64,000 nt of DNA from Chryseobacterium sp. c4a (GTDB lineage Bacteria; Bacteroidota; Bacteroidia; Flavobacteriales; Weeksellaceae). Made by a program: the position numbers and the translations under genes. The stretch lies in contig NZ_WXVU01000006.1 in NCBI RefSeq assembly GCF_009900745.1, positions 62,001 to 126,000 on the forward strand, in the 5' to 3' direction. The notes below the pieces were generated by a model. It was not told where the DNA came from, did no database searches, and was given only the letters and a program-made list of their open reading frames with translations. Each line of letters opens with the position of its first letter. The stretch's first letter is position 1. Positions 1 through 64,000 of the stretch are shown here, piece after piece.

Positions 1-871
1 CAGTAGCCATATCAGCAAGCATGAAGTTGATCGCCTGGAATTCAGAGATTGATTTTCCAAACTGATGTCTTTCTTTAGCATATTTTAAAGCAGCCTTGTA
101 AGCACCTCTTGCTGTTCCTAGACTTAATGCAGCAATAGAAATTCTACCTCCGTCAAGGATTTTCATCGCTTGTTTGAAGCCTTCACCTACTTCTCCTAAA
201 CGGTGAGAATCCGGTACACGTACATTATCGAAAATCAATTCTGCAGTTTCAGAAGCACGCATTCCTAATTTATTTTCCTTTTTACCTGAAGTAAATCCAG
301 GCATTCCTTTTTCTAAAACAAAAGCTGTTGAGTTATTTTTAGCACCTTTTTCACCTGTTCTGGTCATTACTACTGCAATGTCCCCTGAAATAGCGTGAGT
401 AATAAAGTTTTTAGCTCCGCTAATGATCCACTCATCACCGTCTTTTACAGCAGTAGTAGACATCCCTCCTGAATCCGAACCCGTGTTGTGTTCAGTTAAT
501 CCCCAAGCTCCGATTACTTTTCCGGAAGCTAACTGAGGCAGCCATTTATGTCTCTGTTCTTCATTTCCAAACTCGTAAATATGATTGGTACAAAGAGAAT
601 TATGTGCTGCTACAGAAAGACCAATAGACGGGTCTACCTGAGAAATTTCATCAAGGATAGTAACATATTCGTGATAGCCTAAACCGGAACCTCCGTATTG
701 CTCAGGAACTACAATTCCCATAAAGCCCATTTCTCCTAATTGGTGGAATAAGTCTTTTGGAAAAGTCTGGCTCTCATCCCACTCCATAATATTCGGTCGG
801 ATATTCTTCTCTGCAAATTCTCTAGCTGTCTCCGCTATCATTTTGATGTTGTCAATTGTCTCTGTATTCAT
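1..871 (-). CDS. acyl-CoA dehydrogenase (5' part, runs off window)
   Basis: Flavoenzyme of the acyl-CoA dehydrogenase family, which oxidises acyl-CoA to trans-2-enoyl-CoA in fatty-acid or branched-chain amino-acid breakdown. The first 290 codons are inside the window. Reading the minus strand from the ATG at 871-869 gives an N-terminal helical domain, the PEQYGGSGLGYHEY segment, the FAD-contact stretch GAWGLTEHNTGSD and the middle-domain GAKNFITHA. It also gives RVPDSHRLGEVGEGF and GGRISIAALSLGTARGAY, all typical of the family. The C-terminal helical domain with the catalytic glutamate lies beyond position 1, so the substrate class cannot be read. A housekeeping -7 box sits 20 bases before the start, so the gene probably has its own promoter. 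Family assignment is firm. Confidence 0.93.
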   Translation of the reverse strand, partial: MNTETIDNIKMIAETAREFAEKNIRPNIMEWDESQTFPKDLFHQLGEMGFMGIVVPEQYGGSGLGYHEYVTILDEISQVDPSIGLSVAAHNSLCTNHIYEFGNEEQRHKWLPQLASGKVIGAWGLTEHNTGSDSGGMSTTAVKDGDEWIISGAKNFITHAISGDIAVVMTRTGEKGAKNNSTAFVLEKGMPGFTSGKKENKLGMRASETAELIFDNVRVPDSHRLGEVGEGFKQAMKILDGGRISIAALSLGTARGAYKAALKYAKERHQFGKSISEFQAINFMLADMAT

Positions 872-890
872 ATTGATAATAGTTAGTTCC

Positions 891-898
891 CAAAGATA
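891..898 (-). promoter_or_regulatory. -7 promoter element of the acyl-CoA dehydrogenase gene
   Basis: Read on the minus strand the sequence is TATCTTTG, an exact match to the Bacteroidota -7 consensus TAnnTTTG. Transcription would start near 885, about 14 bases before the ATG. I see no clear -33 TTTG at the right distance. Confidence 0.6.
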
Positions 899-1063
899 AC
901 CAAATTGACGGAATGCTAAAAAAAATTATCACATCCATAATATATATCATGTCAATATTTTAATTTCCAATTTTTTATATTTTAAGAATTAATGTATTCT
1001 TAATAAAATATTCAAAGTTTTACATATTTTATTTTACTAATTTAGTCGCCCAATTTTTAAGGC

Positions 1064-2992
1064 ATGAAAAAAATTCTACTTCCTATTATTTTGATTTCCA
1101 CATATATTTCTGCACAAATTCCTGCAGGATATTATGACGGAACAGAGGGACTCACAGGCTATGCCCTGAAAACTAAGATTCATGATATTATTTCTCAGAA
1201 AAATATCAGCTGGAATTATGATGGGCTTCAACTCTTCTATAAACAAACCGATCTGGATAAATATTATGATCATGATGCCAGTAATACAGAATATTTGCTG
1301 GATATTTATTCCGAAATTCCTACCGGAGCCGATGCTTATGAATATGTCATCACTCAGTTAGGCGGAGGAAGTGCTGAAGGTTCCGGATATAATAAGGAAC
1401 ATATGATGCCGCAGAGTACATTTACCACTATTTGGTACGAAGCAAATAAGAAGAAGACTATTAGTGATTATCCTATGTTTTCAGATTTGAATTTCATTAT
1501 ACCTGCTGATGCCAGAATCAATCAATTAAGAAACAATTATCCTTACGGTATAGCAGGTACTACTAATTATTATACTTTTACTAATACTTCGAAAATATCT
1601 AAGGCGGCCATTCCTAATTACCCTTATGTAGGAAGAGTGTATGAACCTATTGATGAATTTAAAGGAGATGTTGCGAGATCTTTATTGTATTTTGTTGTAA
1701 GATATGAAGGTAAATTAGGTTCGTTTAATACGGCATACAGTACATCTGCAAATATAAACCCTACAACAGATCAGTGTCCGCTTGACGGAACGGAAGAAAG
1801 AGCGATTGATCTTCCTTATGTTGAAATGCTGAAACAATGGAGTACTGCAGATCCGGTTTCACAAAGGGAAATTGACAGGAATAATGCAATATATGCAATA
1901 CAAAATAATAGGAACCCATTTATTGATCACCCGGAGTGGGTGAATATGATCTGGTCAGAAACTCCAGACGCTATAGCACCTTCGGCACCGGGATCATTAA
2001 CTTCAACTCAACAGAATGCCTATTTTGTTAATTTGAACTGGACAGCTTCACCGGAATCAGATGTTTTAGGTTACAGAATTTATATGAATGGTGGAGCTAC
2101 TCCTATTGCAACGACTAAAGGCACATCTATAAGTATAGATCACTTAGATCCGTCTACTACCTATACTTTTACGGTAAAAGCTTATGATAAAGGTTATCTT
2201 GAGTCTCCATTCAGCAATACAGTAACAGCTTCTACTGTTGCTTCAGACTCCTATGCTAAGGATCTTATCATTACAAAGTATATTTCAGGAACCAATAATC
2301 TGATTGTAAGTAATAATGCTCTCGAAATTACCAATAGAACGGGACATGAGGTGAATCTTAATAGTTATAGAATCAATATTCTGCTTAAGAATTCCCAAGG
2401 TAACTATTATCGTGCTGATACTTATGAACTGGAAGGAAAAGTAAGTAATAACGAAACTTTCGTTATTTTGAATCCTAAATCAACATTATCATGTTACAGC
2501 AACAGCCAGGCAAAATTTGTAACGGCTTCAGATCCTATGACTTTTCAAGGAGATAATTATGTGGAACTTGCCTATAACCAATTTGTTACCGTGGATGCTA
2601 TCGGAACAAAATACGTAGCTAACACCAATGGGAATGTTTCTTTATATAGAAAGAGCTCAATCTATCAGCCCAATAGCACATTTAGTATCGGGGAATGGGA
2701 TTCTTATCCATCTAACTATTGTCAAAACTTAGGAACGTTATCTACAAATGAGCTTATTGCAGCCAAGGATAAAAAATTAGGGATCTATCCAAATCCTGTA
2801 TATGATCGTCTTTTTGTAAATGGGGAAATTGAAAAGATCAAAACAGCACAGATCATTGATTTCTCAGGAAAAGTGATCCTCACAGAGAAAGATCCGTTCA
2901 GAAACAAGAAAGATATTTCTGTACAGGGAATTCCTACGGGAACTTATATTTTAAGACTGGATGAGTATACTCAACAGTTTATAAAAAAATAG
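1064..2992 (+). CDS. secreted endonuclease I family nuclease with FN3 domain and T9SS sorting tail
   Basis: Predicted extracellular DNase/RNase. Residues 1-18 form a signal peptide ending at ISA-Q. Residues about 20-300 are an endonuclease I domain: the motif NKEHMMPQSTF at 110-120 carries the His-Me finger catalytic histidine (H113), and downstream come SDYPMFSDLNFIIP and NRNPFIDHPEWVNMIW, both family hallmarks. A fibronectin type III domain follows at about 305-392, then a lamin-tail-like beta domain at about 397-555. Residues 570-642 are a type A T9SS C-terminal domain, starting at GIYPNPVYDRLFV and ending with GTYILRLDEYTQQFIKK, which directs export through the type IX system and removal or anchoring at the surface. 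A weak -7-like TAATTTAG at 1038-1045 precedes the ATG. The likely role is nucleic acid scavenging or biofilm DNA degradation; that role is inferred. Confidence 0.93.
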   Translation: MKKILLPIILISTYISAQIPAGYYDGTEGLTGYALKTKIHDIISQKNISWNYDGLQLFYKQTDLDKYYDHDASNTEYLLDIYSEIPTGADAYEYVITQLGGGSAEGSGYNKEHMMPQSTFTTIWYEANKKKTISDYPMFSDLNFIIPADARINQLRNNYPYGIAGTTNYYTFTNTSKISKAAIPNYPYVGRVYEPIDEFKGDVARSLLYFVVRYEGKLGSFNTAYSTSANINPTTDQCPLDGTEERAIDLPYVEMLKQWSTADPVSQREIDRNNAIYAIQNNRNPFIDHPEWVNMIWSETPDAIAPSAPGSLTSTQQNAYFVNLNWTASPESDVLGYRIYMNGGATPIATTKGTSISIDHLDPSTTYTFTVKAYDKGYLESPFSNTVTASTVASDSYAKDLIITKYISGTNNLIVSNNALEITNRTGHEVNLNSYRINILLKNSQGNYYRADTYELEGKVSNNETFVILNPKSTLSCYSNSQAKFVTASDPMTFQGDNYVELAYNQFVTVDAIGTKYVANTNGNVSLYRKSSIYQPNSTFSIGEWDSYPSNYCQNLGTLSTNELIAAKDKKLGIYPNPVYDRLFVNGEIEKIKTAQIIDFSGKVILTEKDPFRNKKDISVQGIPTGTYILRLDEYTQQFIKK

Positions 2993-3027
2993 TAAAAAAG
3001 GACATAACTCATATTTTAATGATAGCC

Positions 3028-3067
3028 AACCTAACAGGTTTCAAAAACCTGTTAGGTTTATTTTTTT
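3028..3067 (+). terminator. intrinsic terminator after the nuclease gene
   Basis: Arms AACCTAACAGGTTT at 3028-3041 and AAACCTGTTAGGTT at 3045-3058 pair perfectly around a very short loop and run into a T-rich tract to 3067. The nuclease gene stops at 2992. Confidence 0.8.
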
Positions 3068-3105
3068 AGAGATCATCGTCTTTAACCTAATAGGGTTTAA
3101 GGGTA

Positions 3106-3193
3106 TTAGCCCTGATAGGAGCGGTTACCCCACAGCAAGCAGCGGGATCGGAAGGGGCGAGGAGTATGAGCGGATAGCAGGAAACAGCTTCTG
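3106..3193. repeat. GC-rich intergenic element, probable dispersed flavobacterial repeat
   Basis: This stretch of about 88 bases is clearly more G+C-rich than the surrounding AT-rich spacer and has no reading frame of note. It begins TTAGCCCTGATAGGAGCGG and ends AGCGGATAGCAGGAAACAGC. From memory, similar boundary motifs flank a variable core in many Flavobacterium and Chryseobacterium intergenic spaces; I could not check this. The two ends form an imperfect inverted repeat. Only one copy is present in this window. Confidence 0.4.
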
Positions 3194-3323
3194 AAATAAA
3201 AAACAGTAAAAAAGTTGAGTTAATATTCAAATTCTCATGAAAATTTTCAATTTATTTTGTCTTTTTCTAATTTTTTAATTTTGCTTAAAGCGTTAAAAAC
3301 CTTATGGTTACTATATAATCGAT

Positions 3324-3404
3324 ATAAGCAGATTCGCTAATAATCAATATCTATAAGTGTTTGTGCTTATATTTTTTATTTATAAGTAATTATGCTTATA
3401 TTTG
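3324..3404 (+). promoter_or_regulatory. three phased inverted-repeat operators and the satD promoter
   Basis: Three 18-bp copies of an ATAAG-N8-CTTAT inverted repeat lie at 3324-3341 (ATAAGCAGATTCGCTAAT, degenerate right arm), 3353-3370 (ATAAGTGTTTGTGCTTAT) and 3382-3399 (ATAAGTAATTATGCTTAT). The spacing between copy starts is exactly 29 bp twice. The last copy overlaps the -7 element TATATTTG at 3397-3404, so a protein bound there should block transcription. The adjacent SatD protein carries a C-terminal HTH, which makes it the natural candidate repressor; that link is inferred. Confidence 0.75.
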
Positions 3405-3408
3405 CAGT

Positions 3409-4014
3409 ATGATAGCGGTCATTACTGGTGATATTATAAATTCACAGCATGCGGACACTGAAGTTTGGATTACCAAGCTTAAAAATCTTCTCGAAACCTG
3501 GGGAAGCGCTCCCGGCACATGGGAAATCTACAGGGGAGATGAGTTTCAGTTTAAATGTAGTATAGACTCTGTTTTTTGGCATTTTCTAGCCATAAAATCC
3601 CTTATTAAAAGCCAGGAAAACCTGGATGTAAGAATGGCTATAGGCATTGGTGAAGAAAGCTTTTCTTCTGAAAAGATCACCGAATCCAATGGTACGGCTT
3701 ATGTACATTCCGGAAGACTTCTGAATGATCTGAAGAATGATGGGCACACTGTTGCAATTAAAACGTCCAGCGATTCAGTAGACAGGGATCTTAATATTTT
3801 ATTGAAATGGTCGTCCAAAGATTTTGATAACTGGACGATGGCAACCTCAGAAATTATTCATGAGATGATCATGAATCAGGATATTACTCAGGAGGATCTT
3901 GCGAAAAGATTTGCTATATCACAGTCTTCTATCAGCCAGAGACTGAAACGAGCCAACTATGAGCTCATCGTGGAAACCAATCAGTATTTCAGAAAGAAAA
4001 TCTCAGAACTATAG
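3409..4014 (+). CDS. satD: SatD family protein, HTH at C-terminus
   Basis: SatD family protein of 201 residues, named after the Streptococcus mutans sat operon; its biochemical role is unknown. The start MIAVITGDIINS at 3409 was chosen because that motif is the conserved N-terminus of the family and because the -7 promoter box ends at 3404. The upstream in-frame extension would begin with TTG inside the operator array. The messenger would then be leaderless or nearly so. A helix-turn-helix lies near the C-terminus (ITQEDLAKRFAISQSSISQR), consistent with DNA binding, possibly to the three operator copies just upstream. The DUF3307 gene follows after 2 bases, so the two are cotranscribed. Together they form a small regulated module whose signal cannot be read from sequence. 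Confidence 0.8.
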   Translation: MIAVITGDIINSQHADTEVWITKLKNLLETWGSAPGTWEIYRGDEFQFKCSIDSVFWHFLAIKSLIKSQENLDVRMAIGIGEESFSSEKITESNGTAYVHSGRLLNDLKNDGHTVAIKTSSDSVDRDLNILLKWSSKDFDNWTMATSEIIHEMIMNQDITQEDLAKRFAISQSSISQRLKRANYELIVETNQYFRKKISEL

Positions 4015-4016
4015 GC

Positions 4017-4712
4017 ATGATCTTTATCAAACTCATATTGGCACATCTACTCGGAGATTTTATACTTCAGCCAAATTCATGGGTTGCTGATAAGGAGAAC
4101 TATAAACTAAAAAGTAAGTATTTATACTTTCATATTCTGATTCATACCGCTTTAAGTCTTATTTTTCTTTGGGATTTACGGCTTTGGTGGGTCTCTGTTT
4201 TGGTGGGAATTACCCATTTCTTTATTGATGCTGCTAAACTGAGTTTCCAGACTATAAAAACAAAAAAAGCATGGTTTTTCATCGATCAACTGCTGCATAT
4301 TATAGTGATTGCAGGAGTATCTTTTTATTTTGGTGAATTTCAATTCAGTTTTTTACAAAATCAGGAATTTTTAAAGATCATTATGGCTGCTTTGTTTCTA
4401 ACAACACCAGCTTCTATTTTTATCAAAATCCTTCTATCATCCTGGACACCTGCTCCGGAGGGTGCTAACTCTATTCAAACCGAATCTTTATCAAGTGCCG
4501 GAAAATATATCGGAATTTTAGAACGCCTGCTGGTGTTTACCTTTATTATGGTGAACCACTGGGAAGGCGTAGGTTTCATGGTGGCTGCCAAATCTGTTTT
4601 CAGGTTCAGCGACCTTGCACAGGCAAAACAGAGAAAACTTACAGAATATGTATTAATTGGTACACTGCTAAGTTTTGGACTGGCTGTCTTAACAGGAATA
4701 ATAATAAAATAA
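4017..4712 (+). CDS. DUF3307 integral membrane protein
   Basis: Polytopic inner membrane protein of 231 residues. It opens with [19 protein letters not shown], the family signature with conserved His and Asp inside the first membrane segment. It continues with about six hydrophobic segments (roughly residues 32-50, 54-72, 86-104, 118-140, 165-182 and 207-229). A second His/Asp pair occurs in [12 protein letters not shown]. The function of DUF3307 proteins is not established. It starts 2 bases after satD and shares its promoter, so it is the probable output of that SatD-regulated unit. The gene ends 32 bases before purC with no obvious terminator between, so some read-through into purC is possible. 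Confidence 0.8.
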
Positions 4713-4744
4713 ATAAATCTAACTACAATTTAGAAAGTAAAATT

Positions 4745-5467
4745 ATGAGTCAAAAGAAAGAAATGTTGTACGAGGGGAAAGCGAAACAAGTATTTGCTAC
4801 CGATAATCCAGATGAAGTAGTAGTACGTTTCAAAGACGATGCTACAGCATTTAACGCTCAAAAGAAAGGGCAGGTTGACCTGAAAGGGGAAATGAACAAC
4901 GCCATCACTACTCTTATTTTTGAATATTTAAATGAAAAAGGGATTAAAACTCATTTCATTAAAAAATTAGACGAAAGAGAGCAATTGGTAAAAAAAGTTT
5001 CTATCATTCCTTTAGAAATGGTCGTAAGAAACTACTCTGCAGGAAGTATGGCACAAAGATTAGGTGTTGAAGAAGGAATTAAATCTCCTGTAACCATCTT
5101 CGATATCTGCTATAAAAAAGACGAGTTAGGAGATCCGCTTATCAACGATCACCACGCAGTATTCTTAGGAGCTGCTACTTACGAAGAGCTTGATGAAATG
5201 TATGAATTATCTTCAGACATCAATGACATCCTTATTGAACTGTTTGATAAAATTAACATCATCCTTGTAGATTTCAAAATCGAATTAGGGAAAACTTCTT
5301 CAGGGGAGATCATCCTTGCAGACGAAATTTCTCCTGATACTTGCAGACTTTGGGATAAAGATACAATGAAGAAACTAGACAAAGACAGATTCAGAAGAGA
5401 CTTAGGAGAAGTAACGGAGGCGTATGTTGAAATCTACAACCGTCTTAAAAACCTTTTGGTAAAATAA
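4745..5467 (+). CDS. purC: phosphoribosylaminoimidazole-succinocarboxamide synthase
   Basis: SAICAR synthetase, the ATP-dependent purine biosynthesis step that condenses CAIR with aspartate in the cytoplasm. The 240 residues match the usual bacterial short form. Visible family features are [17 protein letters not shown] at the N-terminus (nucleotide-binding strand), [17 protein letters not shown] in the middle, and [20 protein letters not shown] followed by [11 protein letters not shown] near the C-terminus. The gene lies directly upstream of purF on the same strand with a 98-base AT-rich gap, so the two probably form a purine unit. I see no purine riboswitch or clear operator in front of it. 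The start ATG is supported by a typical N-terminus. Confidence 0.97.
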
Positions 5468-5565
5468 GATTTAATTTATTTAAAGATTGAATCATTTAAA
5501 AATTAAACTGTCAGTAATCTTTTAATCATTAAATTTTTTAATCTTTTAATTTAGAAAAAATAGAA

Positions 5566-7065
5566 ATGAAAAGTTTAGACATTCATAAAAGTGAATATTT
5601 AAAACAGTTTGAAAACCAGGTTTACGGAAGAAACCTTTTCAGAACTCAGGAGGAGGAAAGATTAGACGCTCCTAATGAGGAATGTGGAATCTTCGGACTC
5701 TATTCAGATAATGATCTGGATACGTTTTCTCTTTCACAGTTCGGGCTTTTTGCATTACAGCACAGAGGTCAGGAAGCTTGTGGTATTTCCGTTTTAAAAG
5801 ACGGTAAAATTACCAATATGAAAGATGAAGGATTGGTTTTAGACGTTTATAAAGACATTCAGGAACCTGAAACTTTTATGGGAAATTCTGCAATCGGTCA
5901 TACCCGTTATACCACTGCAGGAGATAAAAAGAAATATAACTTCCAGCCATTTTTCGCCAAAAACGAATATGACCAGATTATACTTTCTATAGCGCACAAC
6001 GGTAATCTTACCAATGCGAAAGAATTAAAAGCGGAGCTGGAAGCTGAAGGTGTAGTTTTCAGAGCAACTTCCGATTCTGAGGTGATCTTGAGATTGATCC
6101 AAAAAAATCTTGACCTTGGACTTCGCGGAGCGATCAAAGCTACCATGGAGAAAATTGAAGGCGCTTATTCCGTAGTAGGAATGACAAGAAATAAATTCTT
6201 TGCTTTCAGAGACTTCAACGGAATCCGTCCGCTGGTTTTAGGAGCTATTAATGAGAACTCTTATGTAGTAGCTTCCGAATCGGTAGCATTAGATGCTGTA
6301 GGAGCTCAGTATGTACGTGATATTCTTCCTGGAGAAATCATTTACACCAATGAAAACGAACCTGGAAAACTTCATTCTTATATGATGGATGAAGCCAAAG
6401 GAAAACAAAGAATCTGTTCTTTTGAATATATCTATTTCGCAAGACCTGACTCCACCTTAGAAAACATCAATGTGTATGAGATCAGAGAAAAATCAGGAGA
6501 AAAGATCTGGGAACAGGCACCTGTAGATGCAGACTTAGTTATTGGAGTTCCGGATTCAGGAGTTCCTGCTGCCATTGGATTCTCAAAAGCTTCAGGAATA
6601 CCTTTCCGCCCTGTTTTGATTAAAAACAGATACATCGGAAGAAGTTTCATCGTTCCTACACAAGAAATGAGAGAAAGGGTAGTAAACCTTAAACTGAATC
6701 CTATTATTTCAGAAATGAAAGACAAAAGAGTAGTAATCATTGATGACTCTATCGTTCGTGGAACAACCTCAAAGAGACTGGTTAAAATTCTAAAAGATGC
6801 AGGCGTAAAAGAGATTCATTTCAGAAGTGTTTCTCCACCAATCATTGCTCCATGTTATTTAGGAATTGATACTCCATCAAAAGATGATTTGATCTCAGCC
6901 AATATGACTACAGAAGAACTTAAAAACTATTTAGGAGTAGATTCTTTAGAGTTTTTAAGCATAGACAATCTGAAAGATATTTTAGGATCTTCTAACCATT
7001 GTTTCGGATGCTTTACAGAAGAATATCCGGTAGGAAAAGGAGAGGAGGTAGAACTATTTAATTAA
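5566..7065 (+). CDS. purF: amidophosphoribosyltransferase
   Basis: Glutamine PRPP amidotransferase, the committed first step of purine synthesis, making 5-phosphoribosylamine. The N-terminal nucleophile cysteine is C40 in NEECGIFGLYS, so a propeptide of 39 residues would be removed. A glutaminase domain extends to about residue 250, with HRGQEACGI and HNGNLTNA. The phosphoribosyltransferase domain has the PRPP loop VVIIDDSIVRGTTS. Four cysteines sit in the places used for the 4Fe-4S cluster of the Bacillus subtilis type: CSFEYIYFARPDS, IIAPCYLGID and HCFGCF. This points to the oxygen-sensitive iron-sulphur class rather than the E. coli class. It follows purC and ends at a strong terminator. 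Confidence 0.97.
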   Translation: MKSLDIHKSEYLKQFENQVYGRNLFRTQEEERLDAPNEECGIFGLYSDNDLDTFSLSQFGLFALQHRGQEACGISVLKDGKITNMKDEGLVLDVYKDIQEPETFMGNSAIGHTRYTTAGDKKKYNFQPFFAKNEYDQIILSIAHNGNLTNAKELKAELEAEGVVFRATSDSEVILRLIQKNLDLGLRGAIKATMEKIEGAYSVVGMTRNKFFAFRDFNGIRPLVLGAINENSYVVASESVALDAVGAQYVRDILPGEIIYTNENEPGKLHSYMMDEAKGKQRICSFEYIYFARPDSTLENINVYEIREKSGEKIWEQAPVDADLVIGVPDSGVPAAIGFSKASGIPFRPVLIKNRYIGRSFIVPTQEMRERVVNLKLNPIISEMKDKRVVIIDDSIVRGTTSKRLVKILKDAGVKEIHFRSVSPPIIAPCYLGIDTPSKDDLISANMTTEELKNYLGVDSLEFLSIDNLKDILGSSNHCFGCFTEEYPVGKGEEVELFN

Positions 7066-7086
7066 TATTTCTTCCTTAAAGATAGG

Positions 7087-7119
7087 GAGTCAGATAGTAA
7101 ATATCTGGCTCTTTTTTTT
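7087..7119 (+). terminator. intrinsic terminator after purF
   Basis: Arms GAGTCAGATA (7087-7096) and TATCTGGCTC (7102-7111) pair with one G-U, followed by eight T. It closes the purC-purF unit. Between here and 7304 I see only AT-rich spacer. Confidence 0.85.
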
Positions 7120-7303
7120 GTTATTGAATAGGCTCCTAGCTTTAATATGATGAAATGCAGTACAATCTTAATATTCCTGTATTCAGTGATGATCCGAGAA
7201 TATTTGAATAAGTATTTTCAAAAGGTTGAATGAGATTCTTCATTTCATTCTGTTTCATTCAAAATGATATATCATATTATAAAAGCTACTTCACCAAAAT
7301 ATA

Positions 7304-7334
7304 AATAGCCGGAAGAAATTCTTCCGGCTATTTT
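7304..7334 (-). terminator. terminator of the first barrel gene
   Basis: AATAGCCGGAAGAA (7304-7317) pairs with TTCTTCCGGCTATT (7319-7332). It lies 50 bases past the stop of the minus-strand barrel gene and has T-runs on both strands. Confidence 0.75.
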
Positions 7335-7383
7335 ATACAATGCACTTGCATGCATCTGGAGTTAAAAAATTGGTTAGTATGTA

Positions 7384-8073
7384 TTAGAACTTATAGTTCA
7401 GACCTAATTGGAATACTCTGTTGTTATTTTCAGCAGCAGTACTCATTTTATCGATCTTCGTTAAGCTATTAGTATATCTTGCACTGATTCCGATATTATT
7501 AGTGATATCATATCCTACACCAAGGGCTAAACCAAAGTTAAATTTATTGATCTCATCTTTGTTAATGTCTTCAGAGTGAGATTGGCTTACAGTAGTGGTA
7601 ACACCTCCTACAGTATTTTTAGTAGTTATGTCACCTTTCATTTTTCCATTGATGAAATAACTGAATTCAGGACCTGCTTCTACATAAAAATTATCCATAG
7701 GTCTCATCTGAATCATCAAAGGAACTGAAATATAGTTCAAGGTTACTTTATCCTGAACTGTTGTAGTTTTGTCATAAACCGTTTCAGAAGAGATGACATC
7801 TCTTGCTCCCATTTGATTATATAAAACCTCAGGTTGTAAGCTGAATTGCTTAGAGATTGGAATGTTCACAAAAGCACCAGCATGGAATCCTAATTTCTGG
7901 CTGTTCATTCCGAATTTCTGAGCGCTGAAATACGCTGAGTTTCCTCCGGCTTTAATACCAAATCTAATAGGTTGAGCGTCTTTTTTTAGAGGTGATGTAT
8001 TTACAGTTGTTGATTCCTGAGCAAATGCTAATGTACCCGCAGTTAATGCAAGTCCTAAAAATAACTTCTTCAT
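7384..8073 (-). CDS. PorT-family outer membrane beta-barrel protein, paralogue 1
   Basis: Predicted outer membrane barrel of 229 residues in the PorT/OMP_b-brl_2 family. Residues 1-18 are a signal peptide cut at AFA-Q. The mature part alternates short hydrophobic and aromatic strands and ends in phenylalanine (GLNYKF), the usual signal for Bam-mediated assembly. Family landmarks are PIRFGIKAGGNSAYFSA, GFHAGAFVNIPISKQFSLQP, PLMIQMRPMDNFYVEAGPEF and GVGYDITNNIGISARYT. It is the first of four tandem paralogues on this strand, each with its own terminator and a sigma-54-like promoter (here 8134-8150). Such small barrels often bind adhesins, lipids or solutes, but the ligand cannot be told from sequence. 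Confidence 0.88.
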   Translation of the reverse strand: MKKLFLGLALTAGTLAFAQESTTVNTSPLKKDAQPIRFGIKAGGNSAYFSAQKFGMNSQKLGFHAGAFVNIPISKQFSLQPEVLYNQMGARDVISSETVYDKTTTVQDKVTLNYISVPLMIQMRPMDNFYVEAGPEFSYFINGKMKGDITTKNTVGGVTTTVSQSHSEDINKDEINKFNFGLALGVGYDITNNIGISARYTNSLTKIDKMSTAAENNNRVFQLGLNYKF

Positions 8074-8133
8074 AATTTTTATTTTTTAATTTTTACTACT
8101 TGTGATGGTCTTTCAACCATTCGCGATTTATTT

Positions 8134-8150
8134 TGCAAAATGCTTGCCAA
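8134..8150 (-). promoter_or_regulatory. sigma-54-type -24/-12 promoter, barrel gene 1
   Basis: Minus-strand sequence TTGGCAAGCATTTTGCA has GG and GC separated by exactly 10 bases, matching the RpoN consensus TTGGCAC-N5-TTGCA. Transcription would start near 8124 and leave a leader of about 50 bases. No TAnnTTTG box is present in this spacer. The rest of the spacer (8151-8349) is AT-rich with no other feature seen. Confidence 0.7.
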
Positions 8151-8349
8151 ACTCAAAAAAACCAGACGTACAGGACTTTTTTAAAGGGTTTTTGATTAAA
8201 AAAAAGATCCATGAAGTCACGTTTTGTATAAAATATTTCAACATATATGGAATATTTATGATAAATTTTATGTTAATTTTATCACATATAAAAGGATCTG
8301 CTAATTATTAAAATTTGCTTAAAAAAATAACACAGATGTAAATAAGCAA

Positions 8350-8382
8350 AAATAAAAAGCCAGATGATAAAAACATCTGGCC
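8350..8382 (-). terminator. terminator of barrel gene 2
   Basis: GCCAGATG (8359-8366) pairs with CATCTGGC (8374-8381). On the minus strand the hairpin runs into a T-rich tract. It lies 25 bases after the stop of the gene ending at 8407. Confidence 0.75.
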
Positions 8383-8406
8383 AGTACATCGAAAAATAAT
8401 AAATTT

Positions 8407-9111
8407 CTATTTGAATTTATAAGCTACTCCCACCTGAAAAGCGTTGTTTCTTGATTTATAATCACTATTGCTGTTCTTTATTACATCTGTAAGTCCGGCA
8501 ACAAATCTAGCAGTTACCCCAAATTGTGGCGTAAAATAATATCCTGCACCAATACCAATACCAAAATTGAATCTGTTAAATTGATCCATATCTATTTTTT
8601 CTGAAAAATTTCCACTCTCAGAGAATGTATAATTTCCACTTCTTTCAGTAATGGTCATATCTCCTTTTACTTTACCTCCCAATAATAATCCAAATTCAGG
8701 ACCTGCCTCTACATAAAGCTGAGGAAGGATATTATACTGTACCATAAGAGGTAGAACAATATAATTTAAGTTTGTTTTGTAATTGGCTTCCATTGTAGAG
8801 GTTTGATTTCCATAAGATGTCTTATTTCTTATTTCAGATTTCGAACCTAATTGGCTAAAAAGAAGTTCCGGCTGAACACTGAATTTTTCTGCTACTGGTA
8901 TATTTACGAATACTCCGGCATTAAAACCTACTTTTAGCTTCTCATCATTATTCTGATAACCATTAGAAAAGCTATAGTCACTTCTTGACATAGTAGTTGC
9001 ATTGATTCCCGCTTTAACTCCAAATTTAATTGGGGAAGATGACTTTGCTTTTTCCTGTGCATTGATAAAAAGGCTTCCTGCGAAAGCCAATCCTACGAAT
9101 AATTTCTTCAT
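8407..9111 (-). CDS. PorT-family outer membrane beta-barrel protein, paralogue 2
   Basis: Predicted outer membrane barrel of 234 residues. The signal peptide covers residues 1-18 (MKKLFVGLAFAGSLFINA, cut before Q). The mature protein shares with its neighbours PIKFGVKAGINATTMS, KVGFNAGVFVNIPVAEKFS, QPELLFSQLGSKS and QYNILPQLYVEAGPEFGLLL. It ends GVAYKFK, with aromatic residues in the last strand as usual for barrels. The most divergent part is the 120-165 region between two strands, likely a surface loop. The promoter is the sigma-54-like site at 9143-9159, giving a leader of only about 20 bases. It is one of four tandem duplicates, so it probably arose by local gene duplication followed by loop diversification. 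Confidence 0.88.
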   Translation of the reverse strand: MKKLFVGLAFAGSLFINAQEKAKSSSPIKFGVKAGINATTMSRSDYSFSNGYQNNDEKLKVGFNAGVFVNIPVAEKFSVQPELLFSQLGSKSEIRNKTSYGNQTSTMEANYKTNLNYIVLPLMVQYNILPQLYVEAGPEFGLLLGGKVKGDMTITERSGNYTFSESGNFSEKIDMDQFNRFNFGIGIGAGYYFTPQFGVTARFVAGLTDVIKNSNSDYKSRNNAFQVGVAYKFK

Positions 9112-9142
9112 GATTATAATTTTAAATTAACTCCCAGACGGC

Positions 9143-9159
9143 AGCAAAATTCCCGCCAA
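9143..9159 (-). promoter_or_regulatory. sigma-54-type -24/-12 promoter, barrel gene 2
   Basis: Minus-strand TTGGCGGGAATTTTGCT: GG and GC are separated by exactly 10 bases, as in the other copies. The start would be near 9133. A small palindrome TGAC-AAAA-GTCA at 9172-9183 lies just upstream. Confidence 0.65.
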
Positions 9160-9192
9160 AGTGAAGAAAAGTGACAAAAGTCATATAAGGCG

Positions 9193-9228
9193 AAAAAGTC
9201 AGGTTTAAACAAGTAAACCTGACTTTTT
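9193..9228 (-). terminator. terminator closing the putative small RNA
   Basis: AAAAAGTCAGGTTTA (9193-9207) and TAAACCTGACTTTTT (9214-9228) pair perfectly over 15 bp with a 6-base loop, giving a T-run in the minus-strand transcript. It lies upstream of the gene 2 promoter, so it must end a transcript that started farther upstream. Confidence 0.8.
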
Positions 9229-9412
9229 CTATTGAAATCAAAATGTATTCTATCTATTATGGAAATATAAACCTATATTTCCGTTATCTATTTTTCAAAC
9301 TTTAATCAATATGTAACAGAATTTTTTATTTGATTTTTAAACTAATTTTTGAATTTAAAATCATAAAGTAAAAACTGTAATGTAAAGATACTTTCAAAAC
9401 AGATACAATTAA
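9193..9412 (-). ncRNA. putative sigma-54-driven small RNA of about 220 nt
   Basis: A complete -24/-12 promoter (9422-9438) follows the terminator of barrel gene 3, and 220 bases downstream lies a strong terminator with 15-bp arms (9193-9207 and 9214-9228). Between them there is no coding sequence: the longest frame from an ATG is 12 codons. The interior contains a hairpin GGAAATATA/TATATTTCC at about 9261-9282. Barrel gene 2 has its own promoter beyond the terminator, so this interval does not serve as its leader. It could be a regulatory RNA coexpressed with the barrels, or the remnant of a deleted fifth paralogue. No homologue is known to me. Confidence 0.45.
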
Positions 9413-9421
9413 TACTCTATA

Positions 9422-9438
9422 CGCAAATTCCTTGCCAA
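9422..9438 (-). promoter_or_regulatory. sigma-54-type -24/-12 promoter of the putative small RNA
   Basis: Minus-strand TTGGCAAGGAATTTGCG, GG and GC 10 bases apart. It lies between the terminator of barrel gene 3 and the small RNA interval, with predicted start near 9412. Confidence 0.6.
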
Positions 9439-9467
9439 AAAAATGAAAAAGAGATTTAGATATAAAA

Positions 9468-9495
9468 AAACCGGATTAAATACATAATCCGGTTT
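9468..9495 (-). terminator. terminator of barrel gene 3
   Basis: AAACCGGATTA (9468-9478) pairs with TAATCCGGTTT (9485-9495). In the minus-strand transcript the stem is followed by a run of T. The barrel gene 3 stop is at 9525. Confidence 0.8.
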
Positions 9496-9524
9496 CTAAT
9501 TTGTTATTAAACCTAAGGGTAGGC

Positions 9525-10112
9525 TTAGAATTTATAAGCTAAACCAACTTGGAACGCTCCGTTCTTAGTAGAATCAGAACCACTAGGTCTATCTTTAAAG
9601 ATATCAGATAAACCAGCTACATATCTTACATTAACACCAATGTTTGGAGTAAAGTAATATCCAGCACCAAGTCCTAGACCGAAATCGAAAGTTTTCATTC
9701 CGTCTTTTGCATCGTAAGATCCATTGTTAGTTTTCACTTTTGAGCTTAAAAGGAAACTGAATTGAGGACCTGCTTCTACATAAAGGTTAGGAAGAGCATT
9801 GTACTGGAACATTACCGGTACAGCTAGGTAATCTAAGTTAAGTTTAACATCACTGTTATTTTTATCTTTTGCTCCCATACCGCTATATAGAACTTCCGGT
9901 TGAACGCTGAAATCTTGAGCTACAGGAATGTTAGCGAATACACCACCATAGAATCCTGCTTTAGATTTAGTATCATTACCTGAAAGGCTAGAAATGTTAA
10001 GACCAGCTTTTAATCCAAATCTAACTGGAGATGAAGCTGTATTGCTTGAAGTTTTTTGTGCGAAAGAGAAAGTACCTACTACTAATGCTAGGCCTAAAAA
10101 AATCTTTTTCAT
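9525..10112 (-). CDS. PorT-family outer membrane beta-barrel protein, paralogue 3
   Basis: The shortest of the four paralogues, 195 residues. Signal peptide MKKIFLGLALVVGTFSFA is cut before Q. The barrel landmarks are PVRFGLKAGLNISSLSG, KAGFYGGVFANIPVAQDFS, MFQYNALPNLYVEAGPQFSF, FDFGLGLGAGYYFTPNIGV and the terminal strand GAFQVGLAYKF. It is closest to paralogue 4: both share QYNALPNLY, the GLGAGYYFTPN strand and a DRPSGSD loop, which suggests their split is the most recent. The loop around residues 75-90 is shortened relative to paralogues 1 and 2. The sigma-54-like promoter at 10161-10177 carries GA in place of the canonical GC at -12. It is exported to the outer membrane; the ligand is unknown. 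Confidence 0.88.
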   Translation of the reverse strand: MKKIFLGLALVVGTFSFAQKTSSNTASSPVRFGLKAGLNISSLSGNDTKSKAGFYGGVFANIPVAQDFSVQPEVLYSGMGAKDKNNSDVKLNLDYLAVPVMFQYNALPNLYVEAGPQFSFLLSSKVKTNNGSYDAKDGMKTFDFGLGLGAGYYFTPNIGVNVRYVAGLSDIFKDRPSGSDSTKNGAFQVGLAYKF

Positions 10113-10160
10113 AAGTATTTATTTAATAGTTTTTAAGTTTTGTTTAACACTTTCTTTATT

Positions 10161-10177
10161 ATCAAATTGTATGCCAA
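10161..10177 (-). promoter_or_regulatory. sigma-54-like -24/-12 promoter, barrel gene 3
   Basis: Minus-strand TTGGCATACAATTTGAT has the -24 GG and the 10-base spacing but GA instead of GC at -12, so it is a weaker match. The leader would be about 40 bases. Confidence 0.5.
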
Positions 10178-10290
10178 AAAATCAAAATAAGTTTATTTGT
10201 CTTTCTAACAGGTCATTGCAGCTAAATTTATATAAAAAATCTACTAAAAAAGCATATATTTAGTTAACATAATTTAAGATTCTAAATAAA

Positions 10291-10323
10291 AAAAGACCAG
10301 ACTATAAAATAATCTGATCTTTT
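10291..10323 (-). terminator. terminator of barrel gene 4
   Basis: AAAAGACCAGA (10291-10301) pairs with TCTGATCTTTT (10313-10323) with one mismatch. It lies 38 bases after the gene 4 stop. Confidence 0.65.
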
Positions 10324-10360
10324 ATTGAATATAAAATTTGTTACTGAATGTTTAAGAAGC

Positions 10361-10987
10361 TTATCTAAATTTATAAGCTAATCCTACTTGGAATACATTA
10401 TTTCTTACTGCATCAGATCCACTAGGTCTGTCTTTAGCAATGTCTGTTAAACCAGCTACATATCTTGCTGTAATTCCCAAATTAGGCGTGAAGTAATATC
10501 CAGCTCCTAAACCGATACCAAAGTTGAATGTATTCAAATTATCTTTGAAGTTATCTGTTGTAGAAGATTGCCCTGAAGATTCATTTTTGAATTTATTCTT
10601 AGCACTTACCATGAATCCGAATTCCGGACCTGCTTCTAAATAAAGGTTAGGTAGGGCATTGTACTGGAACATTACCGGTACCGTAATATAATCTAGTTTA
10701 GTAGAAGCAGAATATTTAGTTCCTGCTAAAGTATAATCTGATTTATTACCATATTGTGAATATAATACCTCTGGCTGAATGCTTAATGAAGTAGCCACTG
10801 GAATGTTGGCAAATACACCTGCATTAAATCCTATTTTAGATTTTTGATCATCCAGACCGTTATTTTTTGAAAGTGAAGAAACGTTCATTCCTCCTTTTAC
10901 ACCAAATGCTACCGGACTAGAAGAAGTTGTTTGAGCGAACGCCAACGTGCTTGCAGTTACTGCTAATCCTAAAATTAACTTTTTCAT
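10361..10987 (-). CDS. PorT-family outer membrane beta-barrel protein, paralogue 4
   Basis: Barrel protein of 208 residues with signal peptide MKKLILGLAVTASTLAFA, cut before Q. Family landmarks are PVAFGVKGGMNVSSLSK, KIGFNAGVFANIPVATSLS, QPEVLYSQYGNKSDY, QYNALPNLYLEAGPEFGFMV and NFGIGLGAGYYFTPNLGIT. The last strand ends GLAYKFR. Its coding sequence is visibly similar to paralogue 3 over the second half, including the DRPSGSD loop. It is the most upstream of the four in transcription direction but is followed by its own terminator, so the array is four monocistronic units and not an operon. The promoter at 11069-11085 is sigma-54-like with GA at -12 and leaves a leader of about 70 bases. Confidence 0.88.
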   Translation of the reverse strand: MKKLILGLAVTASTLAFAQTTSSSPVAFGVKGGMNVSSLSKNNGLDDQKSKIGFNAGVFANIPVATSLSIQPEVLYSQYGNKSDYTLAGTKYSASTKLDYITVPVMFQYNALPNLYLEAGPEFGFMVSAKNKFKNESSGQSSTTDNFKDNLNTFNFGIGLGAGYYFTPNLGITARYVAGLTDIAKDRPSGSDAVRNNVFQVGLAYKFR

Positions 10988-11068
10988 AACTTTAAATTTT
11001 AAATTTTTACTCTTTCTTAATTTTAAATTTTACTACTTGTTCTCATTTCTGTAGAACGCTGGAGATCT

Positions 11069-11085
11069 TTCAAATTGCTTGCCAA
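11069..11085 (-). promoter_or_regulatory. sigma-54-like -24/-12 promoter, barrel gene 4
   Basis: Minus-strand TTGGCAAGCAATTTGAA has GG then 10 bases then GA. The first 12 bases match the gene 1 site almost exactly. A perfect palindrome ATTTTAAC-GG-GTTAAAAT at 11091-11108 abuts it upstream. Confidence 0.55.
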
Positions 11086-11108
11086 AAAATATTTTAACGG
11101 GTTAAAAT

Positions 11109-11471
11109 CAATAAAAAAATAGGCTTTTCTGTATTTATTTTCAATTTAATTAATTGGTCTTCAGTGTCATGAGTAATTAAATAAACATTTGTTTAGAATG
11201 AGGCTAAATTGACGGTTTTGTCAAAAATAGAGTTGAAAATAAGCTCAAGGATATCTTTCCATCATACTCCCCATTAAAATTATTTGATAAAACGACCCTT
11301 ACTATCAAATTACCAACTCATGAGAGAACCTTTATATAAGCCTAAGTTTCGACAAAAGATCATTACCAAACCATTTTGCTTTATTAATTTTGTGTTTCTT
11401 ATATGATGATAACCTGATGCTCTTACAAAATGGCTCATTGAAATTTGTAAGAATTCATTAATCTTTACAAC
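11109..11471. other. AT-rich spacer without a recognised gene
   Basis: This 360-base spacer separates the minus-strand barrel array from the plus-strand S74 protein gene. I see no open frame with family features, no strong hairpin and no exact TAnnTTTG box. The stretch AATCTTTAC at about 11459-11467 is a weak -7 candidate for the following gene. Confidence 0.5.
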
Positions 11472-13328
11472 ATGAAAAAATGCACATTGATGCTGCTGCT
11501 TCTTTTTTTTGAAAACAACATACAAGCTCAGATCGGGATCAATACAACAACACCTAATCCATCCTCAGCATTAGAAGTTGCGGGTTCTAATAAAGGGATC
11601 TTAATTCCCAGAGTGGCATTAACTGGAAGTTCTGATACGACTACAGTACCTTTAGCTGCCAATTCTTTAATGATTTATAATATAGCTTCTGTAAACGATG
11701 TTCATCCCGGATATTATTATTGGAGTACAGGTGCTGGACGATGGACAAAAGTATTGGATGATTTAACTCCCATTGTGATGACGGGATGGAGTCTGACTGG
11801 GAACTCGGGTATGGTAAACGGGGTCAATTTTATCGGGACATCTGATAATGTAGATGTTATTTTTAAAAGAAATAATATTGTATCCGGAGTTTTAAACACC
11901 ACCAATACCATCTTTGGCGTTAATAGCTTGACTGCTAATACAACAGGACTTAACAATACTGCGGTAGGGGTAAATAATTTAATTTCCAATACCATAGGAA
12001 GCATGAATACGGCAATAGGATCAGAGGTGTTGAGCAATAACAAATCGGGGATACAAAATACTGGCTATGGATATCGGGCTTTATATTCGAATCTGGACGG
12101 GAATAATAATGTTGCAAATGGTTATTTTTCACTTTTTTCAGCTAAAAGTACAATAGGAAATGTTGGTATCGGTGCCAGTTCTCTTCGTGAGCTGATTTCA
12201 GGAGATGACAATATAGGAATTGGAGGTGACTCTTTTCGAATGATTCCTGGTGGAAGAGGAAATACTGCAATTGGCGGATCTGCAGGATATAATTTAAATA
12301 CTGTAAATAATTATAATACGTTTATTGGCTTCCGGGCAGGAGCCGGGCTTGTTTCCGGAAAATCAAATACGATTATTGGAGCTAATGTAAGTAGTTTACC
12401 GGCTTCGCTTTCAAATAATATCATCATTGCTGATGGTGACGGAAACAGAAGAATTAATATTGATCAGAACGGAAATATTGGTATTGGAACAAATACCCCA
12501 AAGTTTCCACTGGACATCAGGCTAAAAACTACGGTATGGCCTCTGGCTGCATCAAGCCTTACTTATTATGGAATAAGTCCTGATTCGGGCTCTTTTGACG
12601 GAACATCAACTACTTATTCTAATTATACCAATGATATAGGTACTTTCAATACCAACACTTCTATTTATGCGGATGGAAATATTATCTCAGTAGGGAAATT
12701 GAGTGTAGCACAAACCTCTCTCTTTTCAGATAAAAGAATCAAAAATATCATAGGAAAATCAGATAGCTCAAAGGATTTGGAACTCTTAAAAAAGCTCAGT
12801 ATTACCAATTATCTTATGAAAGATGAATCTGTGTATGGTAAGCAGAAATTTAAAAAGATAATCGCTCAGGAGGTAGAGACTGTATATCCGCAAGCAGTCA
12901 GTAGAAGTGGTGTAAAAACTTTTATTCCTAATATTTATCAGTTGGCAAAACAAAATGGAGATGTTTTTATTTTTGAAAAGCCTATTGATATTGCTAAAAG
13001 GGATAAATTTCTTAAAGTATATGATGAAACAGGAGAAATTATTTTGGAAATACAGGACAGCACCCCTAATAGTATCACAGCTAATGTAGCAGATAAAAAA
13101 CTTAAAGGAAAATTGTTTGTTTATGGAACTGAAGTATCTGATATGAGAACGGTAGACTATGATGCTTTGTCGATGCTGAATATCTCTGCCACTCAAGAAT
13201 TAGCAAGAAGGATAGAAATCTTAGAAAATGAAAATGAAGCTTTAAAAAAATCGAATATTGAAATGCAGCATAAGCAGTCTATTTTTGAAGACCGTTTAAA
13301 ACAGCTGGAATCTTCTTTTTCGAAATAA
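11472..13328 (+). CDS. secreted tail-fibre-like protein with S74 endosialidase-chaperone domain
   Basis: Exported protein of 618 residues with signal peptide residues 1-19 (cut at IQA-Q). The N-terminal motif QIGINTTTPNPSSALEVAG recurs in flavobacterial surface proteins. The middle (about 130-345) is rich in short N/T/G/I repeats of the type NTAxGxxxL and IGIGTNTP, expected to form a trimeric beta-helix. The C-terminal part is an intramolecular chaperone (peptidase S74): FSDKRIKNI contains Ser419 and Lys424, the same five-residue spacing as the self-cleaving Ser-Lys pair of phage endosialidases. The last 50 residues form a coiled coil. This predicts trimerisation followed by autoprocessing. 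Flavobacterial chromosomes carry such genes outside prophages, and no phage genes are near it here. Confidence 0.85.
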   Translation: MKKCTLMLLLLFFENNIQAQIGINTTTPNPSSALEVAGSNKGILIPRVALTGSSDTTTVPLAANSLMIYNIASVNDVHPGYYYWSTGAGRWTKVLDDLTPIVMTGWSLTGNSGMVNGVNFIGTSDNVDVIFKRNNIVSGVLNTTNTIFGVNSLTANTTGLNNTAVGVNNLISNTIGSMNTAIGSEVLSNNKSGIQNTGYGYRALYSNLDGNNNVANGYFSLFSAKSTIGNVGIGASSLRELISGDDNIGIGGDSFRMIPGGRGNTAIGGSAGYNLNTVNNYNTFIGFRAGAGLVSGKSNTIIGANVSSLPASLSNNIIIADGDGNRRINIDQNGNIGIGTNTPKFPLDIRLKTTVWPLAASSLTYYGISPDSGSFDGTSTTYSNYTNDIGTFNTNTSIYADGNIISVGKLSVAQTSLFSDKRIKNIIGKSDSSKDLELLKKLSITNYLMKDESVYGKQKFKKIIAQEVETVYPQAVSRSGVKTFIPNIYQLAKQNGDVFIFEKPIDIAKRDKFLKVYDETGEIILEIQDSTPNSITANVADKKLKGKLFVYGTEVSDMRTVDYDALSMLNISATQELARRIEILENENEALKKSNIEMQHKQSIFEDRLKQLESSFSK

Positions 13329-13331
13329 AAT

Positions 13332-13360
13332 AAGCCTGATTGTAAATAATCAGGCTTTAT
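13332..13360 (+). terminator. terminator between the S74 protein gene and aroB
   Basis: AAGCCTGAT (13332-13340) pairs with ATCAGGCTT (13349-13357). It probably serves the plus-strand gene and, being symmetrical, also the convergent aroB. Confidence 0.7.
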
Positions 13361-13428
13361 CTATTTTAAGGTCTATTTTACAAATTAGAATATTCCATTA
13401 TCATTCTTTAAAACAAAGAAAAGATGAT

Positions 13429-14475
13429 TTAAAGATCATTCAATTTTCTATAGAAATGAATTGCTTCCAGGATATTTTTCTGGCTGCATTGGTGGTCATA
13501 ATTACATGCTCCGATTCCTGTAAGTAAAGAAAAATTAATTTTACTGTCCACATTCTTTTTATCATTCAATAATAAAGCTGTAATATCTTCATCTTTAAAA
13601 TCGCTGATATCTAAATAAGGATAATATCGTTGGATATTTTCAATAATGATTCTTGAATCTTCTTCTGAAATAAGGTTTTCAAGAAATGCCAGGTGAGCTT
13701 CACTAATCATTCCCATCGCAACAGCTTCTCCGTGAAGAATAGGATTTCCCTGTTGTAAACAAAGACTTTCAACAGCATGTCCTATGGTATGTCCGAAGTT
13801 CAGGGTTTTTCTGATATTGCTTTCATGGAAATCTTTTTCTACAACATCTTGCTTGATATCCATAGAATTCTGGATATAAGGAGTTACTGATTCTACATTA
13901 AGCTTATGAATCTGAATCAATTGATTCCAGTGTGCTTTGTCAGCGATTAATCCGTGTTTTAGCATTTCAGCAAAACCACTTCTTAATTCTTTAAAAGGTA
14001 ATGTTTCTAAAAATTGAGGGTAAATAAAAATCTGTTCCGGGAATGCAAATGTTCCAACCATATTCTTATAATGCATTAAATCTATCCCTGTTTTCCCACC
14101 AATCGAGGCATCACACATAGATAAAAGGGTAGTAGGAATATTGATGAACTGGATTCCTCTTTTATAAGTAGAAGCCACAAAACCTCCCATATCTGTTATA
14201 ACACCGCCACCAAGGTTAATGACCAATGCTTTTCGGTCTGCCTGCATTTCGGTAAGAATTTCCCAAAGCTGATTCGCAGTCTGGATATTCTTCATTTCTT
14301 CTCCTGCTTCAATCTCCAGAATTTCAAACCCAAGATCTGTTTCCATATTACCTAACAGAACAGGAAGGCAGTATTCATGAGTGTTTTCATCCACCAAAAT
14401 AAAAATTTTACTGAATGTTTTCTCATGAAGAAAGTCGTTGAGTTGCGAAAAATTATCGTTTAATATTGTTATCAT
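13429..14475 (-). CDS. aroB: 3-dehydroquinate synthase
   Basis: Second enzyme of the shikimate pathway, converting DAHP to 3-dehydroquinate with NAD and a divalent metal. The 348 residues match the family length. Visible signatures are NLGGGVITDMGGFVASTYKRG (NAD and substrate region), the IPTTLLSMCDASIGGKTGID loop, and the zinc-ligand region KTLNFGHTIGHAVESL followed by LHGEAVAMGM. An exact minus-strand -7 box (14514-14521) lies about 40 bases upstream of the ATG, so it is transcribed on its own and divergently from the pseudouridine synthase gene. Nothing unusual is seen in its sequence. Confidence 0.97.
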   Translation of the reverse strand: MITILNDNFSQLNDFLHEKTFSKIFILVDENTHEYCLPVLLGNMETDLGFEILEIEAGEEMKNIQTANQLWEILTEMQADRKALVINLGGGVITDMGGFVASTYKRGIQFINIPTTLLSMCDASIGGKTGIDLMHYKNMVGTFAFPEQIFIYPQFLETLPFKELRSGFAEMLKHGLIADKAHWNQLIQIHKLNVESVTPYIQNSMDIKQDVVEKDFHESNIRKTLNFGHTIGHAVESLCLQQGNPILHGEAVAMGMISEAHLAFLENLISEEDSRIIIENIQRYYPYLDISDFKDEDITALLLNDKKNVDSKINFSLLTGIGACNYDHQCSQKNILEAIHFYRKLNDL

Positions 14476-14513
14476 CTTCGAAAATATGTAAGGTTAAAAT
14501 GTAAACTATTCTG

Positions 14514-14562
14514 CAAAGTTATGATTCTTAATTTTTAACTCGTAACTAAATTACTATCTTTG
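14514..14562. promoter_or_regulatory. divergent promoters of aroB and the pseudouridine synthase gene
   Basis: Two exact TAnnTTTG elements face away from each other: TAACTTTG on the minus strand at 14514-14521 for aroB and TATCTTTG on the plus strand at 14555-14562 for the synthase gene, whose ATG follows 15 bases later. Confidence 0.65.
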
Positions 14563-14576
14563 CAAAAATTTTTAGA

Positions 14577-15761
14577 ATGAGCAGAGATAATAATAATTCA
14601 GACAGATCAAAGAGACCAAGAATTTCAACCAAGAAAAGTTCTGATGATTCTCGTGCTTCCAGATCTGGAAATTCTTCAGGATCAAAACCTTTTAAAAAGC
14701 CGTTCTCTAAAGACGGAGCAAGAAAAGGCCCCGAACATTCAGGATCCAACTCAAGATTTGAAAAGAAACCGTTTAAGAAAAATACTGGGAGTTTTAACAG
14801 CTCAAGTGATGATTCTGAATCAAAATCTGAAAGTAGAGCTTATATCACGAATAAAAGTGAAAGCTACGAAAGAAAATCTTTTGGAAAACCTAAGAGAGGT
14901 GGCAAAAACTTTGACACAAGAGATAAGTACGAAAGAGGCAGCCTGAAATATGGTAGAAGACCTTCTGCTAATGGAGAGGAGAGAAAAGATGATAAAACAA
15001 GATCTTTTGTACAGAAAAGAAGGCTGAACAAGATTGATAAAGACATTCATAAAGACAGCATCCGTCTTAATAAGTATATTGCTAACTCTGGAATCTGCAG
15101 CAGGAGAGAAGCTGATGAGCTTATCACTCAGGGGCTTGTAGAGGTAAACGGAAAAGCTGTAACTGAAATGGGTTATCAGGTACAGAAAACCGACAGAGTT
15201 GTTTTTGATGGACAAAGCATTACGCCGGAAAAACCTGTATATGTACTTCTGAACAAACCAAAAGGGTATATCTCTACAACGAAGGATGATAAAGCAAGAA
15301 AAACAGTAATGGATCTTGTAGCCAACGCTTCGCCTTACAGATTGTTCCCGGTTGGAAGATTAGACCGCTCCACTACAGGAGTTATCTTATTGACTAATGA
15401 CGGACACATGACCAAAAAACTGACGCATCCATCTTTTGATGCTAAGAAAATCTATCATGTAACATTAGACAAAAAATTAACAGGTGAAGATTTACGTCTT
15501 ATTGCAGAAGGAATCCGTCTTGATGAAGGAGTAGCAGTGGTTGATCAAATTTCATACATTGAAGGTAAGCCTAAAAATGAAATCGGAATTGAGATTCACA
15601 TCGGTTGGAACCGTGTTATCAGAAGAATTTTCCAAAGATTAGGGTACGAAGTAGAGTCTTTAGACAGAGTAATGTTTGCCGGATTAACGAAGAAAAACAT
15701 TAAGAGAGGACACTGGAGAATCCTTTCAGAACTGGAAGTAAACAACCTTAAAATGCTTTAA
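14577..15761 (+). CDS. RluB/RsuA-type pseudouridine synthase with long disordered N-terminus
   Basis: Modifies a uridine in ribosomal RNA to pseudouridine. Residues about 163-210 form an S4 RNA-binding domain (RLNKYIANSGICSRREADEL). Residues 220-394 form the catalytic domain: VLLNKPKGYISTT, then GRLDRSTTGVILLTNDG with catalytic Asp263, then LTHPSFDAKKIYHV. The first 155 residues are unusual compared with proteobacterial RluB: Ser/Lys/Arg/Asp-rich, low complexity and probably disordered, perhaps an extra rRNA-binding tail. Such tails are common in Bacteroidota RluB-like proteins. The start at 14577 is supported by the -7 box 15 bases upstream. A strong terminator follows the gene. Confidence 0.92.
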   Translation: MSRDNNNSDRSKRPRISTKKSSDDSRASRSGNSSGSKPFKKPFSKDGARKGPEHSGSNSRFEKKPFKKNTGSFNSSSDDSESKSESRAYITNKSESYERKSFGKPKRGGKNFDTRDKYERGSLKYGRRPSANGEERKDDKTRSFVQKRRLNKIDKDIHKDSIRLNKYIANSGICSRREADELITQGLVEVNGKAVTEMGYQVQKTDRVVFDGQSITPEKPVYVLLNKPKGYISTTKDDKARKTVMDLVANASPYRLFPVGRLDRSTTGVILLTNDGHMTKKLTHPSFDAKKIYHVTLDKKLTGEDLRLIAEGIRLDEGVAVVDQISYIEGKPKNEIGIEIHIGWNRVIRRIFQRLGYEVESLDRVMFAGLTKKNIKRGHWRILSELEVNNLKML

Positions 15762-15786
15762 AAGAAGTTTAAGGTTAATGCAAATA

Positions 15787-15820
15787 AAAAAGCGCAGAAT
15801 TTATTTTCTGCGCTTTTTTT
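15787..15820 (+). terminator. terminator after the pseudouridine synthase gene
   Basis: AGCGCAGA (15791-15798) pairs with TCTGCGCT (15807-15814), flanked by A- and T-runs so the stem can be extended. Confidence 0.85.
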
Positions 15821-15836
15821 GTATTACCAAATAAAT

Positions 15837-15872
15837 AAATGTCTCAAAAATGAGACATTTGTCGTAATTTAG
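15837..15872 (+). promoter_or_regulatory. operator and promoter of the tetR-esterase operon
   Basis: A perfect inverted repeat AAATGTCTCA (15837-15846) AAAA TGAGACATTT (15851-15860) is followed by the -7-like TAATTTAG at 15865-15872. A dimer bound to the repeat would cover the -33 region. The size and symmetry suit a TetR-family dimer, and the TetR gene starts 27 bases downstream, so autorepression is likely. Confidence 0.75.
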
Positions 15873-15887
15873 CGTCAATTAAAAATT

Positions 15888-16457
15888 ATGAATACTCAGC
15901 AAAGGATTATTGATGCAGCGATATCAGTTTTAAATGAAAATTTTTCAGCAACATTTGAGGATATTGCTGTGAGTTGTGGTATTAGTAGAAGAACACTTCA
16001 TAGATATTTTAAAAATCGAAATGAACTATTGGAAGCATGCAATCAGAATATGTTGGAGGCATGGGAGCTCGCAACGATTAAAGCTTGTAATAGCTCAGAA
16101 AATCCTTTAGTACAACTTGAATATTTATTATATGCAGGAATTGACAGTGGAACCAAGTACGCTTTTCTCATAAAACTGAATGAGAATAATAAATTTTCTT
16201 CAATAGCTTACGAAAACAAGCTAAGTTCAGCATATTTTCAAAAAAGAGATCAATTATTTGATGCTATTCATGAATTACAAAAACAGAAAGTAGTTGATGA
16301 CCAGTTTCCGCTACCTTGGATAAGAATTCTTTTTACCAGTGCGATTACGGCAACAATTATGGCATTCAGATCAGGTGACATTGCTCAAAATGAAGTAAAA
16401 AAACTGGCCTGGTCTTCATTCAGAAGAAGTATTGGTATACAAATAAATAAAAAATGA
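15888..16457 (+). CDS. TetR/AcrR family transcriptional regulator
   Basis: DNA-binding repressor of 189 residues. The N-terminal 50 residues have the TetR helix-turn-helix: ATFEDIAVSCGISRRTLHRYFKNRNEL. The rest is a helical ligand-binding and dimer domain without recognisable motif, so the inducer is unknown. The coding sequence overlaps the following esterase gene by 4 bases (ATGA), showing translational coupling, and the palindrome at 15837-15860 is the probable operator for both. Regulation of an esterase by its own TetR suggests sensing of the substrate or of the released product. Confidence 0.88.
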   Translation: MNTQQRIIDAAISVLNENFSATFEDIAVSCGISRRTLHRYFKNRNELLEACNQNMLEAWELATIKACNSSENPLVQLEYLLYAGIDSGTKYAFLIKLNENNKFSSIAYENKLSSAYFQKRDQLFDAIHELQKQKVVDDQFPLPWIRILFTSAITATIMAFRSGDIAQNEVKKLAWSSFRRSIGIQINKK

Positions 16458-17302
16458 TACATTCCTTTTTAATGATAGGACAGTCAAATATGGCTGGTCG
16501 TGGCTACGCTAGCGAAGTTCCGTCAATCTATAATGAACATATTAAAATGCAAAGAAACGGACTATGGCAAATTATGTCTGAACCTATTAATTTTGATCGG
16601 CCCAGTGCAGGAGTAGGACTTGCTGCTTCTTTTGCAGCGTCCTGGAGACTTGACAATCAACAGAAAGAAATAGGATTAATTCCGTGTGCTGATGGAGGAA
16701 CAAGCCTTGATGATTGGGCTGTAGGCGGTGCTTTATTTGAAAATGCTGTATCACAAGCTAAACTTGCACAGCGAACGAGCCAGCTCTCAGGTATTCTATG
16801 GCATCAGGGTGAAAACGACTGCTCTCCTGAAAAAGCTGAACAATATGGGGAAAAATTTGCTGTAATTATTGAGACATTACGTCATGAATTAGATGTTCCG
16901 GAAATCCCTCTTATTATTGGTGGTTTAGGAGATTTTCTCCCGAATGGAATCTTCGGACAATATTTTACTTCATATCTTTTAATTAATCAAGCATTGGAAG
17001 ATTTTGCCAACACTCATGCAAACTGTTATTTTGTTACGGCCAAAGGGCTTACAGCTAATGCTGACAGTATTCATTTCAATGCATTATCACAAAGATTATT
17101 TGGTGTCAGATATTATGGAGCTTTCCGTGATTTAAAACATGTTATTGGTCCTTATTATGATGAGGAAAGTATATTAGCAACAATCTATAATCGTCCTTAT
17201 ACCAAAACAGAAAAAATCAAACTGTTGGAACATCAATTTGCAGTTGGAAATATTGAACCTCAAGATTTTCTATCGAAATTAGCTATCCTGAATGGAAATT
17301 AA
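16454..17302 (+). CDS. SGNH-type sialate O-acetylesterase-like carbohydrate esterase
   Basis: Predicted acetylesterase of the SASA/DUF303 type, 282 residues. Block I is MIGQSNMAGRG at the N-terminus, where Ser is the nucleophile. Later come IPCADGGTSLDDW and ILWHQGENDCS, and the catalytic Asp/His block is probably DSIHFNALSQR. There is no signal peptide, so it should act in the cytoplasm on imported acetylated sugar. This differs from many secreted family members. The last 50 residues (after about 225) extend past the usual domain and contain a short helical tail. It is the only partner of the TetR gene, overlapping it by 4 bases, and a terminator follows. Confidence 0.82.
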   Translation: MIHSFLMIGQSNMAGRGYASEVPSIYNEHIKMQRNGLWQIMSEPINFDRPSAGVGLAASFAASWRLDNQQKEIGLIPCADGGTSLDDWAVGGALFENAVSQAKLAQRTSQLSGILWHQGENDCSPEKAEQYGEKFAVIIETLRHELDVPEIPLIIGGLGDFLPNGIFGQYFTSYLLINQALEDFANTHANCYFVTAKGLTANADSIHFNALSQRLFGVRYYGAFRDLKHVIGPYYDEESILATIYNRPYTKTEKIKLLEHQFAVGNIEPQDFLSKLAILNGN

Positions 17303-17312
17303 CATATCAAAA

Positions 17313-17345
17313 TAAAACAGCACCAATAATGATGCTGTTTTATTT
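17313..17345. terminator. convergent terminator of the esterase and nicotinamidase genes
   Basis: AAACAGCA (17314-17321) pairs with TGCTGTTT (17333-17340), with T-rich flanks on both strands. It lies between two converging genes. Confidence 0.7.
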
Positions 17346-17372
17346 TAATAAATGCTAGTATATACTATTATT

Positions 17373-17978
17373 TTATCCAAGAATAGTCACGCCTTTTTCA
17401 AGCATTTCATAGATGGCATCTTTTCCATTATTCGGTTTTACGTTTACAGCACGAGTACCATTGAAATGAAGGCAGGTAATATATCCATTGGCTACCGCAT
17501 CCTGAGCGGTAAATTTCACACAATAATCCATTGCCAAGCCTACAATTTCTACCAATTGAATATCATGATATTTTAAGAAATCATCTAAACCGGTTTTCAT
17601 AAAATGGTTGTTGTCTTGGAAACCGCTATAGCTGTCAATTTCAATATTTTTACCTTTTTGTATGATATGGGTAACTTTGCTTTGGTTTAAATCTTTATGG
17701 AATTCAGCACCGAATGTTCCTTGTACACAGTGATCTGGCCACATGAATTGAGGAACTCCATTTAGAATAATACTTTCTCCCACTTCACGTCCATTGCTGC
17801 TTGCAAAGCTTTTATGTCCTACCGGATGCCAGTCTTGTGTCAAAACGATCTGATCATATTCATTTTCTTCCATCAGGAGGTTGATATAAGGAATGATTTC
17901 ATTAGCTCCCGGTACTGCAAGTGCTCCGCCTTCACAAAAATCATTCTGTACATCGACTATTATTAACGCTTTTTTCAT
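17373..17978 (-). CDS. pncA: nicotinamidase
   Basis: Hydrolyses nicotinamide to nicotinic acid and ammonia in NAD salvage. The protein has 201 residues. I chose the ATG at 17978 because MKKALIIVDVQNDFCEGG is the conserved N-terminus and because an exact -7 promoter box (18036-18043) lies inside the longer open frame that begins at 18056. The catalytic triad is visible: Asp in DVQNDF, a Lys in the middle region, and Cys in VGLAMDYCVKFTAQDA. The metal-binding Asp/His group is in QDWHPVGHKSF. It is the isochorismatase fold and usual length. The gene is alone in its unit. Confidence 0.94.
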   Translation of the reverse strand: MKKALIIVDVQNDFCEGGALAVPGANEIIPYINLLMEENEYDQIVLTQDWHPVGHKSFASSNGREVGESIILNGVPQFMWPDHCVQGTFGAEFHKDLNQSKVTHIIQKGKNIEIDSYSGFQDNNHFMKTGLDDFLKYHDIQLVEIVGLAMDYCVKFTAQDAVANGYITCLHFNGTRAVNVKPNNGKDAIYEMLEKGVTILG

Positions 17979-18035
17979 ATTTTGATTTCTCGAATTTTTG
18001 ATAAATTTATAAAAACTAATTGGCAAAAACTTTTC

Positions 18036-18043
18036 CAAAACTA
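18036..18043 (-). promoter_or_regulatory. -7 element of pncA
   Basis: Minus-strand TAGTTTTG, an exact TAnnTTTG match, with a leader of about 50 bases to the ATG at 17978. It decides between the two possible starts. Confidence 0.6.
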
Positions 18044-18171
18044 AATTATCGGACAAATCGGCAATAAAAAGTTAAAGGAGGGAAGCGGGAAGAAGGAGGA
18101 GAGAAGTTACTTTTAGTTTTATAACTACCAACTGTCATCTTTAAGAGGAGCATCATTACTTCCTTTTAGCG

Positions 18172-18179
18172 TATCTTTG
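18172..18179 (+). promoter_or_regulatory. -7 element of the DEAD-box helicase gene
   Basis: TATCTTTG, an exact TAnnTTTG match ending 19 bases before the ATG at 18199. No clear -33 element is visible. Confidence 0.6.
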
Positions 18180-18198
18180 CAGTAAATAAATAGTTTTT

Positions 18199-19341
18199 AT
18201 GTCATTTGAATCGCTAGGATTATCACACAATATTATTCGTTCTGTTAAAAAGTTAGGATACTTAAAACCTTTTCCCATTCAGGAACAGGCTGTACCTGTT
18301 ATTTTACAGGGAAAAGATCTTATGGGAATTGCACAGACAGGTTCCGGAAAAACGGCTTGTTTTGTAATGCCGATTTTAGAAAAATTACAAAATACAGAAG
18401 CTAAGAAAGGTCGTAATATTCAGGTTTTAATATTGGTTCCTACCCGTGAATTAGCTATTCAGATTGATGAGGTTTTTAGAGCCTTCACTGAAAATCTGAA
18501 GCGTGAAATCCGTACAATGGCAGTTTATGGAGGGGTTTCTATTAATCCTCAGATGAAAGGACTATTTGGAGTGGAAGTTCTTATAGCAACTCCCGGGCGT
18601 TTGTTAGATTTGATTGATCATAATGCATTGAGTATTTCAGAAATTCAACATTTGGTGATTGATGAAGCAGATAAGATGTTTCAGCTAGGTTTTGGTGAAG
18701 AAATGAATAAGCTTTTCGCTTTAATGCCTGTAGTGAAGCAAACTACTTTATTCTCAGCTACTTTAAATGACAAAGTCGCTGAAATGAAAGAACGTCTATC
18801 GATCAATCCAACGATTATTGAAATAAAAAAAGAGGAAGTTGAGATTGATAATATTGAGCAATTTGCTTATCATGTCTCTCCCGAAAATAAAGGACCTTTT
18901 TTACGATATCTGATTAAGGAAAAGAAAGTTGAAAAAGCATTGATATTTGTTTCATCTACGAGATCTGCAGATAACTTGGTAGAAAAACTTAAAAAGAATA
19001 AAATTAAAGCGGTCGCTATTCACAGTCAGAAATCCCAAGGTGCCCGAAGAAATAATTTAGAAGAGTTTAAATCCAATGGAGCTCAAATTCTAGTGGCTAC
19101 AGACTTAATTGGGCGTGGAATCCATATCGACTATTTACCTTGTGTGATCAATTACGAATTGCCACGTTCTCCTTTAGATTACATTCACCGTATTGGTAGA
19201 ACAGGCCGTGCCAACGAAAAAGGGATTGCTATTAACATTCTGACAGATGATGAACTGCAGCATTTCAGAGTGATTCAAAAGAAAATGGGTAAAAAAGTGA
19301 CTTTAGAAAGAACTGAAGGAATTAATCTCCACGGTTACTAG
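18199..19341 (+). CDS. DEAD-box ATP-dependent RNA helicase
   Basis: RNA helicase of 380 residues with the two RecA-like domains and almost nothing else. Motifs in order: Q motif in FPIQEQAVP, motif I AQTGSGKT, Ia PTRELAIQ, Ib TPGRLLD, II DEAD in VIDEADKMF, III SAT in LFSATL, then IFVSSTRS, ATDLIGRGIHI and the HRIGRTGRA motif VI. It is compact compared with DbpA, CsdA or RhlE, which carry RNA-binding C-terminal tails, so specificity may come from partner proteins. Expected roles are ribosome assembly or mRNA turnover, especially in the cold; this is inferred. The gene stands alone between its promoter and terminator. Confidence 0.95.
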   Translation: MSFESLGLSHNIIRSVKKLGYLKPFPIQEQAVPVILQGKDLMGIAQTGSGKTACFVMPILEKLQNTEAKKGRNIQVLILVPTRELAIQIDEVFRAFTENLKREIRTMAVYGGVSINPQMKGLFGVEVLIATPGRLLDLIDHNALSISEIQHLVIDEADKMFQLGFGEEMNKLFALMPVVKQTTLFSATLNDKVAEMKERLSINPTIIEIKKEEVEIDNIEQFAYHVSPENKGPFLRYLIKEKKVEKALIFVSSTRSADNLVEKLKKNKIKAVAIHSQKSQGARRNNLEEFKSNGAQILVATDLIGRGIHIDYLPCVINYELPRSPLDYIHRIGRTGRANEKGIAINILTDDELQHFRVIQKKMGKKVTLERTEGINLHGY

Positions 19342-19358
19342 CCTATAAATTTTACATA

Positions 19359-19390
19359 AAAACGCTTCAATTCAACGTGAAGCGTTTTTA
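19359..19390 (+). terminator. terminator after the DEAD-box helicase gene
   Basis: AAAACGCTTCA (19359-19369) pairs with TGAAGCGTTTT (19378-19388). Confidence 0.85.
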
Positions 19391-19542
19391 TTTTCCATAT
19401 CGCAATCATAATTCTTACAATTAACATTTTTTTCATATTTATATTTCTTGATTTTTGATAAATTTACAGGATTGGAGAAAGGTTTGCCAAAATACAATGA
19501 ACCATGCAAACCAACCATAATTAAAAGTTAAAAACCTGAACA

Positions 19543-20079
19543 ATGAGCGATCTTGAGAATAAAAAATTTCCGATAGGACAGTTTGAAGTACCGGAGAATA
19601 TCTGTGATACGACCTTAGATACCTATATTAAAGTGATTAAAGACTTTCCTGGCAGGCTAAAGAACCTCATTGAGCATCTTACTGATGAACAGCTTGATAC
19701 CCCTTACAGAGATGGAGGATGGACGGTGAGACAGGTGGTTAATCATCTTGCAGACAGCCATGCCAACAGTTTTATCCGTTTTAAACTAGCGCTTACTGAA
19801 GATAATCCAACGATTAAACCTTATGATGAAGCCAAATGGGCTGAGCTTCAGGATAGCATTCATATGCCTGTAAAACCAGCGATGAGAATGATAAAAGGAA
19901 CGCACCAACGCTGGACAACACTTCTGAAAAGTCTTACAAATAAGCAGTTTGAAAGGACTTTTCATCATCCTGAGCATAACAGAAATTATAATTTAAGAGA
20001 TAGTCTTGCCTTGTATGTATGGCATTGTAATCACCATTTTGCCCATATTGAAAATCTGAAGAAAGAAAAAGGTTGGTAA
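19543..20079 (+). CDS. bstA: YfiT/BstA-family bacillithiol S-transferase (DinB fold)
   Basis: Metal-dependent thiol transferase of the DinB/YfiT fold, 178 residues, that in Firmicutes conjugates bacillithiol to electrophiles. The three histidine ligands of the family are seen in VRQVVNHLADSHANS and near the C-terminus in VWHCNHHFAHI. The family N-terminus FPIGQFEVPENI is present. It heads a four-gene run with overlaps (DUF1569, YtxJ, Crp). The presence of the bacilliredoxin-like YtxJ two genes later strongly supports a bacillithiol role. The 5' leader contains a small inverted repeat GGTTTGC/GCAAACC (19481-19512). Gene name is by family; the substrate is not known. Confidence 0.85.
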   Translation: MSDLENKKFPIGQFEVPENICDTTLDTYIKVIKDFPGRLKNLIEHLTDEQLDTPYRDGGWTVRQVVNHLADSHANSFIRFKLALTEDNPTIKPYDEAKWAELQDSIHMPVKPAMRMIKGTHQRWTTLLKSLTNKQFERTFHHPEHNRNYNLRDSLALYVWHCNHHFAHIENLKKEKGW

Positions 20080-20534
20080 AAAAGCACCTTAACAATTCAA
20101 TATATTATAAGGAAATTACAGACAGAATTTCCAAATTATCTGCAGACAGCCAAGGGAAATGGGGGAAAATGGATGTTTGTCAGATGCTAACGCATTGTGA
20201 TCTAGTTCTTCAGGTTGCCTTGCAAAAAATAGAACTTCCCTCCATTAATATTATTTTTAAGACCATTGGAATCGTTACAAAAGTAGAAATGTATGTTTTC
20301 AATAACGGAATTCCCAGAAACATGCCTACTTTTCAAAAACTAATCGTTAATTTTGAGTGTGATTTTGATGAATCAAAAGCCAATCTTCTGAAAACTTTGG
20401 GGAAATTCCGCGAAGCTTGTACAAATAAAAAGCTTCCGGACAGCCACAGATTATTCGGGAATATGGCTGAAAAAGATTGGACATTTTTAGAATACAAACA
20501 TCTTGATCATCATTTAAAACAATTTAATGTATGA
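20073..20534 (+). CDS. DUF1569 family protein (DinB-like)
   Basis: Protein of 153 residues of the DUF1569 family, related to DinB four-helix proteins. Recognisable parts are RISKLSADSQGKWGKMDVCQ, MLTHCDLVLQ (conserved His/Cys) and RLFGNMAEKDWTFLEYKHLDHH near the end. The apparent start is TTG at 20073, overlapping the bstA stop by 7 bases. No ATG occurs until residue 33, inside the conserved domain, so the TTG start is the best choice. The function of the family is unknown; location between bstA and ytxJ suggests a part in low-molecular-weight thiol chemistry, which is inference. Confidence 0.78.
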   Translation: MVKKHLNNSIYYKEITDRISKLSADSQGKWGKMDVCQMLTHCDLVLQVALQKIELPSINIIFKTIGIVTKVEMYVFNNGIPRNMPTFQKLIVNFECDFDESKANLLKTLGKFREACTNKKLPDSHRLFGNMAEKDWTFLEYKHLDHHLKQFNV

Positions 20535-20908
20535 GTTTTTTTGAAAAAATATTCGGTGGAAGTAATCAATCCTCTGATCAAAAACCTTTCTGGAAAAAAA
20601 TTGAATCTGAGGAAGACCTGGCAAAAGCCATTGAGGCTTCTTATCAGCAGAGAATAGCAATATTCAAACATTCAACGAGCTGTTTTATCAGCAAGACTGT
20701 AATAAGAAACTTTGAAAAGGAAGTGGAAGGCTCAGAAAAAGAGGTGGAAGTATATTACCTGGACCTGTTGGCTCACCGTCCTCTTTCAAATAAAATTGCG
20801 GAGGATTTTGGAATAAGACATGAAAGTCCGCAGCTGATTGTTTTAGAAAACGGAAAGCCCGTTAACAGCGCTTCGCACCAAGACATTTCTTTAAGCCAGA
20901 TCGTATAA
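20531..20908 (+). CDS. ytxJ: YtxJ-family monothiol bacilliredoxin
   Basis: Thioredoxin-fold protein of 125 residues, the bacillithiol-linked YtxJ family. The single active cysteine is C51 in FKHSTSCFISK, the family signature KHST-x-C. The fold continues with EVEVYYLDLLAHRPLSNKIA, and the cis-proline position is in HESPQLIVLENGK. It would remove bacillithiol from S-bacillithiolated proteins. It overlaps the upstream gene by 4 bases (ATGA) and the downstream crp by one base, so it is translated in a coupled operon with bstA. A Bacteroidota bacillithiol pathway is known, and this gene is good evidence for its presence here. Confidence 0.88.
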   Translation: MSFFEKIFGGSNQSSDQKPFWKKIESEEDLAKAIEASYQQRIAIFKHSTSCFISKTVIRNFEKEVEGSEKEVEVYYLDLLAHRPLSNKIAEDFGIRHESPQLIVLENGKPVNSASHQDISLSQIV

Positions 20909-21504
20909 TGAAGAATATTAATAATTATTTAGCCAAAGTTTTAAACGTTCCCCTTCAAAGTGTAAATACCTGCAGCCTGCATTATGAAGTAAAAAAGATT
21001 CCCAAAAACCAGTTTCTTCTTCAATATGGAGAGATATGCAGACATATATTTTTTGTAGAGAAAGGACTTTTAAAAATGTATTCCATTGATAAGAACGGAA
21101 AAGAGCATATTATACAGTTTGCTCCTGAAAGTTGGCTGATTTCCGACCGAAGCAGCCTTTATTTCAATGAAAAATCCAATTATTATATAGAAGCTGTAGA
21201 AGATTCTGAAGTACTATTTCTACATCCTGATTTTTTCAATAAGTTGGTGGAACAATTTCCTAATAGTATTGAGCGTAGTGATTTCCTTCTTCAGAAACAC
21301 ATCAGAAGCCTTCAAAACAGGATCAATTCTTTGCTTGGTGAGACTGCTGAGGAAAGATATATGAAGTTTATTAAAATGTATCCGGATTTGCTTCTGAGGG
21401 TTCCCCAATGGATGATTGCGTCTTATCTTGGCATTACTCCTGAAAGCTTAAGCCGTGTAAGAAAAGAATTAGCAAGAAAGAACTTTGTTCCAGATAATAA
21501 ATAA
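20908..21504 (+). CDS. Crp/Fnr family transcriptional regulator of the bacillithiol operon
   Basis: Regulator of 198 residues with an N-terminal cyclic-nucleotide-binding-like beta-roll (FLLQYGEICRHIFFVEKGLL, YSIDKNGKEHIIQFAPESW). A short C-terminal winged HTH ends in VPQWMIASYLGITPESLSRVRKEL. It lacks the cysteine cluster of Fnr, so it does not look like an iron-sulphur oxygen sensor, and the residues that contact cAMP are not evident. It belongs to the abundant Flavobacteriia Crp branch that also contains the protein at 54885-55469. It overlaps ytxJ by one base (TAATG), suggesting coupled expression. It may regulate the operon in response to a redox or thiol signal; no target palindrome was found upstream of bstA. 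Confidence 0.87.
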   Translation: MKNINNYLAKVLNVPLQSVNTCSLHYEVKKIPKNQFLLQYGEICRHIFFVEKGLLKMYSIDKNGKEHIIQFAPESWLISDRSSLYFNEKSNYYIEAVEDSEVLFLHPDFFNKLVEQFPNSIERSDFLLQKHIRSLQNRINSLLGETAEERYMKFIKMYPDLLLRVPQWMIASYLGITPESLSRVRKELARKNFVPDNK

Positions 21505-21510
21505 AAGGCT

Positions 21511-21625
21511 GGAAGATGGAAGTTCTATTGAACACAAAGGAACTTTCTCTGCTATTGTTTAAAAATATTTATCAATAAAAATTGACATAAGTTATTCTTA
21601 AAAATCACAATAACTTCCATCTTCC
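21511..21625. repeat. inverted repeat GGAAGATGGAAGTT around an 87-bp spacer
   Basis: GGAAGATGGAAGTT (21511-21524) is exactly complementary to AACTTCCATCTTCC (21612-21625), and CTTCC units continue to 21639. It lies between the convergent crp and mocR genes and ends right at the mocR stop codon. It could fold as a long hairpin terminator for both; it looks like a dispersed intergenic repeat. Confidence 0.55.
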
Positions 21626-21639
21626 ATCTTCCAACTTCC

Positions 21640-23061
21640 TTACTTTATATAAATTCTTTTAGCCATTTGTCCTACCTGTCTGAGTTTTGCCTGCGTTTCT
21701 TCAGACCATGGAAGCCCGAAACAAAGCCTCATACAGTTTTCGAACTGATCCTGAAAAGTAAACATTCTTCCCGGAGCAATACTTATATTCTGTTTAATCG
21801 CAAGATCATAAAGTTCTGTTGTCCGGATTTTCTTATCAAACTCTACCCATAGTGATAATCCTCCCTGTGGCCGGCTGGTTTTAGTTCCTTCCGGAAAATA
21901 TTCGGCGATAGTTTGTACATAATTCTGATAATTGCTTTGTAATGTTTTTCTAAGCTGCTGAAGATGTTTTTCGTACCTTCCTGATTTTAGAAAATTGGCA
22001 ACAGCCTCATTCACAATCGAAATAGAAGACGTTGAGTGCAACAATTTAAGTTTTAATATTTTATCTTTATATTTTCCGGGCGCAATCCAACCTACACGAT
22101 ATCCAGGTGCGAGTGTTTTTGAAATAGAATTGCAATAAAGTACACTTCCATCCTTATCAAAAGATTTGCAGCACTTTGGGCGAACAGAGCCAAAATAAAG
22201 GTCTCCATACACATCATCTTCAATCAAAGGGATATTATTTTCCGAAAGGATTCGTACAATTTCTTTCTTATTCTCATCAGGCATACAGCTTCCCAAAGGA
22301 GAATTAAAATTAGGGATCAACAGGCATATATCGATCTTTGGAATTAATTTTTTGAGGGCATCAATTTCTATTCCGGTAGTAGGATGGGTAGGAAGTTCCA
22401 ATACTTTTAATCCTAATCCGTTAGCAAGCTGAAGAATTCCCGGATAGCAAGGGCTTTCAATGGCAATGGTATCTCCCGGCTTTCCCAAAGCCATTAAACA
22501 GAATGACAGAGCGTTCATCCCGCCATTGGTTGTGATGATATCATTTTCATGAAGGTTTCCGCCCCATTGTAATGAACGAACTGCGATCATTCTTCTCAAC
22601 TTGAGGTTTCCCTGCAGCTCTTCATATTCTGTTCCTCCTTCCTTAAGTTCTCTGATGGCGTTTACAATTTCTTTTTTCAGTTTAGCCTGTGGAAGAAGAT
22701 CTCCGGATGGAATTCCAATCGAGAAGAACGTAATATCTTTCTTTCCCATATTTTCATATACCTTACTGATCAACTCATCGGGTTCATCATTATTGGCAAT
22801 CAAAGAAGGGCGGCTCACTTCAGGCAACGGAAGTTTTACAGATAACAACTGACTTACAAAATATCCGGACTGTGGTTTCGATTCTACAAGGGATTGTGAT
22901 TCTAACTCAAGAAAAACACGCTTTGCCGTGTTCATGCTCACCTGATGTTCACTACATAACATTCTTACGGAAGGCAGTTTATCTCCCGCCTTTAGAACTC
23001 CATTTTTAATCTGGGCAGCAATACCGTCTGCAATTTCTGTATATAAAAATTCCTTACTCAT
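21640..23061 (-). CDS. MocR family regulator (GntR HTH fused to PLP aminotransferase), facing an EamA transporter
   Basis: MocR/PdxR-type regulator of 473 residues. Residues about 1-70 are a GntR winged HTH (AGDKLPSVRMLCSEHQVSMNTAKR). The rest is a fold-type I aminotransferase domain used as an effector sensor, with the PLP lysine in CNSISKTLAPGYRVGW and the cofactor Asp/Tyr region in LIEDDVYGDLYFG. It is divergent from an EamA-family exporter, with back-to-back -7 boxes 35 bp apart, so it almost certainly controls that transporter. In other bacteria MocR-EamA pairs handle vitamin B6, amino acid or amine export; the effector here is not known. Confidence 0.9.
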   Translation of the reverse strand: MSKEFLYTEIADGIAAQIKNGVLKAGDKLPSVRMLCSEHQVSMNTAKRVFLELESQSLVESKPQSGYFVSQLLSVKLPLPEVSRPSLIANNDEPDELISKVYENMGKKDITFFSIGIPSGDLLPQAKLKKEIVNAIRELKEGGTEYEELQGNLKLRRMIAVRSLQWGGNLHENDIITTNGGMNALSFCLMALGKPGDTIAIESPCYPGILQLANGLGLKVLELPTHPTTGIEIDALKKLIPKIDICLLIPNFNSPLGSCMPDENKKEIVRILSENNIPLIEDDVYGDLYFGSVRPKCCKSFDKDGSVLYCNSISKTLAPGYRVGWIAPGKYKDKILKLKLLHSTSSISIVNEAVANFLKSGRYEKHLQQLRKTLQSNYQNYVQTIAEYFPEGTKTSRPQGGLSLWVEFDKKIRTTELYDLAIKQNISIAPGRMFTFQDQFENCMRLCFGLPWSEETQAKLRQVGQMAKRIYIK

Positions 23062-23081
23062 TTTCTTAAACTGTGCTCATG

Positions 23082-23132
23082 CAAATATACAAAACTGATA
23101 CTGTGTTTGTCAAATTATCCTTTTTAAATTTG
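23082..23132. promoter_or_regulatory. divergent promoters between mocR and the EamA gene
   Basis: Minus-strand TATATTTG (23082-23089) and plus-strand TAAATTTG (23125-23132) are both exact -7 matches. The 35 bases between them contain ACAAA and TTTGT in inverted order (23089-23093 and 23106-23110) and are the likely MocR binding region. Confidence 0.65.
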
Positions 23133-23156
23133 CTATAATAATTAAAGCTTATCAAA

Positions 23157-24041
23157 ATGATGACAGAAACAATATCTAAAGATCAGGCTCTAAATGGCTG
23201 GATCAACGGTTTCATAGGAGTATTGCTTTTTAGCGGTTCTATGCCTGCTACTAAACTTGCCGTTATGGAAATGAATCCTATATTTGCAACGATTGCCCGT
23301 GCTGTGATTGCCGGAATTCTTGCACTTTCAGTTCTATTAATATATAAAGAAAAACGTCCTGCTAAGAATCAGATATTTCCATTAGCACTTGTTGCTATCG
23401 GCTGTGTCATAGGATTTCCTTTGCTTTCATCAATAGCATTACAATATATTACTTCTGCTCATTCCATCGTATTTTTGGGAATGCTTCCTTTAGCTACCGC
23501 TATTTTTGGTGTATTTCGCGGGGGAGAAAGGCCACATCCTGTATTTTGGATATTTTCAGTGATTGGAAGCCTTTTAGTAATTGGTTATGCTTTTTCTCAG
23601 GGAATTTCAGCATCTCCTATTGGCGACATTCTGATGCTTGTAGCGATTATATTATGTGGAATGGGATATGCGGAGGGTGCCAAACTTTCTAAAACATTAG
23701 GCGGCTGGCAGGTAATCTCATGGGCACTTGTTTTATCTTTGCCAGTTATGCTGCCATTATTTTTCGTTTATTTTCCATCCAATCTGGAAACGATAAGTTT
23801 TAAAGGCTGGTTTGGGCTAGGGTATATTTCCCTGTTCAGTATGTTTATAGGATTTATTTTCTGGTATAAAGGATTGGCACAGGGCGGAATTACCACAGTA
23901 GGACAACTTCAGCTGTTACAGCCATTCTTCGGACTTGCTCTGGCAGCATACCTTCTTCATGAGCAGGTAAGTATAGGCATGTTGGGGATTACTGTTGGCG
24001 TTATTCTGTGTGTTGTAGGAACTAAGAAATTTGCAAAATAA
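23157..24041 (+). CDS. EamA/DMT family transporter
   Basis: Drug/metabolite superfamily permease of 294 residues, predicted to have ten membrane helices formed by two EamA repeats. The first repeat holds FIGVLLFSGSMPATKLAV and PIFATIARAVIAGILALS. The second begins near residue 145 with ASPIGDILMLVAIILCG and ends GILGITVGVILCVVGT-like. Two adjacent methionines (23157 and 23160) can start the protein. It is transcribed divergently from mocR and is the only candidate target, so it probably exports a metabolite whose accumulation is sensed by the PLP domain of the regulator. The substrate cannot be deduced. No terminator is obvious before the next promoter. Confidence 0.9.
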   Translation: MMTETISKDQALNGWINGFIGVLLFSGSMPATKLAVMEMNPIFATIARAVIAGILALSVLLIYKEKRPAKNQIFPLALVAIGCVIGFPLLSSIALQYITSAHSIVFLGMLPLATAIFGVFRGGERPHPVFWIFSVIGSLLVIGYAFSQGISASPIGDILMLVAIILCGMGYAEGAKLSKTLGGWQVISWALVLSLPVMLPLFFVYFPSNLETISFKGWFGLGYISLFSMFIGFIFWYKGLAQGGITTVGQLQLLQPFFGLALAAYLLHEQVSIGMLGITVGVILCVVGTKKFAK

Positions 24042-24055
24042 TTAAAAATAAAGCA

Positions 24056-24102
24056 TTATGACTTGAGTCATAAACAATTGGTTTCATAATAGTCTACTTT
24101 TG
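24056..24102 (+). promoter_or_regulatory. Crp/Fnr-type box and promoter of the small lipoprotein gene
   Basis: Palindrome TTATGACTTGAGTCATAA (24056-24073, 8-bp arms, 2-bp centre) is centred 30.5 bp upstream of the exact -7 box TACTTTTG (24095-24102). This puts it near -43, the class II activator position. The same arrangement recurs at 25929, 54852 and 56479. Confidence 0.65.
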
Positions 24103-24129
24103 AATGACCACTCCACAAAATATAATATT

Positions 24130-24357
24130 ATGAAACTTACCTTATTCATACTTACAGGGCTCATGGTAATGAGTTGTAAAAAAGAACCCCGTACAGAAAG
24201 ACCTCTTACTGCGGACAGTATCATTACTGATACTATAAAAGCGGATACAGCGGGTTCTGTCAGGACACCAGACTCCATTCGTGTTGCAGACAGTATTGCT
24301 CAACAAAAACGAATGGATACTGCCAAAGCTATAAAAAAGAAGGCTATCCAAAAATAA
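24130..24357 (+). CDS. small predicted lipoprotein
   Basis: Lipoprotein of 75 residues. I chose the ATG at 24130, which gives MKLTLFILTGLMVMSCKK, a signal peptide with lipobox VMSC and Cys16 as the lipidation site. The longer frame from 24100 would begin inside the -7 box. The mature part is short, charged and without a domain: repeats of the ADSI/TDTI/ADTA type (residues 28-60) followed by a Lys-rich end, suggesting a disordered periplasmic or surface tether. It has its own Crp/Fnr-type promoter and is followed by a very strong hairpin. It matches no family I can name. Confidence 0.7.
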   Translation: MKLTLFILTGLMVMSCKKEPRTERPLTADSIITDTIKADTAGSVRTPDSIRVADSIAQQKRMDTAKAIKKKAIQK

Positions 24358-24367
24358 TAATTACCAC

Positions 24368-24421
24368 CATAGACTTAAAAACCCGTTTTCAATTTTATGA
24401 AAACGGGTTTTTAAGTCTATG
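24368..24421. terminator. 24-bp perfect hairpin terminator
   Basis: Arms 24368-24391 and 24398-24421 are perfectly complementary over 24 bp with a 6-base loop. The inner part AACCCGTTTTCA/TGAAAACGGGTT has A and T runs around it. It ends the lipoprotein gene. The remaining bases to 24644 are very AT-rich with one weak -7 candidate AATATTTG at 24558-24565. Confidence 0.85.
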
Positions 24422-24644
24422 TATATTAATTTTTATTTTTTTAAAGAATTAACAATACATTCGTTTAAGTATAAAATATTAAATAATAAGAGTTTGATTT
24501 TATAAAACAAATAATATTTTTAACCTTTTTTAACGTTTTATTCAATTTGTAAGGCTCAATATTTGCATGTATTTATTGTCAATTCCACTGATATTTTTAC
24601 TAAGATTAGAAAGAAGAAGAAAACAACACCAAAAAACAACTATT

Positions 24645-25241
24645 ATGGTTATTGACGAAAACATTCTATTTTCAGCGGGAGCGGAAATAAGAAATTATAA
24701 GCCTACAGAAAATATTTTTTCTGAGGGTGATACACCTCATTATTATTACCAGATTATTACAGGAGAGGTAAAGCTGAATAATTATAATGAAGAGGGAAAA
24801 GAGTTTATACAGAACTTTTTATCAGAAGGGCAGAGCTGTGGAGAATCTATTCTTTTTATAGACAAACCATACCCCATGAATGCAGAAGCTATTACAGATT
24901 GTAGTATTCTGCGACTTCATAAGTCAGCTTTTTTCAAATTATTACATCAGTCTCCCAAGTTATGCATGGAAGTAAGCAGTTTTTTATCTCAACGTCTTTA
25001 TTATAAATTCGTTATGATGCTGAATATATCGTCTCAAAATCCATCAATCAGATTAAAAGGATTGATGGACTATCTTAAAAGTTTTCAGGATGATGAAAGT
25101 CCATATTCTTTTATGATTCCGTTGACGAGGCAGCAGATGGCAAGCCTTACAGGGCTTTGTGTAGAAACTGCCATACGTACCATTAAACATATGGAAAGAG
25201 ATAAAATCTTAAAAATTGAAAATCGTAAAATTTTGTATTAA
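24645..25241 (+). CDS. Crp/Fnr family regulator, stress-island paralogue A
   Basis: Regulator of 198 residues. The start at 24645 (MVIDENILFSAGAE) was chosen because it aligns with the paralogues at 25297 and 61556-62152; the longer frame from 24567 adds a basic stretch not found in them. The sensor domain holds IFSEGDTPHYYYQIITGEVKLNNY and FIDKPYPMNAEAI. The HTH is LTRQQMASLTGLCVETAIRTI at the C-terminus. No Fnr-type iron-sulphur cysteines are seen. It is the first of two tandem paralogues separated by 55 bases with a hairpin between. It lies next to two promoters with Crp-type palindromes and is a candidate for acting on them. Confidence 0.87.
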   Translation: MVIDENILFSAGAEIRNYKPTENIFSEGDTPHYYYQIITGEVKLNNYNEEGKEFIQNFLSEGQSCGESILFIDKPYPMNAEAITDCSILRLHKSAFFKLLHQSPKLCMEVSSFLSQRLYYKFVMMLNISSQNPSIRLKGLMDYLKSFQDDESPYSFMIPLTRQQMASLTGLCVETAIRTIKHMERDKILKIENRKILY

Positions 25242-25274
25242 AAAAACATTTACGATACTAAGTTTTACGATTTT
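25219..25274 (+). terminator. hairpin between the two crp paralogues, possible attenuator
   Basis: AAAATCGTAAAA (25219-25230, inside the end of the first gene) pairs perfectly with TTTTACGATTTT (25263-25274), which runs on into T residues. A competing partner TTTACGAT at 25249-25256 can pair with the same left arm. Two exclusive structures are therefore possible between the genes. Confidence 0.5.
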
Positions 25275-25296
25275 TTTCTATTAAAATCAGATTGAT

Positions 25297-25917
25297 ATGA
25301 AAACAATAAGCTGTATGAATATTGACGAGGAACTTCTGCATTCATTTGGAGCAGAAGCCAGAACCTATAAAAAACGCGAAATAGTTTTTAAAGAAGGTGA
25401 TCATGCACAATATTATTTTCAAATATCTAAAGGAAAAGTAAAACTTAACAATTATGATGAAAGTGGAAAAGAATTTATTCATAATATTTTAGGTAAAAAT
25501 CAAAGTTTTGGAGACCCTCTTCTTTTTTTAGATCATACCTATCCTTATCCCATGAATGCAGTATGTCTGGAAGTTTCTGAAATTATAAGACTACCCAAAG
25601 GTAATTTTATAGAAATGATTAAGAAGCATCCCAATCTTTCTCTGGAAATGAATGCCTGCTTTTCTCAACAGGTATATTATAAACTAATCATGATGCAAAG
25701 CTTATCTGCTCAAAACCCCATACTGCGACTGAAAGGACTTCTGAATTATCTGAAAAGCTATCATGATGGTGATTGCAATCACTGCTTTACTGTAGAATTC
25801 ACAAGGCAACAACTTGCCAATCTCACCGGATTACGTGTAGAAACGGTGATTCGAACTTTAAAAAAAATGGAGAAAGAAGGAGATATCACCTTTAAAGACA
25901 GAAAAATTTTATATTAA
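25297..25917 (+). CDS. Crp/Fnr family regulator, stress-island paralogue B
   Basis: Regulator of up to 206 residues, clearly paralogous to the preceding gene. Shared features are the GAEARTYKKREIVFKEGD start, HAQYYFQISKGKVKLNNYDE, and the HTH FTRQQLANLTGLRVETVIRTL. An ATG at 25315 (MNIDEELL) would align exactly with the paralogues, so the first six residues may be untranslated; the upstream ATG at 25297 is kept as the longest form. A loop insertion (HTYPYP) distinguishes it from its neighbour. It is immediately upstream of the stress genes and is a good candidate activator of the promoter at 25929-25972. Confidence 0.86.
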   Translation: MKTISCMNIDEELLHSFGAEARTYKKREIVFKEGDHAQYYFQISKGKVKLNNYDESGKEFIHNILGKNQSFGDPLLFLDHTYPYPMNAVCLEVSEIIRLPKGNFIEMIKKHPNLSLEMNACFSQQVYYKLIMMQSLSAQNPILRLKGLLNYLKSYHDGDCNHCFTVEFTRQQLANLTGLRVETVIRTLKKMEKEGDITFKDRKILY

Positions 25918-25928
25918 TATTCCCGAAC

Positions 25929-25972
25929 ATGATCCAGGTCATAAAAAAGTGAATTATTTGAGCGTACATTTG
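25929..25972 (+). promoter_or_regulatory. Crp/Fnr-type box and promoter of the stress island
   Basis: ATGATCCAGGTCAT (25929-25942) is an imperfect palindrome similar to the one at 24056. It is centred 29.5 bp upstream of the exact -7 box TACATTTG (25965-25972). The predicted start near 25978 leaves a leader of about 155 bases before the KGG gene; the leader has no obvious structure. Confidence 0.65.
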
Positions 25973-26133
25973 ATATACCAAATTACAATACAATCTATTA
26001 AGCCCTTCATGTAGCCATAAAAATCATTAGGCTATTTATATTCAAATTACAATCACCGACTCCAATTCGTTGCCGTCTTATACTAGTCACGGGTGGTAGC
26101 GCATCACTAAATATTAATATAAAAAATTCAGTT

Positions 26134-26841
26134 ATGAACACTAAAAATTCAAGAAATCGTAGCTCAAGAGGACATTCACACTCACCGGAAAATCTGGAAG
26201 AGGTCTATCAATTAGGATATGATCATGGTTTTAACGATGCATCGAGAGATGAAGATTATGACGATGATTTTTCAGAGTATGAAAATTACTTTGATGAAGA
26301 CAATGACGATTATGATGATGATTATGATAATGATTACGATGACGACGAGGATGAGGATGAAGACAACAATAACTATGATCAGAGAGGCCATAACGGAAGA
26401 AATTCCAGAGGTAGACAAGGAAATAGTAACCAACAAAGAGACAACATGGGAAGATTTACTACGGAAAGAGGAAGCTCTTCCCGTAGTAACAGTTCCCGAG
26501 GACGATCAGGCTCTAGATCAGATAATAAAGATGGATCCTCAAGAAGAGGTTTTGCTTCTATGAGTAAGGCAGACAGAACAAGAATAGCCAGAATGGGCGG
26601 ACAGGCATCTCATGGTGCTGGAAGATCTTCTGGAAGTTCAAGAGAATCTTACAGTTCGGGCAGCAATAATTCTTCAAGCCGTAGCTCGAATTCAAACTCA
26701 GGTTCAGGGACATCAAGAAGAGGTTTTGCTGCAATGAGCAAAGCTGACCGTACCAGAATAGCCAGAATGGGCGGACAGGCATCTCACGGAGGCGGACGAT
26801 CTTCTGGAAGATCCGGATTCGGAGGCAGACGTAATTCATAA
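26134..26841 (+). CDS. KGG-repeat stress protein with acidic linker
   Basis: Low-complexity protein of 235 residues. Two copies of the KGG/GsiB-type stress motif occur at 139-161 and 197-219, each reading GFAxMSKADRTRIARMGGQ with SHG after it. The motif is a hydrophilin-like repeat found in stress-induced proteins. Residues 40-80 are almost all Asp, Glu, Asn and Tyr, a strongly acidic stretch; the rest is Ser/Gly/Arg-rich. The two motifs are nearly identical in DNA, so they arose by internal duplication. The protein is probably disordered and may protect other proteins or DNA on drying or oxidative stress. It is the first gene after the Crp-type promoter and leads the stress genes. Confidence 0.85.
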   Translation: MNTKNSRNRSSRGHSHSPENLEEVYQLGYDHGFNDASRDEDYDDDFSEYENYFDEDNDDYDDDYDNDYDDDEDEDEDNNNYDQRGHNGRNSRGRQGNSNQQRDNMGRFTTERGSSSRSNSSRGRSGSRSDNKDGSSRRGFASMSKADRTRIARMGGQASHGAGRSSGSSRESYSSGSNNSSSRSSNSNSGSGTSRRGFAAMSKADRTRIARMGGQASHGGGRSSGRSGFGGRRNS

Positions 26842-26851
26842 TTCTTTTTCC

Positions 26852-26890
26852 AGATTGCCTCTTTATCTGATGATAAGGAGGCAATCTTTT
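26852..26890 (+). terminator. terminator after the KGG gene
   Basis: Arms 26852-26867 and 26872-26887 pair over 16 bp with one G-U and a 4-base loop (AGATTGCCTC at one end, GAGGCAATCT at the other), then TTTTC. The next gene starts 26 bases later, so read-through may feed it. Confidence 0.8.
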
Positions 26891-26915
26891 CAACTTTAAA
26901 ACACCACTTCACACC

Positions 26916-27503
26916 ATGCCAAATAAAATTTTAGAAACAGATACTTCGGTTTCTGCCACCAAAAAAGGAATGACAGACAAGACAACCATCAATAAAGATG
27001 AAATGAAAAACGCACCACTTCATAAATTTTTCGTAAGCGCTCTTAAAGATATTTATTACGCTGAAAATGCGATTCTTGAAGCGTTGGAAAAAATGCAGGA
27101 AGCAGCTACCAGTGAGGACTTAAAAGATGCTTTTGAAGATCATCATCTACAGACCCAGAAACATGTAAAACGTTTGGAGAAAGTATTTAAACTTATAGAT
27201 GAAACCCCTGAAAAGAAAGAATGTAAAGCGATAAAAGGAATCATTGAAGAAGGTGAAGAAATCATTAAATCTACAGAAGACGGATCCTCAACAAGAGATG
27301 CTGCCCTTATCATTGCAGCCCAAAAAGTAGAGCACTACGAAATTGCTACCTATGGAGGTTTGGCTCAGCTTGCCATCACCATGGGACATGATAAAGCAGC
27401 AGATCTTTTGGAAAGAACCTTGCAGGAAGAAGAAGATACTGATGCGGATCTTACTGAAATAGCAGAAACAGCCATCAATTTTGATGCTGAACAGGAAGAC
27501 TAA
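26916..27503 (+). CDS. YciE/YciF-type ferritin-like protein (DUF892)
   Basis: Four-helix ferritin-like protein of 195 residues. The domain spans about residues 30-190: LHKFFVSALKDIYYAENAIL, EDHHLQTQKHVKRLEKVF, IAAQKVEHYEIATYGGLAQL and LLERTLQEEEDTDADLTEIA. The Glu and His residues in these helices are those expected for a di-iron site (E in YYAEN, H in DHHLQ, E in KVEHYEI, E in LQEEED). YciE and YciF are stress-induced proteins of unclear activity. The N-terminal 30 residues are a polar tail. Its place between the KGG gene and the catalase gene supports a role in peroxide or iron protection. Confidence 0.9.
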   Translation: MPNKILETDTSVSATKKGMTDKTTINKDEMKNAPLHKFFVSALKDIYYAENAILEALEKMQEAATSEDLKDAFEDHHLQTQKHVKRLEKVFKLIDETPEKKECKAIKGIIEEGEEIIKSTEDGSSTRDAALIIAAQKVEHYEIATYGGLAQLAITMGHDKAADLLERTLQEEEDTDADLTEIAETAINFDAEQED

Positions 27504-27518
27504 ACCCACCTACATAGT

Positions 27519-27556
27519 AAGCCATATAGCTTATTTTATCCTATATGGCTTATTTT
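27519..27556 (+). terminator. terminator after the ferritin-like gene
   Basis: AAGCCATATAG (27519-27529) pairs with CTATATGGCTT (27541-27551), followed by ATTTT. Confidence 0.75.
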
Positions 27557-27572
27557 AAATCATGAACTCAAA

Positions 27573-27881
27573 ATGTATATGGACTGTCAGAAAATAATAA
27601 AGACTCTGAAGTATAAGAACTTCATAAAAGTCAGCAACAATGGCCAATGCTTTGAAGATGGAGCGGCTGTTTATGCCAAAGAAATAAAGGACAATATTTT
27701 TCTCTTATTCGTCATTCTGAAAGATATTGATATTGAAAACATTCAGGCATTAATTGCTCATTTTGACTGTTTCAACAGCATAGGATTAAAAGAACCGGAA
27801 CAGATTATGTTCTATTTGTCCATCAAAGATAAAGATGACCTCCATTATTTTGAGCAGTATTTAAAAGCTTCCAACAACTAA
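27573..27881 (+). CDS. small protein of unknown function in the stress island
   Basis: Soluble protein of 102 residues that I do not recognise. It has alternating beta and alpha character (GAAVYAKEIKDNIFLLFVIL, then ALIAHFDCFNSIGL, then IMFYLSIKDKDDLHYFEQYL), compatible with a small alpha/beta fold. No signal peptide, membrane segment or metal motif is visible. Codon use looks like that of its neighbours. It is followed after 13 bases by another unknown gene, and both lie between the ferritin-like and catalase genes on the same strand, so a stress-related role is plausible but only by position. Confidence 0.65.
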   Translation: MYMDCQKIIKTLKYKNFIKVSNNGQCFEDGAAVYAKEIKDNIFLLFVILKDIDIENIQALIAHFDCFNSIGLKEPEQIMFYLSIKDKDDLHYFEQYLKASNN

Positions 27882-27894
27882 TAACTTTTTATAT

Positions 27895-28272
27895 ATGGTA
27901 TTTGAAAACGACACTTTACAACAGTCTGGGTTAAATGATAAAAATAATGCCATTGAAAATGAATCCTTATTTCCTGGTATCATCAATTCGTATGGAGTAA
28001 CTGCCTTTCTGATCAAATCATTGGAAAAGATCAAAAGTAATGCACAATGTGAAACCTTTAAAAAGGTTATAGACAGTTATATTGAAGAATATATCCTTCA
28101 TATCCGTGAATTTCATACCAAAACCGTAATAGATTATTCTGAAATGAATACGGAAATAAGAATTGATACCCCTTCTTTCATATTGTATGCGAAAACCGCT
28201 TATTATAAAGTATTAAAAGAAGAGGAATGTATTAGCAAACTGCTCAATATACTAGAAAACGATAAAGATTAG
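27895..28272 (+). CDS. small helical protein of unknown function in the stress island
   Basis: Protein of 125 residues not assigned to a family. The sequence is mainly helical: GVTAFLIKSLEKIKSN, CETFKKVIDSYIEEYILHIR and TPSFILYAKTAYYKVLKEEE could form a helical bundle. There are two cysteines but no recognisable metal or catalytic motif, no signal peptide and no membrane helix. It is 13 bases after the previous unknown gene, so the two are probably expressed together, and 60 bases before the catalase gene. Function can only be guessed from the stress-gene surroundings. Confidence 0.65.
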   Translation: MVFENDTLQQSGLNDKNNAIENESLFPGIINSYGVTAFLIKSLEKIKSNAQCETFKKVIDSYIEEYILHIREFHTKTVIDYSEMNTEIRIDTPSFILYAKTAYYKVLKEEECISKLLNILENDKD

Positions 28273-28332
28273 AACCTATTTCCTTATCCGACTGCTTTAA
28301 AATATACACCAACACCACAAAATGAATACAAT

Positions 28333-30471
28333 ATGAAATCTGAAGATTATAATGAAAAAGTAGACCAACTGAAGCAACACAGCACTTCTAATGAAAATGA
28401 GAAGCTTACTACAAATCAGGGATTGAAGATTAATAATAATCAAGATTCATTAAAGGCTGGAGAAAGAGGACCTTCATTGCTTGAAGACTTTATTCTGAGG
28501 GAAAAAATTACTCATTTCGATCATGAAAGAATCCCTGAAAGAGTGGTTCATGCCCGTGGATCCGGTGCTCATGGCGTTTTTAAACTTACCAAAAGTCTTG
28601 CAGCATATACAAAGGCAAAATTCTTAACCGAATTGGGAAAAGAAACTCCTGTTTTTGTAAGGTTTTCTACCGTAGCTGGAAGTAAGGGAAGTACTGATCT
28701 GGCCAGAGATGTGCGAGGTTTTGCGATTAAATTTTATACTGAAGAAGGGAACTATGATCTGGTAGCGAATAATATGCCTGTATTTTTTATTCAGGATGCT
28801 ATTAAATTTCCGGATCTCATCCACGCAGTAAAGCCGGAACCAGATAACGAAATTCCGCAGGCCGCTTCAGCCCACGATACTTTTTGGGATTTTATTTCCT
28901 TAATGCCGGAAAGTATGCATATGATTATGTGGCTCATGAGTGACAGAGCTATTCCCAGAAGCCTCAGGATGATGGAAGGATTTGGAGTGCATTCTTTTAA
29001 ATTCATTAATGAACAAGGGAAAGCTCATTTTGTAAAGTTTCATTTTAAACCCAAACTTGGGGTACATTCTGTAGCCTGGAATGAAGCTCAGGTTATCTCG
29101 GGAGTGGATTCTGATTTTCATAAAAGAGATCTTTGGGAAGCCATTGAAAACGGCGATTACCCTGAATGGGATTTTGGAGTACAGTTGATTCCTGAAGAAG
29201 ATGAAGACCGCTTTGATTTTGATCTTCTTGATCCTACTAAGCTTGTTCCTGAAGAAGAAGTCCCTGTGGAAATCGTAGGCATATTAACATTAAACAAAAA
29301 TCCTGATAATTTCTTTGCAGAAACGGAACAGGTTGCCTTTCATCCGGGGCACATTATTCCTGGAATCGACTTTACTAATGATCCATTACTGCAAGGAAGA
29401 CTGTTTTCATATACCGATACCCAATTATCAAGATTAGGATCTCCCAACTTCCATGAGATCCCGATTAACCGTTCGATCAATCCCGTTCATAATAATCAAC
29501 GGGATGGGCATATGAGACAACAGATCGTAAAAGGAAAAAGCAGTTATGACCCCAATACTATAGGTGGTGGATGTCCTTTCCAGGCTATGATGTCTGAAGA
29601 AGGATTTGCATCTCAACAGGAAAGAGTTTCGGGAACCAAAATCCGTGAAAGAAGTAAAAGTTTTGTAGACCATTATTCGCAGGCTAAACTCTTCTATAAT
29701 AGCCAGTCTATACCGGAAAAAGAACATCTTCAAAATGCTTTGATTTTTGAATTGTCAAAAGTAACACTTCCTTCTGTAAGAGAAAGGTTGGTAGGACAGC
29801 TGGCTTATATTGATACTTTCTTGGCGTGGCGTGTAGCAGAAAAGCTGGGTGTAGAAGTTAAAAAACTCGATTGGCCGAATCAAAGTTTACCTGCTGACAA
29901 TAATATCGTAGAATTACAAAGTGAGGAAAAAGAGCCTGAAACAAAAGTTTCTGAGGCGCTTAGTATGAAAAACACTATAAAAAATACGATTAAAAGCAGA
30001 AAAATAGGATTTATGATGGCCAGTGGAACAAAAGCCAAAGATGTTAATGATCTTAAAGCAAAACTGGAAATAGAAGGAGCACATGTTGAGATCATCGCTC
30101 CAAGTCTGGCTAAAGTAAGAACTGATGAAGGGTCAGAGCTCACACCAAAACATTCTTTGACCAGTACAAGCAGTGTCTGTTTTGATGCTCTTGTCTTATG
30201 TTCCGGAGAAAACTCGGTAAGAGAACTTATGATCCCTGAAAACAGACATTTGGTATTACATTTTATCAATGAAGCATATAAGCATTGTAAAGCTATCTAT
30301 TTTGGAGCAGATACAGAACCTCTATACGAAAACAGTAATGTAGCTTCAAAAAAGCATGAGGATCCTGGCATCATTATATGGGAAACTTATGAAGCTACAT
30401 CTCAATTCATTAAAGCCATAGCCCAACATAGAGTTTGGGATCTCGAAATGGAGAGAAACGCTCAATCATAA
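28333..30471 (+). CDS. katE: large-subunit (HPII-type) catalase
   Basis: Haem catalase of 712 residues that destroys hydrogen peroxide. Length and layout match the clade 2 large-subunit enzymes: a flexible N-terminus (1-50), the barrel core, and a C-terminal flavodoxin-like domain from about 555 ([20 protein letters not shown]). The distal catalytic histidine is H73 in [12 protein letters not shown], with the following [13 protein letters not shown] and [15 protein letters not shown]. The proximal haem tyrosine is in [14 protein letters not shown]. It is the main enzyme of the stress island. No separate promoter box is clear in the 60-base gap upstream, so it may be transcribed with the two small genes. 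The gene symbol is by homology class. Confidence 0.96.
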
Positions 30472-30700
30472 CTAACAATAAAATGCCTTCACACCAATCA
30501 CACGAATATACTATTATGAAAGCAACCGTTTTTCCGAACTGTTAAAGATCCCGGAATTTCTGAGCTTAAAACTATATATACGCATTTATCTGTAAAAAGA
30601 GATCTTCAATAATGATAAGTGTGCAAGGATAGCCAATGATCTCATCAGCTATCAATGTGTTATTACCCATATTAATCAAAATTTCTTAAATAATAATGTT
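30472..30700. other. spacer between the catalase and cinA-like genes
   Basis: The 229-base spacer has no recognised gene. From about 30600 a frame continuous with the next gene is open but has no start codon, and nothing in it resembles a domain. No terminator is visible after the catalase gene. Confidence 0.45.
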
Positions 30701-31201
30701 ATGGAATTTCAAAAAAATCTCCTTGAATATATAAGCCATTGTTTGATTACCACAGATGAAACCATCTCTATCGCTGAAAGTGTAACTTCAGGATGTTTAC
30801 AACTGGCTTTTTCGCAAATGCCAAATGCTTCTTTACTATATAAAGGCGGAATAACGGCTTATACTTTACCAGAGAAAGTAAGATTATTAAATGTAAATAA
30901 AAAAGAAGCAGAGGAATGTGACTGTGTTTCGGAGAATATTGCAGAAGCCATGGCATTACAAGTTGCAGATCTCTTTGAATCCGATTGGTCTATTTCTACT
31001 ACAGGGTATTGTACTCCCATCCGTAATTCTTCCTATAAGATTTTTGCCTATTTCTCATTTTCATATAAAGGCGAAATTATCCTTACTAAAAAACTGGAAC
31101 TACATCCCAAAACACAAGCTCTGAATGCCCAACTATATTATACAGAGTTCATTTTGGGATGCTTTAAAAGTGAACTCAACAGGCTTTTAATTTTGAAATA
31201 A
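30701..31201 (+). CDS. CinA-family nicotinamide-nucleotide amidohydrolase domain protein
   Basis: Stand-alone CinA C-terminal (PncC-like) domain, 166 residues. This domain deamidates nicotinamide mononucleotide to nicotinic acid mononucleotide in NAD recycling. Matching stretches are ISIAESVTSGCLQLAFSQMP, LYKGGITAYTLPEKVRLLNV, VSENIAEAMALQVADLF and SISTTGYCTP. Compared with full-length CinA it lacks the N-terminal MoaB-like domain. The usual TGxAGP motif is replaced by TGYCTP, so catalytic competence is uncertain. It is 30 bases before the SDR gene and probably cotranscribed with it. Confidence 0.82.
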   Translation: MEFQKNLLEYISHCLITTDETISIAESVTSGCLQLAFSQMPNASLLYKGGITAYTLPEKVRLLNVNKKEAEECDCVSENIAEAMALQVADLFESDWSISTTGYCTPIRNSSYKIFAYFSFSYKGEIILTKKLELHPKTQALNAQLYYTEFILGCFKSELNRLLILK

Positions 31202-31231
31202 GAAAAAAATCAATAACAAAAAATAAAAGCC

Positions 31232-31978
31232 ATGGGAAAGCTGGAAAACAAATCTGTTCTTATTACAGGAGCTGACAGCGGGATTGGTAGGGCAATAGCG
31301 CTTCTTTTTGCTTTGGAAGGAGCAGATATCGGAATCATTTACCATTCGAGTAATCATGATGCTGAAAAGACAAAAGCTGAAATTGAAAATCTGAGTAAAA
31401 AATGCATCATTTTTCAGGGAGACATTAATGATTATGAATTCTGTGAAGAGACTGCCCAAAAGGTAATTGAAGCTTTTGGAAAAATTGATATTCTCATCAA
31501 TAATGCAGGTGTACAATTTCCTGCCGATCGTATTGAAGAGCTTGAAGAAAAAAATATCAGACATACCTTTAATGCTAATATTGTTGGAATGATACTGCTA
31601 ACGAAAGTAGTATTTCCGTATCTGGAAGAAGGAAGCTCTATCATCAATACAACCTCTGTTTCAGCATATGAAGGCCACCCCGAATTATTGGATTATTCTG
31701 CAACAAAGGGTGCTATTGTATCATTTACCCGTTCGTTGGCATTGCAGGCTAAACCTAAAGGAATCCGCATCAATGCTGTAGCACCTGGGCCTGTTGCGAC
31801 ACCTCTTACCCAAGAAACTTTTGATGAGAAGAAAGAAAATACAGATAAACCACCATTAGAAAGGAATGCAACTCCTGAAGAAGTTGCTTATAGTTTTCTA
31901 TTCCTTGCCAGCAATGATGCTACACAGATCACAGGACAGGTTATTCATCCCAATGGAGGAATCATTGTCAACGGATAA
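31232..31978 (+). CDS. SDR family NAD(P)-dependent oxidoreductase
   Basis: Classical short-chain dehydrogenase of 248 residues. The cofactor motif is VLITGADSGIGRAIAL, the NNAG motif is ILINNAGVQFP, and the catalytic Ser-Tyr-Lys set is in INTTSVSAYEG and LLDYSATKGAIVSF. The end GQVIHPNGGIIVNG is typical of the general stress YhdG/YdaD-like SDR group found next to KatE and stress genes in Bacilli and Bacteroidota. The substrate is unknown. It lies between the cinA-like gene and the FAD-Rieske gene with short gaps of 30 bases on each side, so the three are probably one unit within the stress island. Confidence 0.9.
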   Translation: MGKLENKSVLITGADSGIGRAIALLFALEGADIGIIYHSSNHDAEKTKAEIENLSKKCIIFQGDINDYEFCEETAQKVIEAFGKIDILINNAGVQFPADRIEELEEKNIRHTFNANIVGMILLTKVVFPYLEEGSSIINTTSVSAYEGHPELLDYSATKGAIVSFTRSLALQAKPKGIRINAVAPGPVATPLTQETFDEKKENTDKPPLERNATPEEVAYSFLFLASNDATQITGQVIHPNGGIIVNG

Positions 31979-32008
31979 GAAATAAATTAACCCGAAAAAT
32001 AATTGGTT

Positions 32009-33532
32009 ATGTACAGAGATGGAGCGCGAAAAAGTATATGGCAAGATGAGATAAAAAGATTTTCAACAGAAAATGATCTTCATCAATGGTTTGATACCGC
32101 TATAATTGGCGGTGGAATTACCGGAATTTCTACCGCTTTGAAATTACAAGAATCCGGACAGAAATGTATTATTATTGAAGCTGCAAATATCGGATTTGGA
32201 ACAACAGGAGGGACAACAGCTCACTTAAATGACTTCTTTGATACTACTTATGCCCAAGCCATCCGGGATTTTGGACTAGAAAATGCTAAATTGTACGCAG
32301 AATCTGGTAAAGATGCTATTCATATTATTGATAGCAACATTAAAAAGTATAATATTAGCTGTGATTTTATTAGAAGGTCAGCTTATCTCTTTGCTTTAGA
32401 TGAAGATCAGGAAAAGCGACTGAAAGATATTGTAACAGGAGCAGCTCAGGTAGGACACGAAATGCTTTATGTAAATGAAATATCATTTCCAATCCCTTTT
32501 AGAGAAGCTGTACTTATTCCTGCACAAGGATATTTCCATCCTATAAAATACATTAAAGCACTTTGTGAGGCCTTTATTCAATTAGGTGGTTCTATCGAAG
32601 AAAACTGCATCTGTGAAGACCATAAAGAACATGATGATGATATTATCCTTACCACATCGAAAGGAGAAATAAAGGCAAGGAATGTAATATATGCCACCCA
32701 TATTCCTCCTGGAATTAATCTTCTTCATTTTACCAATGCTCCCTATCGAAGTTATGCGATGGCATTTAGTTTAAAAGATGATGATTATCCTAGAGAATTG
32801 GGATATGATCTTTGTGATCCCTATCATTATTACCGGATTCAGGAATTTGAAGGCGAAAACCTATTGATCGCGGGTGGTGAAGATCATAAAACAGGGCATT
32901 CTGATGATACAGGAGCATGTTTTTCAAGGCTTGAAAACTATGTTCGGAAACATTTCAATGTAGAAACAGCTTATTACAGCTGGTCCAGTCAATATTATGA
33001 GCCTATAGATGGTTTTCCTTACATAGGAAAACTACCTGGAAGTCAAAATAGAATATATGTTGCTACTGGATTCAGAGGAAATGGGATGATCTTTGGGACT
33101 CTTTCTTCGCAGATTTTTCATGATCTCATTATGACAGGAAAAAACAAGTATGAACATCTTTTTAGCCCGGCGAGAATAAAACCTATAGCCGGATTCGCTG
33201 ATTTTGTAAAGGAAAATGCGACAGTCGCTTTTGATTATGTAAAAGATAAAATCTTTGTTGAAAGAATTGATTCTCTCTCAGAAATCAAACCCGGTGAAGC
33301 AAAAGTTTTCCGCTATGAATCTGAAACCTATGCTTTGTATAAAGAAATTAACGGCACCTTCCATCTTCTGAGAAGTACATGTCCACACGCTTCCTGTGAG
33401 GTAAGATGGAATAGTGCGGAATTGAGTTGGGATTGTCCGTGTCATGGATCAAGATTCAATGTCAATGGTAAACGGCTTACAGGGCCCTCTACGCAAGACT
33501 TGCCTAAAATTTTTCCTTTTCAAAAGCGATAA
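32009..33532 (+). CDS. FAD-dependent oxidoreductase fused to a Rieske domain
   Basis: Two-domain redox enzyme of 507 residues. The start ATG at 32009 was preferred over the in-frame TTG two codons earlier. Residues about 28-385 form a DAO-type FAD domain with the Rossmann motif FDTAIIGGGITGISTALKL and the later VATGFRGNGMIFGTLSSQIF. Residues about 415-505 form a Rieske 2Fe-2S domain: STCPHASCEV supplies Cys and His, and DCPCHGSRFN supplies the second pair. The cluster could pass electrons to or from FAD. Genes of this design accompany stress and osmolyte clusters in many bacteria; the natural substrate is not established. No terminator is evident after it. It is the last gene of the island. 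Confidence 0.9.
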   Translation: MYRDGARKSIWQDEIKRFSTENDLHQWFDTAIIGGGITGISTALKLQESGQKCIIIEAANIGFGTTGGTTAHLNDFFDTTYAQAIRDFGLENAKLYAESGKDAIHIIDSNIKKYNISCDFIRRSAYLFALDEDQEKRLKDIVTGAAQVGHEMLYVNEISFPIPFREAVLIPAQGYFHPIKYIKALCEAFIQLGGSIEENCICEDHKEHDDDIILTTSKGEIKARNVIYATHIPPGINLLHFTNAPYRSYAMAFSLKDDDYPRELGYDLCDPYHYYRIQEFEGENLLIAGGEDHKTGHSDDTGACFSRLENYVRKHFNVETAYYSWSSQYYEPIDGFPYIGKLPGSQNRIYVATGFRGNGMIFGTLSSQIFHDLIMTGKNKYEHLFSPARIKPIAGFADFVKENATVAFDYVKDKIFVERIDSLSEIKPGEAKVFRYESETYALYKEINGTFHLLRSTCPHASCEVRWNSAELSWDCPCHGSRFNVNGKRLTGPSTQDLPKIFPFQKR

Positions 33533-33578
33533 AATTATTATACCAATTCTTTAGTTTCTATTCACTTTATGTTTTATT

Positions 33579-33980
33579 TTAGAATGGAGGAACAGCAAAT
33601 ACATGAATATTCTGATAAAATTCTTCTTCGAAAACCATTTTAAATAGAAATACCCTCAGATTGACTGTCTTGGCTTCAGAAGTAATTTTATGGGCTTTCC
33701 CGAAAGGAATCCAAATGACGTGATGCTGGGGGACAAGGTAAATTTTCTGATCAATATGAAAATACTGATATCCCTCTTCTGCAAAGGTTAATTGAGCCCG
33801 GTTATGAACATGTTCATAATCATCATGTTTCCAGTTTTTTTCACACCAGATATAGGCTACTTTTTCAATGACATCTACAAATTGGCTTTGTGTTTTTTCA
33901 ATCAGTCCACATTTTGCACTGTCGTTTTGGATATGTTTTTTGGCAAATTTAATAAAAACACCAACATTAATTTTGTACGA
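33579..33980 (-). pseudogene. truncated AraC-type regulator (cupin sensor domain only)
   Basis: A minus-strand open frame of 133 codons without a start codon. It encodes the cupin-like N-terminal half of an AraC regulator: NWKHDDYEHVHNRAQLTF, then EEGYQYFHIDQKIYLVPQ, HHVIWIPFGKAHKI and a C-terminal stretch ending VFAVPPF before TAA at 33579. In intact homologues this point is followed by a linker and two HTH motifs, which are absent here. No ATG, GTG or TTG opens the frame, and its upstream end overlaps the promoter of the next gene. It therefore looks like a decayed regulator once divergent from the flavodoxin-Rid gene. Confidence 0.65.
33968..33975 (+). promoter_or_regulatory. -7 element of the flavodoxin-Rid gene
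   Basis: TAATTTTG, an exact TAnnTTTG match, 26 bases before the ATG at 34002. It overlaps the 5' end of the araC remnant. Confidence 0.6.
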
Positions 33981-34001
33981 TTAATTTATATCCTGTTCAG
34001 A

Positions 34002-35138
34002 ATGAAAAAAATATGTTCTTTTCTTATTTTAATTTTACTATTTAACACCACACAGATAATGGCACAGAATAAGGCTAAAATATTGGTTCTTATCCATTCA
34101 GATAATGGAGGAACCTATGAGCTGGCCAAAGAAATTGCGAAAGGCATTGAGAGTGAAAACAATGCTACTTCTTATATTAAGTTGGTGAAGCCTTCACAGA
34201 ATCCTAATCTGAAAAGCCTTCCTGTTGCGACAGTAGATGAGCTTACGAGTTATGACGGAATTGCTTTCGGATCGCCTGTTTATTTCGGGAATATCAGCAC
34301 CGGAATGAGTGAATTTTTATCAAAAACCGTTCAGCTTTGGACAAACCATGGCTTGGAAGGAGTTCCGGCAACCGTTTTTATGTCTGCAGGAAGTGGTGCA
34401 GGAAAGGAATTGGCTCTTCAGGCATTCTGGAATAGTCTTGCTGTACATGGAATGATTCTGGTATCCAATGGTATTCGTGGAACTGAAGAACTTAACAAAG
34501 CCATCCCACAAGGAAATTCAGTACTGGGAATCACTACGATGGCTTCTTTAAAAGATGTAGAACGGCCTACAAAAGGGGAAAGATCTCTGGCTGAGCTTCA
34601 AGGGAGAAATTTTGCAAAAGTATCATTAGCTCTGAAAGATACACGTCCTAAAAAAACAACTGCTATTGTTGAAAATCACCAGAATTTTAATGAAATTTTA
34701 AAACAAAAAAATATTGTTCTTCCTCAAGTTCCTAAACCGGCGGGAAATTATCAGCCTTTTGTACGTTCCGGAAGTCTTGTTTTCATCAATCAGGTTGCTT
34801 TAAAGGATGGAAAGATATTTAATCCCGGAAAATTAGGAATAGATGTAAATGAACAGCAAGTGAAGGATGCTACCAAAGTTACCATGCTGAATGTTTTATC
34901 AGTACTTAATGAAGCTGTTGGCGGTGATTTGAGCAAAGTGAAGCAATGTGTGCAGCTTACCGGAATATTCAATACAAAAGATGATTATATCCAACATGCA
35001 GCCTTGATGAATGTAGCTTCTGATCTTACGGCTGAGGTTTTTGGAGATAAAGGAAAACATGCAAGAGCTACATTTGGAGCATCTTCTATTCCTGTAAATT
35101 CTTCGGTTGAAATTCAGGCTGTTTTTGAAGTAGAATAG
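34002..35138 (+). CDS. exported flavodoxin-like domain fused to a Rid (YjgF) family domain
   Basis: Two-domain protein of 378 residues. The start at 34002 gives MKKICSFLILILLFNTTQIM, a signal peptide cut near MAQ, so the protein is exported; the longer frame from 33792 runs through the remnant of the opposite-strand regulator. Residues about 25-205 form a WrbA/NQO-like flavodoxin fold with HSDNGGTYELAKEIAKGI (phosphate loop) and the FGSPVYFGNISTGMSEFL loop. Residues about 235-378 form a Rid-family domain, ending HARATFGASSIPVNSSVEI. In RidA the catalytic arginine lies in VARLP; here that position is Ser (ASSIP), so imine deaminase activity of the RidA type is not expected. The fusion is unusual. 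Confidence 0.83.
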   Translation: MKKICSFLILILLFNTTQIMAQNKAKILVLIHSDNGGTYELAKEIAKGIESENNATSYIKLVKPSQNPNLKSLPVATVDELTSYDGIAFGSPVYFGNISTGMSEFLSKTVQLWTNHGLEGVPATVFMSAGSGAGKELALQAFWNSLAVHGMILVSNGIRGTEELNKAIPQGNSVLGITTMASLKDVERPTKGERSLAELQGRNFAKVSLALKDTRPKKTTAIVENHQNFNEILKQKNIVLPQVPKPAGNYQPFVRSGSLVFINQVALKDGKIFNPGKLGIDVNEQQVKDATKVTMLNVLSVLNEAVGGDLSKVKQCVQLTGIFNTKDDYIQHAALMNVASDLTAEVFGDKGKHARATFGASSIPVNSSVEIQAVFEVE

Positions 35139-35185
35139 TTTTTTCTATGGCTCTCACGAAAGAGACTGGGAAATATAGATAATTT

Positions 35186-35220
35186 ATAGCGCAAATCATT
35201 TACCATTTGCGCTATTTTTA
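35186..35220 (+). terminator. terminator after the flavodoxin-Rid gene
   Basis: ATAGCGCAAAT (35186-35196) pairs with ATTTGCGCTAT (35205-35215), followed by TTTTT. Confidence 0.85.
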
Positions 35221-35228
35221 TTTTAATA

Positions 35229-35306
35229 TCTCGCAGATTTTGCGGATTGAGCAGGTCTGACTGATAATAACTATATAAATCTGCGTTATTTGCGAAATCT
35301 GCGAGA
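35229..35306. repeat. inverted repeat TCTCGCAGATTT in a GCAGA-rich stretch
   Basis: TCTCGCAGATTT (35229-35240) is complementary to AAATCTGCGAGA (35295-35306). Further CTGCG and TTGCG units lie between. It sits between convergent genes just after the terminator and looks like a dispersed intergenic repeat of the Flavobacteriia type; only one copy is in this window. Confidence 0.5.
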
Positions 35307-35312
35307 ACCTTA

Positions 35313-36743
35313 TTACAAATACTGATTAAAAATTTCCGCAATAATCGGTATACTTTGTTCCAGTTGTTCTTCTGAGACTGATCCATAACTTAGCCTGAAA
35401 CCATTAACCTTATTTCTACTGTATTGTTTGGGATGAATGATCTTAATGTTTTTCTCCAATAAAGCAGAAGTTACCTGATCCCAATCTAATGTTACTTTTG
35501 GAACGATCCAAAAAGCTAATCCTCCTTCAGGCAAGGTAAAATGAGCAAATTCTTTGATGTACTGATTCAAAAGATTGTAGACAAAATCTCTTTTGTTTTT
35601 ATAATGTGCAGTCGCTTTTCTGATATGTTTTTTCACGGCTCCTTCCTTGATAAGCTGCAACACAGCCTGTTCCATGATTACATCGCCATGTACATCTATT
35701 ATTTTTCTTAAACTGCCGATCTTTTGTAATAAATCCCGATTTTTAGTGGCCAGATATCCAATCCTTAATGCAGGTGCAACTACCTTACTTAATGTTCCGA
35801 TATAAACGTAGTTATTAAGCTCAGGAAAGCTGGAAATAGGCAGAATAGGACGATAACCAAAATGAAATTCATTATCATAATCATCCTCAATAATTGTGAT
35901 ATTATGTTGATTGGCAAGCTCAATTAATCTTAAACGCCTTGATAAGCTTAATGTAACCATGGTGGGATACTGTCTGTGAGGAGTAATATAGATCGCTTTG
36001 ATATTTTTATGTGCTGATAAAAGCTCTTCTACAACCTGTACATTGATGCCTTCTTCATCCACAGAAACAGGGAGAAGCTGAGCTCCTGAGTACTCAATGG
36101 CCTGCCATGCCGGCTGGTATCCCGGATCTTCAACAATGACACAGTCCCCTGAGGTTAAAAGATTCTGCGCTGTTAAAAACATAGCCATCTGACTTCCCCT
36201 TGTAATGGATATTTCATGTTCATGAACCTGCATGCCTCTTTGATGATTCAGCATCTGAGAGATCATTTTTCGGAATTCTATATCTCCATGCTCATCTCCG
36301 TATCCCATCATCTGCCACTTTGCTTTTATCCCGAAAATCTGTCGATAGGCTCTTGCCAGTTCAGTGACAGGTGCTATTTTACTATCCGGATGCCCATCAT
36401 CAAAATTAATTATGGAACCCCGATTCGTCATAGGAAGATTCAACGTATCTGCGATCTTATCCATTCTGTTTTCATGTAAAGAGGGAAGCTGATCTGATAC
36501 AAAAATCCCTTTTCTTTCCTTAGAAATTACCCATTCTTCATTAAGCAGTACTTGATAGGCTTCTACTACCGTATTTCTATTGATTTTCAACATGGTTGCC
36601 AAGTTTCGACTTCCGGGAAGTGCATCACCAGACTTCAATCTTCCTGAACGGATATCTGTAATAATGGTATCCGCTATTTGTAAATACACTGCTTTATCAA
36701 GCTTTTTATCAATTTCGAATTCTAATTTCCAAGGTCTCAACAT
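35313..36743 (-). CDS. MocR family regulator (GntR HTH fused to PLP aminotransferase), facing the cupin operon
   Basis: Second MocR-type regulator in the window, 476 residues. The GntR HTH is in LKSGDALPGSRNLATMLKIN followed by RNTVVEAYQVL. The aminotransferase-like domain has the PLP-lysine motif IGTLSKVVAPALRIGYL and the cofactor region ITIIEDDYDNEFHFGYRP. It is more similar in layout to PdxR/GabR than to the regulator at 21640. It faces the cupin-dapA-like-thioredoxin operon, with two -7 boxes almost touching between them, so those genes are the likely targets. The effector is probably an amino compound that forms an aldimine with PLP; which one is unknown. Confidence 0.9.
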   Translation of the reverse strand: MLRPWKLEFEIDKKLDKAVYLQIADTIITDIRSGRLKSGDALPGSRNLATMLKINRNTVVEAYQVLLNEEWVISKERKGIFVSDQLPSLHENRMDKIADTLNLPMTNRGSIINFDDGHPDSKIAPVTELARAYRQIFGIKAKWQMMGYGDEHGDIEFRKMISQMLNHQRGMQVHEHEISITRGSQMAMFLTAQNLLTSGDCVIVEDPGYQPAWQAIEYSGAQLLPVSVDEEGINVQVVEELLSAHKNIKAIYITPHRQYPTMVTLSLSRRLRLIELANQHNITIIEDDYDNEFHFGYRPILPISSFPELNNYVYIGTLSKVVAPALRIGYLATKNRDLLQKIGSLRKIIDVHGDVIMEQAVLQLIKEGAVKKHIRKATAHYKNKRDFVYNLLNQYIKEFAHFTLPEGGLAFWIVPKVTLDWDQVTSALLEKNIKIIHPKQYSRNKVNGFRLSYGSVSEEQLEQSIPIIAEIFNQYL

Positions 36744-36786
36744 CTGGACTATCTATTTATATAAAAACTGAATCATTTAAACAGTC

Positions 36787-36805
36787 CAAATATAAAATAA
36801 TTTTG
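36787..36805. promoter_or_regulatory. back-to-back promoters of mocR and the cupin operon
   Basis: Minus-strand TATATTTG (36787-36794) and plus-strand TAATTTTG (36798-36805) are both exact -7 matches separated by 3 bases. TGGACT (36752-36757) and AGTCCA (36783-36788) form an inverted repeat in the mocR leader and promoter, a candidate operator. Confidence 0.6.
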
Positions 36806-36844
36806 CCATGCAATTAAGCACAGAACCATTAAATTTTAAAAATC

Positions 36845-37300
36845 ATGGACAAAAAACAATTCAGTTCAAAAGACTTCCACGAAACTTATGCAAGACCAAA
36901 GTATGTAAGACCAAGCCATTTGCTTCATAAAAATGTGGAAAATGCGGGCGAGCACAATCAATTCTCAACAGAAAGGAAGCATCCGGTTTTCTTTGTTGAT
37001 CTTCCCAGCAAAAATGTAAGTATGACAATTGGCGGACTATTGCCATCCCAACAAACCAACAAACACCGCCATACCTATGAAACGGTTTTATTCGTCATTG
37101 AAGGAAAAGGATGGACGGAAGTAGAAGGAGAAAAAGTACATTGGGAAGCTGGAGATGCCGTTTATATTCCATCATGGGCATGGCATAAACACCAAAATCT
37201 CAGCGATACGGAACCCGCCAAATATATAGCCTGTGAAAATGCTCCTCAGTTACAAAATTTAGGAGTTGCTCTAAGAGAAGAAGAGGGTAGAGATCTTTAA
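36845..37300 (+). CDS. cupin domain protein
   Basis: Single-domain cupin of 151 residues. Cupin motif 1 is HRHTYETVLFVIEGKGW with His ligands and Glu, and motif 2 is DAVYIPSWAWHKHQNL with the last His. This arrangement binds a divalent metal. Cupins of this type act as dioxygenases, isomerases or lyases on small acids. It is the first gene of the operon controlled by the divergent MocR, 25 bases before the dapA-like aldolase/lyase gene. A catabolic role on an amino- or keto-acid that the PLP regulator senses would fit; that is inference. There is no signal peptide. Confidence 0.85.
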   Translation: MDKKQFSSKDFHETYARPKYVRPSHLLHKNVENAGEHNQFSTERKHPVFFVDLPSKNVSMTIGGLLPSQQTNKHRHTYETVLFVIEGKGWTEVEGEKVHWEAGDAVYIPSWAWHKHQNLSDTEPAKYIACENAPQLQNLGVALREEEGRDL

Positions 37301-37325
37301 TTCCAATAATTTAAACCAACAATAC

Positions 37326-38210
37326 ATGAAAAATATACCATTTAAAGGGATTATATCCTATCCCATAACACCTTTTGATGAAAATGAAAAAGTAGATATT
37401 CCTCTTTTCAAACACTTGGTAGAAAGGTTGATCTCTTCTGGAAGTCATGGTATTGCTCCTTTGGGAAGTACAGGAGTAATGCCTTATCTGTCTGATGAAG
37501 AAAAAGAAGAGGTTACCGAAGCTACATTACAACAAGTAAAAGGAAGAATCCCAACTCTTGTAGGAGTTTCTAATCTTACCACAGAGAAAACAATTCATCA
37601 TGCTCAATTTGCAGAGAAAGCAGGGGCAGATGCGGTGATGATCATTCCGATGAGCTACTGGAAACTTACAGATGACGAAATTGTAGCGCATTATGATGCT
37701 GTAGCAAATAAAATTGCTATTCCGATTATGGCTTACAATAATCCGGCAACGAGTGGAGTAGATATGTCACCATCTCTCTTGAAAAGACTGCTTGAAATTC
37801 CTAATGTAACCATGATTAAAGAAAGTACAGGAGATATTCAGAGAATGCATTATCTGAGAAGAGAACTGGGAGAAGAGGTAGCTTTTTATAATGGTTCAAA
37901 TCCTTTGGCTCTAGCTGCATTTTCTGCTGGAGCAAGAGGCTGGTGTACTGCTGCACCTAATCTTATTCCTGAACTTACAATCAGTCTTTACAATGCGGTT
38001 GAAGAAGGGAATTTAGAGAAAGCAAAAACTATTTTCTATCAGCAGTTTGATCTTTTAAAATTCATTGTTAACAAAGGATTGCCTAGAGCAGTGAAATCAG
38101 GTCTGAATATTCTGGGCGAAGATGGCGGAAATCTAAGAAGCCCTTTAAAACCTTTGCATGAAAAAGAAGCTGAAGAATTAAAAAATATTATTCAAGCTCT
38201 TATTAATTAA
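37326..38210 (+). CDS. dihydrodipicolinate synthase/N-acetylneuraminate lyase family aldolase
   Basis: Class I aldolase of 294 residues in the DHDPS/NAL family. The Schiff-base lysine is K165 in TMIKESTGDIQ and the proton-relay tyrosine is Y137 in MAYNNP. The substrate loop GIAPLGSTGVMPYLSDEE replaces the usual GTTGE with GSTGV, so it is not expected to be the lysine-pathway DapA. Members of this wider group cleave or condense keto acids such as 2-keto-3-deoxy sugars or hydroxyproline derivatives. It sits between a cupin and a small thioredoxin in a MocR-regulated operon, which points to a dedicated catabolic path; the actual substrate is unknown. Confidence 0.88.
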   Translation: MKNIPFKGIISYPITPFDENEKVDIPLFKHLVERLISSGSHGIAPLGSTGVMPYLSDEEKEEVTEATLQQVKGRIPTLVGVSNLTTEKTIHHAQFAEKAGADAVMIIPMSYWKLTDDEIVAHYDAVANKIAIPIMAYNNPATSGVDMSPSLLKRLLEIPNVTMIKESTGDIQRMHYLRRELGEEVAFYNGSNPLALAAFSAGARGWCTAAPNLIPELTISLYNAVEEGNLEKAKTIFYQQFDLLKFIVNKGLPRAVKSGLNILGEDGGNLRSPLKPLHEKEAEELKNIIQALIN

Positions 38211-38219
38211 TACCTTCTT

Positions 38220-38453
38220 ATGAAAAAATCCGTTTTTTATCATGCAGGATGTCCTGTATGCATCAGTGCAGAACATGATATTGTCAGCCTTATAGGGTTG
38301 GAAAATGTTGAAATCATCCATCTGGGTAATGAAAAAGATAAAATTGAAGATGCTGAAAAGGTAGGAGTAATATCTGTACCTGCTCTAGTCACGCCTAGCG
38401 GGAACGTTCTTCATATTAACTTTGGAGCATCTATAGAAGATGTGAAAAATTAG
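38220..38453 (+). CDS. small thioredoxin-like protein with CPVC motif
   Basis: Thioredoxin-fold protein of 77 residues. The active site is CPVC at residues 11-14 in FYHAGCPVCISAEHD, at the N-terminal end of the first helix, and the cis-proline motif is GVISVPALVTPSG. It is shorter than classical thioredoxin, closer to glutaredoxin-like mini-thioredoxins. It begins 9 bases after the aldolase gene, so the same transcript must encode it. Reduction of a partner protein or transfer of a thiol product in the operon's pathway is possible. A strong hairpin follows. Confidence 0.83.
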   Translation: MKKSVFYHAGCPVCISAEHDIVSLIGLENVEIIHLGNEKDKIEDAEKVGVISVPALVTPSGNVLHINFGASIEDVKN

Positions 38454-38465
38454 TATTCTTGTATC

Positions 38466-38500
38466 AACGGCTCAATTTCTTGAGCCGTTTTTTAATTTTT
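38466..38500. terminator. bidirectional terminator between thioredoxin and PPOX genes
   Basis: AACGGCTCAA (38466-38475) pairs perfectly with TTGAGCCGTT (38480-38489) and is followed by a T-rich tract. It overlaps the stop region of the convergent gene. Confidence 0.85.
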
Positions 38501-39005
38501 AGATGATAGCATTTCCTTCTACACCGTCAGCATTATTAGTTTTATGACCTGTTATCGCTGATGCAACAAAACTAAAGAGACTGACTAGTTTTCCGGCTTG
38601 GGTATCCCAGTAATACGTTTCTTTTGGTTCTACACGGATAATTGTAACATTGGGATCATCTTTTCCGTCGAACCAGGCCTTTGCAAGGGGAGACCATTTT
38701 TCTTCTATAGTGGCTTTATCTTTATAGACAGAAGCCTTTCCATATACTGAAAGATATTGTGCCTCTTTATTGTTCATAAAAAACAACTGTACTCTTCGAT
38801 CTTCTTTGATTTCAAAATTCTTGTTGCTGTTTCCACTGCTGATGAACCATAAATTTCCGCTGTCATCAGTTTCCTGTAAAGTCATTGGTCTTGAATTCAC
38901 AGGAACCGTTTCCAATTCTGTACAGAACATACATATTTTGGCATTTTCAGATAGTTCTTTGATCTTTTTGATCGCTTCCAGGTGGGTAAGATTTTGTGTA
39001 GACAT
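38499..39005 (-). CDS. pyridoxamine 5'-phosphate oxidase family (general stress FMN-binding) protein
   Basis: Split-barrel flavin-binding protein of 168 residues, similar to Bacillus general stress protein 26. Characteristic stretches are KICMFCTELETVPVNSRPM, GNLWFISSGNSNKNFEIKED, VQLFFMNNKEAQYLSVYGKA and WSPLAKAWFDGKDDPNVTII. It lacks the residues that define true PdxH, so pyridoxamine oxidation is not implied. It may bind FMN, F420-like cofactors or haem. It is convergent with the thioredoxin gene and divergent from the araC gene at 39203. No exact -7 box was found upstream. Confidence 0.86.
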   Translation of the reverse strand: MSTQNLTHLEAIKKIKELSENAKICMFCTELETVPVNSRPMTLQETDDSGNLWFISSGNSNKNFEIKEDRRVQLFFMNNKEAQYLSVYGKASVYKDKATIEEKWSPLAKAWFDGKDDPNVTIIRVEPKETYYWDTQAGKLVSLFSFVASAITGHKTNNADGVEGNAII

Positions 39006-39140
39006 AATATTATATTTAAGTGATGGTTGAATGATAAGAAATTCTACAGAAAATTATAGAATCAATAGTATGGAATAAAATATTCAAATACCTGACCAAC
39101 TGGAGAAAAAGTGTGGTATATTATTAAAATTTTATAATAT

Positions 39141-39199
39141 TTTAAGTGATATTATCATTAAAAAATGAGTAATCTGAGGTAAAATTTTATGTACATTTG
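39141..39199 (+). promoter_or_regulatory. palindrome and promoter of the araC-nitrilase-MFS unit
   Basis: TTTAA-G-TGATA-T-TATCA-TTAAA (39141-39162) is a near-perfect palindrome. An exact -7 box TACATTTG lies at 39192-39199, only 3 bases before the ATG at 39203, so the transcript probably begins at or next to the start codon (leaderless). Confidence 0.55.
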
Positions 39200-39202
39200 A
39201 AA

Positions 39203-40000
39203 ATGCAGATTTCACCTCCTAAACATCTGGCACCTTTTATCCGGCATTATATCTTTTTGGAAAACAATACAGAAGAGATCAAGAGTGTCAGGTTATTTAC
39301 TGATGGCAGTACCGGATTGATTTTATCTGCAACGATGGGCCTTCATTCTCATCTTTCTGAGGCAAATATGCCAACTTCTTTTTTTTACGGTACCCTGAAT
39401 AGTTATAAAGACTTTTATACAAAGGGGAAATTTTCTTTTATAGCGGTGGTTTTTCAACCTTACTTTTTAAATATTGTTTTAAAAACATCGGCTAAAGAAA
39501 TTAAAAATCAGATTATTTCTGCTGAAGACATCTTAAAAGAGAAACTTGTCCCATTCCAGGACAAGCTTTTTTATCAATCGGATCCGAAGATTATCATTAA
39601 TGATTTGAATCTCTTTTTCACTAAGTTCCTTGCCGAAGAAATTGGGCATGATTATCAATTGATAGCAGCGGTTCAGCAATATATCCTTCAAAATAGAGGA
39701 ACAGTTCTTTCAAAAGATCTGGAAAAGTTTACCGGATATTCTGAAAGACACCTGGAAAGGAAGTTCGAAGATTATATGGGAATTTCTCCTAAAAAATACA
39801 GCAATATTATCCGACTTCATTATTTTTTAAGCCTTATTAATAAAGGAATTATAGATGAAAATATGACTATACTTTCTTATCATGCCGGATATTCCGATCA
39901 ATCGCATCTGATCAGGGAGTTCAAAAAGAATGTAGGACTTACTCCCAGACAATATGCCAATACGGAAAATAAAATGGCCGTTAACTTTATTGAACTGTAA
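39203..40000 (+). CDS. AraC family transcriptional regulator of the nitrilase-MFS unit
   Basis: Regulator of 265 residues. The start ATG at 39203 is preferred to the TTG two codons earlier, which lies inside the promoter box. The N-terminal 150 residues are a DUF6597-like sensor half starting with SPPKHLAPFIRHYIFLE. The C-terminal AraC DNA-binding domain has GTVLSKDLEKFTGYSERHLE and ILSYHAGYSDQSHLIREFKK followed by VGLTPRQYAN. It heads a run with a nitrilase-family gene and an MFS exporter, and probably controls them. The effector is unknown. Confidence 0.88.
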   Translation: MQISPPKHLAPFIRHYIFLENNTEEIKSVRLFTDGSTGLILSATMGLHSHLSEANMPTSFFYGTLNSYKDFYTKGKFSFIAVVFQPYFLNIVLKTSAKEIKNQIISAEDILKEKLVPFQDKLFYQSDPKIIINDLNLFFTKFLAEEIGHDYQLIAAVQQYILQNRGTVLSKDLEKFTGYSERHLERKFEDYMGISPKKYSNIIRLHYFLSLINKGIIDENMTILSYHAGYSDQSHLIREFKKNVGLTPRQYANTENKMAVNFIEL

Positions 40001-40064
40001 TTTTGATGTCGGATTTATACAATTTTTCTTTAGCAGGCTGCCATAGATTTGCTGAAAAAAAATA

Positions 40065-41018
40065 ATGAATATTAAAATTTCAACCGCACAATTTGAAAAC
40101 AGAAGTGGAGATAAGGATTATAATCTATCTGTCATAGAAAGACTGGCTCAACAGGCTTCTGCACAAGGCTCCGATGTTATTGTTTTTCACGAATGCTCCA
40201 TTACAGGATATACTTTTGCCCGAAATCTTTCCAAGGATGAACTTCTGGATATTGCAGAGCGTATTCCCGATGGAGAAAGTATCAAAAGGCTCCAGAGTAT
40301 TGCAAAACAAAATAATATTGTGATTCTGGCTGGCCTTTTTGAAAAAGATGATAATAATAATTTATTCAAGGCTTATGTATGTGTAGACCATACAGGTTTA
40401 AAAGCGAAATACAGAAAGCTGCATCCTTTTATCAATCCCCATCTTCTGCCAGGTAATGAATACTGTGTATTTGAAATTTTGGGATGGAAATGTGGTATTC
40501 TGATCTGTTATGATAACAATATTATTGAAAATGTGAGAGCCACTAAGCTTTTGGGAGCTGATATTATTTTCATGCCTCATGTTACTATGTGTACGCCTTC
40601 CACAAGACCAGGAGCTGGTTTTGTAGACCCAAAACTTTGGGAAAACAGAGTTGCAGATCCTACTTCTTTACGCCTGGAATTTAAGGGAATGAAAGGAAGA
40701 GACTGGCTGATGAAGTGGCTTCCGGCGAGGGCTTATGATAATGGTGCTTATATTGTCTTTTCCAATCCCATTGGAATGGATGATGATCAGCTTAAAAATG
40801 GATGTTCCATGATTATTGATCCTTTTGGAGATGTTATTGCAGAGTGTAACTCGTTCGAGGATAGTTTTGAATCGGCTGTTTTAACTCCGGAAAAGCTCAC
40901 TCAGGCTGGTGGATATCGATATTTACAAGCAAGAAGACCGGAACTTTACAGAGATATTATAGGCCAAAGTCATTCATCTGTTCAGAAAGTAGTGTGGCTG
41001 AATGAGAAAGAAAACTAA
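40065..41018 (+). CDS. nitrilase-superfamily carbon-nitrogen hydrolase
   Basis: C-N hydrolase of 317 residues acting on amides, nitriles or carbamoyl groups. The catalytic Glu-Lys-Cys set is visible: Glu in DVIVFHECSITGY, Lys in KAKYRKLHPF and Cys in WKCGILICYDNNI. The protein is longer than omega-amidase and has an insert around residues 165-215 (TRPGAGFVDPKLWENRVADP). There is no signal peptide. It lies 64 bases downstream of the araC gene and 100 bases before an MFS transporter gene, so a small regulated pathway for uptake or export of an amide compound is likely. The exact substrate cannot be read from sequence. Confidence 0.87.
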   Translation: MNIKISTAQFENRSGDKDYNLSVIERLAQQASAQGSDVIVFHECSITGYTFARNLSKDELLDIAERIPDGESIKRLQSIAKQNNIVILAGLFEKDDNNNLFKAYVCVDHTGLKAKYRKLHPFINPHLLPGNEYCVFEILGWKCGILICYDNNIIENVRATKLLGADIIFMPHVTMCTPSTRPGAGFVDPKLWENRVADPTSLRLEFKGMKGRDWLMKWLPARAYDNGAYIVFSNPIGMDDDQLKNGCSMIIDPFGDVIAECNSFEDSFESAVLTPEKLTQAGGYRYLQARRPELYRDIIGQSHSSVQKVVWLNEKEN

Positions 41019-41118
41019 TCTATTATTATTCTGATAATTTAATGCAATTTAAATAATTTTTATAATACAATTATTCGTTGGAAATTTGCATTGTCAACAT
41101 CAACAAAATTACAATGCA

Positions 41119-42342
41119 ATGAATTATCAAAAAGAAATACAAATCAATGCTGTATCAGGAAGTGTAAAAAGCAAAGGGCTTCCTGCAGCTTTATGGGCAC
41201 TTACGATCAGTGCTTTTGGAATCGGAACTACAGAATTTGTTATTGTAGGTCTTCTTCCTACTGTGGCCGGAGATCTTGGGATCACTATTCCGTCGGCAGG
41301 TTTACTGGTAAGCCTTTATGCAATAGGAGTTGCTATAGGAGCTCCTATTTTAACAGCATTAACAGGGAAAGTTCCCCGTAAAATGCTTTTGGTTTCCATT
41401 ATGTTACTATTTGTGATTGGAAACGGACTGGCTTCCATTGCTCCAGGATTTATCACGCTGGTTCTGGCCAGAATATTAACAGGATTTGCTCATGGGGTTT
41501 ATTTTTCCATTGGATCCACTATTGCAGCATCATTGGTTCCTGAGGAGAAAAGAGCAACTGCTATTTCCATTATGTTTGCCGGACTTACGCTGGCTATTGT
41601 CACAGGAGTACCATTGGGAACTTTTATAGGACAGCATTTTGGATGGAGAGCTACTTTCATCGGAGTTTCTATTCTTGGAATGATAGGCTTGTTGGCCAGT
41701 TTATTATTGGTTCCCAATAATTTAAAAAACGGAAAAACGGCATCCATCAAAAGCCAGTTCAAAGTATTGGGTAATAAACGGTTAATTTTTGCCTTTTTAA
41801 TGACCGCTATGGGATACGGAGGAACATTTGTTGTATTCACTTATCTATCTCCAATTTTACAGAAAATAACAGGATTTCAGGAATCTACGGTTACTTTTAT
41901 CCTGTTGGTATATGGTATTGCGATTGCACTAGGAAACCTGATTGGTGGAAAAGTAGCGAATAAAAACCCTTTGAAGGCTCTTTTATGGATGTTTACGGCT
42001 CAGGGATTAACCTTATTGGCATTTTATTTTACCGTAAGTAGCCCGGTTCTGAGTATTATTACGTTGTTCTTTTTAGGCGCACTTTCTTTTGCAACAGTTC
42101 CCGGTCTTCAGCTGTTGGTGGTACAGATTGCTGAAAAGGAACTTCCCGGAACTGAAGATGTAGCCTCTGGAATTAATATTGCAGCTTTTAATATTGGGAT
42201 TGCAATTGGATCTTATGCGGGCGGACTTATTGTAACATCATCTTTAGGATTAGGAAGTACCCCATGGATTGGTGCATTGTTCTTAGTGGTTACGGTTCTG
42301 ATAACCATCATCAGCATTCGTTTAAGCAAAAAAGCAAACTAA
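41119..42342 (+). CDS. MFS transporter, DHA1/AraJ-like
   Basis: Major facilitator permease of 407 residues with twelve predicted helices. The ATG at 41119 gives MNYQKEIQINAVSG followed by the first helix; an upstream in-frame TTG is less likely. Family features are ISAFGIGTTEFVIVGLLPTV in the first helix, the loop GKVPRKMLLVSIMLLF between helices 2 and 3, and the antiporter-type motif in GFAHGVYFSIGSTIAASLV. It resembles sugar-efflux/chloramphenicol-resistance-like members (YdhP, AraJ). It follows the nitrilase gene and ends the araC unit. Export of the nitrilase product or a toxic amide is a reasonable guess only. Confidence 0.9.
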   Translation: MNYQKEIQINAVSGSVKSKGLPAALWALTISAFGIGTTEFVIVGLLPTVAGDLGITIPSAGLLVSLYAIGVAIGAPILTALTGKVPRKMLLVSIMLLFVIGNGLASIAPGFITLVLARILTGFAHGVYFSIGSTIAASLVPEEKRATAISIMFAGLTLAIVTGVPLGTFIGQHFGWRATFIGVSILGMIGLLASLLLVPNNLKNGKTASIKSQFKVLGNKRLIFAFLMTAMGYGGTFVVFTYLSPILQKITGFQESTVTFILLVYGIAIALGNLIGGKVANKNPLKALLWMFTAQGLTLLAFYFTVSSPVLSIITLFFLGALSFATVPGLQLLVVQIAEKELPGTEDVASGINIAAFNIGIAIGSYAGGLIVTSSLGLGSTPWIGALFLVVTVLITIISIRLSKKAN

Positions 42343-42662
42343 TATTCAACTTTATTCAATATCTCAATTGGAGGAGTGAACATTTTCCTCTCTTAGGAGA
42401 ATAGCAAGAATATATAAAGCCAGAATGTTAGATTGAAGTAAGGCTTTATGAAAAGGGTAGATCAATGATCTGCTCTTTTCTATTTTAATTTGACACAAAG
42501 TTTTTATGATTATGCTGCTCTGTTTTAAGAGGGTAAGAAGAAATCAACAATAAGCGGATGGTATAATAATGTGTAATTTATCAAGTTTTGTAGGATCTAA
42601 AAAGTGGGTAAAGAAACAAAAATTGCTCCTTTCATTAAAACACCGAAACTAAATTCTATGAA
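42343..42662. other. spacer with terminator at the edge of an accessory patch
   Basis: The 320-base spacer contains a terminator for the MFS gene at about 42451-42485 (TAGATCA/TGATCT core, AAAAG/CTTTT flanks, then T-rich). From about 42600 short frames resemble broken coding sequence (APFIKTPKLNSMKC in one frame, FYEMLMSVNGN in the next), hinting at an old frameshift, but no family is recognisable. Confidence 0.4.
42451..42485 (+). terminator. terminator after the MFS gene
   Basis: AAAAGGGTAGATCA (42451-42464) pairs with TGATCTGCTCTTTT (42466-42479) with two mismatches, followed by CTATTTT. Confidence 0.65.
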
Positions 42663-42845
42663 ATGCTAATGTCAGTAAACGGAAATCAACGATTATTCAG
42701 CCAAAAGGCAATAATGGAAAAAGCAGGAATCAAAGAGGTAGATAAGATGCAAGAGGAGATTAAGAAAGAAATGCCAACTCCACCAAAAGAAATTGTAAAA
42801 AAAATGTCTAACTATTTGAAGATTAGGATTAATTCATTATATTAG
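42663..42845 (+). CDS. short hypothetical protein or gene fragment
   Basis: A frame of 60 codons, open for another eight codons upstream without a start. The product is charged and helical (AIMEKAGIKEVDKMQEEIKK) with no recognised domain. The text just upstream continues the same style of sequence in another frame, so this could be the 3' end of a larger, frameshifted gene brought in with the AbiC-like neighbour. It may also be a real small gene. Evidence for expression is weak. Confidence 0.3.
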   Translation: MLMSVNGNQRLFSQKAIMEKAGIKEVDKMQEEIKKEMPTPPKEIVKKMSNYLKIRINSLY

Positions 42846-42869
42846 AGATAATTGATTAATATAACTAAT

Positions 42870-43088
42870 ATGATGAGTAACGAAAAAGAAATTACACATG
42901 AGGTTCTTAAAGTAGCAAAACAGAATCAGACTATTTTCAATGAATTAGTAAGATTATTAAATTCTCAAGGATTTCAAACGGCAAGATTGGAAACACACAT
43001 AAGTAGAAATGCCTCAAATATCGCCAAACTTGAAAAATTAGTACTTGGCGAAGAGTATGGAAAGCCATCAAATTTACCAGGATTATAA
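42870..43088 (+). CDS. short hypothetical protein, coiled-coil
   Basis: Predicted 72-residue protein from the ATG at 42870 (an upstream in-frame TTG is ignored). Residues 1-50 form heptad-like helices (EITHEVLKVAKQNQTIFNEL, then LETHISRNASNIAKLEKLVL), probably a coiled coil. It ends with a proper terminator at 43094-43119, which supports it being a real gene. No family is recognised. It precedes the AbiC-type gene by 60 bases, but that gene has its own promoter, so they are separate units. Confidence 0.5.
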   Translation: MMSNEKEITHEVLKVAKQNQTIFNELVRLLNSQGFQTARLETHISRNASNIAKLEKLVLGEEYGKPSNLPGL

Positions 43089-43093
43089 TTAAC

Positions 43094-43129
43094 AGCCTTC
43101 TCTTTGAGAGGGCTTTTTTGTTATATTTG
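43094..43129 (+). promoter_or_regulatory. terminator of the small gene and promoter of the AbiC-type gene
   Basis: AGCCTTCTC (43094-43102) pairs with GAGAGGGCT (43106-43114) with one G-U and a T-run to 43119. This is followed at once by an exact -7 box TATATTTG (43122-43129). The AbiC-type ATG is 18 bases farther. Confidence 0.65.
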
Positions 43130-43147
43130 CCGGAAAACTAATAAAAT

Positions 43148-44008
43148 ATGAAAAATGGCAATTGGGTATTTTGGACTTTTGGATTAGGTTCTGTTATTTT
43201 TATGGGAGTTACATTATACTTTAACTACAAATATGCAGTAGATTTAGGAACTGAAAGACAGGGGTTATTTGGTGATATGTTTGGAGCATCAAATGCGCTG
43301 TTTACCGGGCTTTCTTTTGTTGGTGTTATTATTGCGATTTTACTACAAAGGCAAGAATTGAAATTGCAACGAAAAGAACTTGAGTTGACAAGAAATGAAA
43401 TGGAATTGACGAGAGAAGAATTTATAGCTCAGAATGAAACAAGCAGGGTTCAAAGGTTTGAAAATACATTCTTCCAAATGCTATCGCTTTTTAATACAAT
43501 AACAGGCAGTATACGCGTTGACTCCGGTAGGGATCATTACGATGAAGGAAAATCTGCCATAAATCAAATTTTGTCTGAACTTGAATACAAAGCAACACAA
43601 CATTGTTCAACGACACAATATTGCTCAAAGCATAAAGTCAATAGTTACGATTCGGCCAAAACAAAGTTTAAACATCTAGAATTAGAAGACTTGCAAGAAA
43701 TATATCAAAAAAAGTATGAGGAATATAACGATATTTTAGGGCATTATTTCAGGACTTTTTATCATATTATAAAATTAATAGATTCCTCAGATATTAAGGA
43801 TAAGCAGCAATATGCATCAATTGCGAGATCTCAACTATCTAATGCAGAACAAGTATTGCTATTTTATAATTGTTTACATGCGAATGGTGAAAAGAAATTT
43901 AAACCTTTAGTGGAAGACTATGCACTATTAAATAATTTAAATCCTAAGCAGCTACTAAGTGCGCATATAACTAGTTTTTACGCAGAGAAGGCATTTGGAT
44001 CTAATTAA
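43148..44008 (+). CDS. putative AbiC-type phage abortive infection protein
   Basis: Membrane protein of 286 residues in the putative phage abortive infection (putAbiC) family. Two membrane helices lie at about residues 8-27 and 51-68 (ALFTGLSFVGVIIAILL), followed by a coiled coil at 69-105 rich in LxLxRKEL/ELTRxE heptads. A cytoplasmic helical domain carries the family signatures RFENTFFQMLSLFN, HYFRTFYHIIKLIDSS and YASIARSQLSNAEQVLLFYN. Such proteins stop phage growth by killing or arresting the infected cell; the mechanism is unknown. The gene is isolated with its own promoter and terminator, between unknown small genes, in a patch that looks recently acquired. Confidence 0.78.
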   Translation: MKNGNWVFWTFGLGSVIFMGVTLYFNYKYAVDLGTERQGLFGDMFGASNALFTGLSFVGVIIAILLQRQELKLQRKELELTRNEMELTREEFIAQNETSRVQRFENTFFQMLSLFNTITGSIRVDSGRDHYDEGKSAINQILSELEYKATQHCSTTQYCSKHKVNSYDSAKTKFKHLELEDLQEIYQKKYEEYNDILGHYFRTFYHIIKLIDSSDIKDKQQYASIARSQLSNAEQVLLFYNCLHANGEKKFKPLVEDYALLNNLNPKQLLSAHITSFYAEKAFGSN

Positions 44009-44015
44009 ATAAAAC

Positions 44016-44038
44016 AGCCCCTTAATTGGGGCTTTTCT
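44016..44038. terminator. terminator shared by the AbiC-type and lipoprotein genes
   Basis: AGCCCC (44016-44021) pairs with GGGGCT (44028-44033) with a 6-base loop and T-rich 3' end. It overlaps the stop codon of the convergent lipoprotein gene at 44022. Confidence 0.65.
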
Positions 44039-44393
44039 TTTGTATATATGGATTAAAGTATCCATTCCTGTATCCTGTAATTCTCTTTATTGATTGGTTA
44101 ATTCCGTCAATTGTGTATTGATCCAAAGAATAATCAATCCTCTTTTTGTTTTTAAATAAAGTTCCTTTAATAAATTGGGTTTGGGTATAAGGGGAAATGT
44201 TATTGTAAATAGTGGCTTGCGTAAGAAACTTAATCTTTACCTGTTGATCTGATGTTGCCTCAATATCAACATGTGTTGTTTTAATACTATTAATCATATA
44301 TGAAAGCATTGTTGTTCTATACATAATTTCACCTTCATATTTATCTCCGCAGGAGTAGCAAGTAAATCCTAAGAACAATATTATTTTTTTCAT
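44022..44393 (-). CDS. small predicted lipoprotein of unknown function
   Basis: Protein of 123 residues. The ATG at 44393 gives MKKIILFLGFTCYSCGDKYE, a short signal peptide followed by Cys, so it is probably a lipoprotein although the lipobox (CYSC or GFTC) is not ideal. The mature part has several short beta strands (VKIKFLTQATIYNNI, QTQFIKGTLFKNKK) and no domain I know. It converges on the AbiC-type gene and belongs to the same accessory patch. It could be an immunity or surface protein, but no evidence supports this. Confidence 0.6.
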   Translation of the reverse strand: MKKIILFLGFTCYSCGDKYEGEIMYRTTMLSYMINSIKTTHVDIEATSDQQVKIKFLTQATIYNNISPYTQTQFIKGTLFKNKKRIDYSLDQYTIDGINQSIKRITGYRNGYFNPYIQKKSPN

Positions 44394-44537
44394 TTCATAA
44401 AATTTGACCAAAGAAAGTAAGATATCGAACAGAAAAATTACGGATGGTCATAAAACTAACTTTTTATTGTTAATTCTTTTCCTTTAAGTGCGAAGAAAAG
44501 AAAAGGTGTTGTAATTGAGTTCTTGATATCAAAAACC

Positions 44538-45182
44538 TCAAACCTCATAAATCCCCTCATCCGTAAACACAAAAAACTTACTTTTCTTAGGAAGGTTTTT
44601 AGTATCCAATCCTGTAAACTCACTAAAAGCAGGTAACAATAATTGGTTTTCACTTAATGCAAAACAGGGAAGTCTGATACTTTTTACGGCAGAATTCAAA
44701 ACGATTCCAGGATGAATATGCCCCGTAATTTGGAAACCTTGTCTTTCTTTATCAAAATCATGAATAAATGTAAATGAGCCTATTTCCAATAAGGATTCTT
44801 TAAAATCCAGGCAAAGTTTTTTTTCCAAATGCTCTGAAATGCGGTCGTGATTTCCCTCAATAAGGTAAAACTTCAAATCGGGATATTGATTTCTCCATTG
44901 GCAGAACTCATCTACATCAGAATTGTCACCGGCATGAAGCAGATCGCCCACCACCATACATTTTTCCGGCTGAAAATATTCGATGAGTGCTGATAGTCTT
45001 TCCAGATCGCTTTTCATAATATGGTTGGCCAATGCAATCCCATTCTTACGAAAATGAGCTGTTTTTCCAACATGCAGATCAGAAAGGATTAAAGCTTTTT
45101 CCTTTTCCAGAAATAGAGCACGCTGATTAGTCAACGTAAAAGTTTCATTTTGAATGGTAATTTCTTTAGTGGCTATCAACAC
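44538..45182 (-). CDS. pdeM: ligase-associated DNA damage response endonuclease PdeM
   Basis: Calcineurin-like metallophosphoesterase of 214 residues, the fourth member of the ligase-associated DNA damage response set. Metal-binding motifs are in order: ALILSDLHVGKTAHFRKNG (D-x-H), MVVGDLLHAGDNSD (G-D), LIEGNHDR (G-N-H-D) and FQITGHIHPG (G-H-x-H). The start is not ATG: GTG at 45182 or TTG at 45179 both fit, because no ATG lies near the conserved N-terminus. It is separated from the other three genes of the set by gpmA, on the same strand. It is expected to act as a DNA endonuclease in end processing. Confidence 0.9.
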   Translation of the reverse strand: MLIATKEITIQNETFTLTNQRALFLEKEKALILSDLHVGKTAHFRKNGIALANHIMKSDLERLSALIEYFQPEKCMVVGDLLHAGDNSDVDEFCQWRNQYPDLKFYLIEGNHDRISEHLEKKLCLDFKESLLEIGSFTFIHDFDKERQGFQITGHIHPGIVLNSAVKSIRLPCFALSENQLLLPAFSEFTGLDTKNLPKKSKFFVFTDEGIYEV

Positions 45183-45248
45183 AAGTGAAAATTCAGGATT
45201 TTGGGTTAAAGATACTGTATACTAGATTTTTAAAACATTTCACGATCA

Positions 45249-45851
45249 TTATTCTTCTCTTCTGCTTACGTGAAAATGTTCATCAAAAATATAAGTAATA
45301 GGTACTCCGGTAGCAATTTCTCTTTCCAGAATTTCTTCTGGAGATAAGTGTTCCAGGTACATGATGAGCGCACGGAGGCTATTTCCATGGGCAACAATCA
45401 ATACATTTTCACCTTTCTTCAGCAGAGGAGCTATCTCTTTTTCAAAATAAGGAATCACCCTATTATAAGTATCTTTAAGGCTTTCACCACCAGGAGGAAC
45501 CACATCATAAGATCTACGCCAGGTATGAACCTGTTCTTCACCATATTTCAATGCCGTTTCTGCTTTATTAAGTCCTTCAAGATTCCCATAAGAACGTTCA
45601 TTCAAAGCTTTATCCATAATGATAGGGATATTGGGTTTTCCTATTTCATCAAGAATAATAGAGAGGGTATGTTTAGCTCTGATTAGGACTGAAGTAAAGG
45701 CAATGTCTATTTTTTCTTTTTTTAAGGCTATTCCTGCATTTTTTGCTTCTTCAATTCCTGCCTCTGTAATATCGATATCTTGCCATCCTGTAAACCTATT
45801 TTCCAAGTTCCAGAGTGACTGTCCGTGACGGACTAAAAATAGTTTTGCCAT
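45249..45851 (-). CDS. gpmA: 2,3-bisphosphoglycerate-dependent phosphoglycerate mutase
   Basis: Glycolytic enzyme interconverting 3- and 2-phosphoglycerate. The phosphohistidine motif [10 protein letters not shown] is at the N-terminus. [12 protein letters not shown] and the [14 protein letters not shown] motif with the second catalytic His are present, as is the [14 protein letters not shown] substrate region. At 200 residues it is a shortened form, typical for Bacteroidota, lacking the C-terminal tail of E. coli GpmA. It sits between the Lhr-type helicase gene (125 bases upstream) and pdeM (66 bases downstream) on the same strand, an unusual position within a DNA repair set. Confidence 0.94.
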
Positions 45852-45975
45852 TATTTGAGTGTTATTTAATCTTCAAAGAAGATAATCTAAGTTACGAACT
45901 TGTTAAAAATCTTTCGCTATAAAAAGTGATATTTTTTATGATTTGAATGAAAATCATTTATAGCTTTCATTATAT

Positions 45976-48408
45976 TCAAAGTTTCAGCATTCTTTTGATT
46001 CTCGCATCCAATCCTTCACTGGAAAGAGATTGTCTCAGACTATCCACTTTGATAGGAAAACTGAGTGGAGTAAAGGAGTTGGCGGATTTAAGAATAATGC
46101 TGGACTTTTCGATCCTTTTAAAAGCTTCTATCAGGCGTTGTTCCTGAAGCTGCATATTAAAGACTTCAGTATAGGACTGTCTGATTAAAAAATGGTTGGA
46201 ATCATAATCTTCCAATACTTTAAAAATAAGTCCTGCCGAGCTCTGTAATGATTTATTGGAACGTTGCTGGCCTGCATAATTTTGAATAACCATTCCGGAA
46301 ATTACGGCAATATCTCTGAACTTCCTTCTGGCCATTTCAGCAGAATTGATGCTGGCAATCACATCATTCATCAGATTATCTCTTGTCAATATTTGATGAA
46401 GATTATTATCGTTCAAAGGTATTTCTTTATCACTGAATAATTCGAATCCGTAATCGTTCATTGCCATTGAAAAGGAGATGGGTGCTAGCTTTGAAATACG
46501 ATAGGCAACCAATGCAGCCATTACTTCGTGTACCAAACGGCCTTCAAAAGGATACATAAATAGATGATATCCTTCACGATTTTTAATCATTTCCACCAGA
46601 AATTCATTTTCTTTCGGAATATGTGAGTTTTCTTCCTGATTCACCAGAAGTGGATGAAGGAATTTCAGTTCTTTTTCTGAAGCTTTAGGATTTAAAGCAT
46701 GTGAAAGCTTTTCTCTTAGAAAATGTCCCAAATTAGAACTTAAAGGAAGTCTGCCACCAAGATAACTTGGAACCAAAGCTTTTCCCTTTGCTGACCGTAC
46801 ATAGACCGTCATATCTTTAATCATAGCAACTTCAAGCGTTCGGCCTGCCAGAATAAATTTTTCTTCTTTTTTTAGTTTGGAAATAAAGTATTCTTCAATC
46901 ATTCCTACATAACCGCCGGAAATAAACTTGACTTTCAGCATGGCATCACTAACGATCACTCCCATATTCATCCGATGCAGCATCGCTATTTTCCGGGAAG
47001 TTACTTTGTACAAGCCATCTTTCATAATGACAATTTTATGAAATTCTTCGTAGTTTTTTAAGACACTACCGCCAATCGTAAGAAATTCAAGAATACTTTT
47101 CCATTCTTCTTTCATCATTTCCCGGAAAGCATACGTTTTCTTAATTCTTTCGTAAGTTTCTTCAGGATAAAATCCATTACCCACAGCTAAAGTCATTAAA
47201 AACTGAACCAAGACATCAAAACATAAGACTTGCGGTTCTCTGGGTTCTACAACTTTTTGTTTTACAGCTTCTTTTAAGGCCGCAACTTCTATTAATTCCA
47301 GAGAATGAGTCGGAACGCAATAAATTTTTGAAACCTCAAAAGGGGAGTGTCCGCTACGGCCAGCTCTTTGAAGAAATCTTGCAACTCCTTTTGCAGAACC
47401 AATCTGAATAACTGTATCAACTGGTTTGAAATCTATTCCAAGATCTAGCGATGATGTGGAAACAACTGCTTTCAATTTACCGGAACTTAGATTTTCTTCA
47501 ATCCAGATTCTTAAATGGGCATCAATGGAACTGTGATGAATAGCAATTTGCCCTGCAAAATCAGGATAAGCATCCAGCAGCAGCTGATACCACATTTCAC
47601 TTTGACTGCGTGTATTGGTAAAAACAATCGTGGATTTTGAATTGAGAATAATAGGAACCACTTTATCGGCAAGCTTATGTCCAAGATGACCTGCCCAGGG
47701 CAGTATTTCAACTTCATCAGGAAAAACAGGGATGATATCAATCTTTTTATGTTCTTTGGCTGTGATTTTTGTTTTTTTAATAGTATAAGGAATCAAAACG
47801 TCCATGGCTTCTTCCAGATTTCCTATGGTTGCGGTAATTCCCCAAATTTTTAGTATTGGAACATATTTTCTAAGTTGCGAGATGCCCAGTTCTACCATGA
47901 CCCCACGTTTTGAACCTAATAATTCATGCCATTCATCCACAACCACACATTTCAAATCCCGGAAAAAGGATTCATGATTTTTCTGAGCCAGAAGAAGGTG
48001 AAGACTCTCTGGAGTTACCACAAGAATTTCAGGCATCTTTTTTACCTGCTGCTGTCTTACTTTAGGATCTGTATCGCCATTTCTTACTCCTACCACCCAA
48101 TCTAATCCGATTTCATCCATGGCTTCCTGCATCGCTTTAGCAATATCTTTTGACAAGGATCTAAGAGGAGTTATCCAGATCATTTTTAATCCTTTTTTAT
48201 AGCTTTCAGGATGGTTTAAAAAGTCTGAAATCAATGCTAAAAAAACAGAAAAAGTTTTCCCAAATCCAGTAGGAGCGACTACCATACCACTATATCCGCT
48301 TCCAAATTTCCGCCAGGTATCGATCTGAAATTTAAAAGGAGATATACCTTTATCCTTCATCCATTGCTGAATAAGGGTAAATCCGTGGGTATCTTCAAAG
48401 GCAGTCAT
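45976..48408 (-). CDS. ligase-associated DNA damage response DEXH-box helicase (Lhr-type)
   Basis: Superfamily 2 helicase of 810 residues, the Lhr-like member of the ligase-associated set. Motifs in order: MVVAPTGFGKTFSVFLAL (I), MIWITPLRSLSKDIAKAM (Ia), VVTPESLHLLLAQ, CVVVDEWHELLGSKRG (II, DEWH), IWGITATIGNLE (III), VFTNTRSQSEMWYQ (IV), STSSLDLGIDFKPVDT (V) and FLQRAGRSGHS (VI). The C-terminal half holds the Lhr-core winged helix and DUF4910-like region. It lies one base after the ligase gene in transcription order, so exonuclease, ligase and helicase form a tight operon. It should unwind or remodel DNA ends for the ligase. Confidence 0.93.
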   Translation of the reverse strand: MTAFEDTHGFTLIQQWMKDKGISPFKFQIDTWRKFGSGYSGMVVAPTGFGKTFSVFLALISDFLNHPESYKKGLKMIWITPLRSLSKDIAKAMQEAMDEIGLDWVVGVRNGDTDPKVRQQQVKKMPEILVVTPESLHLLLAQKNHESFFRDLKCVVVDEWHELLGSKRGVMVELGISQLRKYVPILKIWGITATIGNLEEAMDVLIPYTIKKTKITAKEHKKIDIIPVFPDEVEILPWAGHLGHKLADKVVPIILNSKSTIVFTNTRSQSEMWYQLLLDAYPDFAGQIAIHHSSIDAHLRIWIEENLSSGKLKAVVSTSSLDLGIDFKPVDTVIQIGSAKGVARFLQRAGRSGHSPFEVSKIYCVPTHSLELIEVAALKEAVKQKVVEPREPQVLCFDVLVQFLMTLAVGNGFYPEETYERIKKTYAFREMMKEEWKSILEFLTIGGSVLKNYEEFHKIVIMKDGLYKVTSRKIAMLHRMNMGVIVSDAMLKVKFISGGYVGMIEEYFISKLKKEEKFILAGRTLEVAMIKDMTVYVRSAKGKALVPSYLGGRLPLSSNLGHFLREKLSHALNPKASEKELKFLHPLLVNQEENSHIPKENEFLVEMIKNREGYHLFMYPFEGRLVHEVMAALVAYRISKLAPISFSMAMNDYGFELFSDKEIPLNDNNLHQILTRDNLMNDVIASINSAEMARRKFRDIAVISGMVIQNYAGQQRSNKSLQSSAGLIFKVLEDYDSNHFLIRQSYTEVFNMQLQEQRLIEAFKRIEKSSIILKSANSFTPLSFPIKVDSLRQSLSSEGLDARIKRMLKL

Positions 48409-48409
48409 A

Positions 48410-49990
48410 TTATTGTATTAATTTTTTAATTTCTTCCAGGTTGTCAATTTCATCTACTGTTTTATCTTTCCGCCATCTTACAATTCTTGGAAAGCGAAGA
48501 GCTACACCACTTTTATGACGGTTACTGAAGCCAATACCTTCAAAAGCAATTTCAAAGACCAGTTCTGCTTTTACTGTTCGCACAGGGCCAAACTTTTCAA
48601 TAGCGTTTTTCGTTACGAATTTACTGACCTCCATAATTTCTTTATCCGTTAACCCTGAATAGGCTTTGGCAATGGTGACCAATTTGTCTTCATTTTTTAC
48701 AGCAAAGGTATAGTCGGTATAGTAAGCACTTCGTCTGCCGCTTCCTTTTTGAGCATAAATAAGAACAGCATCAATGGTAAATGGATTGATTTTCCATTTC
48801 CACCAGTCGCCTTTTTTTCTTCCGGCATGGTAAGGTGAGCTTTTTTGTTTTAACATCAGCCCTTCGCTATTTATATTTCTGGAGTTTTCTCGAATTTCAT
48901 TCAACTCTTCCCATTTTTCAAAATCTATACTTTGGGAAAGCCTTATATTTTCCGGGGCTTCATTCAGTAATAATTCCTGCAGCATGGCTCTTCTTGACGA
49001 AATAGGTTTATCCCTTAGATCATTTTCTTCAAGTTCCAATAAGTCATAAGCAAATACTTCAATTGGAATTTCCAAGAGCATTTTTCTGGTTAAAGTTTTT
49101 CTGTTTAATCTTTTCTGTAATTCGTTAAAATTTAAAACCTTACCCTCTTTCACTGCAAGTATTTCTCCATCTAAAACAAAGTTTCCTTTCATCGCTTTTA
49201 CAGCTTCTGTAATTTCAGGAAATTGTTCTGTAACAAGTTCTTCACCTCTCGACCAAATAAATACTTCATCATTTCTTCGGATAATCTGTCCACGGATGCC
49301 ATCCCATTTGTATTCAATCAGCCATTCATTGGGTTTTCCCAAATTTTCAAGATCTTTTTCTAAAGGATAAGCCAGACAAAACGGATACGGTTTGGAGTTA
49401 TCCGGATTGATATGTTCTGCTGAAATTAATTCTTTAAAAGAGACTTCATCCGGTAACCATTTTCCCATAAGGCTATGTGTTAATGTACTGGATTCTTCAC
49501 CGGAGAATTTGGTAAGTGCATTAATCAAAGTTTTATCTGATACTCCAATTCTAAAACTACCACCGATTAATTTATTGAAAATCAAACGTTCTGTATAATC
49601 TAGGCCATTCCAAGTATGAAGAACAAAATTTTTCTTTTCGGTTTCATTTTTATCTTTTAAATGAACGATATCCCTCATCCATTGAGAAAGACTTTGTTCA
49701 ATCTTTTCCTCTGGTGGCGGGAGAATCAATGAAAGAGTTTCTCCAAGATCTCCCACGGAAGAGTAGCTTTCCTGAAAAAGCCATACAGGAAGTCCTGTAA
49801 TTTCTAAAGCCCAATCTTTCATCAGATTGGTATTGACATTTCTTTTGGGTCTTTTCCCTGTAAATAAAGCAATAAACCATACTTTATCTTCATCCGGAGT
49901 ACGTTCCAGATAATCGATAATGGCATCAATTTTAGCATTGGTTTTATTGGTGGTTTCCAATGCGTTGATAAGATCTGCAAAATATCTCAT
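48410..49990 (-). CDS. ATP-dependent DNA ligase (ligase-associated DNA damage response)
   Basis: ATP-dependent DNA ligase of 526 residues, in addition to the NAD-dependent LigA that most bacteria use for replication. An N-terminal DNA-binding domain (about 1-200) contains GSFRIGVSDKTLINALTKF. The adenylation motif I is EYKWDGIRGQ with nucleophile K228, followed by DGEILAV (motif III), SEGLMLKQ (IV) and KKGDWWKWK (V), with a C-terminal OB fold. It overlaps the exonuclease gene by 4 bases (ATGA) and precedes the helicase gene by one base. The set is thought to repair damaged or broken DNA. Confidence 0.95.
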   Translation of the reverse strand: MRYFADLINALETTNKTNAKIDAIIDYLERTPDEDKVWFIALFTGKRPKRNVNTNLMKDWALEITGLPVWLFQESYSSVGDLGETLSLILPPPEEKIEQSLSQWMRDIVHLKDKNETEKKNFVLHTWNGLDYTERLIFNKLIGGSFRIGVSDKTLINALTKFSGEESSTLTHSLMGKWLPDEVSFKELISAEHINPDNSKPYPFCLAYPLEKDLENLGKPNEWLIEYKWDGIRGQIIRRNDEVFIWSRGEELVTEQFPEITEAVKAMKGNFVLDGEILAVKEGKVLNFNELQKRLNRKTLTRKMLLEIPIEVFAYDLLELEENDLRDKPISSRRAMLQELLLNEAPENIRLSQSIDFEKWEELNEIRENSRNINSEGLMLKQKSSPYHAGRKKGDWWKWKINPFTIDAVLIYAQKGSGRRSAYYTDYTFAVKNEDKLVTIAKAYSGLTDKEIMEVSKFVTKNAIEKFGPVRTVKAELVFEIAFEGIGFSNRHKSGVALRFPRIVRWRKDKTVDEIDNLEEIKKLIQ

Positions 49991-51009
49991 GATTCCGGAT
50001 TTTCAATGGTTTCCTGTTCCGACACTTCTTCATCTTCACCGAATAAGGTTTCTATGACATCTGCTTTAATACCAATTTCATTCAGATATTTTGAAAAAAT
50101 CTCAGTCTGCCCATGGGTAACATGTACCAGCTCTGCTTCCGTTGCTTTTACCGTTTGCAGTAAGCCTTTCCAGTCTGCATGATCGCTCATGGCAAATCCT
50201 GCATCTGCGCTTCGCCATCTTCTGGCTCCACGCACCTGCATCCAGCCTGAACATATAGCTGTAGCCGGATCAGGAATCTTTTTAATGATATTGCTATCGA
50301 GTAAAGCCGGAGGAACAATCACAATTTCATGTTCCATTTCTTTCGGATGTTCTCTGAAATCTCCAATCGTGTATTCCGGGAGCGCAATTCCAACAGCTTC
50401 AAAGGCTTCATTAAGCTTTCCGATAGAGTAGTGAACATATATTTTACCAATTCCTTCCACAGCTTTCATAATACGCTGAGCTTTGCCTAAAGAATATCCA
50501 ATAAACACAGATGTCTTACTATTTTCCTGATTTTTTAGCACCCAATTCTGAAGTTTTCTGTTTAAATCATCCACTTCGAGCCAATTGTAAATGGGCAATC
50601 CAAAGGTACTTTCCGTAACAAACTCATTGCATCTTACCAATTCAAAAGGTGTACTAAGACCGTCATTCTGAACTTTATAATCTCCGGAGACAACCGTAAC
50701 AAATCCTTTATATTCCAATCTTATCTGGGCAGAACCAATAATATGACCTGCAGGATGAAGCGAAACATTTACTCCATTGATATTAATTTTCTCACCATAT
50801 TCCACACTCTGGCATTCTATATCAGTGCCAATTCTTTGGTATAAAATAGGTTTGGTAAAATGATGGCAAAGGTATTTCTTCATTCCCCAACGGGCATGAT
50901 CGGCGTGCCCATGAGTAATGACCGCCATATCTACAGGTCTCCAGGGATCTATATAAAATTTGCCCTGAGGACAGTAAATTCCTTTTTTTGTAAATGTTAT
51001 TAATTTCAA
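49987..51009 (-). CDS. ligase-associated DNA damage response exonuclease (MBL/beta-CASP)
   Basis: Metallo-beta-lactamase-fold nuclease of 340 residues, similar to the SNM1/Artemis and mRNA 3'-end processing families. The metal site is AVITHGHADHARWG (HxHxDH), with a further His in HPAGHIIGSAQI, Asp in VVSGDYK and the beta-CASP region KTSVFIGYSLGKAQ. Near the C-terminus come AICSGWMQVRGARRWRSADA and MSDHADWKGLLQ. It is the first gene of the operon and overlaps the ligase gene by 4 bases. It probably trims DNA ends before ligation. No exact -7 box was found in the upstream spacer. The C-terminal tail is acidic. Confidence 0.93.
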   Translation of the reverse strand: MKLITFTKKGIYCPQGKFYIDPWRPVDMAVITHGHADHARWGMKKYLCHHFTKPILYQRIGTDIECQSVEYGEKININGVNVSLHPAGHIIGSAQIRLEYKGFVTVVSGDYKVQNDGLSTPFELVRCNEFVTESTFGLPIYNWLEVDDLNRKLQNWVLKNQENSKTSVFIGYSLGKAQRIMKAVEGIGKIYVHYSIGKLNEAFEAVGIALPEYTIGDFREHPKEMEHEIVIVPPALLDSNIIKKIPDPATAICSGWMQVRGARRWRSADAGFAMSDHADWKGLLQTVKATEAELVHVTHGQTEIFSKYLNEIGIKADVIETLFGEDEEVSEQETIENPES

Positions 51010-51204
51010 TGGTGTGATTCGTTTGTGTAAAATGCTTCAAAAACTTAACCAAATTACAATAAAGTGTTGATTTTTTGTAGTTGATGAGGGATAAATTAGA
51101 CTGCTCTGCATTTTGTTGTTGGAAATTGCAAAAACAAACGAATTAAATCCATTTCTATTGATTTTTTTAATATTTACGAAGGTCTAATTCGTAAAAGAGA
51201 GATA

Positions 51205-51240
51205 AAAATAAGCTGCTTCGGTTGAGAAACAGCTTATTCT
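51205..51240 (-). terminator. terminator downstream of the S41 peptidase remnant
   Basis: AATAAGCTG (51207-51215) pairs with CAGCTTATT (51230-51238). It adjoins the stop codon of the remnant on the minus strand, so the remnant kept its 3' end intact. Confidence 0.65.
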
Positions 51241-51241
51241 A

Positions 51242-51484
51242 TTATTTTGTATTCAATACTTCGTTTACGTAATCAATCCATTGATGATCAGGAATGGTTT
51301 GGTCTATAAAATAATCCGGTTGAATTCCTTTTCCATCGATAGCCATATCCGGAATACGGAAACTCTTTGAAAGACTGTATCCTAATTTGATTATTATCTT
51401 CAACAACTGAACTTCTGAGCAATAAAACAATGAACTGCACACCAATATCAACCTGCTGAAAATCTTTGAAATTTGTATCATCAT
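51242..51484 (-). pseudogene. 3' remnant of an S41-type peptidase gene
   Basis: The last 45 residues (LGYSLSKSFRIPDMAIDGKG, IQPDYFIDQTIPDHQW) match the C-terminal end of Bacteroidota S41 family peptidases, which normally exceed 400 residues. The upstream part of the frame is a hydrophobic run with no domain and stops 17 bases before the start of the divergent SDR gene. No catalytic serine, PDZ or signal peptide is present. The gene was probably cut by insertion or deletion when the SDR-GlcG-AraC unit arrived. Confidence 0.6.
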
Positions 51485-51500
51485 TAAAAAAGAAAATACA

Positions 51501-52292
51501 ATGAGTAAAACAATTTTAATTACAGGAGCAGCAAGTGGATTTGGAAAGATTGCCGCATTCGATCTTGCTAGAAAAGGACATCATGTAATCGCTACTACAC
51601 AGGTTTATCCTCAAATGAGTGATTTGATTCGTGAAGCAAAAGAACAGGGAATAGATTTAACTGTTGATAAACTGGATGTCACCAACGCCAGAGATCTGGC
51701 CTATATACACCAAAAATATGATATTGATATTCTGGTGAGCAATGCAGGAATAATGGAAGGTGGGCCTATTGCAGAGCAGCCTGTTGATCTTATTCGATCA
51801 ATGTTTGATGTGAATGTATTTGGCGGACTTGAGTTAGCACAAGGATTTATTAAAAAGTTTATCAATCAAAAGAAACCAGGAAAGATTGTATTTACAACAT
51901 CCATGGGTGAGCTATGGACAGTTCCTTATGTTGCGGCTTATTGTGCTTCAAAACACGCTATGGGATCTATTGCTGAAGGTTTAAGAACTGAATTGGCTCC
52001 CTTCAATATCAAAATAGCGACCTGCAATCCGGGGATATTTGGGACAGGGTTCAATGATCGTGGAGTAGATTCTATTTTCCGCTGGTATAATCCGGATAAC
52101 AATTTTACCCCTTTGTCTGCATTTGATGGGGCATCAGAGTCATTAGCTCATCAGCTTGATCCTCAGTCAATGGCTGATTGTATTGTAGATGTAATTCTGG
52201 ATGACAATTCCAACTTCAGAAATGTACACCCAAAGGAAACGGAAGATTTTGTAAAACAATTACAGGCAGAAGCCTGGACTGCAAAAAGTTAA
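51501..52292 (+). CDS. SDR family NAD(P)-dependent oxidoreductase, first gene of the SDR-GlcG-AraC unit
   Basis: Classical SDR of 263 residues. Cofactor motif TILITGAASGFGKIAAFDLA, with the NAG motif in DILVSNAGIMEGG. Catalytic serine is in IVFTTSMGELW and the Tyr-Lys pair in VAAYCASKHAMGSIAEGL. It resembles oxidoreductases acting on small carbonyl compounds; the substrate is unknown. It is followed after 4 bases by a GlcG-family gene and then an AraC gene, forming one unit. The start overlaps the debris of a divergent peptidase gene, so this unit may have been inserted there. Confidence 0.9.
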   Translation: MSKTILITGAASGFGKIAAFDLARKGHHVIATTQVYPQMSDLIREAKEQGIDLTVDKLDVTNARDLAYIHQKYDIDILVSNAGIMEGGPIAEQPVDLIRSMFDVNVFGGLELAQGFIKKFINQKKPGKIVFTTSMGELWTVPYVAAYCASKHAMGSIAEGLRTELAPFNIKIATCNPGIFGTGFNDRGVDSIFRWYNPDNNFTPLSAFDGASESLAHQLDPQSMADCIVDVILDDNSNFRNVHPKETEDFVKQLQAEAWTAKS

Positions 52293-52296
52293 TCGT

Positions 52297-52698
52297 ATGG
52301 AATTAAGTTATCATATAGCTGAAAAAGCACTACAGGCAGCTATACAAAAAGCAAAGTCATTGAATATTCCTGTAAGTATTGCCATTGTAGATTCGGGAGG
52401 GCACCTGCTTTCTTTCGCAAGGCTTGAGAGTGTATATGGAGTGATCGAATTCGCAGTCAAAAAAGCACGGACAGCTGTAATGTTTGGTGTTGATAGTGAG
52501 GTCATGGGGACTATCATTTCAGGAGCGGAAATGCATGGATATGGTATGCTCAATTCAAATGAGGGACTGCTAACAATTGCAGGAGGTGTAGTGATTAAAG
52601 ATGCTGAAGGCAAGATTATGGGGGCTATTGCTTCCTCCGGCGGAACACCTGAACAAGATAAAGAAATTGCAGAAACAGGAGCTTCTGTTATTGTTTAA
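52297..52698 (+). CDS. GlcG/HbpS family (DUF336) protein
   Basis: Small alpha/beta protein of 133 residues of the GlcG/HbpS family, which includes haem-binding and glycolate-operon proteins. Family landmarks: ALQAAIQKAKSLNIPVSIAI followed by VDSGGHLLSFARLESVYG, then TIAGGVVIKDAEGKIMGAI and SGGTPEQDKEIAETG. There is no signal peptide, so it acts in the cytoplasm. It lies 4 bases after the SDR gene and 18 bases before the AraC gene. Whether it binds haem or another ligand cannot be told; the conserved His/Thr of HbpS is not obvious. Confidence 0.85.
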   Translation: MELSYHIAEKALQAAIQKAKSLNIPVSIAIVDSGGHLLSFARLESVYGVIEFAVKKARTAVMFGVDSEVMGTIISGAEMHGYGMLNSNEGLLTIAGGVVIKDAEGKIMGAIASSGGTPEQDKEIAETGASVIV

Positions 52699-52716
52699 AT
52701 TTCAGATATTTGTGTC

Positions 52717-53520
52717 ATGGAAAATACTTCTGATATCATATTTGATAAATTAGTGTATTCATGTGCTTTTGAATCGTATAAAGGACATGAAGAGTTTATT
52801 CCTGATCATTTTTTAGGATTTCAGCTATCTGGGGAAACACATGCTTTTCATGAACAGGGGAAAACAATTATTAAAGAAAACACAGTGGTTGTGGTCAGAA
52901 AAAATCAATTGATCAGAACGATGAAATATCCTTCAAAACAAGAAAAATATCAGTTTCTTTCCATTACACTGGATGATGAAACTCTCAGACAATATGCTGC
53001 CGAAAATAAAATGACTACGGATCGCCCATTTCCTGATGACCAAAAACTTTTTTTTGAACCGGATGATTTTTTAAAAACTTATTTCAGCTCCCTTATTCCT
53101 TACGTTAACAAGACAAAAGATATTCCGCCGCGACTGGCTGCCTTAAAAGTAAAGGAGGCTATAGAACTTCTTCTTCAAAGCCATCCAGATATTAAAAATC
53201 TTTTGTTTGACTTTTCAGAGCCTCATAAAATTGATTTGAAAGAGTTTATGAATAAAAATTTTATGTTTAATGTATCCATAGAAGCTTTTGCCAGACTTAC
53301 AGGACGTAGTCTTTCAGGCTTTAAGCGTGATTTTAATAAGGTTTTTAATATGAGCCCGAAGCAATGGCTGAAAGAAAGGAGATTAAAGGAAGCATACTAT
53401 CTAATTAAGAATAAGGATAAACGTCCTTCTGATATTTATTTGGATCTGGGATTTGAAAATCTGTCTCATTTTTATTTTTCATTTAAACAGAAATTCGGCG
53501 TTACAACGACAGAAGTATAA
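52717..53520 (+). CDS. AraC family transcriptional regulator, last gene of the SDR-GlcG unit
   Basis: Regulator of 267 residues. The N-terminal half is a cupin-like sensor (FLGFQLSGETHAFHEQGKTI, NTVVVVRKNQLIRTMKYPS). The C-terminal AraC domain has NVSIEAFARLTGRSLSGFKR and PSDIYLDLGFENLSHFYFS as its two HTH parts, then KFGVTTTEV. It is the last gene of the SDR-GlcG-AraC unit, an arrangement in which the regulator usually controls the enzymes before it. The target signal is not seen. Its end is followed by a spacer with two large hairpins. Confidence 0.87.
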   Translation: MENTSDIIFDKLVYSCAFESYKGHEEFIPDHFLGFQLSGETHAFHEQGKTIIKENTVVVVRKNQLIRTMKYPSKQEKYQFLSITLDDETLRQYAAENKMTTDRPFPDDQKLFFEPDDFLKTYFSSLIPYVNKTKDIPPRLAALKVKEAIELLLQSHPDIKNLLFDFSEPHKIDLKEFMNKNFMFNVSIEAFARLTGRSLSGFKRDFNKVFNMSPKQWLKERRLKEAYYLIKNKDKRPSDIYLDLGFENLSHFYFSFKQKFGVTTTEV

Positions 53521-53575
53521 GGTAAAAACACAATGAATATGCAGTGAGAATAATCATTAGCATTAAAACAGTTTT

Positions 53576-53619
53576 AAATCTATGTGTCTATGGTAGCAAA
53601 TTAGGCACATAGGTTTTTA
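53576..53619. repeat. inverted repeat CTATGTG/CACATAG
   Basis: AATCTATGTGTC (53577-53588) is nearly complementary to GGCACATAGGTT (53607-53618). It follows the AraC gene and probably works as its terminator; sequences like it seem to be dispersed in this group. Confidence 0.5.
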
Positions 53620-53658
53620 AAATCCAGGATTTACTGGAAACAGGTTTCTTATTTTTTG

Positions 53659-53711
53659 CCACGAGTGCACGAATAATTTAAAACTTTATAAAATTATTCG
53701 TGCACTCGTGG
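53659..53711. repeat. 21-bp perfect inverted repeat, dispersed hairpin element
   Basis: Arms 53659-53679 and 53691-53711 are perfectly complementary over 21 bases with an 11-base loop. The left arm begins CCACGAGTGCACGAATAA. Similar CACGAAT-type hairpins are, from memory, common in Flavobacteriia intergenic spaces. Here it lies between the convergent AraC and PRISE genes and can act as a bidirectional terminator. It has no T-run of its own. Confidence 0.65.
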
Positions 53712-53721
53712 TAATTATTTA

Positions 53722-54798
53722 TTATGGAATTATATTTTCAGTCCTTAATCTTTCAAATACTTCTGTGAAAGAGGTTTCTGTGCTTTTATAAGACGTAAAT
53801 CCAAGATTTCTGCTCTTTGACATGTCGCACATCACTTCCAGGGGTCTTCCAAGATCCAGATCCGTGTGCCATGCTGATGATAAACGAGTTAAATTGTTTT
53901 CTTTCAATGAATATTTTTCTGCAATAGCACTCCAAGTTTCCAGATCGTTTTCCATTTCCTTTTCCAGTGGTCTTATGGTTCCGTTGAAGCCTTCTGCTTC
54001 TATTTCAAACCAGTTGGCCAACCTTTCCCAAAGCCATTTCCATCGGAAGACATCTCCATTTGTAATGTTGAAAGCCTGATTTTTTGCGAATTCTGTGGTA
54101 GATGCCCATACCAATTGCTTGGCCAGTATTCCTGCATCAGTGATGTCGGAAATGCCATTCCATTGTGCTTCTGATCCAGGCCAGATAAATTTTCTTCCTG
54201 TTTCTTTACAAATACTGGCATAAACGGCTAAAGTAGCCGCAATATTCATTAAATTTCCAACAGCATATCCTACAACAGTATGAGGACGGTGAATACTCCA
54301 TGTAAAGCCATCTCTTTCTGAGGCTTTATAAACTTCATCTTCTTGTGCATAATAGAAATTGGGAAGTGAGAGTCTTGGATGCTCTTCACGAACTGGTGTT
54401 TCAGGAAGTTTTCCTTCTTTAGCATAGGTTTCAAATGGCCCCAAATAATGCTTCAACCCAGTCACTAGAGCTACATGCTGAACCGATTTTTTAGGAGATA
54501 AAACGTTTAACAGATTTTTTACGAGCATACTGTTAACCCGAATATTTTCCTCTTCAGTATCATTACGCATCCAGGTTGTAAAATAAACATGAGTGGGAGA
54601 GAGGTCTGCCAATGCTTCTATAAGATTCTGTTCATCCAATAAATTTGCTTTCACGGAATGTAGGCCAACAATGTTATGATTGGGGTTTCTTGATAGTCCA
54701 TAAGTTGTCCAGCCTTGTGCAATAAGTTCTTCGGCAAGATTACTTCCTGTAATTCCGGTAGCTCCAACTACCAGCGCAATTTTTTTCGTATTTTCCAT
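53722..54798 (-). CDS. PRISE-type SDR oxidoreductase (progesterone 5-beta-reductase/iridoid synthase-like)
   Basis: Extended SDR enzyme of 358 residues. Cofactor motif: IALVVGATGITGSNLAEELI. The PRISE catalytic motif NFYYAQEDEV contains the unusual active tyrosine, and FTWSIHRPHTVVGYAVGNLM follows. Plant and bacterial members reduce enones, so this one may detoxify alpha,beta-unsaturated carbonyls; the actual substrate is unknown. The promoter region (54821-54888) has an exact -7 box and two Crp/Fnr-type palindromes, and the Crp gene next to it ends inside one of them. Activation by that regulator or a relative is likely. Confidence 0.86.
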   Translation of the reverse strand: MENTKKIALVVGATGITGSNLAEELIAQGWTTYGLSRNPNHNIVGLHSVKANLLDEQNLIEALADLSPTHVYFTTWMRNDTEEENIRVNSMLVKNLLNVLSPKKSVQHVALVTGLKHYLGPFETYAKEGKLPETPVREEHPRLSLPNFYYAQEDEVYKASERDGFTWSIHRPHTVVGYAVGNLMNIAATLAVYASICKETGRKFIWPGSEAQWNGISDITDAGILAKQLVWASTTEFAKNQAFNITNGDVFRWKWLWERLANWFEIEAEGFNGTIRPLEKEMENDLETWSAIAEKYSLKENNLTRLSSAWHTDLDLGRPLEVMCDMSKSRNLGFTSYKSTETSFTEVFERLRTENIIP

Positions 54799-54820
54799 AA
54801 ATATTGTAAAATTTCTTTAG

Positions 54821-54888
54821 CAAAATTATGGTGATTTACAGGCACAGACGCTTGATGTAGATCATACGTTTGAATTGATCTGGATCAA
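54821..54888 (-). promoter_or_regulatory. promoter with two Crp/Fnr-type boxes upstream of the PRISE gene
   Basis: The minus-strand -7 box TAATTTTG is at 54821-54828. TTGATGTAGATCAT (54852-54865) is centred 30.5 bp upstream of it, and TTGATCTGGATCAA (54875-54888) 23 bp farther. The second is a perfect palindrome that matches the Fnr consensus TTGAT-N4-ATCAA. It overlaps the stop codon of the neighbouring crp gene. Confidence 0.7.
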
Positions 54889-55469
54889 GTATTATTGAGT
54901 AAATTCTTTTTACGAATCCTACTTATGGTTTCAGGAGCCAGCCCCAGATAAGAGGCTATAAGATTATGAGGAACCCGCTTAATCATTTCAGGGTTTTTCT
55001 GTGCCAGCTGCAGGTATTTTTCTTCAGCAGTATATCCATTGGAAACAATAAGCCTGTAGTCTTTGGTAACAAGGCTGTTTTGATAGAGAATTCTGAAATA
55101 ACGATCCATTACAGGAATTTCCAGCATCATTTTTTCATAATCGTCCAAAGTAATCATCAATACTTCGGTATCTTCTACAGCATCAATATTTAACACTGCT
55201 TTTTCCTGATGTATAAAGCTATTAAAATCGGAAATCCACCAGCCTTCAAAGGCAAACATATTGATGTGTTCATTTCCTTTTTCGTCAGGATAATAAGACT
55301 TTAGCAATCCATTGCTGACAAATGAAAGGCATTTACAGATATCTCCTTCTTGCAACAGATACTGTTTCTTCTTCAGCTTTTTTATTGTAAAAAATTTCTG
55401 AATCAGACTTTTCTGCTCATCATTGATATCAACCTTATTCTGAATATGGGAAAGTAACACCTCAAACAT
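54885..55469 (-). CDS. Crp/Fnr family regulator upstream of the PRISE gene
   Basis: Regulator of 194 residues, of the same branch as the protein at 20908. The sensor domain has KKQYLLQEGDICKCLSFVSN and YYPDEKGNEHINMFAFEGWW. The C-terminal HTH is in VPHNLIASYLGLAPETISRI. It has scattered cysteines (ICKC) but not the Fnr cluster. It is encoded 87 bases upstream of the PRISE gene on the same strand. Its own promoter is an exact -7 box at 55496-55503. The two Crp-type palindromes between the genes suggest that it controls the reductase. Confidence 0.87.
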   Translation of the reverse strand: MFEVLLSHIQNKVDINDEQKSLIQKFFTIKKLKKKQYLLQEGDICKCLSFVSNGLLKSYYPDEKGNEHINMFAFEGWWISDFNSFIHQEKAVLNIDAVEDTEVLMITLDDYEKMMLEIPVMDRYFRILYQNSLVTKDYRLIVSNGYTAEEKYLQLAQKNPEMIKRVPHNLIASYLGLAPETISRIRKKNLLNNT

Positions 55470-55495
55470 CCGACAAATATTTCATCAAAAATACT

Positions 55496-55503
55496 GTTTT
55501 CAA
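55496..55503 (-). promoter_or_regulatory. -7 element of the crp gene at 54885-55469
   Basis: Minus-strand TATTTTTG, an exact TAnnTTTG match, with a leader of about 20 bases. Confidence 0.55.
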
Positions 55504-55810
55504 TAAGAACTGAAACCTTATTTTTCAAAATCATAGAAGTTAATTCCGGTTTCTATATCCTTAATTTATTTGGAATGAGAATGTTTTAAAGTCATAAGAA
55601 AATTTATAGCAAGTGTATCAATTGTTTTTTTACTGCCAATACACGAATAAAATATTTATACAAAAAAATTATGTACGTACATGAAAGGTATTTTAAACCG
55701 GATTGACATCTAAAATTATAGTATATAAAATGTTATTCAGAAAAAATTAATATCCTATTTACTGTTTAAAACCGGGAAAATTTATAGAAATTTGCAGTAA
55801 ATTAAAATCA
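55504..55810. other. AT-rich spacer with a short perfect palindrome
   Basis: The spacer between the divergent crp and CAT genes holds ATGTACGTACAT, a perfect 12-bp palindrome at 55671-55682. I see no gene, no clear -7 box for the CAT gene (GAAATTTG at 55788-55795 is the closest), and no other feature. Confidence 0.45.
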
Positions 55811-56437
55811 ATGAAAATTATAGACCTTGAGCAATGGAATAGAAAGGAGCATTTTGAATTTTTCTCTAAAATGGCAAACCCATATTTTGGATTTACAACA
55901 GAGGTAGATTGTACAAAAGCATTTGATACTGCCAAAGAGAAAGGATATTCTTTTTTTGCCTATTATTATCACAAGTCTATGGTTGCTGTGAATAAAATTG
56001 ATGAATTAAAGCTCAGAATCATTGATGGTCAGGTGATTTTATTTGATACAGTTCATGCCGGAAGTACAATTGGCCGACCGGATGGAACCTTTGGCTTTTC
56101 ATTCACGCATTTTTCAGAAGATTTTGAAACCTTTAATGCCGCATTACAGGAAGAAATTAAAGGTGTACACGAGTCTACAGGACTTAGACTGAGCAATGAT
56201 AGACTGGGAAAAGATCATATAAGACATACTACCATTCCATGGATTTCTTTCAGTGCTCTTGTTCATCCTACGGATTTTAATACAGGAGAATCGATTCCAA
56301 AGATTTCCTTTGGCAAGTTCAATATCCGTGATGGAAAAAAATACCTTCCTGTTTCTATTGAAGCTCATCATGGATTGGCAGATGGTATCCACATTGCTAA
56401 ATATTTGGAAGAGTTTCAAAGACAGCTTGATTTATAA
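55811..56437 (+). CDS. chloramphenicol acetyltransferase family protein (classical CAT fold)
   Basis: Trimeric-type acetyltransferase of 208 residues. The active-site motif is EAHHGLADGIHIAKYLEEFQ, with catalytic His187 and structural Asp191 in the HHxxxDG pattern. The N-terminus IDLEQWNRKEHFEFFSK and the middle PWISFSALVHP are also typical. Flavobacterial members of this family often occur on chromosomes with no proven resistance, so antibiotic acetylation is possible but not shown. It stands alone, 171 bases before the three-gene TerB-C system. Chloramphenicol-contact residues cannot be judged reliably from sequence alone. Confidence 0.87.
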   Translation: MKIIDLEQWNRKEHFEFFSKMANPYFGFTTEVDCTKAFDTAKEKGYSFFAYYYHKSMVAVNKIDELKLRIIDGQVILFDTVHAGSTIGRPDGTFGFSFTHFSEDFETFNAALQEEIKGVHESTGLRLSNDRLGKDHIRHTTIPWISFSALVHPTDFNTGESIPKISFGKFNIRDGKKYLPVSIEAHHGLADGIHIAKYLEEFQRQLDL

Positions 56438-56478
56438 GGTTGAGAGTCGGAGTATGTTAAGGTGAAAATGCTCTCGTA

Positions 56479-56523
56479 TTACGGAAAACCGTAAAGAATA
56501 TTTTCAAAACTTAAGTAAATTTG
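56479..56523 (+). promoter_or_regulatory. palindrome and promoter of the TerB-C/ATPase/helicase operon
   Basis: TTACGG-AAAA-CCGTAA (56479-56494) is a perfect palindrome centred 29.5 bp upstream of the exact -7 box TAAATTTG (56516-56523). The geometry equals that of the three Crp-type promoters elsewhere in the window, though the half-site differs. The leader would be about 80 bases. Confidence 0.6.
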
Positions 56524-56608
56524 AGATATTATATTGCTATATTAGAACATTGATTTCATAATCAAGAAAGCTAATTACTCGATAACTCAATTTTACTAAG
56601 ACACCATC

Positions 56609-58054
56609 ATGCTGAATGATAACACTATTGATGATTCCATAATAGATGTTTCGGGAAATACAGAAACTCCGATTAATTTTGGAAGTATATCTTCTGTTCC
56701 GAATGAGCCAACTATGACTTATGATCCCGGTTCATGGAAAATAGGACAAAAATATGTCCGCAAATTATCTCTTAACGAGGATCAGGTCAAAATGCTGGAT
56801 AAAATGTCTTTTTCCGGCAATGTTTTCAACGAAATAGAATATTGTAAAATCCAGATATTAAAACAGTTCCTAAGGGCTGTTGAATACCTCTATCAGTACT
56901 GTATTCCTATCAATAAATCTTATGCTACAGTCATTGATGAACTTTCAGAAATCATTGTATGCCTTCGTTACAACTATAGGAAAGATAGTCTTAACTATAG
57001 TTATACCTATGATTCTGTACAGACCGAGATTTTCAATCATATTCTGAAATTATGTGAGAATAATGTTCGTGAGATATATGGTATCAAAAGAAAAATCAAT
57101 GTCGATTTCAATTACAACCATCCGGATATTCTTCATCAGTATAATCGAAAAGTCGTTTCTAAGTTGGAGGCTTTTCTGGCTGAAAATCAACATCAGGTTC
57201 TGGATGCCGACTATAAAACAAATATTATCCTCAATGAGAATAATACAAACCGTTGGAAAACCAAATTCGATGAAATCAAAGAAGATTATTCCAATCCCTT
57301 GGCTTTTGAAAGAGAAATTTTCAGACTTACAGAAGTAAATAGTAAAAACCCATCTGTTGATGCCATCTTTTTCGAAGCTTCAAAGTTTGTCGCGGGGTAT
57401 GATAAAACCTGTGCATTAAGACTTTATATTCATTATCTTGATAAAGATCTGAATTCACCAAAGTTCGATCAGAGGCAGCTGAATAAGACCGTTCAAAAAA
57501 GCTTATTTTCTACAAAAGAACAGCTGTCTGATTTTGAAAAGATCCTTAGTGAGTTTATGACAGACAGAGATCTGGAACAAGCTATTGAAAAGGCGAATAT
57601 GCTTTATGCTCCTAAAAGAAAAAGAATTACCATTGATCCTGAAGCGATTAAAAGCATTCAGGCTTTAGATTCTGAAACAGCCGATATTTTAGGGCAAATT
57701 CTCAATGAAGAAGATGAAGATATTCCTGTAAAAACAGAGGATATTTCCTATGAACAGCAGGAAACCATTACGATTCCTCAAGTTCAGGAAAATCAAACTA
57801 TAAAATATCTTACAGAATTAAGTTTATCACCTATTCAAAAAGAAATTCTGGATCTGTTTGAGAAGCAAAGTTTTAATATGCTTCAAACCGATCTTGGAGA
57901 TTTTATCAAAGCCAAAGGCTTATTTATGGGGTCTACCATAGATACTATCAACGAATGCTGCTATGAAGCCCTTGATGATATTCTCATTGAAGAAGAAGAC
58001 GATTACTTTATTATAAACACCGATTACTATAAAAAACTTTTAAATAATGATTGA
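56609..58054 (+). CDS. TerB-C domain protein, first gene of the ATPase-helicase operon
   Basis: Cytoplasmic protein of 481 residues. An in-frame stop 12 bases upstream fixes the ATG. The first 45 residues are polar. Residues about 45-340 are helical and resemble the middle part of TerB-N/TerB-C proteins: KYVRKLSLNEDQVKMLDKM and FNEIEYCKIQILKQFLRAVE. Residues about 345-478 form the TerB-C domain, ending with LGDFIKAKGLFMGSTIDTIN, ECCYEALDDILIEEEDDY and a terminal helix. A TerB-N domain is missing compared with larger relatives. The gene overlaps the ATPase gene by 8 bases. TerB-C domains occur in stress and phage-response operons; its role here may be sensing or scaffolding. Confidence 0.78.
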   Translation: MLNDNTIDDSIIDVSGNTETPINFGSISSVPNEPTMTYDPGSWKIGQKYVRKLSLNEDQVKMLDKMSFSGNVFNEIEYCKIQILKQFLRAVEYLYQYCIPINKSYATVIDELSEIIVCLRYNYRKDSLNYSYTYDSVQTEIFNHILKLCENNVREIYGIKRKINVDFNYNHPDILHQYNRKVVSKLEAFLAENQHQVLDADYKTNIILNENNTNRWKTKFDEIKEDYSNPLAFEREIFRLTEVNSKNPSVDAIFFEASKFVAGYDKTCALRLYIHYLDKDLNSPKFDQRQLNKTVQKSLFSTKEQLSDFEKILSEFMTDRDLEQAIEKANMLYAPKRKRITIDPEAIKSIQALDSETADILGQILNEEDEDIPVKTEDISYEQQETITIPQVQENQTIKYLTELSLSPIQKEILDLFEKQSFNMLQTDLGDFIKAKGLFMGSTIDTINECCYEALDDILIEEEDDYFIINTDYYKKLLNND

Positions 58055-59363
58055 CAATATTAAACCCAAAGAAGCAACCTCCATTATCAATTCACTGATA
58101 AGCGGTGTGGTTCCTAAAATTGGAGTACAACATATTACAGTAGGAAGATCTGATGAAGTGAATGCATTCATCGGTTCTCTTGAAGACATTAAAAACGGAC
58201 TTAGTCTTGTAAAATTCTGGATTGGAGATTTTGGAAGCGGAAAATCTTTTATGCTTCATCTTTTAAATACGGTAGCTTTAAAGCAAAAGTTTGTCGTAGC
58301 CAATGCCGATTTTACTCCGGATAACAGATTGTATGCCAATGATGGGAAGAGTGTTATTCTCTATTCTGCTATTATGGATAATATTGCTATCCAGACCAAA
58401 CCGGAAGGAGGCGCTTTGCAAACACTGTTGGAAAAATGGATTGAGCAGGTGATCTCAAAAACAGCAGAGGAAAACCAAATTTCTTTAATAGAAATAAGAA
58501 ATGATCAGTATTTAAACCTGATTCAGAATTCTATCATGAAAACGGTGAATGAAATTACCGAGGTGGGCGGTTTCGATTTTGGCTCTGCGATTGTAAAATA
58601 CTACGAAGGCTATATCAAAGGCGATGAATTACTGCGCCGAAATGCTTTAAAATGGCTGAAAGGAGAATATACTACCAAAACAGAAGCCCGACAGGATCTG
58701 GGAATAAGGGAAATCATCAATGATTCCAATTATTATGATATGCTGAAGAATTTCTGTAAGCTTTTTGTAAGCATGGGCTATAGCGGGTTTATGATTAATC
58801 TGGATGAAGCAATCAACCTTTACAAAATATCCGTTTCAGCTTCCCGTGAAAAAAATTATGAGAAGATCTTATCCATTTATAATGACTGTTTCCAGGGAAA
58901 AGTGTCTAATCTTTTCATCAATTTTGCCGGAACAAAAGAGTTCTTGGAAAATGAACGAAGAGGACTTTTCAGTTATCAGGCTTTAAAATCGAGGCTAGAA
59001 GGGAATAAATTTGAAACTTCTGAATTCCGTGATTTTGCACAACCGGTTATCAAACTGATGCCATTGAATCATAATGAAGTCTTTGTATTGCTTAAAAAGC
59101 TAAAGCTGATCTTCGATTTCAATTACAAAACTGAACTGAATATTACTGATGAAGAGATTTCTGCTTTTATGGAAGAGATGTTCAATAAACCCGGAGCTGC
59201 AGAGTTTCTTACTCCAAGAGAAGTAATCAGAGATTTCCTGAATATCCTGAATATTATCAGACAAAATCCCGATGTTGATAAAAACAGACTTTTCGGAGAT
59301 ATTGAAATTTCCGATGAAAGACCCAATGATCTGATTATTTTAGATAGTATTGAGGAACTATGA
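58047..59363 (+). CDS. BrxD-like DUF2791 P-loop ATPase
   Basis: ATPase of 438 residues in the DUF2791 family that includes BrxD of type 2 BREX phage defence. Walker A is GDFGSGKS (60-67), and Walker B is GFMINLDEA with Asp253-Glu254. A sensor-like SNLFINFAGTKEF follows at about 287, and the C-terminal part includes EFLTPREVIRDFLNILNII. The N-terminal lead KPKEATSIINSLISGVVPKIG is conserved in the family. It overlaps both neighbours (8 and 4 bases), so all three proteins should be made in fixed ratio. In BREX it acts with the helicase BrxHI; the methylase PglX and phosphatase PglZ are not seen here. Confidence 0.85.
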   Translation: MIDNIKPKEATSIINSLISGVVPKIGVQHITVGRSDEVNAFIGSLEDIKNGLSLVKFWIGDFGSGKSFMLHLLNTVALKQKFVVANADFTPDNRLYANDGKSVILYSAIMDNIAIQTKPEGGALQTLLEKWIEQVISKTAEENQISLIEIRNDQYLNLIQNSIMKTVNEITEVGGFDFGSAIVKYYEGYIKGDELLRRNALKWLKGEYTTKTEARQDLGIREIINDSNYYDMLKNFCKLFVSMGYSGFMINLDEAINLYKISVSASREKNYEKILSIYNDCFQGKVSNLFINFAGTKEFLENERRGLFSYQALKSRLEGNKFETSEFRDFAQPVIKLMPLNHNEVFVLLKKLKLIFDFNYKTELNITDEEISAFMEEMFNKPGAAEFLTPREVIRDFLNILNIIRQNPDVDKNRLFGDIEISDERPNDLIILDSIEEL

Positions 59364-61513
59364 CAGCATTCGACCTGCTTTCTGAGCCGATCAGAAAATA
59401 TATCCGGGATAAGAAATGGGAGAGCCTGAGGAATATTCAGGAAGCTGCCATTCAAAGGATTATGACCACGGATAACAATTATGTTTTAATATCCAGAACA
59501 GCTTCAGGTAAAACTGAGGCTGCTTTTCTGCCTATTTTATCGAAGGTGAATTTTAAAGAACCCGGTGTAAAGGTACTGTATATTTCTCCTTTAATTGCCT
59601 TAATTAATGATCAGTTTGTTCGTGTTGAAAGCCTTTGTGAATATATGGATGTTCCGGTCACCAAATGGCACGGAGAAGCCGCTAAAGGAGCCAAAGACAG
59701 GGTGTTAAAAAATCCGGAAGGGATCGTTCTTATTACTCCGGAATCTTTGGAGGCCATGTTTGTGAATAAACCTTACGATATTAAACACTTGTTTTCAACA
59801 TTGGATTATATTGTGATTGATGAAATTCATTCGTTTCTGGGATCAGATCGTGGTACTCATTTACAATCTCTACTGAATCGTCTTCAAAAAGTAAATACAA
59901 GAAGATTCAGTATTGTAGGACTTTCTGCCACTGTAAGTGATGCCAACCAATATATGGAGCTTAAAAACTTTCTTGGAGATCCTGAACGTACCAAAATCAT
60001 CAGAGATACAACGCCTAAACCGATTAATGCAGTTTTCAAATACTTTGCAGGTTCTGCCAATGAACTCCCATTACCCTTATTAAAGGATTTATATGTAAGA
60101 ACACGAGAAAGTAAAGTTCTTATTTTTCCCAATGCAAGAGGTCGGGTAGAAGAAGTTGCAGTGAAATTAAAACAAATTTCAGAAAGAGTAGGCGGCCATT
60201 CAAACTATTTTTCCCATCATTCCTCTGTAGATAAGGAAGTTCGCGAATATGTAGAATTTTTTGCTAAAAATTCCACTCTTCAAAATTTTTGTATTTCCTG
60301 TACTTCAACCCTGGAACTGGGAATTGATATCGGTAATGTAGATGAAGTCGTACAGATTGATGCCACTCATAGTATTGCCTCTCTGATTCAAAGGGTAGGA
60401 AGGAGCGGAAGACGTGAAGGCAGAGCAAGTAACCTGTTTTTATATGCTACGGATGAATGGAGTTTATTACAATCCTTAGCATGCTGGCTACTATATCAAG
60501 AGCAGTATATAGAACCTATTTCTATCAATGAAAAGCCTTATGATGTTTTAGTCCATCAAATTTTATCTATTGTTAAAGGCACATCAGGAATCTCTTTATC
60601 CAAACTTTTGGAGGAAATAATGACCAATTCTGTTTTCGCACCCCTTAAAAAAGAAGAGGTAGAAGAGATTATCACTCATCTTATTACCCTTGAGTTTTTA
60701 GAAAAGCTGGGGAATGAGCTGATCATCGGAATAGAAGGAGAAGAAGTTGTGAATAGCAGGGATTTTTACAGCCTTTTTGAGACTCAGGTTTTCTTTAAAG
60801 TTTCCAGTAATGCTGTTAAAATTGGAGAGTTGCCATTATCACCACAAATAAGAGAAAATGAAAATATTTACCTGTCAGCAAAGATCTGGAGCATTATTGA
60901 TATTGATTTTAAAACAAAAAAAATAGAAGTAATACCCGCCAACGATGGTAAAAAACCTACATTCTTTGGTAACTCAGCTGATACTGCTTACCGTATTCGG
61001 GAAAAAATGCTTGAAATACTTATCTCAAAAGAAACGTATGACTTTTTGGATGAAATGAGTATTGAAGCCATTCATGCTTTAAGAAAAGAGTTTTCTGTAT
61101 TTATGATTCACGATTGTAAAACGGACAGGCCTTTATTAACCAGTAATGAACATCTTTCTTTTTATTCCTTTAGCAGTTCTAAAATCAACAGAACCTTGCA
61201 GTTTATTCTGAAAACATTGGACGTTAAAAGTATTCTCCACGATAATGAAAGCCTATTTGAAATAGAGAATTGTAACAGTAGTGAGCTGACAGCTATTTTA
61301 AATGGGGTTAACAGAGATCAGGATATTGATTCAATACTTACCAATTTACTAGAGAACACTCCTGAAATGATAGATTTTTCAAAATGGGGAAAATATCTGC
61401 CTATCCAATACAAAGTGGCACTATTAAAAGAAAAATATTTTGATTTTGAAGGCTGCTACACTTATCTCCAGCAGTTAAAATTCGTAGAAAATCAGCTGGA
61501 ACAACTCCCTTAA
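59360..61513 (+). CDS. Lhr/BrxHI-like DEAD/DEAH-box helicase of the three-gene operon
   Basis: Superfamily 2 helicase of 717 residues. Motifs: SRTASGKTEAAFLPIL (I, residues 45-60), LYISPLIALINDQ (Ia), VLITPESLEAMF, DYIVIDEIHSFLGSDRG (II, DEIH at 154-157), IVGLSATVSDANQY (III), CTSTLELGIDIGNVDEV (V) and SLIQRVGRSGRREG (VI). The C-terminal 270 residues are unlike the LADDR helicase in this window and may bind partners. It is the BrxHI-like partner of the preceding ATPase, overlapping it by 4 bases. There is no terminator hairpin after it, and it converges on a crp gene 42 bases away. It probably unwinds foreign or damaged DNA. Confidence 0.88.
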   Translation: MTAFDLLSEPIRKYIRDKKWESLRNIQEAAIQRIMTTDNNYVLISRTASGKTEAAFLPILSKVNFKEPGVKVLYISPLIALINDQFVRVESLCEYMDVPVTKWHGEAAKGAKDRVLKNPEGIVLITPESLEAMFVNKPYDIKHLFSTLDYIVIDEIHSFLGSDRGTHLQSLLNRLQKVNTRRFSIVGLSATVSDANQYMELKNFLGDPERTKIIRDTTPKPINAVFKYFAGSANELPLPLLKDLYVRTRESKVLIFPNARGRVEEVAVKLKQISERVGGHSNYFSHHSSVDKEVREYVEFFAKNSTLQNFCISCTSTLELGIDIGNVDEVVQIDATHSIASLIQRVGRSGRREGRASNLFLYATDEWSLLQSLACWLLYQEQYIEPISINEKPYDVLVHQILSIVKGTSGISLSKLLEEIMTNSVFAPLKKEEVEEIITHLITLEFLEKLGNELIIGIEGEEVVNSRDFYSLFETQVFFKVSSNAVKIGELPLSPQIRENENIYLSAKIWSIIDIDFKTKKIEVIPANDGKKPTFFGNSADTAYRIREKMLEILISKETYDFLDEMSIEAIHALRKEFSVFMIHDCKTDRPLLTSNEHLSFYSFSSSKINRTLQFILKTLDVKSILHDNESLFEIENCNSSELTAILNGVNRDQDIDSILTNLLENTPEMIDFSKWGKYLPIQYKVALLKEKYFDFEGCYTYLQQLKFVENQLEQLP

Positions 61514-61555
61514 AAATATTCCGGATATTTATCTAAATATCCGGAATTTAATACT

Positions 61556-62152
61556 TTAATAGTAAATCTTTCTTTTCTCAAGTTTTACAATTTTATCTTT
61601 TTCCATCTGTTTGATAGTTCGTATTACAGTTTCCACACGAAGACCAATCAATGAAGCCAGCTGTTGTCTGGTAAGTGGGATAAGGAAAGAATAAGGTGCT
61701 TTATTATTATCATGATAACTTTTCAGGTAATCAAGCAGTAATTTGAGCTTGGATACCGGATTTTGAAACGAAAGATTATAAAACATAATATATTTATAAT
61801 ACATCCTTTCTGCCAGGCATTGATAGATGTTCAAAGAAATTTCCGGATTACTTTGTATCAGATTTAGAAAGCTGGCTTTAGGCAATCTGAAAACAGAAGA
61901 ATCTGCTATCGTTACTGCATTCATAGGATAAGGGCGTTCTACGAACAAAAGAGACTCTCCAAAACTGTGGCCATCGGAAAATATATTTTGAATAAACTCT
62001 TTTCCATCCTCAGTATAATTATTGAGTTTAATTTTCCCTTTTTCTATCTGGTAATAGTATAAAGGAATATCTTCTTCCCAAAAAATGGTTTCGCCTGCTT
62101 TATAATGCTTTATTTCTGCATTAAATGAAAGTAATAAATCTTCAGTGATCAT
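61556..62152 (-). CDS. Crp/Fnr family regulator convergent with the three-gene operon
   Basis: Regulator of 198 residues, close to the paralogues at 24645 and 25297: it shares MITEDLLLSFNAEIKHY, ETIFWEEDIPLYYYQIEKGK, IKLNNYTEDGKEFIQNIF and the HTH LTRQQLASLIGLRVETVIRT. The conserved YPMNAV and SFGESLLFVERP are present too. No iron-sulphur cysteines are visible. It is encoded convergently next to the TerB-C/ATPase/helicase operon, whose promoter carries a palindrome at the activator position, so it is a candidate regulator of that operon. No exact -7 box was seen upstream of it. Confidence 0.87.
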   Translation of the reverse strand: MITEDLLLSFNAEIKHYKAGETIFWEEDIPLYYYQIEKGKIKLNNYTEDGKEFIQNIFSDGHSFGESLLFVERPYPMNAVTIADSSVFRLPKASFLNLIQSNPEISLNIYQCLAERMYYKYIMFYNLSFQNPVSKLKLLLDYLKSYHDNNKAPYSFLIPLTRQQLASLIGLRVETVIRTIKQMEKDKIVKLEKRKIYY

Positions 62153-62741
62153 ATCTGTGACTTCGTTATCATCTTACAAATCTTAATACAATCTTTTTCA
62201 TCATTTCATATCAAGTTGTTTCAAAACTCTAAAAGAATAAAGAAACAATTATTTCAATCACTGACCATGGAATAGGGTACCATTCACATACCACAAAATA
62301 TTACATTATATAGTCAATTCTTTTAAAAACTATTGACTACAATCATAAAAAGTGAAGAGACGAACCTCTTACATTTAAGCCTAGCAAAAAAAGATGGTAA
62401 ACGGTGTGATAAAAGCTGTTAAGATATTTTATTGAAAAACATAACGTGGTATGTATGTGGTACTCTGTTTTAATAAAATTTTAATCATTTTTTATTTCTT
62501 TGTCCTATACAAAAATGAATAAAAATTAAGAGGTATGAATTTTTTAATTCAATCATTTGCCAAATATAATATACAAACCCAAATTGGTTAAATATTATTA
62601 AATAAAATTAAATATATTTTGAATATATAAAATTAATTCTATTCCAATAAAACGATCAAGCACAAGATTGATAAGAGAAAAAGATTTTGTACTGGTAGGC
62701 AAAAGATGCCCATCAGAAACAAGTAGAGATGAAAAAGTATT
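62153..62741. other. 589-base AT-rich intergenic region
   Basis: No coding frame with family features, no strong hairpin, no exact TAnnTTTG box and no palindrome of note was found. A short repeated GTGGTA unit occurs around 62446-62461 (GTGGTATGTATGTGGTAC). It presumably holds promoters for the flanking divergent genes, but I could not locate them. Confidence 0.5.
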
Positions 62742-63083
62742 ATGAAAAATAAAAAAACTGAACTGAACTTAGAGGATTTGAATCAAAAGATTCTTGTACA
62801 AGATGAAATAATGGCATTAGCCAAAGCAAATTCACCCCGCCTGCTTAATAAATTCAGATTGGTCTATCCGGATTTTTTCGAAAAGTTATCTGCTATACAG
62901 CCTGGCCTTAAAAATTCTGAACTGATCTTCTGTATTTACCTAAAGCTTAATATGACAACCAAAGAAATAGCAACCTGTATCTTTGTTACCCCAAAAGCTA
63001 TACAAAACCGGAAAAACCGAATCAGAAAGAAACTTAATATTCCTTCTGAGTTTGATATCTACAAATGGTTTAATGAAATTTAA
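62742..63083 (+). CDS. small LuxR-type HTH protein
   Basis: Protein of 113 residues. The C-terminal half carries a GerE/LuxR-like HTH: LNMTTKEIATCIFVTPKAIQ followed by NRKNRIRKKLNIPSEFDIYK. The preceding segment RLVYPDFFEKLSAIQPGLKN matches the helical linker seen in larger Bacteroidota sensor regulators that carry a TPR or periplasmic part. Here the sensor part is absent, so it is a minimal regulator or a truncated one; the ATG and polar N-terminus look like a genuine start. Its target is unknown. The next gene converges on it after 8 bases. Confidence 0.78.
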   Translation: MKNKKTELNLEDLNQKILVQDEIMALAKANSPRLLNKFRLVYPDFFEKLSAIQPGLKNSELIFCIYLKLNMTTKEIATCIFVTPKAIQNRKNRIRKKLNIPSEFDIYKWFNEI

Positions 63084-63091
63084 GCCATTTT

Positions 63092-63823
63092 TTAAGCTTT
63101 AATCACGGCCTTATCCAGATCATGATAAAGAAGTATTTTCCAATCATTCTCCCTGGCTTCCTTTTCCCATAAAAGTCTTAGTTCCATTGCTTTTCTGCCA
63201 TCGAAATCACTTTTGTAGGCAAGATGGTATTTCAAATAGGAAGCCTGTGGAAGATCATCCGCTCCGTAGAAAACGGTCTCTCCATTTTCTCTAATCCAGA
63301 ATACCTGCATAAATGGAGTATGACCGCCTACCACTTCATACGAGATTTCATCAGTAATCTGCCCTTTGTCTTCATTCATCCAAATAATATTGGGTAATTG
63401 GATCAATTGGTCAAGAATATCAAAATCAAAAGAAGGGTTTCCTTTATTTTCCAGGGCAAAATCCAACTCTCGTTTTTGAATATAGATCTGTGCATTAGGA
63501 AATGTTGCTTCATACCCTTGATCTGTAAGCTGTAGAGCTCCATCAATATGATCTTTATGAAGATGGGAGAGAAGGAGTTTGGTGATCTGCTCAGGACGTA
63601 TATTTTCTTTCTCAAGAATTGTTGAGATAACAGTTTTACCCGCCTCATTTTCCCAGCCAATTCCAGCATCTAAAAGAATATAATCATTTTCAGTAATGAT
63701 AAGAAAAGGCTGAACAGACATTTTGATCCCGGAAACAGTATCAAAGTTTTCTTCTGTTAAAAGCGTAAAATCTTTGGTTTTGCTTGTTGAGAAATTGCCT
63801 TCTTTGAGTGGAATGATTTTCAT
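63092..63823 (-). CDS. MBL-fold metallo-hydrolase
   Basis: Metallo-beta-lactamase-fold hydrolase of 243 residues. The ATG at 63823 (MKIIPLKEGNFSTSKTKDF) is chosen because the family begins there; an extension to 63868 adds unrelated residues. The metal site is in LLLSHLHKDHIDGALQL (HxHxDH), with further ligands in VVGGHTPFMQVFW and FYGADDLPQASYL. A late His is in LLYHDLDKAV. It resembles quorum-quenching lactonase-like and glyoxalase II-like enzymes, but the substrate is unknown. No signal peptide. It lies just upstream of an unidentified minus-strand gene. Confidence 0.87.
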   Translation of the reverse strand: MKIIPLKEGNFSTSKTKDFTLLTEENFDTVSGIKMSVQPFLIITENDYILLDAGIGWENEAGKTVISTILEKENIRPEQITKLLLSHLHKDHIDGALQLTDQGYEATFPNAQIYIQKRELDFALENKGNPSFDFDILDQLIQLPNIIWMNEDKGQITDEISYEVVGGHTPFMQVFWIRENGETVFYGADDLPQASYLKYHLAYKSDFDGRKAMELRLLWEKEARENDWKILLYHDLDKAVIKA

Positions 63824-63904
63824 GTTGCAAATTTCCTGAATATTTCCAACATCCGAAAGGTTTTTCATCAATATCCATGATCGGCAAAAACAATGGAAAT
63901 GTTT

Positions 63905-64000
63905 CTACCAGCCGTTTTGACTCTCATTCAACGCTTTCTCATAGTTTTCCATGTCAAACGAATAAAGATCCGGCGACCTGTGAGCTCCCACATATCTCTG
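63905..64000 (-). CDS. 3' end of an unidentified gene
   Basis: Minus-strand frame entering at 64000 and ending at TAG (63905-63907). The last 31 residues are visible, including QRYVGAHRSPDLYSFDMENY and the terminus EKALNESQNGW. The composition looks like genuine coding sequence but is too short to assign to a family. It would be transcribed in the same direction as the MBL-fold gene, 82 bases upstream of it. Confidence 0.6.
   Translation of the reverse strand, partial: QRYVGAHRSPDLYSFDMENYEKALNESQNGW

Follow-up and report, generated by a model that had tools for sequence, protein, structure and literature searches.

A Shango anti-phage operon in Chryseobacterium with a short SngA and a putative promoter switch shared with other defence genes

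Shango, reportedly the subject of Millman et al. 2022, is an already published anti-phage system of three genes in the order sngA-sngB-sngC. According to excerpts of the sources, the PA14 copy of Shango guards P. aeruginosa PAO1 from phages when expressed there, as seen in plaque and liquid assays (PMC10250203), and Millman et al. 2022 is cited for the system in PMC10952713, which lists TerB (PF05099) as a Shango domain. A search limited to open-licence PMC papers returned no mechanism by which Shango stops phage and, judged by titles and the starts of abstracts, no evidently related paper on Shango in Chryseobacterium. Described relatives of its second and third proteins are the ATPase BrxD and the helicase BrxHI of type 2 BREX, and an excerpt of PMC12278908 reports SngC, BrxHI, DruE and DpdJ as a potentially distinct clade. 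An Lhr-type helicase, as SngC is, also occurs in the ligase-associated Lhr operon (TIGR04120, 04121, 04122); the operon of SngC differs in having neither ligase nor exonuclease.

We analysed a stretch of 64,000 nucleotides from Chryseobacterium sp. c4a (hereafter the window), in which three + strand open reading frames encode proteins of 481, 438 and 717 amino acids: sngA, in a short form, at 56609..58054, sngB at 58047..59363 and sngC at 59360..61513, all three supported by Pfam and PADLOC and the latter two also by alignment. Their coordinates confirm the overlaps of 8 and then 4 nt read in the initial annotation; the span it drew, 56479-61513, keeps its end, while its start is that of the palindrome described below and not of the first gene. 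The Pfam profile search likewise bears out the domains it named. SngA carries TerB_C at residues 332-477 (9.8e-21), SngB matches BrxC_BrxD (3.6e-145), which we take to be the renamed DUF2791, and SngC matches DEAD (3.1e-33) and Helicase_C (1.5e-14), with WH_Lhr (5.4e-05) falling under the family cut-off; Pfam recognised no nuclease domain in any of the three. The Walker A and B and the full set of helicase motifs were rightly called intact, the residues being near-invariant: Walker A (G60, G63, G65, K66) and D253-E254 are among the positions at least 97% identical across 62 SngB proteins, as are TAxGKTEA, DExH, SAT and QRxGRSGR across 61 SngC proteins. Judged by sequence, SngB is an intact BrxC/BrxD P-loop ATPase and SngC a likewise intact SF2 helicase near BrxHI and Lhr; sngA-sngB-sngC is a single overlapping unit with a single promoter. 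Among solved structures, a sequence search gave no match to SngB at E <= 0.01 and a single match to SngA (E 0.034), which was left unused.

The PADLOC Shango profiles (PDLC03958-03960), which cover all three proteins, match SngA at 3.5e-37, SngB at 4.4e-165 and SngC at 7.9e-210. With the gene order, the SngB and SngC families and their motifs, TerB_C in the first gene and the compact operon all as in Shango, the locus is almost certainly a Shango anti-phage operon, belonging to a Bacteroidota branch with a short SngA. The stand-alone TerB-C/BrxD-like/BrxHI-like module of the initial annotation is thus stand-alone indeed, but by PADLOC it is Shango and not an unnamed BREX-derived module, and the view that its function is not established gives way to the activity published for PA14 Shango (excerpt of PMC10250203). 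We predict anti-phage activity of the present Bacteroidota copy from this published activity of other copies. The window SngB lies within a separate clade of the tree of 62 SngB sequences, and its identity is 78% to SngB of Hymenobacter and Persicobacter but 38-43% to the listed plasmid copies from outside Bacteroidota.

We considered whether the locus might instead descend from type 2 BREX, as a remnant or offshoot that kept BrxD and BrxHI and lost PglX, PglZ and the others. Its ATPase does match BrxD (NF033438, 152 bits; PADLOC BrxD, 2.5e-44) and its helicase BrxHI (PADLOC, 2.9e-134). The Shango profiles fit far better, however, with the ATPase reaching 548 bits on SngB but 150 on the PADLOC BrxD profile and the helicase 697 on SngC but 447 on BrxHI, and the score to the BrxD equivalog NF033438 lies below the NCBIfam cut-off of 350. 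The locus also differs from type 2 BREX in its TerB_C gene; PglX, PglZ, BrxA and BrxB were not found among the eight proteins scanned with Pfam between 54885 and 63871, and no other BREX gene was seen there. The sngA-sngB-sngC trio moreover recurs in Chryseobacterium, and 19 further Bacteroidota loci have it as well. We reject a BREX remnant on the profile scores and consider it exceedingly improbable. A chromosomal helicase operon for DNA repair or housekeeping, with an incidental effect on phage, is a little less remote but still improbable. It would suit the window site, where the flanks are ordinary chromosomal genes with no obvious defence island, so that the suggested link to a defence-gene neighbourhood did not hold there; it would also suit the identical upstream neighbour in 26 of 40 Chryseobacterium loci and the presence, 5.6 kb away at 45976-51009, of an operon of exonuclease, ligase and Lhr-type helicase. 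The helicase of that operon, however, scores 1070 to TIGR04121, whereas SngC reaches 234 against a cut-off of 850, and PA14 Shango has its published anti-phage activity (PMC10250203, in excerpt).

The distribution of Shango also argues against a housekeeping operon. SngA and SngB occur in an identical set of 40 of the 148 Chryseobacterium genomes, 108 having no match, and SngC at no less than 360 bits in 39 of the 148; the genes are thus not fixed core genes, and they travel together, as the initial annotation had expected. Neighbouring genes overlap by 8 or 11 nt (sngA/sngB, 38 of 39 loci) and by 4 nt (sngB/sngC, 37 of 38). Across the phylum, 20 of 395 Bacteroidota genomes have SngB at E <= 1e-80, and the gene order is the same in all 19 loci retrieved, one of them (L150) with its SngA cut by a contig end. 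In 14 of the 40 Chryseobacterium loci the usual upstream neighbour is absent, and among these L094, and perhaps L096, have other flanking genes in common with the window site; at that site in L039 Shango is absent, and 44 nt separate the flanking genes. Relatives of SngB are found on 691 plasmid records.

The first gene product departs from typical Shango. The match of the window SngA to the 528-position PADLOC profile is confined to positions 190-525, and Pfam recognises in it TerB_C alone and neither TerB nor TerB_N, which accompany TerB_C in the two long SngA proteins scanned for this comparison, those of Sphingobium (1035 aa) and Cetobacterium (736 aa). Because PF05099 is not detected, we regard the locus as a variant of Shango and not a typical member. 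Consistent with this assignment, hhalign aligns the Chryseobacterium and long SngA proteins significantly over TerB_C alone. A uniformly short SngA across the branch was considered and rejected: SngA of L075 has 665 aa and aligns from profile position 63, and branch members outside Chryseobacterium reach 590-885 aa. In L119, the one such member whose N-terminal part was scanned, Pfam found TerB_C and no other domain. The AlphaFold2 model of SngA, built with 8 sequences, is poor (pLDDT 54, pTM 0.34) and had no Foldseek match at E <= 0.001, so that any role given to SngA is a guess.

A further difference from described Shango is an extra gene in some relatives of the window locus. It encodes a TerB-like/BRCT protein and lies immediately 5' of sngA in 9 of the 40 Chryseobacterium loci, in one case fused to sngA; 7 more of the 40 retain a remnant. 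The three-gene form is probably derived, given these nine intact copies and seven remnants, and from the sequence comparison the window copy has probably lost this fourth gene, which looks new. Its N-terminal part is TerB-like by eye only: Pfam TerB gave no match there, and hhalign placed it weakly near TerB of long SngA (probability 52%, E 1.5e-4). We also considered that the protein might be confined to Shango and rejected this at the scale of the phylum, where homologues occur without the system; four genomes outside the 20 with SngB (G361, G350, G178 and G259) have near full-length ones. On plasmids the protein appears in five records; three of them have readable annotation, and among these only the Hymenobacter copy adjoins Shango, while the two unannotated records (L125, L126) gave no Shango match. 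The open-licence PMC literature, as far as its excerpts go, yielded only a WYL-domain paper for TerB and BRCT in phage defence.

How these proteins might act together can be put forward tentatively. SngA would serve as an adaptor or sensor, linking the SngB ATPase to phage DNA and loading the SngC helicase; the helicase would then strip or block phage replication without cutting DNA. In the four-gene relatives, the TerB-like/BRCT protein would also allow nicks or 5'-phosphorylated DNA ends to be recognised. This helicase-loading scheme is a conjecture that we hold with less than even confidence.

Upstream of sngA, the window has a perfect 16-bp palindrome, TTACGGAAAACCGTAA, at 56479..56494 on the + strand, its only exact site in the window and the proposed activator site. 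It is followed after 21 bp by TAAATTTG at 56516..56523 (+), which fits TAnnTTTG, presumably the Bacteroidota -7 consensus. If TAnnTTTG is the -7 element, the centre of the palindrome (consensus TTACGGN4CCGTAA) falls near -41. With at most two mismatches allowed, the window contains four palindrome sites against 0.89 expected. The 21-bp spacing is kept at all 26 same-site Shango loci, 25 with an exact palindrome and one with a single mismatch, which bears out the promoter and activator-position palindrome of the initial annotation. In a survey that allowed 8-36 bp and was tallied by hand, the spacing was 21 bp in 125 of the 150 matches listed and 20 or 22 bp in 18 more. A terminator scan also scores the palindrome as terminator-like on the + strand, as if it served the upstream CAT-family gene. 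We prefer a promoter role, since the 21-bp spacing is maintained although sngA lies anywhere from 129 to 1320 nt beyond the CAT-family gene, sometimes with a whole gene between promoter and sngA. A regulated sngA promoter, with the palindrome at fixed spacing, is thus very likely. Shango does not always come with this switch, because 14 of the 40 Chryseobacterium loci have no exact palindrome within 2.2 kb upstream; L077 and L085 among them carry it with one mismatch.

The exact composite of palindrome and TAnnTTTG is present in 132 of 148 Chryseobacterium genomes. A relaxed form, set after the exact sites had been seen (at most two mismatches in the palindrome, one in TAnnTTTG, spacing 20-22), precedes 16 of the 30 gajA genes examined and 1 of the 30 hsdM genes (Fisher 2.3e-5), each set consisting of the 30 loci with the highest scores, a single one from each genome, and the loci not being independent, as the genomes are related. 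The upstream DNA searched was 500 nt for gajA and up to 1500 nt, partly hsdM coding, for hsdM; two gajA loci that a contig end leaves with hardly any upstream DNA (L260 and L262, the latter with its gajA start mislocated) were scored as misses, and the accompanying shuffle controls shuffled single bases. Genes behind the palindrome include, by PADLOC, PDC-S06 (2.6e-217), GajA (1.4e-57), IetS (1.5e-22) and a type II methyltransferase (1.3e-90). We suggest that expression is turned on by a trans-acting dimeric activator bound to the palindrome, which would stand in for a -33 element, and that the same activator would also drive Gabija and further genes of defence or stress. A defence regulon under one putative activator, common to Shango, Gabija and other defence genes, is the reading we favour, and such a promoter DNA switch across a genus looks new. 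Alternatively, the palindrome might be a stress-response operator of the ordinary kind, with defence genes a minor, chance share of its targets. In the sample of 31 sites in 30 loci, 16 of the 30 first genes encode fewer than 150 aa, DUF1508 proteins included, and of the 10 larger first genes scanned with PADLOC, 4 had no match. Set against this, the contrast between gajA and hsdM and the defence targets named above, together with all 26 same-site Shango loci, make a mere stress operator rather unlikely.

The Gac/Rsm pathway of Pseudomonas acts post-transcriptionally, whereas the Chryseobacterium switch is a promoter DNA palindrome in Bacteroidota, and its fixed promoter spacing points to a predicted DNA-binding activator. 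The likeness between the two is that several phage-defence systems stand under a single regulatory pathway: according to an excerpt of PMC11888443, Gac/Rsm raises several, including Gabija in P. aeruginosa and Shango in P. fluorescens. It was the sole comparable case in the literature searched, where titles and the starts of abstracts gave no Bacteroidota counterpart. Among the WYL activators SiwR, PafBC and DriD, SiwR binds an imperfect palindrome and activates on genotoxic stress, and WYL regulators have been linked to defence genes (PMC10693628, in excerpt). The 5-6-5 geometry of the palindrome would, we presume, equally suit a Crp/Fnr protein.

We place the probability of the complete explanation, comprising the Shango operon, the proposed mechanism and the shared activator switch, at about 0.6. 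For a broader picture the odds appear even: a genus-wide immune regulon under a putative dimeric activator at about -41, joined to an ancestral four-component Shango of which the window form would be a derived simplification. In this picture the activator would turn on Shango, Gabija, probably IetAS, PDC-S06 and others along with small stress-like proteins, and the TerB-like/BRCT protein would have been a DNA-end reader that worked with SngA and became part of it in one species. The joint activation of many bacterial defence systems is poorly understood, and the question becomes testable with a short operator that keeps a fixed promoter place and is exact in most of the Chryseobacterium genomes; by itself this operator could flag undescribed defence genes. 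The TerB-like/BRCT gene, with its fusion to SngA and repeated loss, offers a handle on a possible SngA role. At the other end of the operon, the gap between sngC and a convergent Crp-family gene holds a 13-pair hairpin at 61518..61547. It is weak as a terminator, because the stretch has 4 terminator-like sites against 3.1 expected, and its score on the - strand would assign it to the Crp-family gene.

The three genes at 56609-61513 are firmly identified as Shango, a published anti-phage system, rather than the BREX-derived module proposed in the initial annotation. By Pfam, sngA (56609-58054, forward strand) encodes a TerB_C protein, sngB (58047-59363, forward) a BrxC_BrxD protein and sngC (59360-61513, forward) a DEAD/Helicase_C helicase, which bears out the TerB-C, BrxD-like ATPase and Lhr-type helicase assignments made earlier, with a WH_Lhr match that is sub-threshold; the ORF coordinates likewise give the 8-nt (sngA/sngB) and 4-nt (sngB/sngC) overlaps described there. 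The PADLOC profiles for SngB (4.4e-165) and SngC (7.9e-210) outscore those for BrxD (2.5e-44) and BrxHI (2.9e-134), and SngA matches at 3.5e-37. The published literature searched yielded no mechanism for Shango. Johnson et al. (2023, PMC10250203) report that PA14 Shango expressed in PAO1 lowers plating of many, not all, of the phages tested by 10-100-fold and protects strongly in liquid, and cite an E. coli copy with a ~10-fold effect on two phages. The window holds a second Lhr-type helicase (TIGR04121), within a ligase-associated DNA damage operon at 45976-51009 (reverse strand) whose exonuclease (TIGR04122), ligase (TIGR04120) and DEXH helicase all match above cut-off.

The initial annotation had suggested tallying how often the three genes occur together. 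Among 148 Chryseobacterium genomes, SngB occurs in 40, SngA in the same 40 and SngC (at least 360 bits) in 39, the contig of the remaining genome, G048, stopping within sngB. Forty loci were compared, the window and 39 fetched ones. Both sngA and sngB could be located in 39 of these, with an overlap of 8 nt in 32 and of 11 nt in six, and sngB and sngC overlap by 4 nt in 37/38; both exceptions are broken copies (sngA of L096, sngC of L091). Identity to the window proteins is 87-98% for SngB, 67-88% for SngC and 50-88% for SngA, making SngA the fastest-changing of the three. SngB is present in 20 of 395 Bacteroidota genomes, and the A-B-C order holds in 19/19 loci fetched outside the genus, SngA of L150 being cut off at a contig end. 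One of the genomes (L159, G533) has four tandem SngA-like ORFs, the first short, 5' of a single sngB-sngC pair, possibly an SngA repertoire. Plasmid records matching SngB number 691, of which 593 are from Klebsiella or Salmonella; phage records gave no SngB matches.

The SngB tree has two clades, one comprising Chryseobacterium with G299, G301, G311, G511, Hymenobacter and Persicobacter; the remaining phylum sample and Sphingobium make up the second. SngA of Sphingobium (L121) and Cetobacterium (L122), both outside the window's clade, carries TerB_N, TerB and TerB_C by Pfam. In five SngA proteins of the window's branch (the window, L062, L075, the Hymenobacter plasmid locus L119 and the fused L079), Pfam detected neither TerB nor TerB_N; TerB_C stands alone, joined by BRCT in L079. 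Profile-profile alignment of Chryseobacterium with long SngA is significant over TerB_C alone. The short form is not uniform, as SngA of L075 is longer than the others (665 aa) and extends further into the SngA profile. The variant is well supported at the sequence level, and any role for it is putative.

A fourth gene lies directly 5' of sngA in eight Chryseobacterium loci. Its 296-aa product has an N-terminal part that looks TerB-like by eye, followed by a BRCT domain (2.6e-10 in L062, Pfam). L079 has an in-frame fusion of this protein with SngA, 806 aa long. The whole protein occurs in 9/148 genomes, in all nine at Shango; remaining matches in the genus are partial, mostly BRCT regions within frames of ~670-740 aa that we take to be DNA ligase. 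Homologues also occur in phylum genomes lacking Shango, which counts against a strict link. In the Hymenobacter plasmid a related gene, 27% identical, directly follows sngC, a second arrangement; that locus (NZ_CP094535.1, 4232-12218) runs from an opposite-strand Fic-family gene through Shango to the BRCT gene. Elsewhere, a stand-alone TerB-like/BRCT gene (L194, G361, 6384-8826) lies near a protein that is TIR-like by eye, perhaps another defence use. The BRCT part is similar to the BRCT domains found in DNA ligase A and RFC1, and T219, R227 and K248 appear to align with RFC1 residues that bind a 5' phosphate. Sequence comparison supports the gene itself well, and any role for it is putative.

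The first codons of this gene remain between promoter and sngA in L071, L081, L088, L089, L090 and L095, matching at 24-30 of 36 nt, a level reached in 0/300 shuffles; SngA of L074 has incorporated a fragment of the gene's start. No upstream remnant was found in 13/19 tested loci sharing the window's site, including the window and L074. Because the carriers L081, L088, L090 and L095 lie near the window in the SngB tree, its three-gene form would most simply have arisen by loss of the fourth gene.

The site is shared by many loci. A CAT-family acetyltransferase-like gene (PF00302; 55811-56437) precedes Shango in the window and is the upstream neighbour in 26/40 loci; downstream there is mostly a Crp-family, LuxR-like or metallo-beta-lactamase gene. 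Among 20 genomes fetched from the 108 without Shango, three show the site, with 44 nt between CAT-family and Crp-family genes (L039) or ~520 nt between CAT-family and LuxR-like genes (L042, L048). The promoter element, even relaxed (up to two mismatches in the palindrome and one in TAnnTTTG, spacing 20-22), is absent from L039, which suggests that promoter and Shango genes come and go as one. Pfam found no integrase among eight proteins scanned around the window operon.

The initial annotation had noted a palindrome at an activator position; it lies at 56479-56494, and the comparison fits such a placement. TTACGGN4CCGTAA stands 21 bp ahead of TAnnTTTG, a Bacteroidota-type -7 element, at every one of the 26 same-site loci, exactly in 25 and with a single mismatch in L085, and L094 has it too; the other 13 Shango loci have a single one-mismatch palindrome, farther upstream in L077. 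A degenerate copy precedes the TerB-like/BRCT gene in L062. The element tracks the operon's first gene, as in L067, where it is 1026 nt 5' of sngA and in front of the TerB-like/BRCT gene. The exact composite occurs in 132/148 genomes (reversed control 0). With spacings of 8-36 allowed, a hand count of 150 listed entries gave 21 in 125, 20 or 22 in 18 and other values in seven. As an element, it is well supported. Since a repressor would not need fixed spacing, we infer a putative site for an activator that contacts RNA polymerase. The 5-6-5 geometry, with its centre at about -41, is that expected of a class II site for a Crp/Fnr protein. Two Crp-family genes flank Shango, one on each side, and no result connects them with the palindrome; a WYL activator is a possible binder. 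The element may reach outside the genus. In L161 (G299, same order, other family) a one-mismatch palindrome with TAnnTTTG at 21 bp lies 1200 nt 5' of sngA.

The element likely defines a putative defence regulon. The window's own genome has seven palindromes (reversed control 0), five with TAnnTTTG at 21 bp; these precede the Shango operon and genes for an HSDR_N protein, for a DUF4236 protein, for a small protein that is presumably DUF3606, and for a small basic protein. Thirty loci, each from a different genome with the exact composite, contain 31 sites, for 30 of which a first gene was identified. Sixteen encode fewer than 150 aa, including DUF1508 proteins, and in L222 the first gene encodes the TerB-like/BRCT protein at Shango. 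Of the ten larger ones scanned with PADLOC, matches were PDC-S06 (2.6e-217), a type II methyltransferase (1.3e-90), GajA (1.4e-57) and IetS (1.5e-22), with weak ones to DrmC (5.5e-10) and PDC-S59 (1e-7); four had no match. Within 500 nt upstream of gajA, the relaxed element occurs in 16 of the 30 best loci (46 genomes had a match), one of them exact; in the gajA set, 100 shuffles and the reversed sequences gave none, and the opposite strand one. Among hsdM-type loci, covered over up to 1500 nt upstream, it occurs in 1/30 (Fisher 2.3e-5). As background, both strands of 1.14 Mb contain 47 relaxed sites, and 27 of these are Shango promoters (the same-site loci and L094). Comparable logic is achieved by other means in Pseudomonas, where, according to PMC11888443, the defence systems raised by Gac/Rsm include Gabija for P. 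aeruginosa and Shango for P. fluorescens. Around Shango in L083 (G059), six relaxed matches fall within 20 kb, two of them both readings of one palindrome, and the region may be a defence island that shares this control.
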